Part shown: one piece after another, positions 1 to 54,184 of the stretch
Position numbering within the stretch: position 1 is the first letter of the stretch
Layout: each line of letters begins with the position of its first letter
DNA from: an uncultured Bacteroidota bacterium
Lineage (GTDB): Bacteria; Bacteroidota; Bacteroidia; Chitinophagales; Chitinophagaceae
Direction of reading: 5' to 3'
Length of the DNA stretch: 54,184 nucleotides
Assembly (NCBI GenBank): GCA_903903635.1
Contig: CAIUZK010000004.1
Location: 1 to 54,184, forward strand
Position numbers and translations under genes: made by a program
The notes under the pieces: generated by a model
Database searches by the model: none
Seen by the model: the letters and a program-made list of their open reading frames with translations, nothing else
What the model was told of the DNA's origin: nothing

Positions 1-166
1 CCGCCCTTTGCCGTTGAATAGAACATAAAATGAGGTAATTGGTAGAATTTGTACCTTATTTGTACCTCGAAACGCTGAAAGCCTTACCAGTATTGATAAG
101 TTACTTTTTGTATCGGGAAATAAGAATCCTAACAGAATAATAATTTATCTGTACGGTTAATTTCCG

Positions 167-174
167 TACATTTG
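167..174 (+). promoter_or_regulatory. -7 promoter element of the TacA/TacT operon
   Basis: TACATTTG matches the Bacteroidota -7 consensus TAnnTTTG exactly. Transcription would start about 7 nt downstream, near 180. That rules out the upstream in-frame TTG at 172 and favours the ATG at 190. Confidence 0.6.
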
Positions 175-189
175 TATCAATTATATGTT

Positions 190-477
190 ATGAGTTACGC
201 AAATCAACAACAAGCAAGGTTTGATACCAGACTAACAAAGAGTCAAAAAGAATTCTTTGAACTTGCTGCCCGGATTAGCGGTTTTAAATCCCTCTCCGAA
301 TTTGTTATACATTCTACCCAACAAGTAGCCAATAGTATTGTTGAGAAGCATAACGCCATACTTGCAACCGAAAAAGATCGAAAAGTATTTTTCGATTCGC
401 TGGTTAATTCTCCTAAGCCAAATAAATCATTGAAAGAAGCAGCGAAGCATTATCAAAAGCAAGTGTCTGCAAAATGA
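190..477 (+). CDS. DUF1778/TacA-type antitoxin
   Basis: A 95-residue protein with a ribbon-helix-helix-like N-terminus (ARFDTRLTKSQKEFFELAA) followed by a helical region rich in charged residues. This is the layout of DUF1778 antitoxins, which bind DNA through the N-terminus and wrap the partner acetyltransferase with the C-terminus. The frame is open from a TTG at 172, but a perfect -7 element overlaps that codon, so the ATG at 190 is preferred. Its stop overlaps the start of the GNAT gene by 4 bases (ATGA), the usual translational coupling of such pairs. By analogy with TacA it should repress its own promoter and neutralise the toxin. Family assignment is from sequence pattern; function is inferred. 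Confidence 0.85.
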   Translation: MSYANQQQARFDTRLTKSQKEFFELAARISGFKSLSEFVIHSTQQVANSIVEKHNAILATEKDRKVFFDSLVNSPKPNKSLKEAAKHYQKQVSAK

Positions 478-971
478 GTTACTTAACATCTCTTTTGAAT
501 AGCGACCACGAGAAAGCCGGTTTTTCATGTGGAAATTACATGTTGGATAACTATCTCCAAAAACAAGCCAGGCAGGATATGAAGAGAAAGCTGACTGCTT
601 GTTTTATCTTATCTGACGAAGAAAGAATAAAAGGGTACTATACGCTTTCAAGTGCTTCAATACAAAGAAGCCAATTGCCTGAATCAATAATAAAAAAATT
701 ACCGCCTTCCTATAATGATCTACCTGTTACACTATTAGGGAGATTGGCAGTGGATATTAAGTTCAAGGGACAGGGAGTTGGGAAGTTATTATTGATAGAC
801 GCTCTTAAAAGAAGTTTTGAAACGTCAATAACCAGTATAGCTTTGATGGCAATTGTAGTTGATCCAATAAATAGTGAAGCGATTAGTTTTTATTCAAAAT
901 ATGGTTTCATTTCATTGCCCGATAGTGGTAGAATGTTTATTGCCATGAATACCGTAGCGCAATTGTTTTAA
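474..971 (+). CDS. GNAT acetyltransferase toxin, TacT-like
   Basis: A 165-residue GNAT-fold protein. Visible marks are the N-terminal HEKAGFSCGN segment typical of TacT/AtaT-type toxins, the acetyl-CoA pyrophosphate loop FKGQGVGKLLL near residues 97-107, and a C-terminal FYSKYGF motif with the tyrosine usually used as general acid. TacT toxins acetylate the amino group of charged aminoacyl-tRNA and stop translation. It overlaps the DUF1778 antitoxin gene by 4 bases and shares its promoter. Length and motifs are those of a complete toxin, with no disruption seen. The exact tRNA target cannot be read from sequence. Confidence 0.85.
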   Translation: MSYLTSLLNSDHEKAGFSCGNYMLDNYLQKQARQDMKRKLTACFILSDEERIKGYYTLSSASIQRSQLPESIIKKLPPSYNDLPVTLLGRLAVDIKFKGQGVGKLLLIDALKRSFETSITSIALMAIVVDPINSEAISFYSKYGFISLPDSGRMFIAMNTVAQLF

Positions 972-1118
972 TATCCATTATCGCCAAAAAAGACGAATTT
1001 GTTGCCGAATCAAGTAATGGCTCTTTTCCCGGGAAGCCACTAAAATCAATAGTCTTTACATTTTGTACCGGGAAGCATTCTTCACTACCCACCTCACAAA
1101 ACACACCTTAAATCCCCA

Positions 1119-1352
1119 ATGTCCTTTCCCCACTTACCTCACCCCATAGGCCCAAAGGATTCTCAATTGCTTCGGCTTTATCCTACCTCAAGAAACAAAG
1201 CAAGAGCCCGAATCAAAGATAGCCTATGGCTATACACCCGGAAATTCTCTGATTGGCACAATACAGAAAATGAATTGCAATTAACAGGGTATATTGCACC
1301 CGTCCCACTGGTTAACCTTTTGAAATATAATATTGATCTGCAATTGGAGTGA
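1119..1352 (+). CDS. doubtful small hypothetical protein over a repeat
   Basis: An open frame of 77 codons with no recognised domain. Its first third is read through the 64-bp repeat that recurs at 3223-3286, where the frame is not kept, so that part is probably not coding. The last two thirds (from about residue 30, RIKDSLWLYTRKFSDWHN) have a protein-like composition and may be a remnant of an older gene. The stop lies only 4 bases from the stop of the convergent T9SS gene. The remaining intergenic sequence from 972 to 1118 holds nothing I recognise. Confidence 0.25.
   Translation: MSFPHLPHPIGPKDSQLLRLYPTSRNKARARIKDSLWLYTRKFSDWHNTENELQLTGYIAPVPLVNLLKYNIDLQLE
1137..1200 (+). repeat. 64-bp direct repeat, copy 1
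   Basis: This segment matches 3223-3286 at 62 of 64 positions in the same orientation. Weaker similarity extends about 55 bp upstream, to near 1082 and 3181. The two copies flank the T9SS cargo gene at 1357-3075. No terminal inverted repeat or transposase is present. Confidence 0.8.
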
Positions 1353-1356
1353 ATTT

Positions 1357-3075
1357 CTACTGCTTCACAAACTTCCTGACCTCTGAGCCGTTAATCTTTA
1401 TGAAGTACATACCTGGAGCAAGCCCCGCTACTGAGATAACCGTACTACTCCCCGACAATACGTAAGTTTTTATCAGCCTCCCTGCAAGGTCATAGAGTTC
1501 TGCTTTCGAATTTATTGGTATAATCCCATCGTAACGGATAGTACATTCATAAGAAGCAGGATTTGGAAAAAGAACAAAGTAATTTAAAGGGATTTCTTTT
1601 TGTTTTACATCCATCTCTGTCGGGCATAATACCGTATCATATTTATACTTTGCAATAAATAATCCCTCAACTCCGAATGAGGTGCCTAATGTATCAGGGC
1701 CTAACGGCATGGCAACATTTGTGTAACCGCCGGCAACATAAAAATCACCTTTATTATCCACTACTATATCACTGGATACATAGGCAAGACCAGCCCCTCC
1801 GCCCGGGAGGCTTAAACCCTTTTTATAGCCACCGGAGGTATCAAATTCAGCTAAAAAAAGTGGGAAAGAGCATACCCCGGGCCAGGTAATCATGTGTCCG
1901 TCAAAGCTTGTTGTATCACCCACTCCTGAACCACCCAGGCATCCACCGATCCAGATATTTCCGCAGAGATCCAAAGAAATGCCATACCCCGTGGTATAAC
2001 TATTACCACTCGATACTTTTACCCACTTTGCAGTTCCTGAAGAATCTAATCTGGCAAAAAGAACTGAACCAAGCGAGGTTGTAGTTACCATATGCGTACC
2101 AAATACTTCTGTCACCGTTGAATCTATATACCCGACCAGGTAAAAATTTTCATGGTCATCCGCAATAAGATTGCAGATCATTACATGCCTGTCAAAATTT
2201 TGCGCCCAGATAGCATTCCCGCCGGTATCCAATTTGGCAAGGAAAGTATTCCCTTTTAATATGCTGGTATTCGTAAGCAATGCAGGTCCGAAGTCGATTG
2301 AAGCTGATTGATACCGTCCGGCAATATAGATATTGCCTTTCCTGGTCACAGCAAATCCCATGGGATAATTATAATCAGACAACTCATTTCTCTGACCACC
2401 AAAGCTTTTGGCCCATACAGGCACTCCTGAAGACGTGTATTTAGCAATAAACACGTCTGACGAAATTCCTCCGGTATCCGTATTATATAGTGTTGTTCCT
2501 CCTATGGTCATGCTTTTAGCAGTAAATATTCCCGCAACATATACATTCCCGTTATTATCAACAGCTACCTTGCTTATTGTCCCTGTACCAGGGCCGGTCA
2601 TAAATGAATTTGAGGATGCAATAATGTTCGTCCATATAATATTGCCTGTTGCGCAAGAACATTTCATTAGGAAATACATAGCGTGACCATTGGGGCTTCT
2701 CAATGTATCTCCCTGTATCACCACCATACTGTCATGGCTATAACCAAGAATATATATACTACGACCGTTTTTATCTTTATTATCTATCGTCAGACTTGTG
2801 GCAACAGTTGGCAAATAAGTATTGTTTCCATAAGGCTTTGCAGTTATAGCCCATTTATTGTTTCCTGAAGGATCAGTTTTGATTACTGCTAATTCAGATG
2901 TTGAGCTTGTTGCTGTACGACCTCCTCCTCCTACATAAACATTGCCTGAATCATCCAATGCAGTTGCATATTTTTCAAATACCCAATAAGTACTCCCCCG
3001 CCCCCATTGCCATGCTTGTGCATGAACAATAAGTGGGAGCAGAAAAAACAGGAACAATAACTTTTTCATAGGCAC
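1357..3075 (-). CDS. secreted SBBP/beta-propeller-like protein with T9SS sorting domain
   Basis: A 572-residue protein. A hydrophobic signal peptide (KKLLFLFFLLPLIVHAQA) leads. The body is made of repeated units of the type DxxGNVYVxG and AKxDxxGxxxWAK, the pattern of SBBP beta-propeller repeats in Bacteroidota exoproteins. The last 75 or so residues form a type A T9SS C-terminal domain: LFPNPASYECTIRY, then LYDLAGRLIKTY, then GLAPGMYFIKI and a final KFVKQ. It should cross the outer membrane through T9SS, have the CTD removed by PorU (encoded at 28812) and end up surface-attached or released. Ligand unknown. A direct repeat flanks the gene, which hints at acquisition or loss as a unit. Confidence 0.85.
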   Translation of the reverse strand: MPMKKLLFLFFLLPLIVHAQAWQWGRGSTYWVFEKYATALDDSGNVYVGGGGRTATSSTSELAVIKTDPSGNNKWAITAKPYGNNTYLPTVATSLTIDNKDKNGRSIYILGYSHDSMVVIQGDTLRSPNGHAMYFLMKCSCATGNIIWTNIIASSNSFMTGPGTGTISKVAVDNNGNVYVAGIFTAKSMTIGGTTLYNTDTGGISSDVFIAKYTSSGVPVWAKSFGGQRNELSDYNYPMGFAVTRKGNIYIAGRYQSASIDFGPALLTNTSILKGNTFLAKLDTGGNAIWAQNFDRHVMICNLIADDHENFYLVGYIDSTVTEVFGTHMVTTTSLGSVLFARLDSSGTAKWVKVSSGNSYTTGYGISLDLCGNIWIGGCLGGSGVGDTTSFDGHMITWPGVCSFPLFLAEFDTSGGYKKGLSLPGGGAGLAYVSSDIVVDNKGDFYVAGGYTNVAMPLGPDTLGTSFGVEGLFIAKYKYDTVLCPTEMDVKQKEIPLNYFVLFPNPASYECTIRYDGIIPINSKAELYDLAGRLIKTYVLSGSSTVISVAGLAPGMYFIKINGSEVRKFVKQ

Positions 3076-3222
3076 ACTTTATATAATAAAGATACTTATT
3101 TATTCAATTCCTAGTATCTTTTAAATTTGCTTCTGCTCCAATGTGCTTGGTAGCAGTTCTTTATTTATAGCAAATAATCTTCACTACCCCCCACCACAAA
3201 ACATACCCTAAATCCACAAATT

Positions 3223-3286
3223 CCTCACCCCATAGGCCCAAAGGATTCTCAATAGCTTCGGCTTTATCCAACCTCAAGAAACAAAG
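3223..3286 (+). repeat. 64-bp direct repeat, copy 2
   Basis: Second copy of the element at 1137-1200, differing at two positions. It lies upstream of the T9SS gene and between two genes with no other recognisable content from 3076 to 3338. Confidence 0.8.
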
Positions 3287-3338
3287 AAAACACGGGCAAC
3301 AAACCACATTTGTTTATCAAGTCATTCTAAACTTATGT

Positions 3339-3608
3339 ATGAATTATGCTACTTTTTGCCCTAATTATGTACAGCTTTGTTTAGAGGGAGATGCTACATT
3401 TGTTTTGATGAAACTCTATGATTTGACCACAAACGAGCCTATAAAATTATCCGATGCAATTAACAGGATTGATATGGATAATCAGGATAAAAATATCCAA
3501 CTGCGGCATCTTGATAATGAGGTCAATGAACCCTTTGAAGATGCAACCGTAAATAACCCTGATATGCCGAAATATCAGGAAATCCCAATACTCAAAAAGG
3601 CAAGTTAG
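3339..3608 (+). CDS. small hypothetical protein
   Basis: An 89-residue acidic frame with no recognised domain (MNYATFCPNYVQLCLEGD onward, ending in PILKKAS). A near-consensus -7 element CACATTTG lies at 3304-3311, one base off TAnnTTTG. The reverse strand carries a shorter open frame. Coding status is uncertain: it has no signal peptide, no operon partner, and sits in an AT-rich stretch beside the direct repeat. The interval 3609-3772 holds only the promoter of the M16 gene. Confidence 0.35.
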   Translation: MNYATFCPNYVQLCLEGDATFVLMKLYDLTTNEPIKLSDAINRIDMDNQDKNIQLRHLDNEVNEPFEDATVNNPDMPKYQEIPILKKAS

Positions 3609-3742
3609 GCCGATAAGCTTAGTATAGAAAATGAATGGCTGGTCCAGCTTTTGCTTCAATCCACAAAAAAATTAATCATCCACCCTGCTCAATTGGAAAT
3701 TACCACATTGGAAATTAACCACACAACTTTCAGATATTTTAT

Positions 3743-3750
3743 TAATTTTG
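3743..3750 (+). promoter_or_regulatory. -7 promoter element of the M16 peptidase gene
   Basis: TAATTTTG fits TAnnTTTG exactly, 22 bases before the ATG at 3773, giving a leader of about 16 nt. Confidence 0.55.
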
Positions 3751-3772
3751 ATTCTCATATAATAATCGGCTT

Positions 3773-6508
3773 ATGAAAATCAATAAGATCATATCAGCCC
3801 TGTTGCTGATGGGTGTATGTTATTCCGGTACTCATACACTGGCTCAAAAAACAGGCGGTGGCAAATCGGGACCTGAAAAAGTAACTGAAGTGGAAGGCAT
3901 TACCGAATACAGGCTACCCAATGGCCTGCGGGTACTGTTGTTCCCCGACCAGTCTAAACCTACCATTACCGTTAATGCCACCTACCTCGTAGGTTCGCGC
4001 ATGGAAGGCTATGGCGAAACCGGTATGGCTCACCTGCTCGAGCACATGCTTTTCAAAGGTTCCACAAAACATCCGCACATACCCGATGAGCTGACCGCAC
4101 ATGGCGCCAGCCCCAACGGCAGTACCTCATACGACCGCACCAACTATTTCGAAACCTTTGCTTCCAGCGACGAAAACCTCAACTGGGGTCTAAGTCTTGA
4201 AGCCGACAGGATGATCAATTCATTCATTGCCGAGAAAGACCTCAAAAGCGAGTTCAGCGTGGTGAGAAACGAATTTGAATCAGGCGAAAATTCACCTTCC
4301 AATATCCTCGAAGAGCGCGTATTATCTACCATGTACCTCTGGCACAACTATGGCAAGTCCACCATTGGCTCAAAGGAGGATATTGAAAAAGTGCCGATCA
4401 AAAATCTGCAGGCTTTCTATAAAAAATATTATCAGCCCGACAATGCCGTTCTGCTTGTTGCCGGCAAGATCGATGTTGCTAAAACACTGGCGCTGGTGGT
4501 AAAATATTTCGGCAGCATCCCCAAACCTGGCCGTGTTATCGACCCATGCTATACCATTGAGCCTCCTCAGGATGGCGAGCGCAGCGTAACACTCAACCGT
4601 GTGGGCGATGTGCAAACCGTATCTGTTGGTTATCATGTAGTATCGGGAGCCGACAAAGATTATGCCGCTTTCGATATCCTCAACGAGTCGCTTACCAATC
4701 AGCCTAATGGCCGCTTGTACCAAAGCCTGGTTAAGACAGGCAAAGCCTCCTCCGTTGGTGCCGACAATCCTGCGCTTAAAGACCCTGCTTATTTTTATAT
4801 CACGGCTGAAGTGCTGAAAGAAAAATCTATCGACAAGGCCAAAGATGCCATGCTCAGCACTATCGATGATATTGCAGTCAACCCGATTACTGCCGATGAA
4901 GTGGAAAAGGCTCGTGCCAAGCTCATCAAGAATTTTGAAGACACCTACCGCAATACCATGTACACTGGCCTTACCCTCAGCGAGTACATTGCACAAGGCG
5001 ACTGGCGGCTGGCATTCCTGTATCGCGATCACCTTAAAAAGGTATCTGCCGATGATGTAAACAAGATCGTAAAAACCTACTTCATTGCCAGCAATCGCAC
5101 TATAGGTGAGTTTATACCTACAGCCAATCCTGTACGGGCCAATGTACCGGTACAACCCGATGTTGCTGCGCTGGTTAAAGATTATAAAGGCAACCAGGCC
5201 CTCGCACAGGCCGAAGCATTTGACCCTTCTCCTGCCAATATCGAAAAACGCACAAAACGCGGCGCTATCCCGGGCGGAGGCAAGTATGTACTCCTGAGCA
5301 AGACCACCCGCGGCAACACTATTGAAGGCCGCATTACCCTGCGTATGGGCGATGAAAAATCACTGCAGAACAAATCGGCTGTTACCAATCTCACTGCCTC
5401 TATGCTCAAGCGTGGTACTAAGTCTCACACTATGGCACAGATAAATGAAACACTCGATAAACTTTCATCGAATGTAAATTTCTATGGCAATGGACAAAAG
5501 GTTACAGTGATGATCAAATCTACCAAACCAAACATAGCACAGACATTGGACCTGGTAAATGAAATGCTGCATGAGCCCTTGTTCTCCGAAGACGAATTTA
5601 AAACCCTGAAGGCCGAGAACATTACCGGCCTGGAGCAGGAGCGCTCTGATCCTCAGAGCCTGGCATTCCGCGAGTTCAGCCACATCACTTCTTTATGGCC
5701 AAAAGGACATATCAACTATGCCATGTCGGCCGATGAAGAAGTTGAATCTTTAAATGGCGCAACACTCAAAGATGTAAAGAATTTCTACAAGGAATTTTAC
5801 AATGGCAGCCATGCTACTGCTGCATTTGTTGGCGAGTTTGATGAAGCCACAGTAACAGACAAACTGAGCAAAATACTGGGCAACTGGACTTCCGAAAAAT
5901 CTTATACACGCATAGCCGACAAATACGACGAAATCCCCACCCAGAACAAGGAAATAAAAACTCCGGATAAGAAGAATGCAATGATGGTATGCGGCTGTAA
6001 TCTTAAACTCCGCGACGACAATCCCGACTATCCTGCCCTCAGAATGGGTGATTTCATTTTTGGTGGCGGATTCCTTAACTCCCGTCTCGCAACACGTATC
6101 CGTCAGAAGGAAGGCATCAGTTATGGCGTAGGTTCGTGGCTGCAACCCGGCAATCAGGATGAAGCAGGCGCATTTGGATCATACGCTATTTACAACCCTG
6201 AAAACAAAGAAAAACTGGAAAAGGTTTGGATGGAAGAACTCAACAAAATGCTGAAGGAAGGATTTACAGACAAGGAACTGAAAGACGCCAAAGCAGGCTA
6301 CTTACAATACCGCGAAACCGGTCGTGCCGAAGATGGCCAACTGGTTACCAACCTGAATACAGAACTGGAACTGGGCCGCACTATGGCCTGGGATAAAGCA
6401 ATGGATGAGAAGCTGCAAAAACTTACAGCCGCCGACCTGAACAAAGCAATGAAGAAATTCCTCGAGCCTGGCAAGATCACCTTTGTAAAGGCAGGTGATT
6501 TTAAATAA
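3773..6508 (+). CDS. M16 family zinc metallopeptidase, two-lobed
   Basis: A 911-residue protein with a signal peptide (KIISALLLMGVCYSG, cleaved near residue 24) and two tandem M16 halves, each with a catalytic-type and an inactive-type domain. The first half carries the inverted zinc motif HLLEH at residues 87-91, and the downstream zinc-ligand glutamate falls at the expected distance (E167 in VVRNEFE). The second half has the GGGFLNSRL and KEGISYGVGS signatures of the substrate-binding R/Y pair but no second HxxEH. It is probably periplasmic and degrades peptides or processes exported proteins, as pitrilysin-like enzymes do. It is monocistronic, with its own -7 element and a strong downstream terminator. 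Confidence 0.9.
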   Translation: MKINKIISALLLMGVCYSGTHTLAQKTGGGKSGPEKVTEVEGITEYRLPNGLRVLLFPDQSKPTITVNATYLVGSRMEGYGETGMAHLLEHMLFKGSTKHPHIPDELTAHGASPNGSTSYDRTNYFETFASSDENLNWGLSLEADRMINSFIAEKDLKSEFSVVRNEFESGENSPSNILEERVLSTMYLWHNYGKSTIGSKEDIEKVPIKNLQAFYKKYYQPDNAVLLVAGKIDVAKTLALVVKYFGSIPKPGRVIDPCYTIEPPQDGERSVTLNRVGDVQTVSVGYHVVSGADKDYAAFDILNESLTNQPNGRLYQSLVKTGKASSVGADNPALKDPAYFYITAEVLKEKSIDKAKDAMLSTIDDIAVNPITADEVEKARAKLIKNFEDTYRNTMYTGLTLSEYIAQGDWRLAFLYRDHLKKVSADDVNKIVKTYFIASNRTIGEFIPTANPVRANVPVQPDVAALVKDYKGNQALAQAEAFDPSPANIEKRTKRGAIPGGGKYVLLSKTTRGNTIEGRITLRMGDEKSLQNKSAVTNLTASMLKRGTKSHTMAQINETLDKLSSNVNFYGNGQKVTVMIKSTKPNIAQTLDLVNEMLHEPLFSEDEFKTLKAENITGLEQERSDPQSLAFREFSHITSLWPKGHINYAMSADEEVESLNGATLKDVKNFYKEFYNGSHATAAFVGEFDEATVTDKLSKILGNWTSEKSYTRIADKYDEIPTQNKEIKTPDKKNAMMVCGCNLKLRDDNPDYPALRMGDFIFGGGFLNSRLATRIRQKEGISYGVGSWLQPGNQDEAGAFGSYAIYNPENKEKLEKVWMEELNKMLKEGFTDKELKDAKAGYLQYRETGRAEDGQLVTNLNTELELGRTMAWDKAMDEKLQKLTAADLNKAMKKFLEPGKITFVKAGDFK

Positions 6509-6534
6509 GTGACGTTGAATAAAAAAGGTTCAAT

Positions 6535-6565
6535 AAAAATGCCACACTTCGGTTGTGGCATTTTT
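6535..6565. terminator. bidirectional intrinsic terminator
   Basis: A 12-bp perfect stem, AAAAATGCCACA and TGTGGCATTTTT, encloses a CTTCGGT loop. U-rich tails exist on both strands, so it can end the M16 gene from the left and the minus-strand gene at 6633 from the right. Confidence 0.85.
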
Positions 6566-6632
6566 ATTTTAATGCAATAATCGATAATTGAATTTCAAGA
6601 CACCATTTCTATACGGGTAGCAATACCGGTCT

Positions 6633-7244
6633 TCAGAAAGTATGCTCAATACCAATGGTTCTGTTGGTAAACCTGATTTCATTCATGATGCGGTACCAAT
6701 TGCTGTTATCCATCTGGTGCGCCGAAAACATAATGTTGTCAAACAGTAAAAGGAAGATACCCTGCACTACCACTGCCTTACCAAACCCGCTATAAATATC
6801 CTGGTTCCTTTTCGATTGGTGTGCGTAGGCAGTAAGCCCCACACCTGCACCTATATACACCACATCCAGCCCGGCATTAATGAGGTATATCCGCTTATTC
6901 GTCAGGTAGCTGCGGTAATATCCTTCGCTGTTTGTTTTCAGGGCCAGTTCCCTTTTCATAGCCCGCATGGTCAGCCCGGCTATTCCGGTGTTTACAACGC
7001 CCCAGGCCATACTCATCTCACTAAAGTACTTTGTTTCATCCTGCTTCGCCGTAAAATACCCAATACCACCTGCGGCTATATTTACCAATCCCCACGATCC
7101 CAACACCGCCATGCCGGTCTTGTTGATGTGCGCTTTATGGAGGTTGTAAGCCGCTATGGTATCTTTAAATGAGATCTGCTGGGCATTTGCACCCAAACTT
7201 AAAAAACAAAGCGCCAGTAAAAAAATTGCAGCTCTTATTATCAC
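6633..7244 (-). CDS. hypothetical membrane-associated protein
   Basis: A 203-residue protein with an N-terminal signal or anchor (IIRAAIFLLALCFLSLGANAQ) and three further hydrophobic stretches, around TGMAVLGSWGLVNIAAGGIGYF, INAGLDVVYIGAGVGLTAY and VVVQGIFLLLFDNIMF. The alternation of glycine-rich helices suggests a small inner-membrane protein. I do not recognise the family with certainty. It is transcribed alone and shares its terminator with the convergent M16 gene. A one-mismatch -7 element lies just upstream at 7262-7269 on the minus strand. Confidence 0.7.
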   Translation of the reverse strand: MIIRAAIFLLALCFLSLGANAQQISFKDTIAAYNLHKAHINKTGMAVLGSWGLVNIAAGGIGYFTAKQDETKYFSEMSMAWGVVNTGIAGLTMRAMKRELALKTNSEGYYRSYLTNKRIYLINAGLDVVYIGAGVGLTAYAHQSKRNQDIYSGFGKAVVVQGIFLLLFDNIMFSAHQMDNSNWYRIMNEIRFTNRTIGIEHTF

Positions 7245-7381
7245 AATCAGGAACTATTTTTCAACCCTAAAACTATACAATTATCAGATTGTATTCTTAA
7301 AACTTCCGGATCTGATCTGATATTGGTGAAAATGATTAAATTTGGTTACATAGTACGAGCACTATGCAATAATTAGATAAA

Positions 7382-7400
7382 CTATTGCACTGTGCAATAG
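7382..7400. promoter_or_regulatory. palindromic operator of a decayed TA module
   Basis: A perfect 19-bp palindrome, CTATTGCAC-T-GTGCAATAG, sits 44 bp before the small antitoxin gene. A second inverted repeat, CATAGT-N6-ACTATG, lies at 7349-7366, followed by another half-site TATGCAATA. This is what an autoregulated antitoxin operator looks like. Confidence 0.6.
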
Positions 7401-7443
7401 AAAAACTTAAAATAAAACCACTTTGTAAGTAATTGTAAAAGGC

Positions 7444-7620
7444 ATGGTAGAAGAATATCACAAATCAAATGACTCATGTATGGATGCAAAACTTATTGCT
7501 AAGCTGGAACAGGAATTTAGTGATTATAAAAATGGCAAGGTAAAAGCATTGCCATTTAATGAAGTCAGAAAGAATGCAAAAGAAGCGATTCGAAAAATCA
7601 AAGGCCAAAAGTTGGCTTAA
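7444..7620 (+). CDS. small addiction-module antitoxin (58 aa)
   Basis: A 58-codon gene (MVEEYHKSNDSCMDAKL at the N-terminus, ending KIKGQKLA). Its second half, DYKNGKVKALPFNEVRKNAK, follows the pattern of short Bacteroidota addiction-module antitoxins that pair with ParE/RelE toxins (a helix, then an aromatic-E-V motif, then a basic tail). The palindrome upstream and the toxin remnant directly downstream support that reading. It may still act as a free antitoxin or autorepressor. A weak -7 element ending ACTTTG lies just before it. Confidence 0.55.
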   Translation: MVEEYHKSNDSCMDAKLIAKLEQEFSDYKNGKVKALPFNEVRKNAKEAIRKIKGQKLA

Positions 7621-7622
7621 TT

Positions 7623-7739
7623 TTCAAACCCTTCCCCTACCTGATTGTTTATCGCATCTATAAAAAAAAGAAGGAAATCCTTGTAAACTCCATCTTACCT
7701 ACCAGCCGTTCTCCCCAAAATAAATACAAAATAAAATAG
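7623..7739 (+). pseudogene. 3' remnant of a ParE/RelE-family toxin
   Basis: In the frame starting at 7623 a 38-residue C-terminal end is readable: FKPFPYLIVYRIYKKKKE, then ILVNSILPTSRSPQN, stopping at 7739. The FPYLIVYRI and ILPTSRSPQN strings match the last two beta strands of ParE/RelE toxins, whose homologues are about 95-100 residues. The first 60 or so residues and the start codon are missing, and the remnant abuts the antitoxin stop with no room for them. It should therefore be inactive. Confidence 0.65.
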
Positions 7740-7753
7740 CGCCGGCCTGGTCC

Positions 7754-9175
7754 CTACATTACCCTGGTTATCTTCAGCATATTGGTGGGCAGATGTTCAT
7801 GTATCGGCGTACTGCCCGTATTCACCACCACATCTCCCGATTTCAATAACCCTTTTTCCTTTAGCATACTTACCTGGTCGGCTATTATGCCATCCATGCT
7901 TTCTTCTTTATCATAGTAAAAAGCTTTCACGCCCCAGCTCAGGCTAAGTTGGTTGACCAGCTTCCTGGTTTTGGTAAACACATATAGTGGCGACTGTGGC
8001 CTGAAGCTCGACAGCATAAAGGCAGTATAACCCGATTGGGTCATGCCTATCAGTGCATTTGCGTTTATATCCTTAGCTATCTCGCAGGCATTATAGCACA
8101 GCGCATCACTCAAAAACGAGGGCGAATGGGGCTTTGGGTCAAGGTTGCGGTTATACACCACTGCTTCCTTCTCCACCTCATTAATGATGCTCACCATAGT
8201 ATGAATCACCAGCTCCGGATATTGGCCCATCGCAGTCTCGCCACTCAGCATTACGGCATCGGCACCTTCCAGCACGGCATTGGCCACATCCGTTATTTCA
8301 CTACGGTTGGGGCGGGTGCGGTCTATCATGCTCTCCATCATCTGGGTGGCTATTATTACCGGCCTTGCCCGGTGTATGCACTTACTCACAATGGTCTTTT
8401 GTATCATTGGCACTTGCTCCAGCGGCAGTTCCACGCCCAGGTCACCACGGGCCACCATCACTGCATCCGATGCCAGTATTATTTCCCTCAGGTGTTGCAG
8501 CGCTTCGGGCTTCTCTATTTTCGATATTATTTTTGTCCCGCTGTTCTTACTCTTCAATATATCCCTGAGCTGAAAAACATCCTCCGGCCGCCTTACAAAA
8601 GACAGGGCCACCCATTCTATATCCTGGCTTATTATAAAATCAAGATCATCCAGATCTTTTTCCGACAATGATGGCAGCGAAATATTCGTATCAGGCAGAT
8701 TAACGCCCTTTCTCGAAGATAAAATACCCGGAGCCAATACGCTAACCTTAACCCGGTTATCGCCTCCTATTTCCATCACAAGCACCTCTATTTTCCCGTC
8801 GTCAAGTAGTATCTTCTCCCCTACTCTTACATCGTTATGAAACGATGGATAAGATATGTAAATGTGCTCCAGTGTGCCTATACAGGGCTCATTGGTAAAA
8901 TAAAATTCATCACCTTTTTTAAGGTCCAGTTTATTGTCTTTTATCTCCCCTACCCGCAGTTTAGGCCCCTGCAAATCGCACAGCGTGGCTATATTCAATC
9001 CGCAATCAAGGTTGATCTTTTTTATGTGGTCCATTACCAGCTTGTGCTGCTCATGCGTGCCATGCGAAAAATTCAGGCGGAATACGTTTACACCCTCTTT
9101 TACAAGCGCCAGGAGCATTTCGTAGGAATTGCAGGCCGGACCTACTGTGGCAACTATCTTTGTTTTGTGCGACAT
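7754..9175 (-). CDS. pyk: pyruvate kinase
   Basis: Catalyses phosphoenolpyruvate plus ADP to pyruvate plus ATP, the last step of glycolysis. The protein begins KTKIVATVGPAC, then FRLNFSHGTHEQH, the B-domain insertion, IISKIEKPEAL with the catalytic lysine, MVARGDLGVELP binding metal and substrate, IATQMMESM, and SGETAMGQYP. The C-terminal regulatory domain is complete, ending TNMLKITRVM. The frame is open to an ATG at 9196, seven codons upstream, but homologues usually begin near KTKIV, so 9175 is preferred. A perfect -7 element at 9270-9277 drives it. It is monocistronic. Confidence 0.95.
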   Translation of the reverse strand: MSHKTKIVATVGPACNSYEMLLALVKEGVNVFRLNFSHGTHEQHKLVMDHIKKINLDCGLNIATLCDLQGPKLRVGEIKDNKLDLKKGDEFYFTNEPCIGTLEHIYISYPSFHNDVRVGEKILLDDGKIEVLVMEIGGDNRVKVSVLAPGILSSRKGVNLPDTNISLPSLSEKDLDDLDFIISQDIEWVALSFVRRPEDVFQLRDILKSKNSGTKIISKIEKPEALQHLREIILASDAVMVARGDLGVELPLEQVPMIQKTIVSKCIHRARPVIIATQMMESMIDRTRPNRSEITDVANAVLEGADAVMLSGETAMGQYPELVIHTMVSIINEVEKEAVVYNRNLDPKPHSPSFLSDALCYNACEIAKDINANALIGMTQSGYTAFMLSSFRPQSPLYVFTKTRKLVNQLSLSWGVKAFYYDKEESMDGIIADQVSMLKEKGLLKSGDVVVNTGSTPIHEHLPTNMLKITRVM

Positions 9176-9269
9176 ATGCTTTGCTGCATGTTGCATTTAT
9201 TGCTCTGTCTGTTTATTTCATGTCCCATGAAATCCTGAACATCGACCGATAACTTCGCTACACGCACTG

Positions 9270-9277
9270 CAAAGATA
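9270..9277 (-). promoter_or_regulatory. -7 promoter element of pyk
   Basis: Read on the minus strand this is TATCTTTG, an exact TAnnTTTG match. Transcription would start near 9263, giving a 5' leader of roughly 70-90 nt. Confidence 0.55.
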
Positions 9278-9336
9278 ATGATAAAGGAAGTGGCTACCTC
9301 CCTTTTACTGTTATGGAAATGAAAAGTATAAGTCCG

Positions 9337-10470
9337 CTATACCAGTTCCTTTAGTTTTTCAATTACAAAATCTATTTCCGCCTTTGTATTATGCCTCGAA
9401 AATGAAAAACGTATGGGTACATGATCAGATACCTTGCCGTTATAAATAGTCTTTATTACATGGCTCACCGAACTCGCCCCGCTGGTACAGGCACTGCCCC
9501 CACTCACGCATATGCCGGCCATATCCAGGTTAAACAACAGCATATCCGACCGGTCGGTCAGCGGAAACGATACATTCACTACCGTATACAGGCTGCTGCC
9601 CAGTGTATCCCCATTCAGCAATATGCCGGGGAAAGTCTCGGTAAGCCTTGCAGTCATATAGGCTTTCAGTTCTTTGATGTAGGCGCTGTCCTGCTCATAC
9701 CGTTCCGTGGCTAGTTCAAGTGCCTTTGCAAAACCTACTATGCCATATAGATTCTCAGTTCCGGCCCTCATATTGCGCTCCTGCGCCCCTCCGTTTATGT
9801 AGGGCTTGATCTTTATGTTTTCATTTACATACAGTATCCCAATCCCTTTCGGCCCGTGAAATTTATGACTCGCACCGTTAATAAAATGCACGGGTAGCTT
9901 CTTCAGGTCAAACGGGTAATGGCCTACTGTTTGCACTGTATCACTATGAAAGATCGCATTATACTTTTCGCAAAGTTCACCAACGGCTTTTATTTTCAGC
10001 AGATTACCTATTTCGTTGTTGGCATGCATCAGCGTCACAACACTGCGCTCCTTGCTGCCTGCCAGCAGTTCTTCAAGATGATGAAGGTCCACATGTCCCT
10101 TATCGGTAAGTTGCACATAGCTCAGCGTTGCCTGCCCCGTTTGCTCCAGATACTCTACCGTATGCAAGGTTGCATGATGCTCAATGTGCGAGGTGATGAT
10201 ATGACGGCAACCCAGGTCCCTGATTGCAGCGGTCAGCGCAGTATTGCTACTCTCTGTGCCTCCCGATGTAAAAAATATCTCTCCCGGATTGACATTCAGA
10301 ATTTTCGCTACGCTTTTACGGGCAACTTCTATGGCCATTTTGGTCTCCCTGCCATAAGAATATATAGAAGATGGATTCCCGAATTTCTCCGTCAAATACG
10401 GCATCATTGCCGACAATACATCAGGATCCAATGCCGTGGTTGCAGCATTATCAAAATAAATACGGTTCAT
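9337..10470 (-). CDS. cysteine desulfurase, NifS/IscS type
   Basis: A PLP enzyme that moves sulfur from cysteine to a protein persulfide for Fe-S cluster or tRNA thiolation. Visible motifs are YFDNAATTALDP at the N-terminus, FTSGGTESSNTAL (cofactor phosphate binding), HIEHHATLH, the PLP lysine in GASHKFHGPKG, and the catalytic cysteine loop GGSACTSGASS. The 377-residue length fits NifS-like group I enzymes. No scaffold gene (iscU or sufU) is adjacent, so it probably serves as a general sulfur donor. A perfect -7 element at 10493-10500 gives a leader of about 16 nt. Confidence 0.93.
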   Translation of the reverse strand: MNRIYFDNAATTALDPDVLSAMMPYLTEKFGNPSSIYSYGRETKMAIEVARKSVAKILNVNPGEIFFTSGGTESSNTALTAAIRDLGCRHIITSHIEHHATLHTVEYLEQTGQATLSYVQLTDKGHVDLHHLEELLAGSKERSVVTLMHANNEIGNLLKIKAVGELCEKYNAIFHSDTVQTVGHYPFDLKKLPVHFINGASHKFHGPKGIGILYVNENIKIKPYINGGAQERNMRAGTENLYGIVGFAKALELATERYEQDSAYIKELKAYMTARLTETFPGILLNGDTLGSSLYTVVNVSFPLTDRSDMLLFNLDMAGICVSGGSACTSGASSVSHVIKTIYNGKVSDHVPIRFSFSRHNTKAEIDFVIEKLKELV

Positions 10471-10492
10471 TGTGTGGTTTTGAATAAGGGTG

Positions 10493-10500
10493 CAAAAATA
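10493..10500 (-). promoter_or_regulatory. -7 promoter element of the cysteine desulfurase gene
   Basis: The minus strand reads TATTTTTG, an exact TAnnTTTG match, 23 bases before the ATG. Confidence 0.55.
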
Positions 10501-10580
10501 ACTTATTCTTTCGTAATATTCAGGGGGTTAGGAAGTTGGAGACTCAGGTTGAATGTTAAAATATCTCATGAATTTTTAGC

Positions 10581-10808
10581 TTATCTGTAATACTTCGCTT
10601 TAAATCGTTTTATACATCCTATCATGAAAATGACCCAACCCGTTACCAAAAACACCAACCAGGCAACAAATAATATTTTACCAATCAATAAATTCCTAAG
10701 ATCGACTAACGGGTCAAATGACGCAAATGCTATGAGCCACATAATAATCCCTAGTATTAAGTAAAGACCATAATTAGACCCTTTCTTATTTTGCGATTCA
10801 GCACCCAT
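10581..10808 (-). CDS. small two-helix membrane protein
   Basis: A 75-residue protein with two predicted membrane helices, about residues 13-31 (YGLYLILGIIMWLIAFASF) and 42-64 (IGKILFVAWLVFLVTGWVI), and a basic C-terminal tail RFKAKYYR. No family recognised. It stands alone between the cysteine desulfurase and a secreted hypothetical, both on the same strand. A one-mismatch -7 element lies at about 10811-10818. Confidence 0.6.
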   Translation of the reverse strand: MGAESQNKKGSNYGLYLILGIIMWLIAFASFDPLVDLRNLLIGKILFVAWLVFLVTGWVIFMIGCIKRFKAKYYR

Positions 10809-10846
10809 AAAATAAAGATAATAAAAATGGCTACTATGGCATTGAT

Positions 10847-11404
10847 TTAATACTCATTAATCCATTGGCAAGGTCTAAAAACGAATTCCCATTTTCCATT
10901 TATTCTGTGAAAGATATTTATGCTTCCATACGAATATTCTCCTACCATACCGCCATTAAAATTCATAGAAATAATTGCCCATTCTTTATTTTTACTAAAA
11001 ACAGGCTTGGAGATCGAGAATATTTTCCTTTTAGATCCTTTGTGAGAAGATAAAAAGTGATGTTTTGATACTTTTGATTTTACATTTTTATGCAAAATAC
11101 ATTTCGCCTTTTTTAGTTGGTCAAAATTCCATTTTTCACAAGAGGTATCTTTTGCAATATCATAAATCTCTGAAATTATATCCTTTGATAAAAAATGCTC
11201 AAAAACACTCCTGGCGACCTCCTTTTTATCATAACTGTAATTGTTCCAAATTCCTTTTGCTTCCGGAGCTAAATAAAAATGTCTATATGAAAAATCAATT
11301 AAGGAACTATTCACCTCATTTAAAAAATCTTCCTTAGACTCTTGAGCTGAGCAATTGAGCTGACAAAAAACAATAATGGAGAAGATGAAGATCACCTTTT
11401 TCAT
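10847..11404 (-). CDS. secreted hypothetical protein
   Basis: A protein of about 185 residues starting MKKVIFIFSIIVFCQLNCSA, a clear Sec signal peptide cleaved before QESKED. The frame stays open 15 codons further to 11449. A perfect -7 element at 11424-11431 lies inside that extension, so 11404 is the real start. The rest is a mixed alpha/beta domain ending in a beta-rich part (ISMNFNGGMVGEYSYGSINI, then GKWEFVFRPCQW). Function not recognised. Confidence 0.65.
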   Translation of the reverse strand: MKKVIFIFSIIVFCQLNCSAQESKEDFLNEVNSSLIDFSYRHFYLAPEAKGIWNNYSYDKKEVARSVFEHFLSKDIISEIYDIAKDTSCEKWNFDQLKKAKCILHKNVKSKVSKHHFLSSHKGSKRKIFSISKPVFSKNKEWAIISMNFNGGMVGEYSYGSINIFHRINGKWEFVFRPCQWINEY

Positions 11405-11423
11405 ATCGAAAGATAAATGTAAA

Positions 11424-11431
11424 CAAAAATA
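11424..11431 (-). promoter_or_regulatory. -7 promoter element deciding a start
   Basis: The minus strand reads TATTTTTG, exact TAnnTTTG. It sits 20 bases upstream of the ATG at 11404 and inside the longer open frame, which excludes the 11449 start. Confidence 0.55.
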
Positions 11432-11508
11432 GCTGCAAACGCAGCCCATTATAATTTCCTAAATGCACTATAGTCTTAAAATTGAGGCTTTATTAACCAT
11501 CTATAAAA

Positions 11509-11646
11509 TTAAAGCCCGAAAGGATGGAAATGAAATATCAACAAAATATAAAACATAAAAGCAAATCCAATAATAGCTCCGATGGTTACCAATAGAAGAT
11601 AACCACTTTTTGGGTGTTTGTAATACAACTCCTTTAGCTTTACCAT
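11509..11646 (-). CDS. 45-aa single-pass membrane protein
   Basis: An overlooked short gene: MVKLKELYYKHPKSGY is a basic cytoplasmic head, followed by one long hydrophobic helix (LLLVTIGAIIGFAFMFYILL) and a short tail FHFHPFGL. A longer frame (11501-11812) overlaps it in another phase. That frame starts inside a neighbouring gene and has no coherent structure, so this frame is preferred. It follows two small membrane-protein genes on the same strand and may be in their transcript. Confidence 0.5.
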   Translation of the reverse strand: MVKLKELYYKHPKSGYLLLVTIGAIIGFAFMFYILLIFHFHPFGL

Positions 11647-11765
11647 ACTTACAAATGTATGCAAATATATTCAATGCTACTCCTCTTCTATTTCCTTTTC
11701 TTCCTTCATTCTCTTGGCTGTTATCCGCTGTTATTTCATCAGCATACGCCATTGCACCATTATCC

Positions 11766-11960
11766 TCAACTGATATCTTCCTGCTCCGGTATTGCCTTAC
11801 CTCCTGCATCATCCGGCAAGGCTGGTTTCCTGCCGAATCTTCTCTTTACATACCTCACAAGATATTCTGCTGATACAACTATCAGAAAAACCGCAACCAG
11901 CGGAATCAGTAAGGGAAGCCAGTTGGCCTCAGGAGCGCCACCAAGAATAATTGCAGCCAT
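11766..11960 (-). CDS. small membrane protein, tandem paralogue 2
   Basis: 64 residues: MAAIILGG, then NWLPLLIPLVAVFLIVVSAE as one membrane helix, then a basic stretch YLVRYVKRRFGRK and an acidic tail. It aligns with the 67-residue product of 11986-12189 along its whole length (shared AxIILxG, NWLPLxxPLVA and the E-x-LVRxVK motif), so the pair is a tandem duplication. The helix followed by a basic patch resembles small membrane peptides that bind partner proteins at the inner membrane; the role is unknown. Confidence 0.65.
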   Translation of the reverse strand: MAAIILGGAPEANWLPLLIPLVAVFLIVVSAEYLVRYVKRRFGRKPALPDDAGGKAIPEQEDIS

Positions 11961-11985
11961 AAATTCAGAGATTTATTCAGGTTAA

Positions 11986-12189
11986 TTAAACATTAGTTTC
12001 AATATATGGCTCCTCCATCGACATCGGAGCATCTGAACAAAGCTGTTCCTGCTTTTTCATCTTTCTATTCTTCACGAAACGGACTAGATTTTCAATACCC
12101 CATGCCACAAGGACGATAGCCACAAGTGGTAAAACAAGTGGCAGCCAGTTCACTATGCCACCTACTCCCGAAAGTATGATCGTTGCCAT
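11986..12189 (-). CDS. small membrane protein, tandem paralogue 1
   Basis: 67 residues: MATIILSGVGGIV, then NWLPLVLPLVAIVLVAWGIE as a membrane helix, then LVRFVKNRKMKKQEQ and an acidic tail ending EPYIETNV. It is the upstream member of a duplicated pair. The downstream copy begins 26 bp after its stop. The pair stands beside the WYL regulator gene on the same strand, 110 bp downstream of it. No known function. Confidence 0.65.
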   Translation of the reverse strand: MATIILSGVGGIVNWLPLVLPLVAIVLVAWGIENLVRFVKNRKMKKQEQLCSDAPMSMEEPYIETNV

Positions 12190-12299
12190 AATAATTCCGT
12201 TTTGTTACTACAAGATACGAATTACTATTGCAATATTTCATTTATTTAACATTAATTAACCGCCTTCGTATCGAATACACAAATAAGCTAGTTAGGCAA

Positions 12300-13316
12300 T
12301 TATTCAGAAACTGTGTAATTAGCCAGAGTCTTTTTCAACCTGGCGGTAATTTTGCCAATCAGCCGCCTGGGGCTAATGATGGTCATTTGTTCGCCGAAAC
12401 CAAGAATTTCGCGTTCCAGCTCAAAATTCCAAATCACGTTAATGGTAAAAACTGTGCCGTCACTTTCTTCTCTTATTATTCGCTGAGTAGGATGAACCGG
12501 CTTTGTAATGACATAAGGCACATGCTCCTTTACCATTTTAAACACGATCTGGAGGGGAGTTTGGTTGACTGATTTTGAAACTCCAATTACATCGCTGAAA
12601 TAATTGATCACATCAAATTCAGGCTTGAGGTATTTTTCATGCTCCAGTTCTGTAAAATGATCAATCCTGTCGAGCGCCAGTAATAATATTCCCTTTCCTA
12701 TTTTGGAGGCTCCAAGCAAGAACCAGCGGTTCCGGTATTCCTTTAGCAGGTAGGGATAAAATACTATATTTTGCGGCTTGATCGCCCTGAAAGACTGATA
12801 AGCCACTTCAATAGCTCGACTATTGATAATTGCCTTATGCAGCGGATCAATATGATTAAGGCCCTTGAGTAATTCATTCTTCTCAAAGTCTATGAATGAC
12901 CTGCCTTTATGTTGTTGTTTGAAAAGCTTATCCTCAAGCCGGGTCACCATACCATTCAATTCCTCGAAATATCCAAACCCTTTGAATTGCTTCAAAACTT
13001 CGAGCACTTCATTGAGGGTTCCAAGATCCTGGTTGGTAAGCGGTGAATTGGTAATGCTGAATTCTTTTTCCTCGTAGCTATAATACTTCTTATCAGTAAC
13101 AATAATGGGTGCGTTATAACCCAGCTTCTCGCTGCGCATGTTTTGAATGTCCAGTTGCACAGTTCGCTTGCTCACCCCCCTGGCGATACCCTCATATTCA
13201 AATATAGTCGTCGAGCAAGCAACAACAAGGTCTTCAAGTGTCCATTTACGCAGCCGGTTTTGGAGACAATTATCGATGGTTTTGTAGCGCACTAGGGCCA
13301 GTTTATTGATTGGCAT
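12300..13316 (-). CDS. WYL-domain transcriptional regulator of the Ro60/RtcB locus
   Basis: A 338-residue regulator. An N-terminal helix-turn-helix region (residues 1-80, with SKRTVQLDIQNMRS as a recognition-like helix) precedes a WYL domain around residues 165-235, whose core reads PYLLKEYRNRWFLLGA. A C-terminal WCX-like extension ends LKKTLANYTVSE. WYL domains are ligand sensors, thought to bind nucleic acids or nucleotides, and occur in regulators of stress and defence loci. Here the gene is divergent from ro60 with a 259-bp shared intergenic region carrying TGCGCAA repeats, so it most likely controls the RNA-repair operon in place of the RtcR activator used by Enterobacteria. Whether it activates or represses cannot be told. 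Confidence 0.88.
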   Translation of the reverse strand: MPINKLALVRYKTIDNCLQNRLRKWTLEDLVVACSTTIFEYEGIARGVSKRTVQLDIQNMRSEKLGYNAPIIVTDKKYYSYEEKEFSITNSPLTNQDLGTLNEVLEVLKQFKGFGYFEELNGMVTRLEDKLFKQQHKGRSFIDFEKNELLKGLNHIDPLHKAIINSRAIEVAYQSFRAIKPQNIVFYPYLLKEYRNRWFLLGASKIGKGILLLALDRIDHFTELEHEKYLKPEFDVINYFSDVIGVSKSVNQTPLQIVFKMVKEHVPYVITKPVHPTQRIIREESDGTVFTINVIWNFELEREILGFGEQMTIISPRRLIGKITARLKKTLANYTVSE

Positions 13317-13368
13317 GAGCTCATTTTTAGATTTAGCAACCAGCTAAAATGTGAATTTATAAAAAATC

Positions 13369-13387
13369 TGCGCAACCTATTTGCGCA
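13369..13387. promoter_or_regulatory. putative WYL-regulator operator, inverted site
   Basis: TGCGCAA-CCTAT-TTGCGCA is a perfect 7-bp inverted repeat with a 5-bp spacer, lying 53 bp upstream of the WYL gene start. The right half is itself the palindrome TTGCGCAA. The same heptamer recurs in the ro60 promoter. Confidence 0.5.
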
Positions 13388-13481
13388 ATGAAAAATAATT
13401 TCCATTCCCTGAAAATTTCTTTTAGTTGATAATCAGGCATTTGGAGCATTTTTCAAAAAATAGCTGAAAATATTTCACAAC

Positions 13482-13502
13482 TGCGCAATTACACTGCGTA
13501 AT
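13482..13502. promoter_or_regulatory. putative WYL-regulator operator, direct site
   Basis: TGCGCAAT and TGCGTAAT stand as a direct repeat with a 13-bp period, just upstream of the ro60 -7 element, around -41 to -21 relative to the expected start of transcription. That position would suit either promoter blocking or activation. Confidence 0.5.
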
Positions 13503-13509
13503 GCTGTTT

Positions 13510-13517
13510 CATCTTTG
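13510..13517 (+). promoter_or_regulatory. -7 promoter element of ro60
   Basis: CATCTTTG differs from TAnnTTTG at one base. It would start a leader of about 50 nt before the ATG at 13576. The imperfect match fits a regulated promoter. Confidence 0.45.
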
Positions 13518-13575
13518 CATCATCAAACAAAAACGATTGAAAAAAAAACAATAGCAACCATTAAAATGCAGCAAC

Positions 13576-15093
13576 ATGAAATTCAACATCTTCAAAAAAA
13601 AGGCAAATACAGTTAACAATTACGAAGGGGCTAAGGCATATGCGCTTACACCAGAAACGGAACTGTATGCAGCCGTAGTAACCGCAGGGCTGAGTGATAC
13701 CTTTTATGAAAAAGGTGAAACCAGACTTGAACGGATAAGGGAGTTGATGGCAAAAAACAATCCTGAGTACATAGCCCGGCTGGCAGTTTATGCCCGCAAT
13801 GAAATGTACCTGAGGAGCGTGCCACTGGTGCTTGCTGTAGAATTGGCTAAAACAAATTCGGGCAATGCCATTGTGGGAAAAGCAGTAACCGGCGTGGTAC
13901 AGAGAGCAGATGAGATAACTGAACTACTTGCCTATTATGAACTGGCCAATAACAGAACAGGTACTAAGAAACTGAATAAATTATCGAGGCAGATACAGAA
14001 GGGCCTTGCAGTATCGTTCAACAGATTTGATGAGTACCAGTTTGCCAAATACAACCGGGATGCTGCTATAAAACTGAGGGATGCCTTATTCATAGTTCAC
14101 CCTAAAGCAAAGGATGAAGGACAGCAGGCTGTGTTCAATAAAATAGCTACTAATGAGTTATCCACTCCCTATACCTGGGAGACTGAACTCTCTGCTCTGG
14201 GTCAGGTAAAGTATGCCGACGAAAAAGAAAAGGCAATTGCTTTCAAAAACAAATGGGAGGAACTGATAGATAGCAACAGAATGGGCTATATGGCAACGAT
14301 GCGCAACCTCAGGAATATACTTGAAGCAGAAGTTTCGGTGGCCCATATGATCAAGGTGTGCAACTATCTTAGCAATGAAAAAGCTGTTGCAGCATCCAGG
14401 CAGCTACCATACAGGTTCCTTGCGGCATACCGGGAGGTAAAGGGCCTAAGTTCGGATATGGTAAGTATGGTATTAAAAGCCCTTGAGACTGCAGTAGTTT
14501 TAAGTGTACAGCAACTAAGGGGATTTGATGAAAACACAAGCGTACTGATAGCCTGTGATGTTTCAGGATCTATGCAGCATTCTATTTCGCCAAGGAGCAA
14601 GGTACTGCACTTTGATATTGGATTGGTACTGGGAATGCTGATGCAATCGAAGTGTAAGCGGGTGGTAACAGGTATGTTCGGTGAAAAGTGGAAGGTGATC
14701 AATATGCCATCGGGTAATGTGCTGGCTAATGTGCAGGAGTACTATAGCCGGGAGGGAGAGGTAGGCTATGCAACCAATGGCCACCTGGTACTGGATGATC
14801 TAATCAATAGAAAAGTGGTCATGGATAAGATCATGATGTTCACCGACTGCCAGATGTGGAACAGCCGCAACGGAGGTGCATCGCTTAATAAGTCGTGGAC
14901 TAAATACAAGAAGATGGCACCCGATGCAAAGCTCTATCTCTTCAATCTTGCCGGATATGGCACCACACCTCTTGATGTTAAGAATGACGATGTATATTTA
15001 ATAGCCGGCTGGAGTGATAAAATATTCGATGTACTTCAGGCTATTGAAAACGGATCGGATGCAGTAGAAAAGATAAGACAGATAGTGTTATAA
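13576..15093 (+). CDS. Ro60 ortholog, TROVE and vWA domains
   Basis: A 505-residue protein with an N-terminal TROVE ring of HEAT-like helices (residues about 15-310, e.g. MAKNNPEYIARLAVYARNEM) and a C-terminal vWA domain with a complete metal-ion site: D328-x-S-G-S in ACDVSGSMQ, plus MMFTDCQMWN near the end. Ro60 (Rsr in bacteria) is a ring that holds misfolded or damaged RNA ends in its hole and a Y RNA on its outer rim; in Deinococcus the Y RNA tethers it to PNPase. Here it opens a locus holding four Y-like RNAs, rtcB, and a fifth RNA, with a divergent WYL regulator. A role in RNA surveillance and repair is inferred. Confidence 0.93.
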   Translation: MKFNIFKKKANTVNNYEGAKAYALTPETELYAAVVTAGLSDTFYEKGETRLERIRELMAKNNPEYIARLAVYARNEMYLRSVPLVLAVELAKTNSGNAIVGKAVTGVVQRADEITELLAYYELANNRTGTKKLNKLSRQIQKGLAVSFNRFDEYQFAKYNRDAAIKLRDALFIVHPKAKDEGQQAVFNKIATNELSTPYTWETELSALGQVKYADEKEKAIAFKNKWEELIDSNRMGYMATMRNLRNILEAEVSVAHMIKVCNYLSNEKAVAASRQLPYRFLAAYREVKGLSSDMVSMVLKALETAVVLSVQQLRGFDENTSVLIACDVSGSMQHSISPRSKVLHFDIGLVLGMLMQSKCKRVVTGMFGEKWKVINMPSGNVLANVQEYYSREGEVGYATNGHLVLDDLINRKVVMDKIMMFTDCQMWNSRNGGASLNKSWTKYKKMAPDAKLYLFNLAGYGTTPLDVKNDDVYLIAGWSDKIFDVLQAIENGSDAVEKIRQIVL

Positions 15094-15101
15094 TATCGCG
15101 G

Positions 15102-15127
15102 CCCCTCTGCCGGAAACGGCAGAGGGG
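15102..15127 (+). other. GAAA-capped RNA hairpin after ro60
   Basis: An 11-bp perfect stem, CCCCTCTGCCG and CGGCAGAGGGG, is closed by a GAAA tetraloop, 8 nt after the ro60 stop. There is no U-tract, so it is unlikely to be a simple terminator. It may protect the 3' end of the ro60 mRNA, set a processing point before the RNA array, or be a receptor for RNA-binding proteins of the locus. Confidence 0.6.
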
Positions 15128-15162
15128 ATAACGGGAAAAGTTCTTTAAAATATGGATGATAA

Positions 15163-15285
15163 TTCCGGAGTGCCGTAGTAATGGGTTACTTCGCCACCAT
15201 AAGGGGAAAGGGTCCGTGTGCAAATCCGGAAGAGGTGCAAATCCTCAGGCGCTCCCCTGGCTCGTTACAAATATTGCCTCCGGAA
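15163..15285 (+). ncRNA. Y RNA-like RNA, unit A
   Basis: A 123-nt folded unit. Outer helix: TTCCGGAG (15163-15170) with CTCCGGAA (15278-15285), 8 bp. Conserved 5' loop TGCCGTA (15171-15177) faces the 9-nt loop AAATATTGC. Inner helix: GTAATGGG (15178-15185) with CTCGTTAC (15261-15268), 8 bp with two wobbles. TTACTTCG follows. The head has an AGGGGA/TCCCCT helix and a T-arm-like hairpin, GAGG-TGCAAAT-CCTC, at 15232-15246, but no D arm. It is the least tRNA-like of the long copies. By analogy with bacterial Y RNAs, the paired loop region should bind Ro60 and the head should bind or mimic tRNA-handling partners. Confidence 0.8.
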
Positions 15286-15289
15286 CTCA

Positions 15290-15388
15290 TTGAAAGATGC
15301 CGTAGATCAGGGATACTTCATTGGCCGATGCAGGTTCGAATCCTGCCCCGGGAAACCGGGATGCCCTGGCAGCCTTTAGCTCTTTCAA
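15290..15388 (+). ncRNA. Y RNA-like RNA, unit B (short)
   Basis: A 99-nt unit beginning 4 nt after unit A. Outer helix TTGAAAGA with TCTTTCAA, 8 bp. Loop TGCCGTA (15298-15304) faces GCCTTTAGC (15372-15380). The inner helix GATCAGGG with CCCTGGCA pairs only over its inner 6 positions. ATACTTCA follows. The head is a perfect T arm, GCAGG-TTCGAAT-CCTGC (15330-15346), directly followed by CCCGG-GAAA-CCGGG, so it looks like the T-arm/acceptor minihelix of a tRNA capped by a tetraloop. No D arm is present. It may be a minimal module lacking the tRNA elbow contact. Confidence 0.8.
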
Positions 15389-15396
15389 AAAAACAA

Positions 15397-15525
15397 TTTA
15401 ACAGTGCCGTAAGCAAGTGATACTTCGTATATAATTATGTGTCGCCAGTTCGAATCCGGCTTCTATGAAAATGGAATAGCTCAGTTGGTAGAGCAATAAA
15501 CGCTTGCTGCTTTTTGCCTGTTAGA
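15397..15525 (+). ncRNA. Y RNA-like RNA with permuted tRNA head, unit C
   Basis: A 129-nt unit and the clearest tRNA mimic. Outer helix TTTAACAG with CTGTTAGA. Loop TGCCGTA (15405-15411) faces GCTTTTTGC (15509-15517). Inner helix AGCAAGTG with CGCTTGCT, 8 bp with one wobble. Then ATACTTCG. The head reads T arm GCCAG-TTCGAAT-CCGGC (15444-15460), acceptor 3' strand TTCTAT, tetraloop GAAA, acceptor 5' strand ATGGAA, and the D arm TAGCTCAGTTGGTAGAGCA (15477-15495) with GG at the G18-G19 place. It is thus a circularly permuted tRNA whose acceptor ends are sealed and whose anticodon arm is replaced by the Ro60-type stem. No anticodon or CCA exists, so it is not a translating tRNA. Confidence 0.88.
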
Positions 15526-15531
15526 ATTTTA

Positions 15532-15660
15532 AGAATGGTGTCGTAGAGCGGGGTTACTTCGTTTGGGACCAGGAGGTCGCAGGTTCAAATCCTGCCTGTT
15601 AATAACAGTAGCTCAGATGGCCAGAGCACCTGTGCGCCCCGCTTGCCTTTTACCCATTCT
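15532..15660 (+). ncRNA. Y RNA-like RNA with permuted tRNA head, unit D
   Basis: A 129-nt unit starting 6 nt after unit C. Outer helix AGAATGG with CCATTCT, 7 bp. Loop TGTCGTA (15539-15545) faces GCCTTTTAC (15645-15653). Inner helix GAGCGGGG with CCCCGCTT, 8 bp. Then TTACTTCG. A small hairpin GACC-AGGA-GGTC stands in the variable-arm place. The head is T arm GCAGG-TTCAAAT-CCTGC (15579-15595), CTGTT-AAT-AACAG as the sealed acceptor stem, TA, and D arm GCTC-AGATGGCCA-GAGC (15611-15627). ATTTTTATT follows the outer helix, so its 3' strand may double as a terminator for the array. Confidence 0.88.
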
Positions 15661-15671
15661 ATTTTTATTCC

Positions 15672-15694
15672 GGTACTACGGTACCATATATTTG
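15672..15694 (+). promoter_or_regulatory. rtcB promoter with palindrome
   Basis: TATATTTG at 15687-15694 is an exact TAnnTTTG -7 element. The inverted repeat GGTAC-TACG-GTACC (15672-15685) abuts it and could be an operator. The expected transcription start near 15701 supports the rtcB start at 15729 over the in-frame ATG at 15708, and means rtcB can be made independently of ro60 and the RNA array. Confidence 0.6.
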
Positions 15695-15728
15695 CAACAT
15701 ACCAGAAATGGTAATAAATTTATTAAAC

Positions 15729-17156
15729 ATGAACAAGCATAAAATAACAGGAGAAGACCTTATTACCGCCGGTTTTACCGAAGGGAAAGCAATAGGAAGT
15801 GCGTTGAAGGTTTTGGAACAAAACTACCAGGAACTGAGACGAAAAGATGTGCTGGCACTGTTCAGAAAACTGGTTCGCTATCCGGAGAATTTCCTCGATG
15901 ATGAACTGCTGGCAGAAGTGGCTCAGGATCTGATTGAAAAGCAGAAAGAAGCAGATAATGCAGCCATTCAGCTCAAAGTAAAAGCAGACACCTATGCTGT
16001 ATTTGGCAAGGAGCATATTGAACAAGGAGCTATTGACCAGATGGAGGTAGCCATGAGATTGCCGGTGACTGTCGCAGGCGCCCTGATGCCGGATGCACAC
16101 CAGGGTTATGGATTGCCAATTGGTGGTGTACTGGCAGCGAATAATACCATTATACCATATGCAGTAGGTGTAGATATAGGTTGTCGTATGGCCCTGTCAG
16201 TGTATGATATTCCTGAATCTCACTTCCTGGAAAATGAATCGAAATACAAAAAGGAACTGTTAGCCTGGACGAAATTCGGAGCAGGTGCCGGATGGCAGGG
16301 AAAGTTCAGGGCTGACCATGCCATACTGGATAGACAAGAATTTAACGCTACACCTTTTATCAAAGAACTTCATGATAAAGCGGTTGCTCAATTAGGGACT
16401 TCAGGTGGTGGTAATCATTTTACGGAATGGGGTATTATCGAGTTTATTAAAGCTGATGAACAGCTTAACATAAAAGCAGGAAGGTATCTTGCGCTGCTTA
16501 CCCATTCCGGATCGCGTGGATTTGGTGCAACCATAGCCGGGCATTACACCAAGCTGGCCAAGCAAGTGTGCAAGCTACCAAAGGAAGCTGCCAACCTTGC
16601 CTACTTTGATATGAACAGTGCGGGGGGTATGGAATACTGGTTAGCGATGAATCTTGCAGGTGATTATGCATCGGCATGCCATGAAGTGATACATGAGCGA
16701 CTGACTAAGGCAATAGGCGGACAAGTGCTGGCAAAGGTCGAAAACCACCACAACTTTGCATGGAAAGAGATGTGGAACGGACAGGAGGTAATTGTTCACA
16801 GGAAAGGGGCTACCCCGGCAGGAAAAGATGTAATGGGTATTATACCTGGATCAATGACCGCACCGGGATTTCTGGTAAGGGGTAAGGGCGAGATAAGTGC
16901 CATCAACAGCGCATCTCATGGCGCAGGCCGACAGATGAGCAGGACTCAGGCGATTAAAAATATAACGAAGGCAGAGATGCAACAGGTATTGAAAGATCAT
17001 GGTGTAACACTAATTGGGGCAGGCCTTGATGAAGCGCCTATGGCTTATAAAAATATTGAAACGGTTATGGCGGCTCAACAGGAACTAGTAGATATCGTTG
17101 CTCAGTTCACACCAAAAATGGTGCGAATGGCCGATGATGGGAGCAGGGAAGATTAG
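15729..17156 (+). CDS. rtcB: RNA-splicing ligase RtcB
   Basis: Joins 2',3'-cyclic phosphate (or 3'-phosphate) RNA ends to 5'-OH ends using GTP and Mn2+. All key motifs are present: GVDIGCRM with the metal cysteine, GTSGGGNHFTEW, LTHSGSRGFG, KVENHHNFAW, VHRKGATPAGKD with the histidine that takes up GMP (residue 357 from this start), SASHGAGRQMSR and AGLDEAPMAYK. The protein has 475 residues. The frame extends 7 codons upstream to 15708, but the promoter favours 15729. It lies between Y-like RNAs D and E, after ro60. No rtcA, archease or prfH gene is seen. It should repair tRNA or rRNA cut by ribotoxins, and possibly act on the neighbouring RNAs. Confidence 0.95.
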   Translation: MNKHKITGEDLITAGFTEGKAIGSALKVLEQNYQELRRKDVLALFRKLVRYPENFLDDELLAEVAQDLIEKQKEADNAAIQLKVKADTYAVFGKEHIEQGAIDQMEVAMRLPVTVAGALMPDAHQGYGLPIGGVLAANNTIIPYAVGVDIGCRMALSVYDIPESHFLENESKYKKELLAWTKFGAGAGWQGKFRADHAILDRQEFNATPFIKELHDKAVAQLGTSGGGNHFTEWGIIEFIKADEQLNIKAGRYLALLTHSGSRGFGATIAGHYTKLAKQVCKLPKEAANLAYFDMNSAGGMEYWLAMNLAGDYASACHEVIHERLTKAIGGQVLAKVENHHNFAWKEMWNGQEVIVHRKGATPAGKDVMGIIPGSMTAPGFLVRGKGEISAINSASHGAGRQMSRTQAIKNITKAEMQQVLKDHGVTLIGAGLDEAPMAYKNIETVMAAQQELVDIVAQFTPKMVRMADDGSRED

Positions 17157-17168
17157 ACATTTTGAAAT

Positions 17169-17300
17169 TCAAAGGTGCCGTAAAACAGGGATACTTCGGC
17201 CAGAGCAACGGGCAATGCCCGGAAGTCGCAGGTTCAACTCCTGCTCAGCCCAAAGCTGATAGCTCAGTTTTCATGCCTTGTTTGTTTTTTTGCCCTTTGG
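17169..17300 (+). ncRNA. Y RNA-like RNA, unit E, downstream of rtcB
   Basis: A 132-nt unit beginning 13 nt after the rtcB stop. Outer helix CAAAGG with CCTTTG plus one flanking wobble. Loop TGCCGTA (17176-17182) faces GTTTTTTTGC (10 nt). Inner helix AAACAGGG with CCTTGTTT, 8 bp with one wobble. Then ATACTTCG. A hairpin CGGGC-AAT-GCCCG fills the variable-arm place. The head has T arm GCAGG-TTCAACT-CCTGC (17228-17244) and TCAGC-CCAAA-GCTGA as the sealed acceptor stem. TAGCTCAGT then begins a D arm that does not close (no GAGC, no GG). Probably co-transcribed with rtcB. Confidence 0.85.
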
Positions 17301-17398
17301 CCCTAAACTAATTCCACCATTAATTATTTAATTTGATATGGATCAATGAGCATAAAATAATTTAATTCTATTCTTTTTATTGCAAAATTAAAAATTCC

Positions 17399-17686
17399 AT
17401 GTCAGTAGAAAACGCAAAGATCAAAGTGCGTAACCGAATGGTTGAAATTAAATGGGTTTCTGAATTTTGCGACCATATCCTTGAAAACTATGTCAACAAA
17501 AGCAAAGACCATGATTTGAAATTTCTTCAAATTTCCAGGTTGTTGAAGACTTGTAGTGTGTTTGTGCATCATGATGGAAGGACATGGTATGGTCATAGTT
17601 CATTAAATGGCATAAAATATAGAGTTGTATTCATTTTAACGCCTAAATTTGCAGTAGTAAAAACTTGTTATCGTTATGGTTACTAA
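17399..17686 (+). CDS. small protein of toxin-like character
   Basis: A 95-residue protein I cannot assign to a named family. The C-terminal half, RTWYGHSSLNGIKYRVVFIL then FAVVKTCYRYGY, has the strand pattern and closing T-x-Y-R motif common in small BECR-fold (RelE/barnase-like) RNases. The N-terminal half is helical. It overlaps the next gene by 11 bases, in the manner of a toxin-antitoxin pair. It lies 99 bp after RNA unit E, in the same direction as rtcB. If it is an RNase, it would put an RNA-breaking and an RNA-mending activity side by side; that is inference only. Confidence 0.6.
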   Translation: MSVENAKIKVRNRMVEIKWVSEFCDHILENYVNKSKDHDLKFLQISRLLKTCSVFVHHDGRTWYGHSSLNGIKYRVVFILTPKFAVVKTCYRYGY

Positions 17687-17927
17687 GAAAATTGAAAAAT
17701 CAGATAAATACGCTGATTACCGTTACGAAATCGTCACTCCTGAAGAGTTGAGGGAAGCCAATTGGATGATTGAAAGGGGTGACTATAAGGATATAGACGA
17801 TTATATCGAACGCTTCACACAATCTGAAATCAGGCGCATGAAGAGCGAGTACGCAGCTAAGAAAAAGCGTGCTGACGAGAAAAAAAAGAGGAATTTGAAT
17901 TCAGTAAAGAAAAATAAAGCCGCGTAA
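17676..17927 (+). CDS. small charged protein, possible antitoxin partner
   Basis: An 83-residue, highly charged protein. The middle segment EELREANWMIERGDYKDIDD is predicted helical, and the tail from residue 60 is almost all lysine, arginine and alanine, suggesting nucleic-acid binding or an unfolded tail. It starts inside the preceding gene (11-base overlap, other frame), so the two are translationally coupled. The order toxin then antitoxin is the HigBA-like order, but no helix-turn-helix was recognised. Function unproven. Confidence 0.6.
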   Translation: MVTKKIEKSDKYADYRYEIVTPEELREANWMIERGDYKDIDDYIERFTQSEIRRMKSEYAAKKKRADEKKKRNLNSVKKNKAA

Positions 17928-18081
17928 TTTACTCTTCAACACCATTTTCTCTCCTAATTCGTCTGCCAATCCTATAATTTCTTCCTATCTGGCGAAGTCC
18001 GGCAAGAATACGATAATATTTCATCGCGTTCATCCATCAAATAGGTTGCACAACTTTGCAGCGTTACTGATTCCAAACATT

Positions 18082-19797
18082 CTAAAACGGCGCATCCTCA
18101 TCCGGTGGCAGATTCTTCTTAAACGAATTCCCCGGCCCCATATCATCATCATCCCAGTTCACATCATTCACCTTCGATGGACGTGTCTGGAAACCCTGTG
18201 GTATAAACAACTTTGAGCCACCGAATTCACTCGGATCCCTGCGGATGCCTGCCATCGGATTATCTTTCGAGCCGGCAGGTGTTGCAGGATTGAATCCCGG
18301 ATTACCACCACCGCCACTGTTAAATCCGCCATTATTGCCGCCGCTAAAACCTCCACCGCTGTTGCCTCCGCCACTATCGAAGCGGTTGTCTTCCATATCC
18401 ACAAATTTCTGGTACTCCTTTATAAAGCGCACCTTCTCCATGCCTGTGCTGCCATTACGGTGCTTGGCTATGTGTATTTGTGTTTCCCCTTCAATGGTCT
18501 CGCCCATGGCATCATTGGTAATACCATGATATTCCGGACGGTACAGGAACATTACCAGGTCGGCATCCTGCTCAATCGCTCCCGATTCACGCAGGTCACT
18601 CAACTGCGGCACCTTCGATTCCTTCCTGGTTTCTACCGAACGGTTAAGCTGCGATAGCGCTATTATCGGCACTTCCAGTTCCTTTGCCAGGGCCTTAAGG
18701 TCACGGCTTATTTTACTTATTTCCTGCTCACGGTTGCCACTCTTGTCTACACTCGCCTGCATCAGCTGCAGATAATCTATCAATATAAGCTGTATATCAT
18801 GCTTCTGTTTCAGCCTCCTGGCCTTAGCCCTGAGCTCAAATATGTTCAAAGCGGCCTGGTCATCAAGGAAAATCTTGGCTTGCGACAGTTTCACCATTCT
18901 CTGGGTCATCTGTATAAACTCATGCTCGGCCATTTTACCACGTGTAATAGCCTCCATATGCACTTCGCTCACTGCGCTTAGCATCCTTTTTACGATCTGG
19001 CCCGCACCCATTTCCAATGAGAATACAGCTACCGGAAATGGCTTGCCCGGATTCATGGCTGCATTCATGGCCAGGTTAAGCGCAAATGCCGTTTTACCCA
19101 CAGACGGCCTTGCCGCCAGGATGATCAGATCCGTCTTCTGCCACCCTGCAGTTAGCCTGTCCAGGCTGGCAAATCCCGATGGAACACCCGTAATATCATC
19201 TGTTTTATTACGGTTCTCATCTATTTCATTCATCGTCTTTACCAATACATCCTGCAGGCTGCGGAAATTCTTACGCAGGTGCTTGTCGGTAATTTCATAT
19301 AGCCCCGACTCTGCCTTATCCAGCAGGTCAAATACATCTGTACTATCCTCATAGGCATCACTTATCACCGAGCCGCTTATCCTAATCAACTCCCTCTGAA
19401 TGAACTTCTCCATCACTATCCTCGCATGCGCCTCAACGTGCGCGCTCGATAACACGCTCATTGTAAGGCGGGTAAGGTAATATGCCCCGCCCACTATTTC
19501 CAGTTCATTTGTCTTGCGCAACTCCTCGGTTATCGTCAGCAGATCCACCGGTGTTCCCTTATCAAAAAGCCTGCGCATAGCCGAATAAATCTTCTGATGC
19601 GCGTCTACATAAAAACACTCTTCACTCTGTATAATCTCCAGTACCTGTGCAAATGTGTCTTTTTCAAGCATCGATGCGCCCAGTACAGCCTCTTCCAGCT
19701 CAGGCGCCTGTGGCGGCACCTTGCCATACACCAGCGTTGTGAGGTCTGGTTTGCGGCTCCTTATACTCCCAAAATCTTTTTTAATATTTACTGCCAT
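18082..19797 (-). CDS. dnaB: replicative DNA helicase DnaB
   Basis: A 571-residue hexameric 5'-3' helicase that unwinds DNA at the fork. The N-terminal DnaB domain (APELEEAVLGASMLEKDTF) is followed by a linker and a RecA-like core with Walker A ARPSVGKTAFALN, Walker B IDYLQLM, and the LSQLNRSVETR arginine-finger region. The C-terminus carries a glycine/asparagine-rich low-complexity linker (about residues 480-510) ending in an acidic tail PPDEDAPF, somewhat like an SSB-type tip. No intein was seen. It is divergent from pheT across a 412-bp region holding DnaA-box-like sites. Confidence 0.95.
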   Translation of the reverse strand: MAVNIKKDFGSIRSRKPDLTTLVYGKVPPQAPELEEAVLGASMLEKDTFAQVLEIIQSEECFYVDAHQKIYSAMRRLFDKGTPVDLLTITEELRKTNELEIVGGAYYLTRLTMSVLSSAHVEAHARIVMEKFIQRELIRISGSVISDAYEDSTDVFDLLDKAESGLYEITDKHLRKNFRSLQDVLVKTMNEIDENRNKTDDITGVPSGFASLDRLTAGWQKTDLIILAARPSVGKTAFALNLAMNAAMNPGKPFPVAVFSLEMGAGQIVKRMLSAVSEVHMEAITRGKMAEHEFIQMTQRMVKLSQAKIFLDDQAALNIFELRAKARRLKQKHDIQLILIDYLQLMQASVDKSGNREQEISKISRDLKALAKELEVPIIALSQLNRSVETRKESKVPQLSDLRESGAIEQDADLVMFLYRPEYHGITNDAMGETIEGETQIHIAKHRNGSTGMEKVRFIKEYQKFVDMEDNRFDSGGGNSGGGFSGGNNGGFNSGGGGNPGFNPATPAGSKDNPMAGIRRDPSEFGGSKLFIPQGFQTRPSKVNDVNWDDDDMGPGNSFKKNLPPDEDAPF

Positions 19798-20021
19798 TCT
19801 ATTCTAATTCTTTATATAGTGGTTACTATTGTTATTCTTTTCCCATCCGGGCTGCTTTTTCCTTCATTTACGGGCGTTACGGGGCATTTTTGCAATGTTT
19901 CCTCTACGTTAAGCCAACATTAATCGAAGGTTAAAACCTTGGTGGGGGGACGAATGTAAACGCGAATTTTTTAACCGCAAAGACTTTCCCGTTATTAAAT
20001 TTTAAGCTATTTATTAACAGC

Positions 20022-20128
20022 TTATGCACGCTTTACTACCATAAAGTTCCGAAATCCCTCGTCATTTCCCCAATCTATTTAGGTTATCCACAATAATTAA
20101 CACGCTATACACATCGCAAAGTGGATAA
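20022..20128. promoter_or_regulatory. cluster of DnaA-box-like sites between dnaB and pheT
   Basis: TTATCCACA, a perfect DnaA box, lies at 20084-20092. TTATCCACT is on the minus strand at 20120-20128 (8 of 9). TTATGCACG is at 20022-20030 (7 of 9). The surroundings (19960-20160) are AT-rich. The rest of the gap from 19798 shows no gene. The sites may let DnaA control dnaB or pheT, or belong to an origin-like region. Confidence 0.45.
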
Positions 20129-20181
20129 ATCGTTTTGTTAAAGGTTTTTTTCAGAAGCTCTTTTTTGCTATCATCAAGAGT

Positions 20182-20189
20182 TACCTTTG
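20182..20189 (+). promoter_or_regulatory. -7 promoter element of the pheT operon
   Basis: TACCTTTG is an exact TAnnTTTG match 21 bases before the ATG at 20210. It lies within the upstream extension of the open frame (20135), so it also decides the start. Confidence 0.55.
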
Positions 20190-20209
20190 CGATAAATCTG
20201 GTTTTTAAA

Positions 20210-22612
20210 ATGATCGTTTCGTACCAATGGCTGATGAAATATTTGCCGGAACCCTTGCCGGTAAATGAATTGAGCAATATCCTTACCTCTATAGGTCTCG
20301 AAGTAGAGGCTATCGAGGCTGTCGAAAGCATTCCCGGTGGCCTCGAAGGCCTGCTCATCGGCGAGGTGCTCACCTGCGCAAAACACCCCAATGCCGATAA
20401 ACTAAGTATTACCACTGTCAGCACAGGAGGCCCTGAACCACTGAATATCGTGTGCGGCGCTCCCAATGTCGCTGCCGGACAAAAAGTAGTTGTAGCCCCT
20501 GTTGGCGCCACAGTTCACCCCTCCGAAGGCGAACCCTTCCTCATCAAAAAAGCAAAGATCCGCGGCGAAGAAAGCGCCGGAATGATATGCGCTGAAGATG
20601 AAATAGGTCTGGGCAAGAGCCATGCGGGCATCATGATCCTGCCTGCCGAAGCTGTTGTCGGCACTTTGGCCAAGGAGTATTTCAACATCCCCAAAACCGA
20701 TTTTTCCATACATATCGGCCTCACACCCAACCGTTCCGATGCCAACAGCCATATAGGTGTTGCACGCGATGTTTGCGCCTACCTGGCCCATCATAAGGGT
20801 GGTAAGTATGCCGTTGCATTGCCTCAATCAAACATAAAAAATGATGGCCCAACATTGATCAATGTAACAATCGATGCGGCCACAGCATGTCCCAGGTATA
20901 CAGGCATCAGCCTCAAAAACGTAAAGGTTGGTCCATCACCCGAATGGCTCAAGGCTCGCCTCCAGACCATCGGTGTGCGCAGCATCAACAACATTGTCGA
21001 CATCACCAATTATGTGCTGCACGAGTCAGGTCAGCCGCTACATGCATTCGATGCTGATAAACTGGCCGGCAACAAAATCATTGTTCGCTTCATGCCCGAA
21101 GGCTCCGTCTTCAGAGGCCTCGACGATAAAGAAAGAAAACTGGCTGCCGAAGATCTTATGATCTGCGATGCCGATGGCCCCCTGGCTATGGGTGGCGTAT
21201 TCGGCGGACTGCACAGTGGCATTACCGATGCCACTACCAATGTGTTTCTCGAAAGCGCTTACTTCAATCCCGGCCATATCCGCCGCTCATCACTCAGGCA
21301 TTTATTGCGCACCGATGCGGCTACCCATTTCGAAAAAGGTGTAGACATAAACAATGTACTGCCTGCACTCAAACGTGCTGCTGCGCTCATTTGCGACCTA
21401 GCTGGCGGCACCATTGCATCCGGCATTACCGATGTGTACCCCACGCCACTGGATGCAACATTTGTAACCGTATCTTATAGTTACATTCATAAGCTCAGCG
21501 GCAAGGCATACAGCCACATTGCCATACAGGAAATACTCACCTCCTCCGGTTTCGAAATAATTAAAGAATCTGGCGACACCCTTACACTCAAGGTTCCTTC
21601 CAATAAAACCGACGTATCACAACCGGCCGATATTGTGGAAGAGATACTCCGTATAGATGGACTCGACAACATACACATCCCCGAGAGGCTGAATATCGCG
21701 CTCACAAAGGCCCTCAAAAACGACCGTGCAGAGAAAGACCGCATGGCCACATTGCTTTGCGGCATGGGCCTGCAGGAGATCGTTACCAACTCCATCGTCA
21801 ACAGCAGGTACTATCCCGGCCGCGAAGACCTTGTGAAAATGATCAACAGCCTCAGCAACGAACTCGATGTCATGAGGCCCTCATTGCTCGAAGGTGGTCT
21901 CGAAGTCATTCAGTACAACTGCAACCGAAAAAGCCAGGACCTCACCCTGTTCGAATTCGGCAATGTGTATTCCATGCTCGACACTAAATACCACCAGGAA
22001 ACCAGGCTGGGCATCTGGATCACCGGCAACATGCGCGCTGCACAATGGGATCAGAAACCCCAAAAGGCAAACGTCTTTTATCTCAAGGGCATCATCAGTA
22101 ATTTGCTGCAATACAGCGGTATCAAAAACACAACGCTTACATTCAGCGAAGACACCGGCGAAATAACCTGGAAATGGAAGAACAACATAATTTGTATCGC
22201 CGCGCAGGTCACACCGGCAAGGCTCAATGAGTTCGAAATCCGCCAGGAGGTTTTCTTTGCTTCCATTCATTGGGACAACTGGCTCAAAGCCCTCGCTGCC
22301 AATAAAACCATTTACAAAGAAGTGCCCCGCTTCCCTGCCGTGTTCCGCGATATCGCCATGGTCATCGATAAAGAGGTGTCCTGGAAACAGGTGCAGGAAA
22401 CAACCGAACAACTCAAACTGGATGCCCTCCAGTCTTTCGGACTCTTCGACGTTTTCGAAAGTGAGAAGCTCGGAAAAGATAAAAAATCTTACGCCCTCAG
22501 TTTCACTTTCCAGTTGCTCGACCGCACCCTCACCGATGCCGAAACCGAACAACTGATGAAGAAACTGATGGATGTTTATAAAAACAAACTTAAAGCTCAG
22601 ATTCGCGAATAA
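20210..22612 (+). CDS. pheT: phenylalanine-tRNA ligase beta subunit
   Basis: An 800-residue subunit of the alpha2-beta2 enzyme that charges tRNA-Phe. It begins MIVSYQWLMKYLPEPLPVNE. An EMAP-II-like tRNA-binding domain follows (about 40-150, GEVLTCAKHPNADKLSITTV), then the B3/B4 editing domain (GLTPNRSDANSHIGVARDV), the B5 domain, the catalytic-like core (NSIVNSRYYPG), and a C-terminal anticodon-binding FDX-ACB domain (VPRFPAVFRDIAMVID). The frame is open 25 codons upstream to 20135; the promoter at 20182 excludes that start. pheS is not in the window. Its stop overlaps the next ATG in TAATG. Confidence 0.96.
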   Translation: MIVSYQWLMKYLPEPLPVNELSNILTSIGLEVEAIEAVESIPGGLEGLLIGEVLTCAKHPNADKLSITTVSTGGPEPLNIVCGAPNVAAGQKVVVAPVGATVHPSEGEPFLIKKAKIRGEESAGMICAEDEIGLGKSHAGIMILPAEAVVGTLAKEYFNIPKTDFSIHIGLTPNRSDANSHIGVARDVCAYLAHHKGGKYAVALPQSNIKNDGPTLINVTIDAATACPRYTGISLKNVKVGPSPEWLKARLQTIGVRSINNIVDITNYVLHESGQPLHAFDADKLAGNKIIVRFMPEGSVFRGLDDKERKLAAEDLMICDADGPLAMGGVFGGLHSGITDATTNVFLESAYFNPGHIRRSSLRHLLRTDAATHFEKGVDINNVLPALKRAAALICDLAGGTIASGITDVYPTPLDATFVTVSYSYIHKLSGKAYSHIAIQEILTSSGFEIIKESGDTLTLKVPSNKTDVSQPADIVEEILRIDGLDNIHIPERLNIALTKALKNDRAEKDRMATLLCGMGLQEIVTNSIVNSRYYPGREDLVKMINSLSNELDVMRPSLLEGGLEVIQYNCNRKSQDLTLFEFGNVYSMLDTKYHQETRLGIWITGNMRAAQWDQKPQKANVFYLKGIISNLLQYSGIKNTTLTFSEDTGEITWKWKNNIICIAAQVTPARLNEFEIRQEVFFASIHWDNWLKALAANKTIYKEVPRFPAVFRDIAMVIDKEVSWKQVQETTEQLKLDALQSFGLFDVFESEKLGKDKKSYALSFTFQLLDRTLTDAETEQLMKKLMDVYKNKLKAQIRE

Positions 22613-22887
22613 TGGAGGCGCTCGATAAACTAAGCAAAAAGATAGACACACTGCTCAAAAAGCATGCTGCTGTTGTAGCCGAGAATAACCGGCTCAGGGA
22701 TACCGTCGACGCACAATCCCGCAAGATGGAACAACTGGAGAAAAAGCTCAACTCACTCGACCAGGGCCTCGTAAGCGTGCACCTGGGCCGCGATTCAGTC
22801 AATGAGGAAGATAAAGATAACATGCGCCGGCAACTGGACACAGTTATCGATGAGATAGATAAAATACTCAACACCCTCAATGACTGA
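22612..22887 (+). CDS. small coiled-coil protein downstream of pheT
   Basis: A 91-residue, wholly helical protein with heptad-like spacing (LSKKIDTLLKKHAAVVAENN, then RKMEQLEKKLNSLD) and an acidic helical C-terminus. Its ATG shares the A of the pheT stop codon, so translation is coupled. In Bacteroidota a coiled-coil gene of this size after pheT is often followed by zapA, which suggests a cell-division-associated role, but zapA is not found here. The function is open. Confidence 0.7.
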   Translation: MEALDKLSKKIDTLLKKHAAVVAENNRLRDTVDAQSRKMEQLEKKLNSLDQGLVSVHLGRDSVNEEDKDNMRRQLDTVIDEIDKILNTLND

Positions 22888-23404
22888 TCAACTTAAATAT
22901 GCCTGCTGCACGGCGCTCCTGCTGTGCGCTCTTGGCTGGGCTGCCTGCACCCAGCAGCGGCAGCCATGCCTTACGCCGCGCATAGCATCACTCATTCTCC
23001 AAACCGTTCACTACACTTCCGATACCGCAACTACAACCATCGATACTGCTATACCCGCTGCCGGGTTTACCGCACTTCCGCCCAGCGATACGCTGCGTGG
23101 TTTCATCTACCCTACACAATCGCAGTTCACACTATCACTATCACCCGACACCTCCAGTTGCCGCTGGACATTCACTACCGACTCCACTAAGTATGCAGGC
23201 ATTTATGGCACCGATACACTTACTTTTTTCTACCGGCGCAATCTGCAGTTTCTGTCCAATGCCTGTGGCTATACTTACTTTTATACCCTCGACTCTGTAC
23301 ACACTACCCATACCATCATCGACTCATTACATATTCTAAATACAGGCGTAACCAACAATGTCAATACAAAGCATATCCAGATCTATATTCATCCTGACTA
23401 TTAG
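22880..23404 (+). CDS. lipoprotein of DUF6452 type
   Basis: A 174-residue protein with a lipoprotein signal (CCTALLLCALGWAACTQQ; likely lipidated cysteine at residue 23). The body is threonine-rich and beta-patterned. The adjacent gene resembles DUF6048 proteins, and DUF6452 and DUF6048 genes commonly sit together in Bacteroidota; that pairing is the main reason for the name. It overlaps the coiled-coil gene by 8 bases and the next gene by 47 bases. The role is unknown, probably in the envelope. Confidence 0.6.
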   Translation: MTDQLKYACCTALLLCALGWAACTQQRQPCLTPRIASLILQTVHYTSDTATTTIDTAIPAAGFTALPPSDTLRGFIYPTQSQFTLSLSPDTSSCRWTFTTDSTKYAGIYGTDTLTFFYRRNLQFLSNACGYTYFYTLDSVHTTHTIIDSLHILNTGVTNNVNTKHIQIYIHPDY

Positions 23405-24092
23405 CTGGCTGTGCTGCTGCTCCTGCCCGGTACTGGCACAAACCGATACCGCGCATTCAGATACCACCAGCCTGCCCAAAGTTAAAATTAAGGATACACT
23501 CAGTCACCAGTTGTGCCTGGGCATCGACCTGTTTCACCCCATCGTCAACCAGTTCTATACCGACCGCTCGGCATGGGAGTTTCAGGCCGACTACTATATG
23601 CGCAATGAGTTTTATGGCGCCATGGAAATGGGTTGGGGAAGCTCAAAGGTCAGCTATACCGATCTCCGTTATTCCACCACCAACAACTTCCTCCGCCTGG
23701 GCTTCAACAAAACCATACTTACCCGCCAAAGCGCCAACGACTGGGATATGATGATGTTTGGCATGCGCATCGGCGCCGCCCGCATCAACCGCAGCGCGGC
23801 AACCTTTATGGTGGCCGATAGCATCTGGGGCAACACCCACGACAGCACCCTCTCCGCACGACCGCCATTTACCGCCATCTGGGCCGAACTCACCCTCGGC
23901 ACCCGCGTCGAGATCACACATCGCTTCTATGCCGGCTGGAACATCCGCGGCAAGTTCATGATGAACGGACGATCCTTCAAAGACCTCTCCCCCCTTTACA
24001 TAGCAGGCTATGGCAAAGGCGACAAAAACTCCTCCTTCGATTTCAACGTATACCTTAGCTACGCCCTCCGCTGGCCATATAGAAAAAGGTAA
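23358..24092 (+). CDS. outer-membrane-type protein of DUF6048 family
   Basis: A 244-residue protein with a cysteine-rich signal peptide (SIFILTISWLCCCSCPVLAQ). The mature part is a small beta-barrel-like protein: SHQLCLGIDLFHPIVNQFY, alternating strands such as GAMEMGWGSSKVSYTDLRYS, and a terminal YLSYALRWPYRK ending in aromatic residues. The signal and strand pattern point to the outer membrane. It is the last gene of the overlapping pheT cluster and overlaps its upstream neighbour by 47 bases. Family name by resemblance and context; no known function. Confidence 0.65.
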   Translation: MSIQSISRSIFILTISWLCCCSCPVLAQTDTAHSDTTSLPKVKIKDTLSHQLCLGIDLFHPIVNQFYTDRSAWEFQADYYMRNEFYGAMEMGWGSSKVSYTDLRYSTTNNFLRLGFNKTILTRQSANDWDMMMFGMRIGAARINRSAATFMVADSIWGNTHDSTLSARPPFTAIWAELTLGTRVEITHRFYAGWNIRGKFMMNGRSFKDLSPLYIAGYGKGDKNSSFDFNVYLSYALRWPYRKR

Positions 24093-24743
24093 AGTACAAA
24101 GTCTAAAGACCAAAGTACAAAGTCAAAAATCCAAATACCCAATACCAACTTCCAGCTTCCACAAAAATTATTCTTGGCTCCAGAGGCCATTGCTACAATA
24201 TAGCCTCAGTGGCTATGGCACACTTGTGCCGCATCACATTATTCTGCTAAACTGGAAATTGAAAAACTAACCCCGACCCATATTCTTACCAAAATTGAAA
24301 AACCGAACCCAGGCTCCCCTCCTGTTTTTAGGAGTGGGACGATTGGACGAGGCGAAGGCCGAGTACAATCAGGGGTGGTAAACTCACGCACCACACACAA
24401 CACGAGTCACGCAACATGAGCCACGTAACACAGCTCCCAACTCTCCTCCTTTTTTCAAGGAGGAGTACCCGAAGGGGGAGGTGGTTCCGTTTTTTCGAAG
24501 ATCCCGAAGAATTTCGGGAAGGAGTGGGGATTGGGAGGCGGGCCAAGTACAATCAGGGGTGGTAAACTCGCGCACAACATGTAACTCAACAGTAAATTCT
24601 CAAAACCAGTTCAGCAAAAAAACTACCGAACTTAAAAACAAATTACGCGATGCCGACAATCTTTTCAGACGAAAAAAGAAGGAAAGGTAAGTATACGATA
24701 AAGCGCCGCAACCCTGGGGCGCGGCGCTTTATCAGATACCCTG
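24093..24743. other. gene-free stretch with repeated fragments and hairpins
   Basis: No convincing gene. A segment of about 28 bp (AGTACAATCAGGGGTGGTAA and the next 8 bases) occurs at 24361-24388 and again at 24546-24573 with one change. Between them lie two hairpins: CTCCTCCTT-TTTTC-AAGGAGGAG (24443-24465) and CCCGAA-GAAT-TTCGGG (24503-24518). The look is that of short dispersed intergenic repeats, not of coding sequence; the minus-strand frames here are low-complexity. Confidence 0.55.
24697..24733 (-). terminator. GC-rich terminator hairpin
   Basis: A 13-bp perfect stem, GATAAAGCGCCGC and GCGGCGCTTTATC, with an 11-nt loop, lies just past the stop of the minus-strand DUF4412 gene. The U-tract is poor, so it may act as a strong 3' end stabiliser as well. 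Confidence 0.6.
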
Positions 24744-25502
24744 TTAATGAGGCTGGGCATACTTGGCCTTCATTTCCTCTATGTATGCTTTACGCTCCTC
24801 GGGAGTCATGTTTTTCAGTTTCTCCATGTTGGGCTGCTCCATACCTCCCGGCATACCTGCAGGCATTGCCGATTTGGTATAACCACTATAAGAAAACAAT
24901 GATTCAGAAACATCCTTTTTCTCCGCTTTCACCAGGTCCATCTGCATATTGCCTCCCCTGCCGGTTGCAATAAGCATACGCACCACAAACCCTTCGGCTC
25001 CTTTTGCTTTCAATGCTTCAAAGAATTTGGTTCCGCCCATGTATTTGTTCTTCACTGTAGTAAAGCTGCCATACCCCCTCACATCCTTCGACAACCACAT
25101 TTCTGATGTATGATGCGATTTCTGATAAACTATTTTTACATGAACACAGTTATAATCATTGATCTTCTCCTTACCCAATAAGGTTATTTCATATTCCTCA
25201 TTATTACCGGTTTCACCCGATTTTGCTGCATCCACCTCGTTGTATGTTTTATCCTTATCATTAAGCACATAAACCTTACCAGGAGCGCTTTGCAGCAGGA
25301 GCGAAATATTCGTCATAGCCATTGGCATATTAGCGCCATTCATGACCATCTCCGTCCTGCTGTCGCCATTAGACGTATAGGTTATCGAAGTCCCGGACAT
25401 CTGGCTGGAAGTTATCTTGTATTCAACATATACGGCCTCCCTGGCGTTGGCGCATATACCGGATAATAAAAGCAATAAGGTGATCAGAATATTTCTTTTC
25501 AT
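24744..25502 (-). CDS. secreted DUF4412-domain protein
   Basis: A 252-residue exported protein. Signal peptide KRNILITLLLLLSGICANA, then a DUF4412-like beta domain: VYVEYKITSSQMSGTSITY, KVYVLNDKDKTYNEVD, EITLLGKEKINDYNCVHVKI and EMWLSKDVRGYGSFTT. The C-terminus is methionine- and proline-rich (GMPGGMEQPNMEKLKN) and ends in a charged helix. Proteins of this family are periplasmic or outer-membrane and of unknown function. A perfect -7 element at 25551-25558 drives it alone. Confidence 0.8.
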   Translation of the reverse strand: MKRNILITLLLLLSGICANAREAVYVEYKITSSQMSGTSITYTSNGDSRTEMVMNGANMPMAMTNISLLLQSAPGKVYVLNDKDKTYNEVDAAKSGETGNNEEYEITLLGKEKINDYNCVHVKIVYQKSHHTSEMWLSKDVRGYGSFTTVKNKYMGGTKFFEALKAKGAEGFVVRMLIATGRGGNMQMDLVKAEKKDVSESLFSYSGYTKSAMPAGMPGGMEQPNMEKLKNMTPEERKAYIEEMKAKYAQPH

Positions 25503-25550
25503 TGTTTTCAGTTTTTAGATGTTAATAATACAGATTAAGGAGATTCCCGG

Positions 25551-25558
25551 CAAAAATA
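25551..25558 (-). promoter_or_regulatory. -7 promoter element of the DUF4412 gene
   Basis: The minus strand reads TATTTTTG, an exact TAnnTTTG match, giving a leader of about 42 nt. Confidence 0.5.
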
Positions 25559-25634
25559 CATTCTTCAGGAATATATACATAACTTAAATCCTCATAAAAT
25601 CAATAAATTATCAAAAAAAATGAAAATGCTTTAC

Positions 25635-26927
25635 TTACGAGCCTCCGAGGGCGGCCATCATCTGTTCCATCCTGCTTCCTCTCGAACCTTTGATGAGGAT
25701 GGAGCTGTTTTGTGGCATGTGTTGTTTTACATAAGCCGCCGCTTCATCAGAAGTATCAAACAGCGTATAGCTGCCACCTGCTTCTTTAAATTCTTTACCC
25801 ACCAGAATAACCTCCTGCCACCTATACCTGTCAATCAGCGATACCAGTTCCTTATGCTCATGCAGCTCTTCAGGGCCCATTTCTTTCATACCCCCTATCC
25901 AGAGAATTTTATTATCCAGCCTGGCTTCTGCAAAATTGATAATGGCAGCCCGCATGCTGCTTGGATTGGCATTATAGGCATCGAGTATAATGCGGTTGGT
26001 GCCTTTCTGCAACCATTGCGAGCGGCTGTTATCCGGGTTATAAGCAGCAATAGCCGATTTAATATCATCCAAAGCTATTCCGAAATGCAGACCTATGGCT
26101 ACAGCAGCCATGACATTAGGGAAGTTGTAACCGCCAACAAGCTGTGTTTCCAATGTAGTCTCAGTGCCCTTAGTCAGCAGCGCAACGCTCAGGAAAACAT
26201 CATTCATCAATGGCCTGCCTATGTATTGCGCATTGGCTGAACCATAGGTGATTTGCTGCCCAATGCCCTGAGCCATATCCTCCAGGTAGTCAAGGTCGGT
26301 ATTCCGGAAAATGGCGCGTTTTTTTGAACGCAGGTAATCATACAATTCACCCTTGCCTTTTCGCACACCTTCTATACCGCCAAACCCCTCCAGATGAGCT
26401 TTGCCGCAATTGGTTATCAACCCATAATCAGGTTCGGCTATCTGGCAGTAACCCGCAATTTCGTTCAGGTGGTTGGCCCCCATTTCTATGATAGCCATGC
26501 CTGCATCCTGCTTTATTTTAAGCAGTGTAAGCGGAACACCAATATGGTTATTAAAATTGCCTTCAGTGGCGTAGGTAACGTACTTTTTCCGCAACACAGC
26601 CGCAATCAGTTCCTTGGTGGTGGTTTTACCATTTGAGCCTGTTACTGCAATAAAGGGAATAGAAAATTGCATGCGGTGATAATGCGCCAGTTGCTGCAAA
26701 GCCAGAGTAGTGTCATCTACCAGTATATACCGGTCATTCTTAGCAAACGCAGGATCATCAATTACGGCATAGGCAACACCTTGTTCAATAGCCTGTTCAG
26801 CAAATTTGTTACCATTGAAATTGGCGCCACTGAGCGAAAAGAAAATGCCACCGGGTTGTAGTTTCCTGGTATCTGTTTGAATAAACGGATGCCTCAGGAA
26901 TAATTGATGTAGTTGAGCTATTTCCAC
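25635..26927 (-). CDS. murF: UDP-MurNAc-tripeptide--D-Ala-D-Ala ligase MurF
   Basis: Adds D-Ala-D-Ala to the UDP-MurNAc tripeptide, the last cytoplasmic step of the peptidoglycan precursor. The 430-residue protein has the Mur N-terminal substrate domain (FIQTDTRKLQPGGIFFSL), ATP-binding loop GSNGKTTT at 97-104, EMGANHLNEIAGYCQIAEPD, YNANPSSMRAA, and the C-terminal Mur ligase domain ending KGSRGSRMEQMM. It follows gldJ on the same strand, an order also known from gliding flavobacteria. A terminator lies between the two genes, so they are probably separately transcribed. Confidence 0.94.
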   Translation of the reverse strand: MEIAQLHQLFLRHPFIQTDTRKLQPGGIFFSLSGANFNGNKFAEQAIEQGVAYAVIDDPAFAKNDRYILVDDTTLALQQLAHYHRMQFSIPFIAVTGSNGKTTTKELIAAVLRKKYVTYATEGNFNNHIGVPLTLLKIKQDAGMAIIEMGANHLNEIAGYCQIAEPDYGLITNCGKAHLEGFGGIEGVRKGKGELYDYLRSKKRAIFRNTDLDYLEDMAQGIGQQITYGSANAQYIGRPLMNDVFLSVALLTKGTETTLETQLVGGYNFPNVMAAVAIGLHFGIALDDIKSAIAAYNPDNSRSQWLQKGTNRIILDAYNANPSSMRAAIINFAEARLDNKILWIGGMKEMGPEELHEHKELVSLIDRYRWQEVILVGKEFKEAGGSYTLFDTSDEAAAYVKQHMPQNSSILIKGSRGSRMEQMMAALGGS

Positions 26928-26962
26928 ACTTAAAAGATTAATACAATGGTGTAAAAATAAAG

Positions 26963-26987
26963 AACCCCCTCCATTAAGGAAGGGGTT
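26963..26987 (-). terminator. terminator after gldJ
   Basis: On the minus strand AACCCC-TTCC and GGA-GGGGGTT pair around TTAAT with one internal mismatch, followed by CTTTATTTTT. It sits 26 nt past the gldJ stop. Confidence 0.7.
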
Positions 26988-27012
26988 TTATAAAAACTTG
27001 CTAAAAATATTA

Positions 27013-28554
27013 TTAGCGCTTGTGGTTCTTCTGACGACCGAAGCTGTTACCACCTGGCTGGTTGTCGCCATCCGGGCTGCCCATGCGATCCATTACGCAA
27101 CGGAAACCAATAGTGCAGGTAGATAAGTTACCCTGCATGTAGCGGCGTGTACCCGGAGACATCCAATACTGCCTGTCGGCCCATGAACCACCCTTATAAA
27201 CCTTGGTAGAATCATTTACAAGTGTGTTCTTACCATAATCATAAGTGTAAGCAGATAATGAGTCACCATCTTTATAATTGCTCAGGCTACCAGTCCTTGT
27301 TTCATAACGTCCGTTGGCGAAAATTTCAGCATCACTAACATCCATATATGGCAAACGACCGGTACTGTCTTTTTCCTCCACAGTACCATCTTCCTGGTAC
27401 TTCAGCCTTGTGTACTTATTACCACGGAAAGGAGAAACTTCATTAACATCTTCGTGCGACATAGGACGATAAGTATCCAGTACCCACTCATTTACGTTAC
27501 CTGCCATGTTATAAAGACCAAATGCATTAGGGAGGTAAGAGTTACAAGGAGCAGTATAAAGTGCGTTGTCGTTAAGACCACCGGCTACGCCCATCGCATC
27601 ACCTTTACCACGCATGAAGTTACCTTCAAACTCGCCCTGATACTGATTGTGCAATCCATAACGAGTTGTATTCTTAGATCCCCAGGGATAAATGTTACGA
27701 TCTGTATTAACCTCCTCCCCACGACGGCGTTTGTTTTCAGGACTTGGGTTATTGCCTATAAGGCCGAGGGCTGCATATTCCCACTCAGCTTCTGTAGGAA
27801 GACGGTAGTTTGGTAAAAATACGCCATCAGATAATCTCAGGTTACGACGACCAGAACCATTAGGATCCAGATCGTGATGAGGATTGCTACCTAAAGTTCC
27901 TTCATACTGAGCATTAAGATAAGTTTCGGTAGTAAATACGTCTTCATTCGACTGCGTAGAGTTTGGCTTTAATGCACGTGCATAGATTGCAAGAATCTCG
28001 TTTACACGGTCAGAGCGCCACAGACAAAAATCATTAGCCTGATACCAGTTGATACCAACAACAGGATAATAATCCCATGCAGCCTGGCGGAAATAATTTT
28101 TTACATAAGGCTCGTTGTAAGCCAGAGCAGAACGCCAAACAGTTTCATCGGGCGCTTCCCTGTTGATCACATCCTGATAGTCTGCACCGTATACACGCTG
28201 CAACCAAAACATATACTCACGATAGCTGACGTTAGCAACTTCAGTCTCGTCCATATAAAATGAAGAAACCGATACAATACGCCTCGTGTTGTTATTTTCG
28301 AGCGTAGGCATTTCATCATCATTAGCGCCCATAACAAACCTGCCGCCTTGTACGAAAGTCATACCAACCGGGGTTTGCTGGCCCTGATAATTGGCAACTT
28401 CAAAACCTCCGAAACGTTTATCGTTGAGCGGCCAACCGGTTACCACAGAGATGTTATTACCCTTACCTTTCTTTGCTGATCCACTGGAACATGCAGTAAG
28501 CAGGGATGCAGCCCCTATGCATAGCAAGCCAATACCGAAGAGTTGTCTTTTCAT
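27013..28554 (-). CDS. gldJ: gliding motility / T9SS lipoprotein GldJ
   Basis: A 513-residue lipoprotein: signal with lipobox LLTAC (cysteine 22), then an FGE-sulfatase fold. Marks include VGMTFVQGGRFVMGAND, SSFYMDETEVANVSYREYM, PVVGINWYQANDFCLWRSD, NYRLPTEAEWEYAALG, NMAGNVNEWVLDTYRP and KGGSWADRQYWMSPGTRRYM, ending in STCTIGFRCVMD. GldJ and GldK share this fold; the insertion patterns, and the position opposite porU-porV and before murF, match gldJ. In Flavobacterium GldJ is needed for gliding and stabilises GldK of the T9SS. The charged C-terminal tail (GRQKNHKR) is present. It is divergent from porU over 257 bp. Confidence 0.88.
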   Translation of the reverse strand: MKRQLFGIGLLCIGAASLLTACSSGSAKKGKGNNISVVTGWPLNDKRFGGFEVANYQGQQTPVGMTFVQGGRFVMGANDDEMPTLENNNTRRIVSVSSFYMDETEVANVSYREYMFWLQRVYGADYQDVINREAPDETVWRSALAYNEPYVKNYFRQAAWDYYPVVGINWYQANDFCLWRSDRVNEILAIYARALKPNSTQSNEDVFTTETYLNAQYEGTLGSNPHHDLDPNGSGRRNLRLSDGVFLPNYRLPTEAEWEYAALGLIGNNPSPENKRRRGEEVNTDRNIYPWGSKNTTRYGLHNQYQGEFEGNFMRGKGDAMGVAGGLNDNALYTAPCNSYLPNAFGLYNMAGNVNEWVLDTYRPMSHEDVNEVSPFRGNKYTRLKYQEDGTVEEKDSTGRLPYMDVSDAEIFANGRYETRTGSLSNYKDGDSLSAYTYDYGKNTLVNDSTKVYKGGSWADRQYWMSPGTRRYMQGNLSTCTIGFRCVMDRMGSPDGDNQPGGNSFGRQKNHKR

Positions 28555-28765
28555 AATTATACTGAAATATTTACACTAAAAAGTATCTACGTTGTTAAAA
28601 GTCGTTACAATGTTACCTCATTCTTTTGAAATTTTCAAGTTTTCGGGGAAGAAGGTGAAAAAAAAACACAAAACTTATTTTTTAAGTTATATAATATTTG
28701 ATAAATAATTGCGTTCTTAGCGTTGATATTTGCATTTTCTAAAGGTTTTTATAGTATTTATTACT

Positions 28766-28773
28766 TAATTTTG
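28766..28773 (+). promoter_or_regulatory. -7 promoter element of porU
   Basis: TAATTTTG fits TAnnTTTG exactly, 39 bases before the ATG at 28812, in the AT-rich gldJ-porU intergenic region. Confidence 0.55.
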
Positions 28774-28811
28774 AATCACTTTCCAGCCATCTGGCATTAA
28801 AATAAAAAATA

Positions 28812-31800
28812 ATGAAAACAACATTCTCCGCCCTCATGTTGCTTGTAAATTTACTGGCTTTTCAAACATCTTTCGCATTTTCCTCCAAATATGAGGTTAA
28901 GCAAAAAGATATTTATGAAGGCTATATTATTGAAAAGGTGTGGCTTACGGAATTTGCCGTGCCCCAGGTAACCATTACGGATATCACATGGGCTATGAAT
29001 GCCAGCCTACCAAAAGACGCCAAGGTCTCACATCCTGAAGAACTTGTAGTTACCATAGGTATGGAGCGCAAACAGGCGTTTGCAGTAGTCAGGATTCCTG
29101 CCTACATGGCCGGAACACAGGCCAACCAGGTGAACAGGGTAAGCTCTTTTACTCTGAATATTACTGAACAGCCACAGCCCAAAGATAAAAGCAGAAATAA
29201 ATTCAATGATGTTCCGGTATCGGTACTTGCCACCGGCACCTGGTACAAAATAGGCATTACCAAAACCGGGTTTTATAAAATTGATAATAGCTTCCTTTCC
29301 ACGATGGGCGTAAAAGCTGCTGATATAAACCCGGATAATATTCGCATTTGTGGTAACGGTGGTAATATGCTTTCGGAATATAACGCCATTCCACGCGCTG
29401 CGGATCTTACTGAAAACAGTACTTTAATTATCAATAACAACAATAACGGTGTATTTGATAATGGTGAAGCCATAATATTCTATGGAGTTGGACCAACTGC
29501 ATGGGCAAAAGACAGCTTAAACAAAAGATTCAAGCATACTAACAATCTGTATACAGATACAGCCTTTTATTTTGTATCCTTTAACAGCGGTTCCGGAAAA
29601 CATATCACCCAGCAGGCTGCCCTGTCAGGGGGCAACACCAATGTAACCACTTTTGATTACTATGATGTTCATGAACTGGACCTTGTAAATCCTGCTGCAC
29701 TTGGTAAAAACTGGTATGGCGAGCAGTTTAATACGCAATTAGGTAATACTACCCAGACTTTCCCTTTCGATCTTGGCACCAGTGTTGCACAGGCATATGT
29801 AGCTGTTTCGTTTGCTGCAACTACAGCTTATACCACATGTAAATATGATGTCTCTATTAATGGTAATGCAGCAGGCTCTTCAACCTTTTATTTATCCACC
29901 ACAGGAGATAATGTAATGGACCTTAATTTATTGACCGGTACGACAGCATGTAATTCGCAGACTGCAAATGTTTCGGTTACATTTACCGCACCAGACGGGG
30001 CAAGTAATGGCTACCTGAATTATATAGAACTGCTTGCCCGCCGCAACCTGATTATCAATTCAGATCAAATGAGTTTCCGTGACTGGCTAAGTGTAGGAGC
30101 AGGAAATATTGCTACTTACTCACTTCAGGGCGCCAATAGCAATACCAGTGTTTGGGATATTACCTATCCGCAAACGCCGGTTATCATGAGTGGAAATCTA
30201 AGCGGCAATGCCTATCAGTTCACACAGGAGGCATCCAGATTACATGAATTTGCTGCCATGAACAGTACTAATTTATATACGCCTAAGTTTGTTGGGCAGG
30301 TTGCCACTCAGAATCTGCACGGAACAGGGCAGGTAGATATGATCATAGTTACCTATCCCGGATTCATCAACCAGGCTAAACAATTGAAGACCTACCATGA
30401 AAGCCATGATAATCTTAAGGTAGTAGTTGCCACAACATCGGAGATATATAATGAGTTCTCATCGGGAGGCCAGGACATCAGCGCTATCAGGGACTTTGCC
30501 CGCATGTTCTACACCAGAGCTATTGGCACCGCGGATATGCCCAAATATCTGTTGCTGTTTGGCGGAGCATCCTATGATTATAAAAACAGGCTGGCCAATA
30601 ACAGTAACTATGTGCCCGTTTTTGAATCTGCCGAATCGTACAATGACCTTAACAGTTTCTGTACTGATGATTTTTACGGATTTCTTGATGATAGTGAATA
30701 TATAGAAAACGATTCTTTTGACAATGCACTCGATATTGGTGTAGGACGATTGCCTGCAAGGTCGGTAGATGATGCAACGGCAGTTGTAAATAAAATAATG
30801 AACTACGCCAGTGCTGCAACACTTGGACCATGGAGGATTTCATCAACTATTGTTGCTGATAAGGGCTGTAATGACCCGGCCGGAAACCATATGCAGGATG
30901 CGGATTCTATGGCTTCAGAAGTAAGAAGCTCGACAAACAATCTGTATAATCAGGAAAAAATCTACGTTGATGCCATTCCTATTATTTCTACACCGGCAGG
31001 AGCCCGTTGCCCAAATGCCAATGCGGCACTCAATGAGCAGGTTTTTAATGGTACTTTCCTGATTAATTATAACGGCCATGGCAACCCTACCGTCTGGTCT
31101 TCAGAGCGCATACTGACTTCTGACGATTTTAATAACTGGAACAACATGAATATGCTTCCGTTTATGGTAACAGCTACATGTGATTTCGGACAATTCGATC
31201 ATCCTCAGTTTGTATCATCTGCCGAGCAAATGGTTGTGCGTAAAGAAGGCGGCGTGGTAGCGATACTGACGACAACACAGGCAGTGTATGCCTATTATAA
31301 CCACGAGTTAAACGTTCAGTACCTTGATGCCCAGTTTACCCGTAATACGGATATGAGCTGGAATACTTTCGGTGATGCCAGCAGGATAGGAAAAAATGTT
31401 ACCTACACCAAACCATCGCCTCATGATGCCGGTGAAATAGCCAATTTCCGTAAATTCTCCTTGCTTGGCGATCCGGCAGTGACGCCTGATTTCCCTAAAT
31501 ACAATGTCAGGATAGATAGTATAAAAGATGGTTACACGCACCTGCAGGCCGATACAGTAAAGGCGCTGGGCGCTTATGACGTAAATGGCAGCGTGCGTGA
31601 TTTTAACGGCAATATCATGACCGGATTCAATGGCATTGTGTTCGTTACTTTCTATGATAAACAAAGAAGTATTACTACAATCAGTGGTTGTGCGGACGTT
31701 TACAAAATGCAGGATAACATTGTGTACAAAGGCAGAGTAACCGTAACCAATGGCTTGTTCTCATTTTCATTTATCACTCCTAAGGATATAAATTATTCTT

Positions 31801-32567
31801 TTGGCAATGGTAAGATCAGCACTTATGCCCATAATGGCACTATTGATGCTGCCGGGGCTGACTCGAATATTGCAGTTGGCGGATTTTCTGATCACCCGGT
31901 ATTAAGTTCAGAACCGCCGCTTGTTAAACCTTATATCAATGATAGTTTATTCTTAAACGGTGGTATCACAGGAAGCAACACCTCACTTTTCGTAACTTTT
32001 TATGATAAAACCGGTATCAATGTTTCAGGAAATGATATTGGCCATGATATGACCGCAGTTCTTGATGGTTCGGCAGATGCACCCTATATATTGAATAATT
32101 ACTACCAAACCTTACCCAATACCTACCAGCACGGATTTGTCTCCTTCCCGATCAGCGGATTGACAGACGGACCACATTCTATTAAGGTAAGGGCCTGGGA
32201 CGTTAATGATAATGTAGGGGAAGGCACAGTAGACTTTGTGGTTGTAGATGGCCAGATAATGGACATACAGCAGTTGGGCAACTACCCCAACCCTTTCAGC
32301 GGCACAACACATTTTGTTTTTGAACATAACCACCCGGATGAAGAACTGGATATCAATATTGGCATTTTCAACATAGGTGGCTCCCTGGTAAAAGAAATAA
32401 AGGAGAAATTTACACCAACAGGTAGCCGGACAGCCGATATTACCTGGGACGGTACAGACAATGGTGGTAATAAACTGGCTTCAGGAGTTTATGTTTACAG
32501 GCTAAGCCTCACAACGACTAAAGGATTTAAGACAAGTGCATACCAAAAACTGGTAATTGTGCGTTAA
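28812..32567 (+). CDS. porU: type IX secretion system sortase PorU
   Basis: A 1251-residue cell-surface gingipain-like (C25) cysteine protease that cuts T9SS sorting domains from cargo and transfers cargo to a lipid anchor. After a signal peptide (FSALMLLVNLLAFQTSFAFS) there is a long N-terminal beta region, then the C25 domain. The catalytic pair is visible as H756 in LINYNGHGNPTVW and C790 in VTATCDFGQFDHP, 34 residues apart. The C-terminus is itself a T9SS-like domain (LGNYPNPFSGTTHFVF, then GVYVYRLSL), as PorU homologues have. porV follows after 82 bp with its own promoter. All T9SS cargo in this window should depend on it. Confidence 0.94.
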   Translation: MKTTFSALMLLVNLLAFQTSFAFSSKYEVKQKDIYEGYIIEKVWLTEFAVPQVTITDITWAMNASLPKDAKVSHPEELVVTIGMERKQAFAVVRIPAYMAGTQANQVNRVSSFTLNITEQPQPKDKSRNKFNDVPVSVLATGTWYKIGITKTGFYKIDNSFLSTMGVKAADINPDNIRICGNGGNMLSEYNAIPRAADLTENSTLIINNNNNGVFDNGEAIIFYGVGPTAWAKDSLNKRFKHTNNLYTDTAFYFVSFNSGSGKHITQQAALSGGNTNVTTFDYYDVHELDLVNPAALGKNWYGEQFNTQLGNTTQTFPFDLGTSVAQAYVAVSFAATTAYTTCKYDVSINGNAAGSSTFYLSTTGDNVMDLNLLTGTTACNSQTANVSVTFTAPDGASNGYLNYIELLARRNLIINSDQMSFRDWLSVGAGNIATYSLQGANSNTSVWDITYPQTPVIMSGNLSGNAYQFTQEASRLHEFAAMNSTNLYTPKFVGQVATQNLHGTGQVDMIIVTYPGFINQAKQLKTYHESHDNLKVVVATTSEIYNEFSSGGQDISAIRDFARMFYTRAIGTADMPKYLLLFGGASYDYKNRLANNSNYVPVFESAESYNDLNSFCTDDFYGFLDDSEYIENDSFDNALDIGVGRLPARSVDDATAVVNKIMNYASAATLGPWRISSTIVADKGCNDPAGNHMQDADSMASEVRSSTNNLYNQEKIYVDAIPIISTPAGARCPNANAALNEQVFNGTFLINYNGHGNPTVWSSERILTSDDFNNWNNMNMLPFMVTATCDFGQFDHPQFVSSAEQMVVRKEGGVVAILTTTQAVYAYYNHELNVQYLDAQFTRNTDMSWNTFGDASRIGKNVTYTKPSPHDAGEIANFRKFSLLGDPAVTPDFPKYNVRIDSIKDGYTHLQADTVKALGAYDVNGSVRDFNGNIMTGFNGIVFVTFYDKQRSITTISGCADVYKMQDNIVYKGRVTVTNGLFSFSFITPKDINYSFGNGKISTYAHNGTIDAAGADSNIAVGGFSDHPVLSSEPPLVKPYINDSLFLNGGITGSNTSLFVTFYDKTGINVSGNDIGHDMTAVLDGSADAPYILNNYYQTLPNTYQHGFVSFPISGLTDGPHSIKVRAWDVNDNVGEGTVDFVVVDGQIMDIQQLGNYPNPFSGTTHFVFEHNHPDEELDINIGIFNIGGSLVKEIKEKFTPTGSRTADITWDGTDNGGNKLASGVYVYRLSLTTTKGFKTSAYQKLVIVR

Positions 32568-32612
32568 TAGGAACGGAAACAATTAATTATTGAAAAAATG
32601 GGCAAAATGGAA

Positions 32613-32620
32613 TATTTTTG
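32613..32620 (+). promoter_or_regulatory. -7 promoter element of porV
   Basis: TATTTTTG is an exact TAnnTTTG match 30 bases before the porV ATG, so porV can be expressed apart from porU, as suits a more abundant product. Confidence 0.5.
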
Positions 32621-32649
32621 CACCTCTTAAAAAATTATAATAATATAAA

Positions 32650-33816
32650 ATGGCAAAACAATTTGCATCAATTGCATTGACAATATTAGCAGGTATCACC
32701 ACTTTGGAATCAAGTGCACAAACAGGCACAAACATTAACGGGACAACTAATTTTTTTACTACAGCAGTGCCCTTCCTGAGGATTTCACCCGATGCACGTT
32801 CAGGGGCAATGGGAGATGCGGGTATTGCTTTAACATCCGACGCTAATGCGCAATACTGGAATGTTGCGAAAATACCATTTGGAGAAAAAAATTATGGCGT
32901 ATCCATGACTTATACCCCATGGCTGCATGATCTTGTTCCGGATATTTTCCTGGCCTACCTTTCAGGTTATGCCAAATTCGGCAAAAACAATGAACAGGCA
33001 ATAAGCGGCTCTATGCGTTATTTTTCTCTGGGAAATATAAATTATACCGACCAGTTGGGTAACTCGCAGGGAACAGGTAGTCCAAGGGAATTTTCCTTTG
33101 ACCTCGGGTACTCACGTAAACTTTCCGAATTTTTATCTACTGGTGTAACCATGAGATATATTCATTCAGCAATTGCATCGGGAGTAAGTTATACAGGAGC
33201 AAGTACCGACTACCGCCCGGGCAATGCAGTAAGCGCCGATGCCGGTGTATTTTATACTAAAAAGCATGACATTGATGGTGTAAAAAACACCGTATTCAGT
33301 TTTGGCGCTGTTGCAAGCAATCTGGGTTCTAAAATATCCTATAATTCAACAAGGAAAGATTTTATCCCGATGAATCTGGGTATTGGCGCTGCGTATACAA
33401 CACAGGTTGATGAGTACAACAAATTCACGGTTGCACTTGATCTTAATAAATTACTGGTTCCATTGTTGAATAGTGGTGATACTCAGTACTCTCTTGTAAA
33501 TGGTATTTTCAAATCATTCCAGACAGGCGATCAGATCAAGCAGATAGATGCGTCACTGGGTCTTGAATACTGGTATCAGAATACGATTGCTTTCCGTGCG
33601 GGTTATTTTTATGAAGATAAAGACAACGGCGACCGCCAGTATGTTACCTGCGGACTGGGAGTTAAGTACAACGTATTTCAGTTGAATGCTTCTTACCTTG
33701 TTCCTCAAGGGGCAGGAGTGACACGCAATCCTTTATCCAATACCTTAAGGTTCTCTCTATTGTTTGAATTTGATAAGATCGAGAAACCAGCAGGCGATGA
33801 TTCAAAAGACGATTAA
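32650..33816 (+). CDS. porV: T9SS outer membrane protein PorV
   Basis: A 388-residue FadL-like beta-barrel. The signal peptide ends at SSAQ. The N-terminal hatch signature PFLRISPDARSGAMGDAGIA is diagnostic for PorV/LptO, followed by NAQYWNVAKIPF and alternating strands ending TLRFSLLFEFDK with a charged tail. PorV carries cargo from the translocon SprA to the PorU sortase (attachment complex). The porU-porV order with gldJ opposite matches the arrangement in gliding Bacteroidota. A strong terminator follows. Confidence 0.94.
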   Translation: MAKQFASIALTILAGITTLESSAQTGTNINGTTNFFTTAVPFLRISPDARSGAMGDAGIALTSDANAQYWNVAKIPFGEKNYGVSMTYTPWLHDLVPDIFLAYLSGYAKFGKNNEQAISGSMRYFSLGNINYTDQLGNSQGTGSPREFSFDLGYSRKLSEFLSTGVTMRYIHSAIASGVSYTGASTDYRPGNAVSADAGVFYTKKHDIDGVKNTVFSFGAVASNLGSKISYNSTRKDFIPMNLGIGAAYTTQVDEYNKFTVALDLNKLLVPLLNSGDTQYSLVNGIFKSFQTGDQIKQIDASLGLEYWYQNTIAFRAGYFYEDKDNGDRQYVTCGLGVKYNVFQLNASYLVPQGAGVTRNPLSNTLRFSLLFEFDKIEKPAGDDSKDD

Positions 33817-33837
33817 TACTACTTAGGAATATTCCTT

Positions 33838-33866
33838 AATGCCCCGGTTAGCCGGGGCATTTTTAT
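33838..33866 (+). terminator. intrinsic terminator after porV
   Basis: A 10-bp perfect stem, AATGCCCCGG and CCGGGGCATT, has a TTAG loop and is followed by TTTATTT. It ends the porV transcript and overlaps the tail of the convergent pentapeptide gene region. Confidence 0.88.
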
Positions 33867-34445
33867 TTAATCATAGTCTATATCAATTTGGTATTTTGCC
33901 AGTAAACCCGCTAAACCCATGTAGGAAAACCGGGCGTTTTTCATCTTGTTCACTTCCGGATCAATGGTATAATTTGAGGCCGTGCGAAAGTCGGTTTTTT
34001 CCAGTACAGATCTGATAAAGTGGGCATCCTGCAGATCGCAGTCTTTAAATACGGCCATGGAAAGATCTGCTTCCTCAAAATCTGTGTCCTTAAGGGTGCA
34101 GCCATTAAAAACGGTTTTCTTCAATTTCTTTTTAAAGAAAGAAGCGTAGTCAAGATTACAGTTTTGAAAACTGACGAAGAACAGAAAATTATTGCTATGA
34201 CTGAAATTGACACCCATTAGTTTGCAATGGGTAAAAACGGCATTTTTGAGGCCCGTATTATCCAAAGCGGCCATTGAAAAATTACAGACATTAAATGAAC
34301 AATCAATAAAATCGGTGTTTTTCAAATTACACTTTGAGAAGTTGCAGTTGACAAATGTGCACTTGACAAACTCATAGCCAATAAGCGCCTTATCTGCATA
34401 ATCCAGGCTTTCAAATTTTACTCCTTCGTGAGTTAAACCATCCAT
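33867..34445 (-). CDS. pentapeptide-repeat protein
   Basis: A 192-residue cytoplasmic protein made almost entirely of A(N/D)LXX-type five-residue repeats, e.g. FVNCNFSKCNLKNTDFID, CNFSMAALDNTGLKNAVF and CTLKDTDFEEADLSMAVF. They fold as a right-handed quadrilateral beta helix. Phenylalanine and leucine occupy the central inward positions, with cysteine frequent at the turn. Members such as Qnr or MfpA mimic DNA and protect gyrase, but most have no known role, and nothing here marks it as Qnr. It is monocistronic. Confidence 0.88.
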   Translation of the reverse strand: MDGLTHEGVKFESLDYADKALIGYEFVKCTFVNCNFSKCNLKNTDFIDCSFNVCNFSMAALDNTGLKNAVFTHCKLMGVNFSHSNNFLFFVSFQNCNLDYASFFKKKLKKTVFNGCTLKDTDFEEADLSMAVFKDCDLQDAHFIRSVLEKTDFRTASNYTIDPEVNKMKNARFSYMGLAGLLAKYQIDIDYD

Positions 34446-34776
34446 AACTTATATCTGTATCGCGGAAAATTATAACACCGGAATCCGCATTTTGACAGAA
34501 CAAATTTAATTCAGATTATTCCATAAGTACAGATTATTTCAGAGCGCGCAGGAATACATTCTTACGTATTATTTCAATCACCACCAGTTGCAGTTGATCC
34601 TCGGTAGCAGCAGTAACATTGATAATGGAAAAGCCCTTCTTCCCGAATCCTCCCCATAATCAATTCATATTTTAGTCCTTCCGACTATGTCTGTTTTTAT
34701 TGTCTAAATGGTATAATTCATCGATTTCAAGTCGAACTAATACTTGAGATAGCAAAATGGCAAATAAAACAGTTTA
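34446..34776. other. gene-free stretch with a possible minus-strand gene remnant
   Basis: Between 34641 and 34534 the minus strand reads about 34 codons that look coding (KGFSIINVTAATEDQLQLVV, then IEIIRKNVFLRALK and a stop) with no start and a phase break upstream at the G-rich stretch. This may be the 3' end of a lost gene. The rest is AT-rich with nothing recognised. Confidence 0.3.
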
Positions 34777-35415
34777 TTAAACTCGTTTCAGCCAGCCGGT
34801 GATGCTCATGCGCTGGCGGTTGGCAATGGCTACTTCATGTTCTATCTGGTCGCTCTGGAAGAATACCGCTTTCTGTATTGTGGGCAGTATAGATGAGGTT
34901 GTTTCTTCATCTTCATGAATGATCAACTGGCCACCATCGGCTTCCACCCAATCGTCGTTGAGGTAGCCGATCATTGTGAATTTGCGGTTGTAATCATTTT
35001 TAAACTGATCGCGGTGTTTCAGATAACAGGCACCCTCTTCATATAGGGCGTAATGAAATTCACAATTATTTACACCGGTGTAGCAGGACTTGTTAAGATG
35101 ATCCATGAAAGTGCGCATCATATCCAGGAACTCCATTTCAAAAGTATTCTTCGACTTATTGTCAATCCAGCAGGTTCTGTCGCCTCTTATCTTCTGAGAC
35201 TTGTCTTTAACGGTATTATTGCCTATGCCTGCCATTACCATCCGGCTGTCGCGGCTCAGCCTGCGTATGTTTTGTTGCAGTCCTGCGGCAAGTGGCAGGC
35301 TTAAAAAAGATTCAGAAATGCCAATTCTGTTTGTAATAAACCCCTCAATCAACTCCTCAAATTTCGCTTTCATTTCTATCCGTTCAATCCTCAAGGTAGT
35401 CTTTAATACGCTCAT
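34777..35415 (-). CDS. 2OG-Fe(II) oxygenase, prolyl-4-hydroxylase-like
   Basis: An oxygenase of about 212 residues. The double-stranded beta-helix core carries the iron motif HRD (in YLKHRDQFKND), a distal histidine in SDQIEHEVAIA, and the 2-oxoglutarate arginine in NRQRMSITGW. LNDDWVEADGGQLIIH and FQSDQIEH are typical P4Hc strings. Bacterial P4H-like enzymes hydroxylate proteins such as EF-Tu or act on small molecules; the substrate here is unknown. The frame is open to 35562, but the extra N-terminal part is not conserved-looking. Starts at 35415 (MSVLKTTL) or 35373 (MKAKFEEL) are the likely ones. Confidence 0.85.
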   Translation of the reverse strand: MSVLKTTLRIERIEMKAKFEELIEGFITNRIGISESFLSLPLAAGLQQNIRRLSRDSRMVMAGIGNNTVKDKSQKIRGDRTCWIDNKSKNTFEMEFLDMMRTFMDHLNKSCYTGVNNCEFHYALYEEGACYLKHRDQFKNDYNRKFTMIGYLNDDWVEADGGQLIIHEDEETTSSILPTIQKAVFFQSDQIEHEVAIANRQRMSITGWLKRV

Positions 35416-35570
35416 ATACACATAAATAGAATAATTAGTATGTGTAAAATGGCTATTTTCAAATAATAAAAGCAGGAAATCCCGGATTTTGAGCGATGAT
35501 TGGGAGCGATAAAAATGCATAGTCTCCCGACACCATGCAGGCAGCGCCAAACAAAATGGCATAAAAAAAA

Positions 35571-35597
35571 CAGGAAAATTTTCATTCCCTGCTTTTT
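35571..35597 (-). terminator. terminator after the small basic secreted protein gene
   Basis: On the minus strand CAGGGAA and TTTCCTG pair (7 bp, one wobble) around TGAAAAT and are followed by eight T residues. It lies about 20 nt past the stop at 35619. Confidence 0.65.
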
Positions 35598-35618
35598 TTC
35601 AACAAAATATCTACTGAG

Positions 35619-35915
35619 TTATTTACCGGATTTTGCCCGCAACTTACTTTTTTCCTCCTTTATCTGCTTCAGCTTTTTGTCATCGGCCGATGGATTGGGA
35701 GATACCGTAATGTGCTTTTTCACTTTCGCAGACCTTGAAACTGTATGCTTTTTTATACGTTCAGGTTTTACATTTTTGCTTTTAGTAATTACAGCATCTG
35801 GCTTTCTGTCAGGAGTTACCTTGTTTTGCGCATTCAAAGCCAATGGTGCAACCACTAACAATAAGAACGCCCAAAAAGTTACTGCCTTAGTTGCCGGTGA
35901 TAACGATCTTTTCAT
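35619..35915 (-). CDS. small basic secreted protein
   Basis: About 98 residues. A signal peptide (KAVTFWAFLLLVVAPLALNA) is followed by a very basic, lysine-rich mature part (NKVTPDRKPDAV, then KPERIKKHTVSRSAKVKKH) with no globular domain. The ATG at 35915 lies inside the 3' end of the upstream T9SS cargo gene (29-base overlap), so the two are probably co-transcribed and translationally coupled. It could be a chaperone or binding partner of that cargo. A start at 35939 is possible but would overlap more. Function unknown. Confidence 0.6.
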   Translation of the reverse strand: MKRSLSPATKAVTFWAFLLLVVAPLALNAQNKVTPDRKPDAVITKSKNVKPERIKKHTVSRSAKVKKHITVSPNPSADDKKLKQIKEEKSKLRAKSGK

Positions 35916-37782
35916 TCCTGATATTGTTCCTGGTACCAATGATATTTAATGAATAGATACCCTTTGCAAGGTTGCCTTTATTGAAAGAGAACGTATTTTC
36001 ACCACTTTCAACAATACCATTGTACAACTCAACAACAGTGCGGCCTTCCATATCAGTGATATTGATGGTGACATTCTGGCGCTCAGGCACATCGAATTTC
36101 ACTGTGTAACGGTCAACAATAGGATTAGGATAAACCTGGGAAGTAACCTGCTCTGAAGCCACCGTGGGTACATCAACATTTTTAGGGCCTATTTTGGCTA
36201 TCCACTGATTCCAGTAATGACCTGCCCCGCTATACATTCCGGCCATCCATAATGAAGCAGCCGGATCACCAAAACGTTTACACAGGCCGGTATAATCTCC
36301 CCACCTCTCATCGGGACCAGCGCCAGTATTAATGTTGGCAATACCTGCTTTTACTACAACCGGGGCCGATAAAGCACCTGTTTGGTCAACAGCTAAAACA
36401 CATGCCCTGGGATAAATGGTTGGGCTAGTCTCATGGAAAGCAATAACAACTGAGTTGTCGACCGAATCATTAACAGCAGAAGCAATGGCCGGATAACAAT
36501 AATCGCTTGTACCTGCATTGCCAATATTTTTAATTCCGGTAGCCAATGTTTTTGTATCCATCCGGCAATACCTGAAACCGCAATAGCCACTACCTACGTC
36601 CATGTTGTGAACAAAATGTATGGTATGCTTGAGATAAAATGCATCCAATACCCTGCAATCGCCGGTATTAAGTGTAATACCAGTTCCAGGCTGTGGGGCG
36701 TTACCGGCAGGACTATAAGAAGTAATAGGAACAGAGTAGGTGTTTAATACCGGTGCAGGTGTACCTCCGATCTTATTGGTAATATTGTAAAACTGATAAT
36801 TGGTAGCGCCTCCTGAATAAGTTAAAGAAGAAACAGCGAGAATACCCGGACCATAACTGCCAACCTGGCCATAACCCGCAGGGCAAATGGTAAATGCATT
36901 GGCAATACCTGAATAAACATGAGTTAGCGGTGTAGTTCCGGCATAACAAGGATTTTTCTGGATCTGCATTATAACAGATTGGTCGAAAGTATTACCAGAT
37001 GCTTCGTTGAACAAGTTACCTGTGACAAAAACCTCATCGGTTGAAACTGCCATTTTAGGATAATCCCACCAATCCCCAGCGGATAGTGGGTCTCCTGTAA
37101 ACTTATAGAAATACCATCCATTGGAAGGATTACTTGTTTTGGAAAACCCTAATATGATTTTAGAATGTGATGATATCATATCACAAACCTGGGAATAGAA
37201 AATAAATCTCCGGGAAGTATTATCCCAGATAACCTTAGGGTCGCACATAGCATTGGTCAATGTACCGTCACCAATCAGATTATATATTTGCCTGGTGTAA
37301 TAATTAGTACCAGTGGCAGTATAGTAACCCACCTGAGAATTGATAAAAGCCACAATTGTATCCTTATCGGAAATGGCAATTGTATTATCAAGTGGAGTGT
37401 AATTAGCACTATTATCCTGTCCGGCAAAATTGACACCCAAAACAGGAGACTTTGGAACCGCAGTTGTTTTTTCGCGGGGAGTTTCCGGTATACCATTCAG
37501 CATAGCGGCTTGCCTGAGTTTAGCTTTTTCTGCTTTTATTTTTTCAAGCACTTCATTATCCTCGCCTTCATTCTTAGATACCTTGTACAGTAACGGTTTC
37601 CAGTTTGCATCATCGGAAGGAGGGTTGCGAAAACCAATAAATTCGGCCTGAACTGATATGGGTTTAATACCTGAAGCTTCTTTTACCATTAAATAGTCTG
37701 CATCAATCTCTATCTTCTCGGTTTGAGCCTTGCTCGTAAATCCACAAACTGTTGTAAGGAAAATGATCAATATTTTTCTCAT
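35887..37782 (-). CDS. secreted T9SS cargo protein
   Basis: About 631 residues. The signal peptide RKILIIFLTTVCGFTSKAQ is followed by a large domain with beta-propeller-like features (SQVGYYTATGTNYYTRQIYN, KVIWDNTSRRFIFYSQVCD, GDWWDYPKMAVSTDEVFVTG) and a clear type A T9SS sorting domain (QVYPNPIVDRYTVKF, then ITDMEGRTVVELYNG and LAKGIYSLNIIGT, ending NEKIVITGN). The frame opens at 37803, but a perfect -7 element at 37801-37808 excludes that start. It may be a surface enzyme or adhesin; no catalytic motif was recognised. A small basic secreted protein gene overlaps its end. Confidence 0.82.
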   Translation of the reverse strand: MRKILIIFLTTVCGFTSKAQTEKIEIDADYLMVKEASGIKPISVQAEFIGFRNPPSDDANWKPLLYKVSKNEGEDNEVLEKIKAEKAKLRQAAMLNGIPETPREKTTAVPKSPVLGVNFAGQDNSANYTPLDNTIAISDKDTIVAFINSQVGYYTATGTNYYTRQIYNLIGDGTLTNAMCDPKVIWDNTSRRFIFYSQVCDMISSHSKIILGFSKTSNPSNGWYFYKFTGDPLSAGDWWDYPKMAVSTDEVFVTGNLFNEASGNTFDQSVIMQIQKNPCYAGTTPLTHVYSGIANAFTICPAGYGQVGSYGPGILAVSSLTYSGGATNYQFYNITNKIGGTPAPVLNTYSVPITSYSPAGNAPQPGTGITLNTGDCRVLDAFYLKHTIHFVHNMDVGSGYCGFRYCRMDTKTLATGIKNIGNAGTSDYCYPAIASAVNDSVDNSVVIAFHETSPTIYPRACVLAVDQTGALSAPVVVKAGIANINTGAGPDERWGDYTGLCKRFGDPAASLWMAGMYSGAGHYWNQWIAKIGPKNVDVPTVASEQVTSQVYPNPIVDRYTVKFDVPERQNVTINITDMEGRTVVELYNGIVESGENTFSFNKGNLAKGIYSLNIIGTRNNIRNEKIVITGN

Positions 37783-37800
37783 CGAATGAAATGCTTTGCG

Positions 37801-37808
37801 CAAATTTA
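37801..37808 (-). promoter_or_regulatory. -7 promoter element deciding a start
   Basis: The minus strand reads TAAATTTG, exact TAnnTTTG. It covers the alternative start codon at 37803 and gives a 12-nt leader to the ATG at 37782. Confidence 0.55.
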
Positions 37809-37948
37809 ATATTTTATTAAGGTATAGACAAATTGCTATTAATGTACTATCAAGCGGAATTTACGACTAAACTCTCCTTTTTTGCGGTGAATCCGTAATA
37901 CAGTAAAGAGTATAGCAATAAGTATGCCGATTTATTTGCAAACACAAA

Positions 37949-37983
37949 AAATGGCTAAACATTTATAAAATATTTAGCCATTT
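37949..37983 (-). terminator. terminator after the ferritin-like operon
   Basis: An 11-bp perfect stem, AAATGGCTAAA and TTTAGCCATTT, with a 13-nt loop is followed on the minus strand by a T-tract. It lies 20 nt past the stop at 38003. Confidence 0.75.
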
Positions 37984-38002
37984 AAAATGTTATATTTCCC
38001 TG

Positions 38003-38914
38003 TTAAGGAACGATAAAAGGATTGAGTAAATTGATAATTGCTGTTTGAGACAATGGTTCATCGAAAGCGGCTGTGGCCGATAACGTAGGAATTGTGCCGG
38101 TAACACCTGCCATTGAATCAATTGGTCCGATCAATTGTTGTGTGTTTTCTTCTCCATTATAGAAAGGCTGCAACACATTATTGCTACCGCTAACCGAAGA
38201 GGTTGGTGCAATATTGTTATTGATCCATGGAGCAGGAGTTTCAGTAGCGCCCAAATTCCTTCTCAGCAGCCTGATATATGCAGCATGACGACCTTCGGTA
38301 GCCAGAATCTGCTGAACCTGAGCAAATAACGGATTGCCGGAGTAGTCGGGCAACTGACCCAACAAAGCCCTGATATGGGTATCTTCAAAAGTCTGAGCAG
38401 TAATCAGAAAGGTAGTGTAATCATTAAAAACATTGGCGAATACCGGTCCATAAGTAGTGCTTGAGGAACCGGTAAAGTCGTATGCCTTGGGTATATAAGG
38501 CGGACTGCTGGTAAGATCGGTATAATAATTAGGTGTAAAAGGCACGCCTCCCAAAGCAGTAATAGTTTTGATCAGGAAAGCAACGTGTGCTTTTTCGTGG
38601 GCTTCGATAGCCAGAAACCCGGCCTGGTCGGCTGCGGGGATCAGGGTGCGTGGCGGAAGAGAAGCAACATTGTTGGCAATATGGTAGAAATTATATTCGA
38701 AGTACTCCAGCTCCAATGCAAAATTAAGTGCATCAACCACCGTGGTACTGGTTTTTCCATATGCTTTTTTGAACAGGGAGCCAATAGCCAGTGGCAATGC
38801 GGCAACTGCTACTTTGGCGCCAAAGCTTTTCAATATATGACGCCGATCGCTCAGTTTTTCGTAAACCTCAGGATCAGTCTTTTCAATTTCGCTAAGTATA
38901 TGTCTAAAGTCCAT
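38003..38914 (-). CDS. ferritin-like domain protein, second of a pair
   Basis: A 303-residue protein with a four-helix ferritin-like domain. ALNFALELEYFEYNFYHIAN and AIEAHEKAHVAFLIKTIT supply E and ExxH metal ligands, and AQTFEDTHIRALLGQL and ILATEGRHAAYIRLLRR supply the second pair, as in the desiccation-related Ferritin_2 family. Before it lies RRHILKSFGAKVAVAALPLA, a twin-arginine-like export signal set back by 24 residues. It follows a paralogous gene after 12 bp, so the two form an operon. The likely place is the periplasm or envelope; substrate unknown. Confidence 0.85.
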   Translation of the reverse strand: MDFRHILSEIEKTDPEVYEKLSDRRHILKSFGAKVAVAALPLAIGSLFKKAYGKTSTTVVDALNFALELEYFEYNFYHIANNVASLPPRTLIPAADQAGFLAIEAHEKAHVAFLIKTITALGGVPFTPNYYTDLTSSPPYIPKAYDFTGSSSTTYGPVFANVFNDYTTFLITAQTFEDTHIRALLGQLPDYSGNPLFAQVQQILATEGRHAAYIRLLRRNLGATETPAPWINNNIAPTSSVSGSNNVLQPFYNGEENTQQLIGPIDSMAGVTGTIPTLSATAAFDEPLSQTAIINLLNPFIVP

Positions 38915-38926
38915 GATTTTTAATTG

Positions 38927-39625
38927 CTAGTTAGGTAAGTTGCTTGAATCGAATCTGCTGGTCAGGAACTGCTGTGCAGATGCCAGCACACTGGCAGGAG
39001 AGCCTGTAATACTTAAACCAGTTATAGAATCAACAACAGTTGAGTCTGTGAAAGAATTATGAGAAAGCGCATCACGGAAATAGGCCGAATGGCGGGCTTC
39101 TACAGAAACCATTTTAGTGAAAGACTGAGCATAGCTATAATTGGTAAACAGACCTGCAGCCGCATTAAAACCAGCTATAACTATATCTTCCAGTGTAGCG
39201 GCATTAGTTAAAACGCTGGTACGGTCTGCAAAATTGACTGTAGAAAAATTGGGCACTACCGCGGTAATGGCATTTTTACCCAGCAGCCCCTGAAGGTACT
39301 CTTTATGGGCAATTTCCTGATCTCTTACATCAATCAGAGCAAGCAACTCAAGATGGCTGATACCATAATACTGTGATGAAACAGCCGCAGCCTGCGTGTA
39401 GAAAGCAGCCTCCAGTTGTTCGAGGACATAGAGAAAATTAAGCAGGGCAGTATCTCCGCTGCCAATGTAGATATTGGTAGGAGCAGACCGTGGATGGCAT
39501 GCCGCCAATAATACCCCTGTTCCGGCAATCCCACCAGCCAACTTAAAAAAATGCCGTCTTGAAGGATCTTTTACCTTATCCAGTACTTCCACCTCGTTGA
39601 CAACGGGTGATTTCAGTATTTCCAT
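38927..39625 (-). CDS. ferritin-like domain protein, first of a pair
   Basis: A 232-residue protein. Residues 23-44 carry a Tat-like signal, SRRHFFKLAGGIAGTGVLLA, followed by AACHP, which could be a lipobox. The ferritin-like domain has LNFLYVLEQLEAAFYTQAAA and ALIDVRDQEIAHKEYLQGLL, then VSVEARHSAYFRDAL, giving the E/ExxH ligand pattern of Ferritin_2. It precedes a longer paralogue by 12 bp. Such pairs are common in Bacteroidota and are thought to act in stress or desiccation tolerance, though no reaction is established. A palindrome upstream may regulate the operon. Confidence 0.85.
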   Translation of the reverse strand: MEILKSPVVNEVEVLDKVKDPSRRHFFKLAGGIAGTGVLLAACHPRSAPTNIYIGSGDTALLNFLYVLEQLEAAFYTQAAAVSSQYYGISHLELLALIDVRDQEIAHKEYLQGLLGKNAITAVVPNFSTVNFADRTSVLTNAATLEDIVIAGFNAAAGLFTNYSYAQSFTKMVSVEARHSAYFRDALSHNSFTDSTVVDSITGLSITGSPASVLASAQQFLTSRFDSSNLPN

Positions 39626-39993
39626 ACGCTTTAATTAATAGTTTTCAGACCACTGTGGTCCGGTTAGTTCAGAATACAATTTTGCCAACCAGCGTTAAAA
39701 TTAAAAAAACCAAACTTGAAAGCAACATAAACTTTGAGCTTTAAGCAATTTTTTTTAACTAAAAAGCTGCATCATCTGCAAAACCTGTAAGTTATAAAGT
39801 TATTCAGAATAATTTGATGAAGGAAATATTAACCCAAAAAAAGTGATTTTCTTTCTGCATTTGGGGTATTTAGGGAAATTAATGCCTTTATATGAACCTT
39901 TTTAAGAGGCGACAGCGCCATATACGATATATGTTACTATACGATCATCTTCTGATTTGATCCTATTTCAGGTATTTGCCCGGTTGCTAAACG
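39626..39993. promoter_or_regulatory. intergenic region with two palindromes
   Basis: A perfect 13-bp palindrome GACCAC-T-GTGGTC lies at 39648-39660, 23 bp upstream of the ferritin-like operon, a good operator position. A second one, CATATA-CGA-TATATG, lies at 39919-39933. No gene and no clear -7 element was seen in the remaining AT-rich sequence. Confidence 0.45.
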
Positions 39994-40152
39994 CTAACGG
40001 CCATACCAATGATGCCTTGCCTTGTAGGTACCATTAAGGTCCATACCGCATCCGCAGTCCTTTTTAAACATTTTACAGCCATCAGCCACCATGACAGCCA
40101 AAAGTATTACCACGATATAAAAAGCGCTGGTTCCTGATTTTGTTCGTTTCAT
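39994..40152 (-). CDS. small lipoprotein
   Basis: About 52 residues from MKRTKSGTS: a lipoprotein signal (FYIVVILLAVMVADGC) with the lipidated cysteine at residue 26 and a short mature part containing KKDCGCGMDLNG. The frame is open to 40203, but that longer form would overlap the divergent glycosyltransferase gene and lacks a signal at its start. Function unknown; its size resembles small outer-membrane lipoproteins often found near envelope genes. Confidence 0.55.
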   Translation of the reverse strand: MKRTKSGTSAFYIVVILLAVMVADGCKMFKKDCGCGMDLNGTYKARHHWYGR

Positions 40153-40158
40153 AAAATA

Positions 40159-40166
40159 TACTTTTG
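40159..40166 (+). promoter_or_regulatory. -7 promoter element of the glycosyltransferase gene
   Basis: TACTTTTG is an exact TAnnTTTG match, 14 bases before the TTG start codon at 40180. It supports that unusual start with a leader of only about 7 nt. Confidence 0.5.
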
Positions 40167-40179
40167 TAAAAATAAGAAT

Positions 40180-41283
40180 TTGGTTACTAAAAAACCTAAA
40201 CATATTTTAATAGCCCCTCTCGATTGGGGATTAGGGCATACTACCCGCTGCATTCCTCTGATAGAATACCTGTCCGGGCAAGGGCACAAGGTGATTGTTG
40301 CCGGAAACGAAGCGCAAAGGTCTTACCTGGAGCAAAGTTGCGTTCAGGCTGAACTAATACACCTTGAAGGATACAATATAACCTACTCAAAATGGAACAA
40401 ATGGGCGCAGATGGGCCTAATGACCCAGGCGCCAGACGTGCTGAAAGCTATTAAAGCTGAGCATAGATGGCTGGAAAAATTGTGTAAGGAAAGGAAAATA
40501 GACGGAATTATTTCTGATAACCGATATGGCCTGCATCACGATACAATTCCCAATGTGATAATAACACACCAGTTGCAGATAAAAACCGGTATGGGGCTTG
40601 TGGCTGACAGGAGTGTGCAGAAAATACATTACAGTCTGCTTAACCGTTTTGGAGCAATTTGGGTAGCAGATGTTGAGGGCCGGGAAAATCTGGCCGGTAC
40701 ACTTGCTCACACCACCCCATTGCCCGCGCATACCAGTTATATAGGTTGGCTATCCCGATTTGCCAATAATATATTGCCAGAGAAAAGTAATGAAATAACC
40801 GGCCCTGTTCTTTTCCTGATCTCGGGGCCTGAACCTGCAAGAAGTGAGTTATCCTCGCTACTGTGGCATGAAGCCCTCAAATATAAGGGTGAAGTGATTT
40901 TTGCAGAAGGCAGTGATCTTGCTAAAAATCCGGAGATTGTGCCTCCTCATATTACCTACCATAAAAGACTGAGCGGTGAAATGGCCGGACAAGCTATAAA
41001 AAGCGCCGGACTTGTAATTTGCCGGAGTGGTTACTCAACCATTATGGACCTTGTCGCCCTGCAAAAGAAAGCAATACTCATACCCACCCCCGGACAAACC
41101 GAGCAGGAATACCTTGGCCACTTGCTTCATGACAAGGGCATATTTTTTAGCGTGATGCAAAATAATTTCAACCTGGGCAAGGCAATTAATTCAGTCCGCA
41201 AATTCCCATTTCATTCTTTGGCTAAGGAGGGGAGTTTTTCATTGTTCAGGCAGGTTGCCGATAAATGGATCAATTCGCTTTAA
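40180..41283 (+). CDS. glycosyltransferase with GT28/MurG-like fold
   Basis: A 367-residue GT-B enzyme. The N-terminus KHILIAPLDWGLGHTTRCIP has the glycine-rich acceptor loop with GHTTR, and the C-terminal half has the nucleotide-sugar site: ISGPEPARSEL, ICRSGYSTIMDL and LIPTPGQTEQEYLGHLL. These follow the GT28 pattern shared by MurG and related UDP-GlcNAc-type transferases, but the protein is not MurG itself. No ATG is available near the start. TTG at 40180 is used, supported by the -7 element. Donor and acceptor are unknown; cell-surface glycan work is likely. Confidence 0.85.
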   Translation: MVTKKPKHILIAPLDWGLGHTTRCIPLIEYLSGQGHKVIVAGNEAQRSYLEQSCVQAELIHLEGYNITYSKWNKWAQMGLMTQAPDVLKAIKAEHRWLEKLCKERKIDGIISDNRYGLHHDTIPNVIITHQLQIKTGMGLVADRSVQKIHYSLLNRFGAIWVADVEGRENLAGTLAHTTPLPAHTSYIGWLSRFANNILPEKSNEITGPVLFLISGPEPARSELSSLLWHEALKYKGEVIFAEGSDLAKNPEIVPPHITYHKRLSGEMAGQAIKSAGLVICRSGYSTIMDLVALQKKAILIPTPGQTEQEYLGHLLHDKGIFFSVMQNNFNLGKAINSVRKFPFHSLAKEGSFSLFRQVADKWINSL

Positions 41284-41341
41284 TAAAAAACAAACGGGCC
41301 ACCAAAAGGCAGCCCGGTCTATATTTTCTTACAAAGCATTA

Positions 41342-44300
41342 TCAGTTAATGATCACCTTAGTCACATACCTGTTATTGGCTGTAGTGGCGCTCAGCAGAT
41401 AAATACCTGCTGCATTGCCCAACTGAATGTCGATTACCTTATTGGTAGTAGTGTTGAACTCCTTAACACGCTCACCAATCACATTCATGATCACCACATG
41501 AACTGCTTCCTCGTTATCAGAAATCAAACTCATTGTAAACACTCCCTGATTAGGATTAGGCGCAACTTTCAGACCTTCAACGTTACCGGCAACCGGCCCA
41601 TTTACTATAGTACCGCCGCACAATGATGGTGATAATACAGTCATAGAATGTATGGCGCTGGCATGGCCGCAGCTATTGGTTAGTGTATAGCTTATGGTTG
41701 CTACGCCTGAAGTAACGCCGGTAACTGTACCGGTAGTACTTATTGTAGCAACTGAAGTATTATTACTGCTCCACACACCACCAGATACCGTATGAGTAAG
41801 TGTAGCAGAAGCACCCGGACAAACACTTGATGCGCCGCCTACAGTACCTACATTAGGCAATGAATTAACTGCTATAGGCCTTGTTGCTACCGCACTGCCA
41901 CAAGAATTGGTAACTGTGTAACGAATAGTATCGAGGCCGGCAATAACTCCGTTAACAACACCTGAAACAGATACGATTGCACGGGCATTAGATGCACTCC
42001 AGACTCCGCCCGGAGCAGCATCAGCCAGGGTAATACTTGATCCGGCGCAAACACCTGTTGGTCCGGTAATTGTTCCTGCATTGGGTGCCAGACTGATTGT
42101 AATTGCTAAGGTAGCAGAGGCTGTACCACAAGCGCCCGTAACCGTATAAGAAATGGTAGCCAGACCTGCAGTAACACCAGTAACCACACCACCTGCAACA
42201 GTAGCGTTTGCATTACTGCTACTCCAGGCACCGCCTGGTGCAGCATCGGTCAATGTAATTGTGCTGCCGGTGCAAACAGCAGTTGGACCAGTGATGGTTC
42301 CGGTTACCAGTGCAGCGCCAACAGTTATTACAGCGCTGGCGGTTGCAGATCCGCAACTATTGGTAACAACATATGTAATAGTATCGGTACCGGGGGTAAC
42401 ACCAGTCACAACACCTCCGGAAACTGTTGCAGAAGCGTTACTGCGGTTCCACACACCACCGGGCGTAGCATCAGTCAATGTAATTGTTGAACCAGTACAA
42501 ACCGCAGATGGTCCGGTTATTGTACCAGCCGTAGGCATTCCTGTGCTCACTGCGATAACGGCTGTAGCTGCCGTAGATCCGCAGGAGTTGGTAACTGTAT
42601 AGCTTATGGTATCGGTACCCGGTATAATGGCTGTAACAACCCCTGCAATGCTAACGGTAGCAGTTGGGTTGCTTGCACTCCATGCGCCACCCGGAGCTGC
42701 ATCGGTCAATGTAATAGGCGAACCAAGACAAACTGCAGATGGGCCGGAAATAGTTCCTGCAAAAGGAATATTGTCGACAGCAACAATTTTTGTAGCAGTA
42801 ACTGATCCGCAACTGCTGGAAACCGTATAAGAAATGGTAACAGTACCAGAACTAACACCGGTTACCACACCCCCTACAACTGTTGCATTACTATTGCTGG
42901 CACTCCATGTACCACCTGGTGTCGCATCGCTTAATGTAATGGCAGATCCGATGCAGACTGCAGCCGGACCAGTGATGGTACCTGCCGTTAAAGTAGCTGG
43001 AATATTAACAACCTCTGTTGCAGTAGCAGTACCACAACTGTTGGTTACTGTATAGATAACTGTATCTGTGCCTGCTGAAACCGGAGTTGCAACACCACCA
43101 AGGGTAATTACAGCAGTACTATTCAAAACGCTCCAAACTCCACCCGGTGCAGCATCTGTATAAGTTGCAGGTACACCAAGGCATAAAGTAGCTGGGCCGG
43201 ATACAGCCCCGGCATCAGGTAATGGATTAACCACTATCGGGTAGATTGCAGTAACAGTACCGCAACCTGATGTAACTGTATAAATAATTGTATCAATTCC
43301 TGCAATAACACCGGTAACAATGCCTGCAATAACAGTTGCATGGCCATTGGCCGCGCTCCACGAGCCACCGGGTGAAGCATCAGTTAATGAAATGGAAGCC
43401 CCAACACATACGGAAGAAGGACCGGATATTGTGCCTGCTGAAATGGCTGCGCCTATGGATACAGCAAGTGAAGCAGTTGAACTACCACAAGAATTGGTGA
43501 TAGTATAAGTTACTGTATCAGTTCCGGTAGTAATTGCGGTAAGGACACCGCCTGCAGTAACAGAGGCAGTTGCATTTGTTGTTCCCCAAACACCACCTGG
43601 AGCAGCATCAGTATAGGTAGTTACAGATCCGGCACAAACAATGAATGGACCGGTAATTGTACCTGCTGCCGGAATAGGAACTACAGTAATCACTTTGCTT
43701 GCAATGGCTGAACCGCAACTGGCAGTAACTGTATAATTGATGGTATCAACACCACCGGCCGCACCGGTAACAACTCCTGTACCGGAAACGGTAGCTGAGG
43801 CATTTGAACTGCTCCATACCCCGCCCACAATAGGATCGGTTAATGTGATTGTTGAACCAACGCATACTGATGACAAACCAGAGATTGAACCTGAAGTAAG
43901 GAACGGCCCTATAGTTATGATCTTGGTTGCTGAAACTGTTCCGCAGGCATTGGTAATAGAATAACTTACTGTATCGGTACCGGGAGTGATACCTACCAGC
44001 AAACCTGTTCCGGTAATGCTTGCGTTACCATTGCTCACACTCCATGTACCACCTGTATTTGTATCAACCAGTGTGGTGAATGTACCTGCACAAATAACCG
44101 ATGCTCCGGTAATTACTCCTGCACTAGGTGCGAGGCCAACACTTACAGACTTTGTTGCTGAAGCAGAGCCGCAACTATTGGAAACTGTATAAGAAAGAGT
44201 AATAGTACCAACTGTAATGCCGGTCACTACCCCTGTTCCCGTTACAGATGCGATTGCAGGATTACTGCTACTCCAGATACCACCTGGGGCGGGATCGGTA

Positions 44301-47104
44301 TAAGTAATTGGCGTTCCGGTGCAAATACTCAACGGGCCGGTAATTATGCTGGCATTAGGCAGAGGGTTAACCGTAACAGGCGCAGTAACATAGCAGGTAC
44401 CAATTGAATAGCTTATGACACCGGTGCCAGATGAAAGCCCTGTAACTACCCCACCCACAACAGAAGCTATAGCAGGGTTATTAATGGACCAGGCACCACC
44501 GCCTACTGATTCGGTAAATGTTACTGTGCTGCCAACGCAAACAGTAGCGCTGGCAGGAGAAAGTGCCACAGGAGTAGGAAGAACTGTAACAGATTTCACT
44601 GCCGAACAGCCTGCTCCGTTGGTATAAGAGATATTAACTGTTCCTGCCGATACTCCTGTAACTAAACCAGCACTGCCTACAGTAGCAATTGCTGTGGATG
44701 CGCTGCTCCAGGTTCCTCCTGGTGTAGCATCGCCTAGTGAGGCAGTAGCGCCAATACAAATGGTTACTGCTGCCGGAGGTGTAATGGCTGCAGGTGCAGC
44801 ATTAACCGTAACCGGAGCGCCTACTGCGCATGTACCTATGGTATATGAAATAGAAGTAGTACCTGCTGCAACTCCGGTAACTATACCTGCAGCCATGGAT
44901 GCAATACCGGGAGCGGCACTGCTCCATACACCACCACCTGCACTTTCAGTAAAAGTTACAGTAGCCCCGGGGCATACCGTAGCGCCTGAAGGAGAAAGAG
45001 GAGCAGGTGCAGTTGTAACCGTTACGGTTTTAACTACTGAGCAACCTGATGTGCTGGTATAAGAAATATTGGAAGTACCTGCCAAAATACCCGTAACAAG
45101 CCCAACGCCGCTTACCGTAGCAACAGTTGGCGTTCCACTGGTCCATGTGCCTCCGGGCGTAGCATCGCCAAGGCTGGCTGTACTACCCACACAAATACTG
45201 ACTGGTGTGCCTGGTGTGATGGCAGCAGGAAGTGGATTTACTGTAAACGTAGCAATAATAAAACATGTGCCGCCTAAAGAATAAGTAATATCAGCCGTAC
45301 CCCCTGCAACACCTGTAACCAATCCGGTTGCAGGAACCACAGAAGCTGTGCCAGGCAGGCTACTGGACCATGTACCGCCACCACCGTCACTTAACAAGCT
45401 GGTTGCCCCTACACAAGCTAAAAGGGTGCCTGTTATTGGGGCCGGAGAAGTAATAACCGTAACCGCAACTGTAACAGTTGTTGTGCCGCATGCATTGGTA
45501 ACTGCATAGCTGATAGTATCAATGCCACCAACAATACCGGTAACAGTTCCGCCAACAACGCTGGCATTACCGTTGGTAGCAGCCCAGGTACCACCGGGAG
45601 TTACGTCTGCAAGATCGATAGTATTACCAATACAAACAGAGGTAGGTCCGGTAATTGGTAATACAACCGGCAATGGGTTAACAGTAACATTAATTGTATC
45701 GTAGGAAATATTGAATGCATCAGACACCTGAACGATAAACATATCAGGACCGCTATAGCCGGTAGTAGGAGTATAATACATACCCACAGGAGTTATTGAA
45801 CCACCTGTAGTAGCATGGGTGTAGGCTGCTGCTGCGACACCATGAGTTGGAGCAGTATTAATACTCCAGGTAAGCGTTTGCAACATGTCTGTATCATGAG
45901 CAGGGGTAAGCGTGTTGATACTGTCACCAACTGCATTCTCGCATACAACTAATGACATGTTAGTACCACCCGGGAAATACGGAATACTATTGGGCCTTAC
46001 CTGCCGGATTTTATTATTGTTACGGTCAGCAACATAATAATATCTGCCGGAAGCCTCAATAGCCAACCCTACAGGTGAACTTAACCTTGCCGCAGTAGCT
46101 GCACCACCGTCACCGGTATTGCCGGCAGTACCTGTTCCGGCAATAGTCGAAATGATGCCTGAAGTATTCACCATCCTTATCCTGTTATTGCTCACATCGG
46201 CTATATACATATTTCCGGCTGCATCAAACTTAACATCGGTGGGCAGATTAATGCGTGTAGAAGTTGCAGCAACACCATCGGCAAGGTATCCTGCAGTTCC
46301 GTTTCCGGCAACAGTTGTAATAATGTTGGTTCCGGCCGCAATCATCCTGATACGGTTATTGGTTTGGTCAGCTATATAAACATTGCCAGAGGCATCAACA
46401 GTCAGACCACGTACATTGTTGATAGTAGTAGAAGTAGCTGCAACACCATCAGAACCATATCCAGCAGTACCTGTGCCGGCAATAGTAGTAACAGTACCTG
46501 TTGAAGAAGAAATCATTCTTATCCTTTGGTTTCCGGCATCGGAATAATAAACATTTAAAGCAGCATCAACAGCCAAACCACGCGGAGCGCTTACCTGAGT
46601 ACTTGTAGCAGGAGAACCGTCGGCAGTAAACCCGGCAGTACCGGTACCGCAAATGGTGGTAATGATTCCTGTGGCCAGGCTTACTACACGTATTCTATTA
46701 TTGGTTCCATCAGCTATGTAAAGAAAATTAGCAGCAGGATCAAGAGCCACACCTACAACACCCGGATTAGGGCCGCCGGAGGCACCAATCTGTGCAGCAG
46801 TAGCCGGGCCACCATCACCCAATGTGGCTCCACCACCTGCAACTGTTGTTATGATACCCGTAACAGGATCAATTTTACGCACACGGGCATTACCGTTATC
46901 TGCAAAATAAAGATCACCGGAAGCATCCATTGCCATAAGATAATTGGCGCTCATTCTTGCTGCAGTAGCCTGACCATTATCGCCCAAAAATCCGGCAGTA
47001 CCTGTACCTCCCACTGTCTCAATTATCTTTGTCTGGCTTATTGCATCTGAAGAATTGCACAATACCAAGGACACACACAGAATGAGTAAACGACTTATTT
47101 TCAT
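41342..47104 (-). CDS. giant NHL/Ig-like repeat T9SS adhesin
   Basis: A 1920-residue secreted protein. A signal peptide (LLILCVSLVLCNSSDAISQ) is followed by about six NHL repeats to residue 370 (e.g. GTAGYGSDGVAATSTTINN, VDASGNVYIADQTNNRIRMI). Next comes a cadherin/Ig-like domain to about 480, then 18 tandem Ig-like units of roughly 75 residues with the core xVCxGxxxxL-xD-xxPGGxW and a closing Y-x-V-T-x-x-C-G. It ends in a type A T9SS sorting domain (VAPNPNQGVFTMSL to NNRYVTKVIIN). The repeat cysteines are probably structural. It is likely a surface adhesin or gliding adhesin. A shorter relative with NHL repeats but no Ig array is at 52095. Confidence 0.88.
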   Translation of the reverse strand: MKISRLLILCVSLVLCNSSDAISQTKIIETVGGTGTAGFLGDNGQATAARMSANYLMAMDASGDLYFADNGNARVRKIDPVTGIITTVAGGGATLGDGGPATAAQIGASGGPNPGVVGVALDPAANFLYIADGTNNRIRVVSLATGIITTICGTGTAGFTADGSPATSTQVSAPRGLAVDAALNVYYSDAGNQRIRMISSSTGTVTTIAGTGTAGYGSDGVAATSTTINNVRGLTVDASGNVYIADQTNNRIRMIAAGTNIITTVAGNGTAGYLADGVAATSTRINLPTDVKFDAAGNMYIADVSNNRIRMVNTSGIISTIAGTGTAGNTGDGGAATAARLSSPVGLAIEASGRYYYVADRNNNKIRQVRPNSIPYFPGGTNMSLVVCENAVGDSINTLTPAHDTDMLQTLTWSINTAPTHGVAAAAYTHATTGGSITPVGMYYTPTTGYSGPDMFIVQVSDAFNISYDTINVTVNPLPVVLPITGPTSVCIGNTIDLADVTPGGTWAATNGNASVVGGTVTGIVGGIDTISYAVTNACGTTTVTVAVTVITSPAPITGTLLACVGATSLLSDGGGGTWSSSLPGTASVVPATGLVTGVAGGTADITYSLGGTCFIIATFTVNPLPAAITPGTPVSICVGSTASLGDATPGGTWTSGTPTVATVSGVGLVTGILAGTSNISYTSTSGCSVVKTVTVTTAPAPLSPSGATVCPGATVTFTESAGGGVWSSAAPGIASMAAGIVTGVAAGTTSISYTIGTCAVGAPVTVNAAPAAITPPAAVTICIGATASLGDATPGGTWSSASTAIATVGSAGLVTGVSAGTVNISYTNGAGCSAVKSVTVLPTPVALSPASATVCVGSTVTFTESVGGGAWSINNPAIASVVGGVVTGLSSGTGVISYSIGTCYVTAPVTVNPLPNASIITGPLSICTGTPITYTDPAPGGIWSSSNPAIASVTGTGVVTGITVGTITLSYTVSNSCGSASATKSVSVGLAPSAGVITGASVICAGTFTTLVDTNTGGTWSVSNGNASITGTGLLVGITPGTDTVSYSITNACGTVSATKIITIGPFLTSGSISGLSSVCVGSTITLTDPIVGGVWSSSNASATVSGTGVVTGAAGGVDTINYTVTASCGSAIASKVITVVPIPAAGTITGPFIVCAGSVTTYTDAAPGGVWGTTNATASVTAGGVLTAITTGTDTVTYTITNSCGSSTASLAVSIGAAISAGTISGPSSVCVGASISLTDASPGGSWSAANGHATVIAGIVTGVIAGIDTIIYTVTSGCGTVTAIYPIVVNPLPDAGAVSGPATLCLGVPATYTDAAPGGVWSVLNSTAVITLGGVATPVSAGTDTVIYTVTNSCGTATATEVVNIPATLTAGTITGPAAVCIGSAITLSDATPGGTWSASNSNATVVGGVVTGVSSGTVTISYTVSSSCGSVTATKIVAVDNIPFAGTISGPSAVCLGSPITLTDAAPGGAWSASNPTATVSIAGVVTAIIPGTDTISYTVTNSCGSTAATAVIAVSTGMPTAGTITGPSAVCTGSTITLTDATPGGVWNRSNASATVSGGVVTGVTPGTDTITYVVTNSCGSATASAVITVGAALVTGTITGPTAVCTGSTITLTDAAPGGAWSSSNANATVAGGVVTGVTAGLATISYTVTGACGTASATLAITISLAPNAGTITGPTGVCAGSSITLADAAPGGVWSASNARAIVSVSGVVNGVIAGLDTIRYTVTNSCGSAVATRPIAVNSLPNVGTVGGASSVCPGASATLTHTVSGGVWSSNNTSVATISTTGTVTGVTSGVATISYTLTNSCGHASAIHSMTVLSPSLCGGTIVNGPVAGNVEGLKVAPNPNQGVFTMSLISDNEEAVHVVIMNVIGERVKEFNTTTNKVIDIQLGNAAGIYLLSATTANNRYVTKVIIN
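41640..45670 (-). repeat. 18-unit tandem Ig-like array inside the adhesin gene
   Basis: About 225-bp units are visible in the DNA, each marked on the + strand by the reverse complement of the VC-x-G core and by CCxCCxGG-type PGGxW codons. Neighbouring units in the 3' half are the most alike (GPSAVCTGSTITL, GPTAVCTGSTITL, GPAAVCIGSAITL), which suggests recent duplication there. Confidence 0.8.
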
Positions 47105-47200
47105 ACTATTTATTTTAACTGGAGAATAAAAATATAAAACAAATTACTCTTATCCAAACATCCGGCCACACATTAAAGACTATATTATTGGTAGGACTAA

Positions 47201-48031
47201 TCAGTGCTGCAACTGAACATATTCTGAGATCAACTCTTCACCGAAAAAGGAAGCTCCGTGGCGGTCAAAATCCACGGTATCATCGGTGGTAAAGAACTTT
47301 TTTACACCGTTTTTCTGCAACCTGCACGCCATTTCCGGATGCCTGTTCAGATAACCGGCAAGGCTATCCGCAACTATTGGGCCCTGAGAAACAACCTTAA
47401 TGTGCGACGGAAGGTAATTTCTGATCTTATCGAGCAATAGCGGGTAGTGGGTACAGGCAAGTAAAATTGTGTCAATTTCAGGAGCGGAGGAAATCAACTC
47501 ATCGAGGTATTTTTTTACGTAATAATCAGCCCCGGCAGAATTATATTCGCCATTCTCAATCAATGGCACCCACATGGGGCAGGCCAACTGGTGAACCTTT
47601 ATTTCGGGGAAAAAATGATGAATTTCAAGCTCATAGGAGCGTGAATTAACTGTGCCCCTGGTACCTAATACCCCAACAACCTTAGAGTGGGTAAATGTAC
47701 CTATGATCTCGGCTGTAGGCCTGATTACACCTAATACCCGGTTTTCTGGAGCCAGTTTGGGCAGATCAAGTTGCTGAATAGTTCTCAGCGCCTTGGCTGA
47801 AGCGGTATTACAGGCAAGAATAACCAGCGGACAACCCATTTTAAAGAACCACTCCACACACTCCAGCGTATAATGATGCACTGTATCGTAAGACCGGTTG
47901 CCGTATGGCGCCCGGGCATTATCTCCCAGATAGATATAATCGTATTGCGGCAGCAGGCCGGCAATAGACCTGAATACCGTTAGCCCGCCGTAACCTGAAT
48001 CAAAAATCCCTATTGATCCCGCTTGATCCAT
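47201..48031 (-). CDS. murI: glutamate racemase MurI
   Basis: Makes D-glutamate from L-glutamate for peptidoglycan. The 276-residue protein shows IGIFDSGYGGLTV at the N-terminus with the catalytic aspartate, LGDNARAPYGNRS, the first catalytic cysteine C74 in ILACNTASAKAL, and the second, C193, in LLACTHYPLLL. Full length; the first codons MDQAGS are plausible. It stands between two T9SS cargo genes on the same strand. The convergence with murF elsewhere in the window is the usual scattering of Mur genes in this phylum. Confidence 0.95.
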   Translation of the reverse strand: MDQAGSIGIFDSGYGGLTVFRSIAGLLPQYDYIYLGDNARAPYGNRSYDTVHHYTLECVEWFFKMGCPLVILACNTASAKALRTIQQLDLPKLAPENRVLGVIRPTAEIIGTFTHSKVVGVLGTRGTVNSRSYELEIHHFFPEIKVHQLACPMWVPLIENGEYNSAGADYYVKKYLDELISSAPEIDTILLACTHYPLLLDKIRNYLPSHIKVVSQGPIVADSLAGYLNRHPEMACRLQKNGVKKFFTTDDTVDFDRHGASFFGEELISEYVQLQH

Positions 48032-48054
48032 GGCATGAAGGTAGTATTAATTAC

Positions 48055-48088
48055 AAAAAAAAGAGCGCCCGGCAGGACACTCTTTTTA
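48055..48088 (-). terminator. terminator after the T9SS cargo gene at 48109
   Basis: On the minus strand AAAAAGAG and CTCTTTTT close an imperfect stem around GTCC-TGCC-GGGC and are followed by a run of T, about 20 nt past the stop and before murI. Confidence 0.7.
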
Positions 48089-48108
48089 TATAAAGATATT
48101 TTAAAATA

Positions 48109-49401
48109 TTAATGAGCTATCACGATCTGTTTTACAACCTGACCCTGTGCGCCAGTAACCTTTACGAGGTAGTTACCTGCAGTCAATGTTCCTACAGGAA
48201 TTGTGCTGTGGTACTGATTACCCATTGGCGCTTCCCACTGGCTCACAACACGACCGGTCATATCGTAAATTGCAATAGTAGCAGTTTGTGCTTCATTCCA
48301 ATTCAGGTCGATGAACAACATATTCTGAGCAGGAACAGGATAAACATTCACTTCATTTGATGCATTACCAATGTTCTTTACAGCTACGTTTGTGCTGTAA
48401 GTTTCATAGTAATAATTTGCTTTAGGATCATTCAGCGCAGATTCAAATATATGAATAGTGTTCCAAGACATACCTTCAGAATGAATGATCTGACCATATG
48501 CATTATAACTATAAGTATACTGCATAACATTATTCCAAACAGCGGCAGTAGTATCATAAGTCTGCACAATATCGTTCATTGGATTATGAGCAGATGTAAA
48601 ACTGCTGTATAAATGCATATTCTGGTTAACCCATGAAGTAGTAGATGGATTATAATATTGAGCAAGCACATTAGTCATGTTGCCGGTAGTATCATACGTA
48701 TTGGTAACCAGATTTTGGTTATCCCAGCTAGCTCCATTCCATGTGCTGTAAGTTTTGGTTGCTAACTGACCGGAACCAGTGTATGTATAAATATATTCAG
48801 CCTGATTAACCGGAACACCCGAAACCCATGCAATATCAGTTTCATTGATCTTATTACCGGAAACCATATCATAATAATAATTTTTCTGGCTGTTGTTTTC
48901 AAAGGAAGTAGTCAGGCCATTCCAAACCTGAAACCGATCTTCAACAAGTTTGCTGCCGAGGTAAGTATACACATTCTGAGAAACAGGAGTCCATGAAGTA
49001 CCACTCCAGTTCTGCTGAATCACAGCGCTCAATTTCATTGTTGTGTCGTAGTAGTAAAGGTTTTTTGTAGATAGAACCCATCCTGTACCACTCCAATACT
49101 GAGCAATATAACTGGTTACATGATTATTGGCATCAAAAGTCTGGGAATAGGCCCAGGCATTGCTATAAGCGGTATCGCCGAGATAATTCCAGGTATTGGA
49201 ATTATCATACATCAAAGTATGCTTAAGGTCTCCACCCCTGTTACCGGAATATGTATAGTTAGTTGAATCAACCGGTGTGAATGAAGCGCCATTATTAACC
49301 AGATTGGCTTTGCCAATAAGTCTTGAGGCTGTTTGGGCCTGTACATTCTGGCACAAAAAAACAGGTAAAGCAAGTGTAAAGAGTAGCATCTTTCTTTTCA
49401 T
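48109..49401 (-). CDS. secreted T9SS cargo with Y-rich repeats
   Basis: A 430-residue protein. Signal peptide KRKMLLFTLALPVFLCQNVQAQ, then imperfect repeats of about 35-40 residues with the pattern SGTGWVLSTKNLYYYDTT, SGTSWTPVSQNVYTYLGS and NGASWDNQNLVTNTYDTT. These are reminiscent of YD/RHS-type beta strands or DUF3836-like repeats. The C-terminus is a T9SS type A sorting domain (NVYPVPAQNMLFIDL, then IYDMTGRVVSQWEAP and AGNYLVKVTGA). The ATG at 49410 is three codons upstream; 49401 puts the signal at the front. Function unknown. Confidence 0.82.
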   Translation of the reverse strand: MKRKMLLFTLALPVFLCQNVQAQTASRLIGKANLVNNGASFTPVDSTNYTYSGNRGGDLKHTLMYDNSNTWNYLGDTAYSNAWAYSQTFDANNHVTSYIAQYWSGTGWVLSTKNLYYYDTTMKLSAVIQQNWSGTSWTPVSQNVYTYLGSKLVEDRFQVWNGLTTSFENNSQKNYYYDMVSGNKINETDIAWVSGVPVNQAEYIYTYTGSGQLATKTYSTWNGASWDNQNLVTNTYDTTGNMTNVLAQYYNPSTTSWVNQNMHLYSSFTSAHNPMNDIVQTYDTTAAVWNNVMQYTYSYNAYGQIIHSEGMSWNTIHIFESALNDPKANYYYETYSTNVAVKNIGNASNEVNVYPVPAQNMLFIDLNWNEAQTATIAIYDMTGRVVSQWEAPMGNQYHSTIPVGTLTAGNYLVKVTGAQGQVVKQIVIAH

Positions 49402-49479
49402 AAAAGGCAATTTATTTTAAAATATTTAAGGTTCAAACCGAAAAACCATACAATGATAGCAATAATTTTCTGGAAAATG

Positions 49480-49487
49480 CAAATTTA
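49480..49487 (-). promoter_or_regulatory. -7 promoter element of the T9SS cargo gene at 48109
   Basis: The minus strand reads TAAATTTG, exact TAnnTTTG, giving a leader of about 70 nt. Confidence 0.5.
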
Positions 49488-49499
49488 ATGCAAAAAATA

Positions 49500-49960
49500 G
49501 TTGGTTCTAAATATTTATCCTATCATCGTAATAATAATATCTTTAATGCTGTGTGCCTGCTTTAAAGCCGGAATAAAACGGGAGATGCAAAAACCAGAGA
49601 AGCCTTGTTAAAAAGGGATAAAAACAACCTTATCCATATTGGTCATTCTGGCAATATCTATTTTGCCCCGTGCCATTATTTTTTAATAACCTGTGGCAAA
49701 ACCTTTTGTTTTTATAACATTAGTAATTATCTTGTGCTCCCTATAATAACCAACAGGATTGAAATTAATATTATTTGCAGTACGTATGGTTTGAAATAAC
49801 CTGCTTTGTTACGATGTCATTAATGGCAACCTGTTTTATTGAATGAGCCTGATAAGTTTAAAAATACAGCCAAACCCTTTGTTTTTAAACTTAAAGATTT
49901 ATCTTGCATTCAATTAATCCGGTTTTTTCATCAATTGGATTAAGGCTTTCAGGTTGCCGG
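49500..49960. other. AT-rich gene-free stretch
   Basis: Between the two divergent promoters at 49480 and 49967 there is no convincing gene. The 64-codon plus-strand frame at 49605-49799 has no signal, domain or promoter. No strong hairpins or repeats were noticed. Confidence 0.5.
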
Positions 49961-49966
49961 AGGTAA

Positions 49967-49999
49967 TTTGCACAACTGGTATTGCAGATTTTATCTTTG
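49967..49999 (+). promoter_or_regulatory. complete Bacteroidota promoter (-33 and -7)
   Basis: TTTG at 49967-49970 and TATCTTTG at 49992-49999 are 21 bp apart, close to the ideal -33/-7 spacing. The -7 element excludes the upstream open-frame start at 49982 and points to the ATG at 50060. Confidence 0.65.
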
Positions 50000-50059
50000 A
50001 AAAAAGGGAACCAGGAAAAAGGAAAATTATTTTTTAAAACAAACATTAAATTGCCTTTT

Positions 50060-50659
50060 ATGAAAAAAACGATACTCGTTCTGATGTCATCAATGAGTTT
50101 GATCATTTGCCTTTTTTGCAGCACCAGTTGCAACAGGAAGGCCTTTGCTACCAAACCAGATGGTCATGTATATGATACCACTTACATTACCTTCTCAAAA
50201 TTGCTGAAAGAACGTCTGGAGCACGACAATATTGATATCAAGAAGATTCAATTCTATGTTGACCAGAAATTGGTTTTAAGGCGCCTTATGGGTTCTGAAA
50301 AGGGCACTGTAAAATCAGGTATCATCCTGTTTGATAACGGACAGTATGTAAACGAACTGGTTATTCCTGCTTATACACCAGGTGTATGCGAAAAAGTTGA
50401 TGGCGACAATCTGAAGGTTAGCTTCGATGTTGCCGGTAAAACTATTGAGTTTGGTGCGCTTTATGGCAACAACAACTTTATCCTTGTAGGTACCAACTGG
50501 CACCTGGGTATGGTTGATGTGCTTTATGACAACTCTACTTATCAGGTTCAGTGCGGAAGCTGCAACAGCGCTGCTGAAGCTAAACTGGTAGTAAGGAAGA
50601 ACCAGACTTACAAGAAAGAAAATGCTGCTAAAGTAGTAGCAGGAAGAAAAGTAAACTAA
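50060..50659 (+). CDS. hypothetical lipoprotein
   Basis: A 199-residue protein beginning MKKTILVLMSSMSLIICLFC, with a lipoprotein signal and likely lipidated cysteine in STSCNRKA. The mature part has an alpha/beta pattern: ITFSKLLKERLEHDNIDIKK, IQFYVDQKLVLRRLMGS, GIILFDNGQYVNELVIPAYT and TIEFGALYGNNNFILV. It reads as a small envelope-stress-type lipoprotein but matches no family I can name. It has the best-formed promoter in the window and a strong terminator, so it is probably well expressed. Confidence 0.75.
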   Translation: MKKTILVLMSSMSLIICLFCSTSCNRKAFATKPDGHVYDTTYITFSKLLKERLEHDNIDIKKIQFYVDQKLVLRRLMGSEKGTVKSGIILFDNGQYVNELVIPAYTPGVCEKVDGDNLKVSFDVAGKTIEFGALYGNNNFILVGTNWHLGMVDVLYDNSTYQVQCGSCNSAAEAKLVVRKNQTYKKENAAKVVAGRKVN

Positions 50660-50681
50660 CATTGAGTGATATTTATTAGTG

Positions 50682-50711
50682 AAGCCCTGCATATTGTGCG
50701 GGGCTTTTTAT
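50682..50711 (+). terminator. intrinsic terminator after the lipoprotein gene
   Basis: AAGCCCTGC and GCGGGGCTT form a 9-bp stem with one wobble around ATATTGT, followed by TTTTATTT. Confidence 0.85.
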
Positions 50712-50755
50712 TTACTGATTTAAGAGACAAATATTTTTGCTGGCAAGGAAGGTGA

Positions 50756-51142
50756 TCAAAGCACCAACTGAGCAAATAACTGCGCGAGCTTTTCATCGGC
50801 ATTGCTGCAGAAGCCCGGATGTACTTTAGATGTTTGTACCACAGTGCTGCGTGTGGCCGTAAGCCACCTGAAGCGCTCTGCAACAGGAAGCTGTGCTAAT
50901 GCCCCCCCGGTTTCTTTATTGCCCTGGCATATAGCAATAAACGATGCCAGGTAAGCATTAAGTTCATGAATATCGGCATCGCAACCAAAAGAAAGCAGCC
51001 GCGACTCATCAAGCCTGCATAAAGCATTCAGGTATCTTGTTTTGGCGCAATACAGCACCACGCCAACATTCAGGAACTCTTCGCGTTCCACCCTGGGAAC
51101 AATGCGGATTACGGCATACTCAAATAATTGCTGATCTTGCAT
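50756..51142 (-). CDS. DUF3037 protein
   Basis: A 128-residue protein with the DUF3037 signature FEYAVIRIVPRVEREEFLNV then GVVLYCAKTRYL near the N-terminus and FRWLTATRSTVVQTSKVHPG in the C-terminal half. It overlaps the end of the HipA-like kinase gene by 23 bases, a gene order often seen for this family, so the two products probably act together. The role is unknown; the pairing looks like a toxin-antitoxin or regulatory kinase module. Confidence 0.85.
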   Translation of the reverse strand: MQDQQLFEYAVIRIVPRVEREEFLNVGVVLYCAKTRYLNALCRLDESRLLSFGCDADIHELNAYLASFIAICQGNKETGGALAQLPVAERFRWLTATRSTVVQTSKVHPGFCSNADEKLAQLFAQLVL

Positions 51143-51944
51143 ATTGGGCTTCTTTTACAAATGATGCAGCATGTGCAATTCGGGATAACAGGAAACTGGC
51201 ATAAGCCTGCCTGTGGTGGGCAAACGACTCAAAGGGCGATTCGCCTTCCAGCCATTCATCCGGGATTAAAGATACTATTGAATTGATAACCGGTTCAGTT
51301 AAAATGGATTGATACGCCTGGTTTACCTCATCCAGCATACCGGCCCACCTGAGCAATACATGATCTTTTACATGTACAAACGGCTTTATAGCCCGGTCTT
51401 CCATGTGCATCCAGGTGTGATGAAAGTACAATGATGCGCCATGATCAATGAGCCAGAGCTCGGAATGCCACGACAGCATATTGGTATTCTTCACAGTGCG
51501 GTCTACATTCAGCAACAGGCAATCCAGCCACACGATCTGCGAAGCAAGTTTAGCATCAACAACCGTAACAGCAGGATCAAAAGTTATGGAACCTGAAAGG
51601 TAATGGAGCGCAAGGTTTAGCCCTACACTGGCCTTGAGCAGATCCTGTATTTCTTCATCCGGTTCGGTGCGGCCAAAAGCTTCATCAAGCCGGGCAAACA
51701 CAAGTTCGGGAATGCGCAACCCAAGTGCACGGGCAATTTCACCGCCAATAAGTTCAGCAATAAGCGCCCTGCTACCCTGGCCGGCCCCTCTGAATTTGAG
51801 CACATACAAAAATCCATCATCGGCTTCGGCAATGGCAGGCATTGATCCCCCTTCCCGCAACGGTGTTATATACCTGGTCACATTTACAGTTCTTATTTCG
51901 GGTTGCCTTACTTCCATTGCTGAAGGGTTAGAATATTCTGCCAA
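51120..51944 (-). CDS. HipA-like kinase-fold protein
   Basis: A 274-residue protein with the HipA/PI3K-like kinase core: a nucleotide-binding lysine in FLYVLKFRGAGQG, an ELIGGEIARALGLRIPELVF helix region, the catalytic loop WLDCLLLNVDRTVKNTNML with D-x-x-x-x-N, and the metal-binding ELWLIDHGASLYFH. It lacks the HipA N-terminal Couple_hipA domain and any HipB gene. The partner is DUF3037 instead. HipA proper phosphorylates glutamyl-tRNA synthetase; the target here is unknown. Confidence 0.82.
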   Translation of the reverse strand: MAEYSNPSAMEVRQPEIRTVNVTRYITPLREGGSMPAIAEADDGFLYVLKFRGAGQGSRALIAELIGGEIARALGLRIPELVFARLDEAFGRTEPDEEIQDLLKASVGLNLALHYLSGSITFDPAVTVVDAKLASQIVWLDCLLLNVDRTVKNTNMLSWHSELWLIDHGASLYFHHTWMHMEDRAIKPFVHVKDHVLLRWAGMLDEVNQAYQSILTEPVINSIVSLIPDEWLEGESPFESFAHHRQAYASFLLSRIAHAASFVKEAQYARSAII

Positions 51945-52094
51945 ATTAAAACAAAAAGCCCTAATGTGTCTTAATGATTATTTTACCATCGATGCGACTT
52001 GCATAAAATGGAACGTTGATGAAATCAAAGTCGCAGCCGAAACGCTCGATGCGTGGCTTCTGTGCGTTAGCGAGGATTCGCCATGAACCAAAAA

Positions 52095-53438
52095 CTATTC
52101 TACCAGCACCTTATCCATCCATCTCCCATTTACTTTAGTTGCAGTCACTATATACATACCCGGCGCTACATTCAGGTTCAAATCCGTTTCTTTATTTGTG
52201 GAGGTGGTAAATACCTTGATTGTTTTACCCATCATGTTGGTTATTACCACCTCCGCAGTTTCATTGGTGGGAGATGAAATATTTATAGTAAACACCCCCG
52301 CAGCCGGATTGGGAAACACATGGAGCTTAGGCTCTGTAATAATTTGTGAGCCCACCTCTGTAGTATTCCTGCAGCTATCCATATGTATATAGCGTATACT
52401 GTGGTTCCCTTGAGCCGCAATATAAATGCTTCCTGCACTATCCAGCCAGACAGATAGAGGCCTTGATATCATTGCAGATGTGGCGGGTCCGCCATCGCCG
52501 CTGTATCCAATCACCCCTGTGCCTGCTATAGTACTTATCCGCCCTGCACTATTTATCATTCGTACTCTATTGTTAAAATAATCGGCGATGTATAAGTTAC
52601 CACAATTGTCAGGAAACACATTACTAGGATGGTTTAAATTTGCAGCGGTAGCCTGTCCTCCATCTCCGCTGTAACCAACAATGCCTGTACCGGCAATAGT
52701 AGTAATTATACCAGCGCTACTTACTTTCCTTATCCGGTAATTGCCATCATCGCCTAAATAAAGGTTACCGTTCAAATCCATCATTACGCCTATTGGCGTA
52801 TGTAGTTGTGCATTGGTAGCCGCCCCTCCATCTCCACTGAACCCAACAGCTCCAGTTCCCGCATAGCGGGTAATAATGCCGCTCGTATCCACTTTAAGTA
52901 CCTCTTCTATTCCGGCAATGTATAGATTGCCAGCGGTATCGAAGCAAATACCCCTTACAGTCCCCAGACCTGCGGCCGTGGCTGGACCGCCCTTACCTGA
53001 TGGCGTAACTGAGCCATTGCCGGCAAAAGTGGTAATGATCCCGGCTGCATCTACTTTCCTGATCCTGTGATTACTAAAGTCTGAGATATAAACATTATTG
53101 TGTTTATCGAATGCCAGACCATATATAACAGTAAGTTTTGCAGCCGTTGCAGGTATGTTATCACCATTGTACCCAGCAGAGTCGGCAATGCCGGCAAAGG
53201 TGCTTATAATGCCTGAAGTATTTATTTTTCTCACAGTTGCGTTATCATCTGCAACAAAAACATTCCCGACTTTATCTACAGCTACGAAATTTGGAAAATA
53301 TAATTTGGCAGCAGTAGCTGGGCCGCCATCACCGCTATAGCCACCAAAACCAGTACCTGCAACGGTGGTGATGGTCTGAGCATAGCTATTAGCTAAATAA
53401 AGCAGGGAAAACAAAGTAAAAAACAAAGTTTTTTTCAT
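52095..53438 (-). CDS. NHL-repeat T9SS cargo protein
   Basis: A 447-residue exported protein. Signal peptide KKTLFFTLFSLLYLANSYAQ, then about six NHL beta-propeller blades (GTGFGGYSGDGGPATAAKLY, VDKVGNVFVADDNATVRKIN, and GTGIVGYSGDGGQATAANLN) forming a closed propeller. A type A T9SS sorting domain closes it (HVFPNPAAGVFTINI to RWMDKVLVE). The N-terminal half and the sorting domain resemble those of the 1920-residue adhesin at 41342, so this is a shorter paralogue without the Ig array. NHL propellers bind proteins or sugars. No -7 element was found; an inverted repeat lies upstream. Confidence 0.87.
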   Translation of the reverse strand: MKKTLFFTLFSLLYLANSYAQTITTVAGTGFGGYSGDGGPATAAKLYFPNFVAVDKVGNVFVADDNATVRKINTSGIISTFAGIADSAGYNGDNIPATAAKLTVIYGLAFDKHNNVYISDFSNHRIRKVDAAGIITTFAGNGSVTPSGKGGPATAAGLGTVRGICFDTAGNLYIAGIEEVLKVDTSGIITRYAGTGAVGFSGDGGAATNAQLHTPIGVMMDLNGNLYLGDDGNYRIRKVSSAGIITTIAGTGIVGYSGDGGQATAANLNHPSNVFPDNCGNLYIADYFNNRVRMINSAGRISTIAGTGVIGYSGDGGPATSAMISRPLSVWLDSAGSIYIAAQGNHSIRYIHMDSCRNTTEVGSQIITEPKLHVFPNPAAGVFTINISSPTNETAEVVITNMMGKTIKVFTTSTNKETDLNLNVAPGMYIVTATKVNGRWMDKVLVE

Positions 53439-53455
53439 AAACCAATTTTTAGAAG

Positions 53456-53487
53456 AAAGTAACTGTAGTTTTACCTACAGTTACTTT
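53456..53487. terminator. 13-bp inverted repeat upstream of the NHL gene
   Basis: AAAGTAACTGTAG and CTACAGTTACTTT pair perfectly around a 6-nt loop, between the T9SS remnant and the NHL gene. It was probably the terminator of the lost upstream gene; an alternative is a leader structure of the NHL gene. Confidence 0.55.
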
Positions 53488-53499
53488 CAATAAATATAC

Positions 53500-53630
53500 T
53501 TATTTTTTCACAAACCGACCATTACCAACCATGGTTTGTCCATTGTATACTATAACGAAATAGGCCCCGGGCGACAGGCTGCGAACGATGATTTTTACCC
53601 CTGTCCCCTCCCGTTGATCGATTCGGCAAG
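53500..53630 (-). pseudogene. C-terminal remnant of a T9SS cargo gene
   Basis: The minus strand reads GVKIIVRSLSPGAYFVIVYN, then GQTMVGNGRFVKK and a stop at 53502. This is the end of a type A T9SS sorting domain (LSPGAYFVIV, GRFVKK). Upstream of about 53600 the frame loses resemblance to the domain and no signal peptide or passenger domain follows, so the gene has been cut off. Confidence 0.75.
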
Positions 53631-53872
53631 CTAACGATATGCGGGACCTTGTTCCGGGGAGTACGAAGAATCTATATTTTCAACTTCGGCACTCTGCTGG
53701 TAGAAAATGGGGTTTACCCCTCCTTCGCATGAAAAGAGCTATGGCGGGTAAAAGAAGATATTATTAGCAGATTATATGAATTCCAGTTACCAACCAGGCA
53801 AATTGCCAAGACGAGTCAGCTATGCACAAAGGCTATACTACAGATTCGCGCCAGGATGAGCAGCATTTCCCG

Positions 53873-53995
53873 CTTCTGGTTTGCTTCATAAAACTTCTGG
53901 TTTTGCTTCCGGTTGCTTCTGGTTTTACTTCTGGTTTTGGGCTAAAAACTTCTGGTTTGCTTCCGGAAGTTTCCGGAAATCGGAAGTTTTTAAAA
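53873..53995. repeat. short degenerate tandem repeat
   Basis: CTTCTGGTTT occurs perfectly at 53873, 53894, 53916, 53928 and 53949, with CTTCCGG variants between (spacing 21, 22, 12 and 21 bp), ending in a TTCCGGAAGTTTCCGGAA palindromic stretch. No coding frame explains it. The rest of 53631-54184 shows nothing recognised. Confidence 0.7.
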
Positions 53996-54184
53996 TTGCA
54001 ACTGGCTTATTTTCAGCACGTTATACTTTTTTTGCGTAAGGAACGTTGACAAAATAACTCCCTCCATCTTACTCGTTCTATTACCTCGTTCATTTTCATT
54101 TTTATTTGCCTCGGTGAGGGCTTTGCCGTTCCATTTTTATTTCGTTGCAAAAGTCTTTAAATAATTCATTATTCGCAGATAGAG

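Follow-up and report, generated by a model that had tools for sequence, protein, structure and literature searches.

The window, that is, the whole 54,184-nucleotide stretch of DNA that was analysed, contains a locus in which ro60 lies beside the gene for a WYL regulator and is followed by four Y-like RNAs, then by rtcB, and finally by one more RNA of this kind; the five RNAs combine a common two-helix handle with differing heads, most of which resemble tRNA. We give about an even chance to the view that this is a WYL-controlled RNA-repair locus whose Ro60 particles show pieces of the RNAs used in translation, which probably serve RNases as baits or act as their sensors. As far as can be read from the sequence, the gene set, the handle, the heads, their covariation, and the operators are in place. 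The Y-like identity of the RNAs and the RNA-repair setting, both proposed in the first-pass annotation, were supported, and the positions behind its order of genes and RNAs were confirmed.

Genes and operators of the ro60 locus

The WYL-WCX transcription regulator (12300..13316, minus strand) is divergent from ro60. Its WYL and WCX domains were detected by Pfam (E-values of 1.2e-10 and 1.2e-9) above the cut-offs, and the WYL domain scored 41.7 bits against a cut-off of 21.8, which places the protein among the WYL regulators. Ro60 (13576..15093, plus strand) is composed of a TROVE ring and a vWA domain with the motif DVSGSM (Pfam TROVE, 2.9e-30; vWA_Ro60, 3e-7); the respective scores of 106.2 and 30.9 bits exceed the cut-offs of 23 and 27.7, as is required of a bacterial Ro60 (Rsr), and the solved TROVE protein 9l5y matched it with an E-value of 1.7e-26. 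The protein scored 33.8 bits with the NCBIfam equivalog Rsr (NF041674), far below the curated cut-off of 900; therefore, we describe it as a Ro60 relative outside the Rsr equivalog. An 11-bp hairpin with no T-run after it (15102..15127, plus strand), which was read from the sequence between the ro60 stop codon and the first Y RNA, is possibly a processing or stabilizing element. The RtcB RNA ligase (15708..17156, plus strand; Pfam, 1.1e-78, above the cut-off) was aligned to the solved RtcB 1uc2 and retains the histidine of SHGAGR, which we take to be the guanylylated one. Predicted sigma-70 promoters and intrinsic terminators did not rise above those of shuffled sequences.

Operator 1 (13369..13387), an exact TRCGCAA-N5-TTGCGYA palindrome and the sole exact match in its own genome, lies 113 nt from operator 2 (13482..13500), which has one mismatch. 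In 31 WYL-ro60 intergenic regions, 111 operator half sites were found, compared with a mean of 2.7 and a maximum of 9 in 200 shuffles, and paired half sites occur twice over in 22 of these regions, as counted from the half-site list. Of 85 other loci, 82 have the palindromic operator upstream of ro60, and in relatives it also lies 5' of some Y RNAs and some rtcB, hen1, T4-type RNA ligase, and rlaP genes. Of 86 loci, some of which are truncated, 32 were found to have rtcB downstream of ro60, and the operator precedes just 11 of these co-oriented rtcB genes. A WYL gene divergent from ro60 and at most 2 kb away is present in 47 of the 86 loci; a tblastn search found no such gene within 2 kb in the other 39, some of which are cut short upstream. 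The conserved operator supports the earlier claim that the WYL protein is the local regulator, and its binding to the operator, as well as the sign of the regulation, is presumed. A TA..TTTG promoter element at a fixed spacing 3' of the operator gave a weak signal and was set aside.

As described in PMC7790460, the Salmonella rsr-yrlBA-rtcBA locus likewise unites a Ro60 orthologue, tRNA-like Y RNAs, RtcB, and a divergent regulator. The suggestion that the window carries the Salmonella idea with WYL in place of RtcR held for the Y-like RNAs, tRNA mimicry, and repair, but the partner gene rtcA was not found, and the operator regulon of relatives also takes in hen1, RNA ligase, and rlaP. RtcB is present in the window, whereas the divergent gene encodes a WYL-WCX protein with a palindromic operator rather than RtcR (CARF, sigma-54 activator), and the RtcA cyclase gave no match in the whole genome (98.6% complete); as a control, the same search returned matches in 5 of 14 genomes, E. 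coli included. The window also differs from the Salmonella operon in its number of Y RNAs, which is five, in the several kinds of head that they bear, and in the position of one of them 3' of rtcB. Burroughs and Aravind reportedly described in 2016 RNA-repair systems with Hen1, RlaP, RtcB, RNA ligases, and TROVE; the same protein families stand behind the operator in relatives, but here one operator joins them to Y RNA arrays, and the heads of these arrays are a further difference from the known systems. PMC7824862 describes jumbo phages with tRNA arrays, RtcB, and TROVE, and some relatives similarly pair tRNA arrays, TROVE, and repair enzymes; in these relatives, by contrast, Y RNA units are interleaved with tRNA genes, and the records are titled bacterial genomes or bins.

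Five Y RNA units with one handle and four head types

All five units share a 5' motif, which is a five-copy repeat. Their common handle, which is composed of an outer helix, an internal loop with GYCGTA, an inner helix, and TACTTCG, should dock on the Ro60 ring. Such a putative Ro60-binding stem of two helices with a conserved internal loop, located beside ro60, is what characterizes a bacterial Y RNA. Since the unit bounds were set by the outer helices, the first four units are separated by spacers of 4, 8, and 6 nt, as in the first-pass annotation.

In unit 1 (15163..15285, plus strand), the head has a T-loop-like arm (15232-15246) as well as a hairpin. Its closure by GGGG/CCCC is a by-eye reading that is absent from the minimum free energy (MFE) and consensus folds; an alignment of 13 units of this type showed double changes in 19 of 25 pairs. 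Unit 2 (15290..15388, plus strand) is a T-arm minihelix with a T arm (15330-15346) and an acceptor-like hairpin, both present in its MFE fold, and without a D arm. Unit 3 (15397..15525, plus strand) is of the YrlA type, that is, a tRNA whose anticodon loop is opened and whose acceptor is closed. Its MFE fold includes the T, acceptor, and D arms, and its nearest tRNA in the same genome is Lys(UUU), with a score of 45 compared with a maximum of 23 in 20 shuffles. Unit 4 (15532..15660, plus strand) is of the same type, with a T arm at 15579-15595 and a D stem at 15611-15614/15624-15627; its own MFE fold forms the T arm and acceptor and pairs the D arm otherwise. In a register test, it retains the exact anticodon loop of tRNA-Pro(UGG), TTTGGGA, at 15562-15568. 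Unit 5 (17169..17300, plus strand) is a tRNA opened in the D loop, with a D stem (17203-17206/17262-17265), a short anticodon stem (17209-17221), a T arm (17228-17244), and an acceptor hairpin (17245-17259). The cloverleaf appears in both its MFE and centroid folds, the best score against tRNAs of the same genome is 39 (maximum of 25 in 20 shuffles), and the anticodon stem is retained with a loop of 3 nt only.

In sequence, units 1 and 2 resembled the tRNAs of the same genome no more than shuffles did, so their tRNA-likeness lies in the arms only. The claim of tRNA mimicry stood for units 3, 4, and 5, for unit 2 in its arms, and for unit 1 in a T-loop-like arm, and the claim that the five RNAs are one family stood for the handle but not for the heads, which have four different architectures. 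Units 3 and 4 share with the YrlA type (RF02553, PDB 6CU1) the two-helix handle and the tRNA-like module of T arm, closed acceptor, and D arm that is looked for in at least one member. Circular permutation is known for YrlA (PMC11472068). The window differs from the YrlA type in its handle consensus, in the other heads of units 1, 2, and 5, with unit 5 opened at the D loop, and in its scores. RF02553 matched unit 4 at 2.7e-7 (41.8 bits), unit 3 at 1.3e-6 (39.5 bits), and unit 5 at 8.2e-4 (29.8 bits), and nothing within the window reached the gathering score of 69 bits, so that the units are not classed as RF02553 members.

The folding energies of single units were modestly below those of shuffled sequences (z of -1.2 to -3.0), and energy alone is therefore no proof of structure. 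Covariation is what rules out chance hairpins. In an alignment of 20 units (A4), 97.0% of cells are paired, double changes occur in 28 of 33 pairs, and the covariation score is 0.712, compared with 0.100-0.145 for slid structures. The covariance model R1, which was built from A4 (homologues plus units 3 and 4), recovered all five units at E <= 7e-9, including units 1, 2, and 5, which were outside the training set (7.1e-9, 1.8e-12, and 9.9e-13, respectively); the next match in the 54 kb had an E-value of 0.16. In a survey of the own genome and 59 relatives, with at most 55 candidates scored per genome, the 22 full-length matches, four of them training members, were found only in the 6 of 60 genomes with ro60; 17 of the 54 ro60-free genomes had matches, all partial. 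Searching with the bare 5' motif was too loose (51 of 60 genomes matched), but at least two motif matches within 2 kb were counted from the motif list in 5 of 6 ro60 genomes and in none of the 54 others. Units of the D-loop class, chosen by a pattern requiring both D strands, have the D stem in 7 of 7 single MFE folds; it is absent from the centroids of L045 8095, L037, and L040 and from the RNAalifold consensus of five such units.

Anticodon arms and helix 69 in related loci

Possession of five members, previously thought unusual, proved ordinary: units were present in 85 of the 86 Bacteroidota Ro60 loci examined, with a median of 5 and a maximum of 9 in these 85. Flavobacterium panici (L072) and F. 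saccharophilum (L089) are among the carriers of the locus. Chen in 2014 reportedly found Y RNAs near Ro60 in more than 250 species, each of which has one or more tRNA-like members, and multi-member loci may therefore already be partly known. Among the literature matches listed, titles and abstract openings mentioned no anticodon-arm or helix-69 Y RNAs and no WYL-ro60 operator.

Short units of relatives bear real anticodon arms. A 7-nt loop with U33 and purine 37 on a stem with at least 4 of 5 pairs was found in 46 of 91 short units (shuffled mean 3.4, maximum 9), an exact real anticodon loop in 27 of 77 distinct short units (shuffled mean 1.3, maximum 5 in 500 shuffles), and, with geometry taken first, 26 of the 53 well-formed loops of 7 nt coincide exactly with loops of real tRNAs (loop-shuffle mean 0.5, maximum 4 in 2000), all of these shuffle statistics ignoring the relatedness of the units. 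One cluster of similar units shows the loop changing among Leu, Lys, Phe, Asp, and Tyr. Of 262 distinct T-arm units, 29 have a real anticodon loop in tRNA register with four variable-loop lengths allowed; because of this tolerance, register shifts of -1, 1, and 2 gave 26-31, and the remaining shifts to 9 gave 0-10. Neither 46 of the 93 short units nor 30 further units fell into any class.

The text of 23S rRNA helix 69 occurs in seven units of relatives and is identical at 32 of 32 positions in one; the fold of the helix-69 unit showed double changes in 11 of 64 pairs. Since the assembly yielded no rRNA of its own, rRNA sequences from E. coli and Chryseobacterium served as references. Other candidates for rRNA mimicry were rejected: the 20-nt matches at L117 1124-1143 and 1281-1299 lie inside tRNA genes beside the 23S gene, matches of 11-13 nt were near chance, and the CCTGTCACGC loops, considered as mimics of the 16S decoding site, are identical to tRNA-Asp anticodon loops. 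SUKH immunity-like genes adjoin the arrays in L056 (above the Pfam cut-off) and L106 (below it), and RNase_T exonuclease genes lie near L106 and L037.

A proposed bait-and-repair role and its alternatives

We propose that the WYL regulator, acting on the two palindromic operators, would control ro60, the Y RNA array, and rtcB. The handle is grafted onto a tRNA at the anticodon loop (units 3 and 4), the D loop (unit 5), or the T-acceptor side (unit 2), and perhaps, with uncertainty, at the acceptor end in unit 1; in relatives, the same handle bears single anticodon arms or helix-69 sequence. The likely purpose is to show pieces of translation RNAs that RNase toxins attack: such display can be read from the sequence, and its function is proposed. 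The Ro60 particles would serve as baits or sensors in which the handle holds a cut loop in place, and RtcB, joining 2',3'-cyclic-phosphate and 5'-OH ends, would reseal the cut loop and real tRNAs. Transcription, Ro60 docking, baiting, and resealing are all predicted steps. More tentatively, and at somewhat less than an even chance, Bacteroidota Ro60 loci may form a modular display library, used for inducible bait-and-repair against RNase toxins or anticodon nucleases. The library would hold tRNAs opened at the anticodon loop, the D loop, or perhaps the acceptor, single anticodon arms for twelve anticodons, exchanged from one relative to another, and helix 69; a single WYL regulon would cover it together with RtcB, Hen1, RlaP, and RNA ligases.

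Bait-and-repair is suggested by the gene identities, by the conservation of handle and heads with compensatory changes, and by the anticodon arms, helix-69 text, and operator linkage in relatives. Because neither short anticodon-arm units nor helix-69 units occur in the window's own array, the strongest evidence for baits comes from relatives; the SUKH genes beside arrays would fit a toxin setting. Against it stand the 3-nt loop of unit 5, the unclassed units, the presence of rtcB downstream in 32 of the 86 loci, and the operator on only 11 of these 32 genes. PMC7790460 reports that the Salmonella operon is induced by tRNA fragments and raises a competitive-inhibitor role for YrlA, and it speaks against baiting in that YrlA was not cut by a RecA-dependent tRNase.

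The alternatives account for parts of this evidence. A RYPER-like degradation machine, in which the Y RNAs act as gates of Ro60 and link it to PNPase or a different nuclease through heads that vary by docking partner, is the role studied in Deinococcus (PMC7790460 and PMC8394870) and is favoured by the RNase_T genes near two loci. PNPase docking has no obvious need for exact anticodon loops that switch identity on a kept stem or for helix-69 text, and we regard this role as unlikely. Quite unlikely, in our estimate, are damage sensors whose loops are cut first, the cut Y RNA with its 2',3'-cyclic phosphate end being a signal for WYL instead of a protective decoy. The tight tie of the operator to ro60 favours such sensing, as does RtcR of Salmonella, which senses tRNA fragments with these ends (PMC7790460), yet tblastn found no divergent WYL gene within 2 kb in 39 of 86 loci, some cut short upstream, although the operator is present in 82 of 85.

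That heads attract or titrate tRNA and rRNA modification enzymes is in keeping with helix 69 and anticodon loops being modification sites. YrlA is also a substrate of DusA and TruB (PMC8394870). We hold such recruitment to be very unlikely, since it does not account for the operator that RtcB, Hen1, RlaP, and RNA ligase genes have in common. The chance that the units are functionless debris of broken or permuted tRNA genes is close to nil. In 4 of 7 regions fetched, partial model matches in ro60-free genomes do lie where two tRNA genes adjoin, but full-length matches bearing the handle are confined to ro60 genomes among the 60 surveyed, and compensatory changes occur in all five A4 helices.

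Bacterial Y RNAs have so far been known as gates, tethers, and tRNA mimics, and the reason for the mimicry is not clear. A constant handle whose heads range over portions of tRNA, particular anticodon loops, and a helix of rRNA makes this reason testable, as each head predicts the RNA mimicked and hence the nuclease or enzyme concerned. If the proposed bait-and-repair role is true, the WYL regulator would gain a defined operator and regulon, natural RNA scaffolds presenting an anticodon loop would be at hand, and Ro60 would be tied to RNA-damage defence in a large phylum.

Organization of the locus and its operator

In the window, a WYL-WCX regulator gene, the divergent ro60, RNA units 1 to 4 (15163–15285, 15290–15388, 15397–15525, and 15532–15660), rtcB, and RNA unit 5 (17169–17300) follow one another as the first-pass annotation had described, and the gaps of 4, 8, and 6 nt that it gave between units 1 to 4 are correct, provided that the outer helices define the unit bounds. 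The locus is flanked by housekeeping genes, namely those for pyruvate kinase and a class V aminotransferase on one side and dnaB and PheRS beta on the other; no tRNA gene was predicted in the window. A strong 11-bp hairpin with a GAAA cap (15102–15127) lies between ro60 and unit 1; L048, a related locus titled Limnohabitans, has a hairpin at the matching position. Two small overlapping reading frames 3' of unit 5 (17399–17686 and 17676–17927, both on the plus strand) are arranged like a toxin–antitoxin pair, and the former belongs to a conserved family of which 50 proteins were found, itself included, none having a Pfam domain.

The palindrome TRCGCAA-N5-TTGCGYA (the operator) occurs twice in the WYL–ro60 intergenic region, exactly at 13369–13387 and with one mismatch at 13482–13500. 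In 31 such intergenic regions, 111 half sites were counted (shuffled mean 2.7, maximum 9). Our locus set comprised the best 80 of 438 ro60 places confirmed by tblastn and 5 relatives of the window's genome (85 loci, 86 with the window), at least 3 pairs of which look like one genome taken twice (L002/L054, L003/L052, and L004/L053). The 85 loci (1.03 Mb) contain 160 operators with at most one mismatch, versus 1 after one shuffle per locus: (i) 104 precede ro60 by no more than 350 nt and cover 82 of the 85 loci, none being found at this distance and tolerance in L057, L098, and L102; (ii) 15 directly precede Y RNA units; (iii) 11 precede rtcB, which is co-oriented in 32 loci; (iv) 16 precede other reading frames; and (v) 14 precede nothing recognised. 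Scans of ten of these frames identified Hen1 (2), a T4-type RNA ligase (1), RlaP (2), a further RtcB (1), a SUKH-type immunity protein (1), and proteins of no recognised family (3); the sole match of an eleventh, in L076, was CdiI_N below threshold. SUKH-type immunity-like genes lie in or beside the Y arrays of L106 (9869–10708, below the Pfam cut-off) and L056 (7610–8140, above the cut-off and preceded by an operator). The window's own genome has one exact and four one-mismatch operators, of which the three outside the locus are about as many as in a reversed control (two). Position and co-occurrence suggest that the WYL protein binds the operator; a divergent WYL gene within 2 kb was not found by tblastn with the window WYL query in 39 of the 86 loci, some of which are cut short.

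A common handle with variable heads

Each Y RNA unit combines a predicted Ro60-binding handle (outer helix, internal loop, and inner helix) with a variable head. A script requiring the 5' motif and both helices found 404 units in the 86 loci, a few of them probably false (for example, two that precede ro60 in L095 and L114), and 24 more motifs without the fold. With a median of 5 and a maximum of 9 units per locus, the five members of the window are not unusual, contrary to what had been supposed; L082, whose contig stops 201 nt past ro60, has none. The fold assumed for the family is conserved in homologous loci: in an alignment of 20 units with tRNA-like heads, picked by hand, 97.0% of the cells are paired, and the covariation score reaches 0.712, versus at most 0.145 for slid versions. 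The covariance-model search suggested in the first-pass annotation gave no Rfam match in the window at the gathering score; at a relaxed threshold, the YrlA model matched three units across its full length, and a model built from our alignment recovered all five, three of which were absent from its training. Full-length matches to our model were confined to the six ro60-bearing genomes among 60. Seven regions with partial matches were fetched from ro60-free genomes; all seven hits in four of them fall where two adjacent tRNA genes meet, and those in the other three do not. Two tRNA-array stretches from ro60-free genomes, L185 (about 150–380, minus strand) and L186 (1150–1330), are ordered T arm, complementary acceptor strands, D arm and resemble permuted tRNA pieces without the handle; such stretches are a possible source of the heads.

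According to a rule-based, uncurated sorting (regular expressions and pairing rules), the 404 heads comprise tRNAs opened at the anticodon loop (YrlA type, 117), T-arm minihelices (85), class 1 heads with a far T arm or T-loop-like arm and no D arm (65), anticodon-arm minis (47), other minis (46), tRNAs opened at the D loop (7), helix-69 heads (7), and 30 unclassified. In the window, unit 1 is of class 1 and unit 2 is a T-arm minihelix, neither closer in sequence to the genome's own tRNAs than shuffles are; an acceptor-closed tRNA in unit 1 is a guess, from a GGGG/CCCC closure read by eye and seen in neither fold. Units 3 and 4 are of the YrlA type: unit 3 is most similar to the own tRNA-Lys(UUU) (score 45 versus a maximum of 23 in 20 shuffles), and unit 4 retains the exact tRNA-Pro(UGG) anticodon loop adjoining the handle. 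Unit 5 is a D-loop-opened tRNA. The D stem, anticodon stem, T arm, and acceptor hairpin appear in the MFE folds of all seven members of this class, which was selected by a pattern demanding both D strands, and the D stem is missing from three of the seven centroids. Chryseobacterium has another conserved class, a hairpin TTAGA..TCTAA with CTGAATAACAGTAAGG or a close text (L079 10309, L083 10339, L084 9597, L097 10576, L100 10032, L104 9001, L106 9193, L110 9643, L112 9210, and L085 7955).

Anticodon arms and helix 69 in related loci

Short units (insert of at most 34 nt) are superficially plain hairpins that can be read as anticodon arms, such as TTCGA-CTTCCAA-TTGAA (Gly UCC), TTCGA-CTTAGAA-TTGAA (Leu UAG), TTCAA-CTTTTAA-TTGAA (Lys UUU), and CAAA-CTTTCAC-TTTG (Glu UUC). 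Of 91 short units, 46 have U33 and purine 37 in a loop of 7 nt whose stem forms 4 or more of 5 pairs (300 shuffles: mean 3.4, maximum 9). The reference was drawn from 337 tRNA predictions, which gave 78 distinct anticodon loops; they came from eight array loci and, for the own, L090, and L037 genomes, from 30 fetched loci apiece. In 27 of 77 distinct short units, an exact reference loop sits on a stem with 3 or more of 5 pairs (500 shuffles: mean 1.28, maximum 5); when geometry was imposed first (4 or more of 5 pairs), exact loops numbered 26 of 53 (2000 loop-letter shuffles: mean 0.52, maximum 4), none of these shuffles being corrected for relatedness of units. The 27 units represent twelve anticodons and ten amino acids, with just 3 of 5 stem pairs formed under the Trp loop. 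When units sharing over 70% identity along their whole length are joined by single linkage, the 26 from the geometry-first test form nine clusters, one of which unites Leu(CAA), Leu(UAG), Lys, Phe, Asp, and Tyr loops, so that loop identity switches while the rest of the unit stays constant; such swaps are a stronger argument than the shuffle counts, which ignore relatedness. Of six short units folded, five have an MFE stem of 4 or 5 pairs and a 7-nt loop, and that of L081 has three pairs. In T-arm units, 29 of 262 distinct ones carry an exact real loop in the tRNA register, with variable-loop lengths of 3–6 allowed; because of this tolerance, register shifts of −1, 1, and 2 give 26–31, and other shifts up to 9 give 0–10.

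Predicted intact tRNA gene arrays lie beside or inside the locus in L037, L038, L039, L040, L070, L085, L098, and L101. At least seven genes stand beside it in L037, L039, L040, L070, L085, L098, and L101, and a tRNA-Lys(UUU) gene lies within the Y array, 1–9 nt from a unit, in L037, L038, L043, and L070. The L037 genome has 18 of its 51 tRNA matches around the locus (C1:288007–294943), and genes for Thg1 and for an RNA ligase (L037 1409–3363) lie upstream of its tRNA array; the L090 genome has fifteen predicted tRNA genes (737169–739664) about 13 kb upstream of ro60. Such arrays give the impression that the system includes spare tRNAs.

Seven units carry a 164–172-nt insert that opens with 23S rRNA text of E. 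coli positions about 1910–1941, covering helix 69 and its following strand. Six are in records titled Chryseobacterium (L078 4915–5139, L079 10450–10674, L085 8351–8576, L103 9295–9520, L104 9415–9636, and L106 9603–9834), and the seventh is in L048 (9004–9232), whose ro60 belongs to the same group. The L106 text is identical to 23S at 32 of 32 positions, and the 19-nt core TAACGGTCCTAAGGTAGCG is unchanged in five units, with a single change each in L103 and L104. Past the 23S text the inserts have a conserved, covarying structure, 11 of the 64 pairs of the common fold being doubly changed. Scanned alone in Rfam, the L106 insert matched the large-subunit model at 7.7 bits (E 2.6), under two unrelated chance families, because the remaining insert is not rRNA-like. 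The 16S and 23S rRNA genes were not found in the window's own 275-contig assembly, probably an assembly gap.

Relation to known systems and proposed function

Y RNAs are bound by Ro60 rings, and Ro60–RtcB loci and tRNA mimicry are already known. Among the matches listed for the literature searched, outside which the main Y RNA papers lie, none described the operator or Y RNAs that bear an anticodon arm or helix 69 or are opened at the D loop; part of the array diversity may therefore be in print already. The first-pass view of the Salmonella idea under another regulator holds for a Ro60–RtcB pair with tRNA-mimic RNAs and a regulator that is not RtcR, but not for RtcA, which was not found in the own genome. 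With no RtcA found and a divergent regulator other than RtcR, the window locus is no member of the RtcR-rtcBA operon; it may work like it. Published work describes the circular permutation of the YrlA head (PMC11472068), the joining by RtcB of ends with a 2',3'-cyclic or 3' phosphate (PMC7824862), and the induction of the related Salmonella operon by tRNA fragments with such ends (PMC7790460).

Several roles can be considered for the displayed heads. The Y RNAs might tether a nuclease, which we regard as unlikely, or serve in pure sensing, to which we give a somewhat smaller chance; that they are modification hubs seems improbable. A competitive-inhibitor role was proposed for Salmonella YrlA, although YrlA was not itself cut by the nuclease concerned (PMC7790460). 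We give about an even chance to the whole of the following reading: parts of translation RNAs, displayed on Ro60 by the Bacteroidota arrays, would serve as baits or sensors, the handle would keep the displayed pieces together after a cut, and RtcB would reseal the cut RNA.
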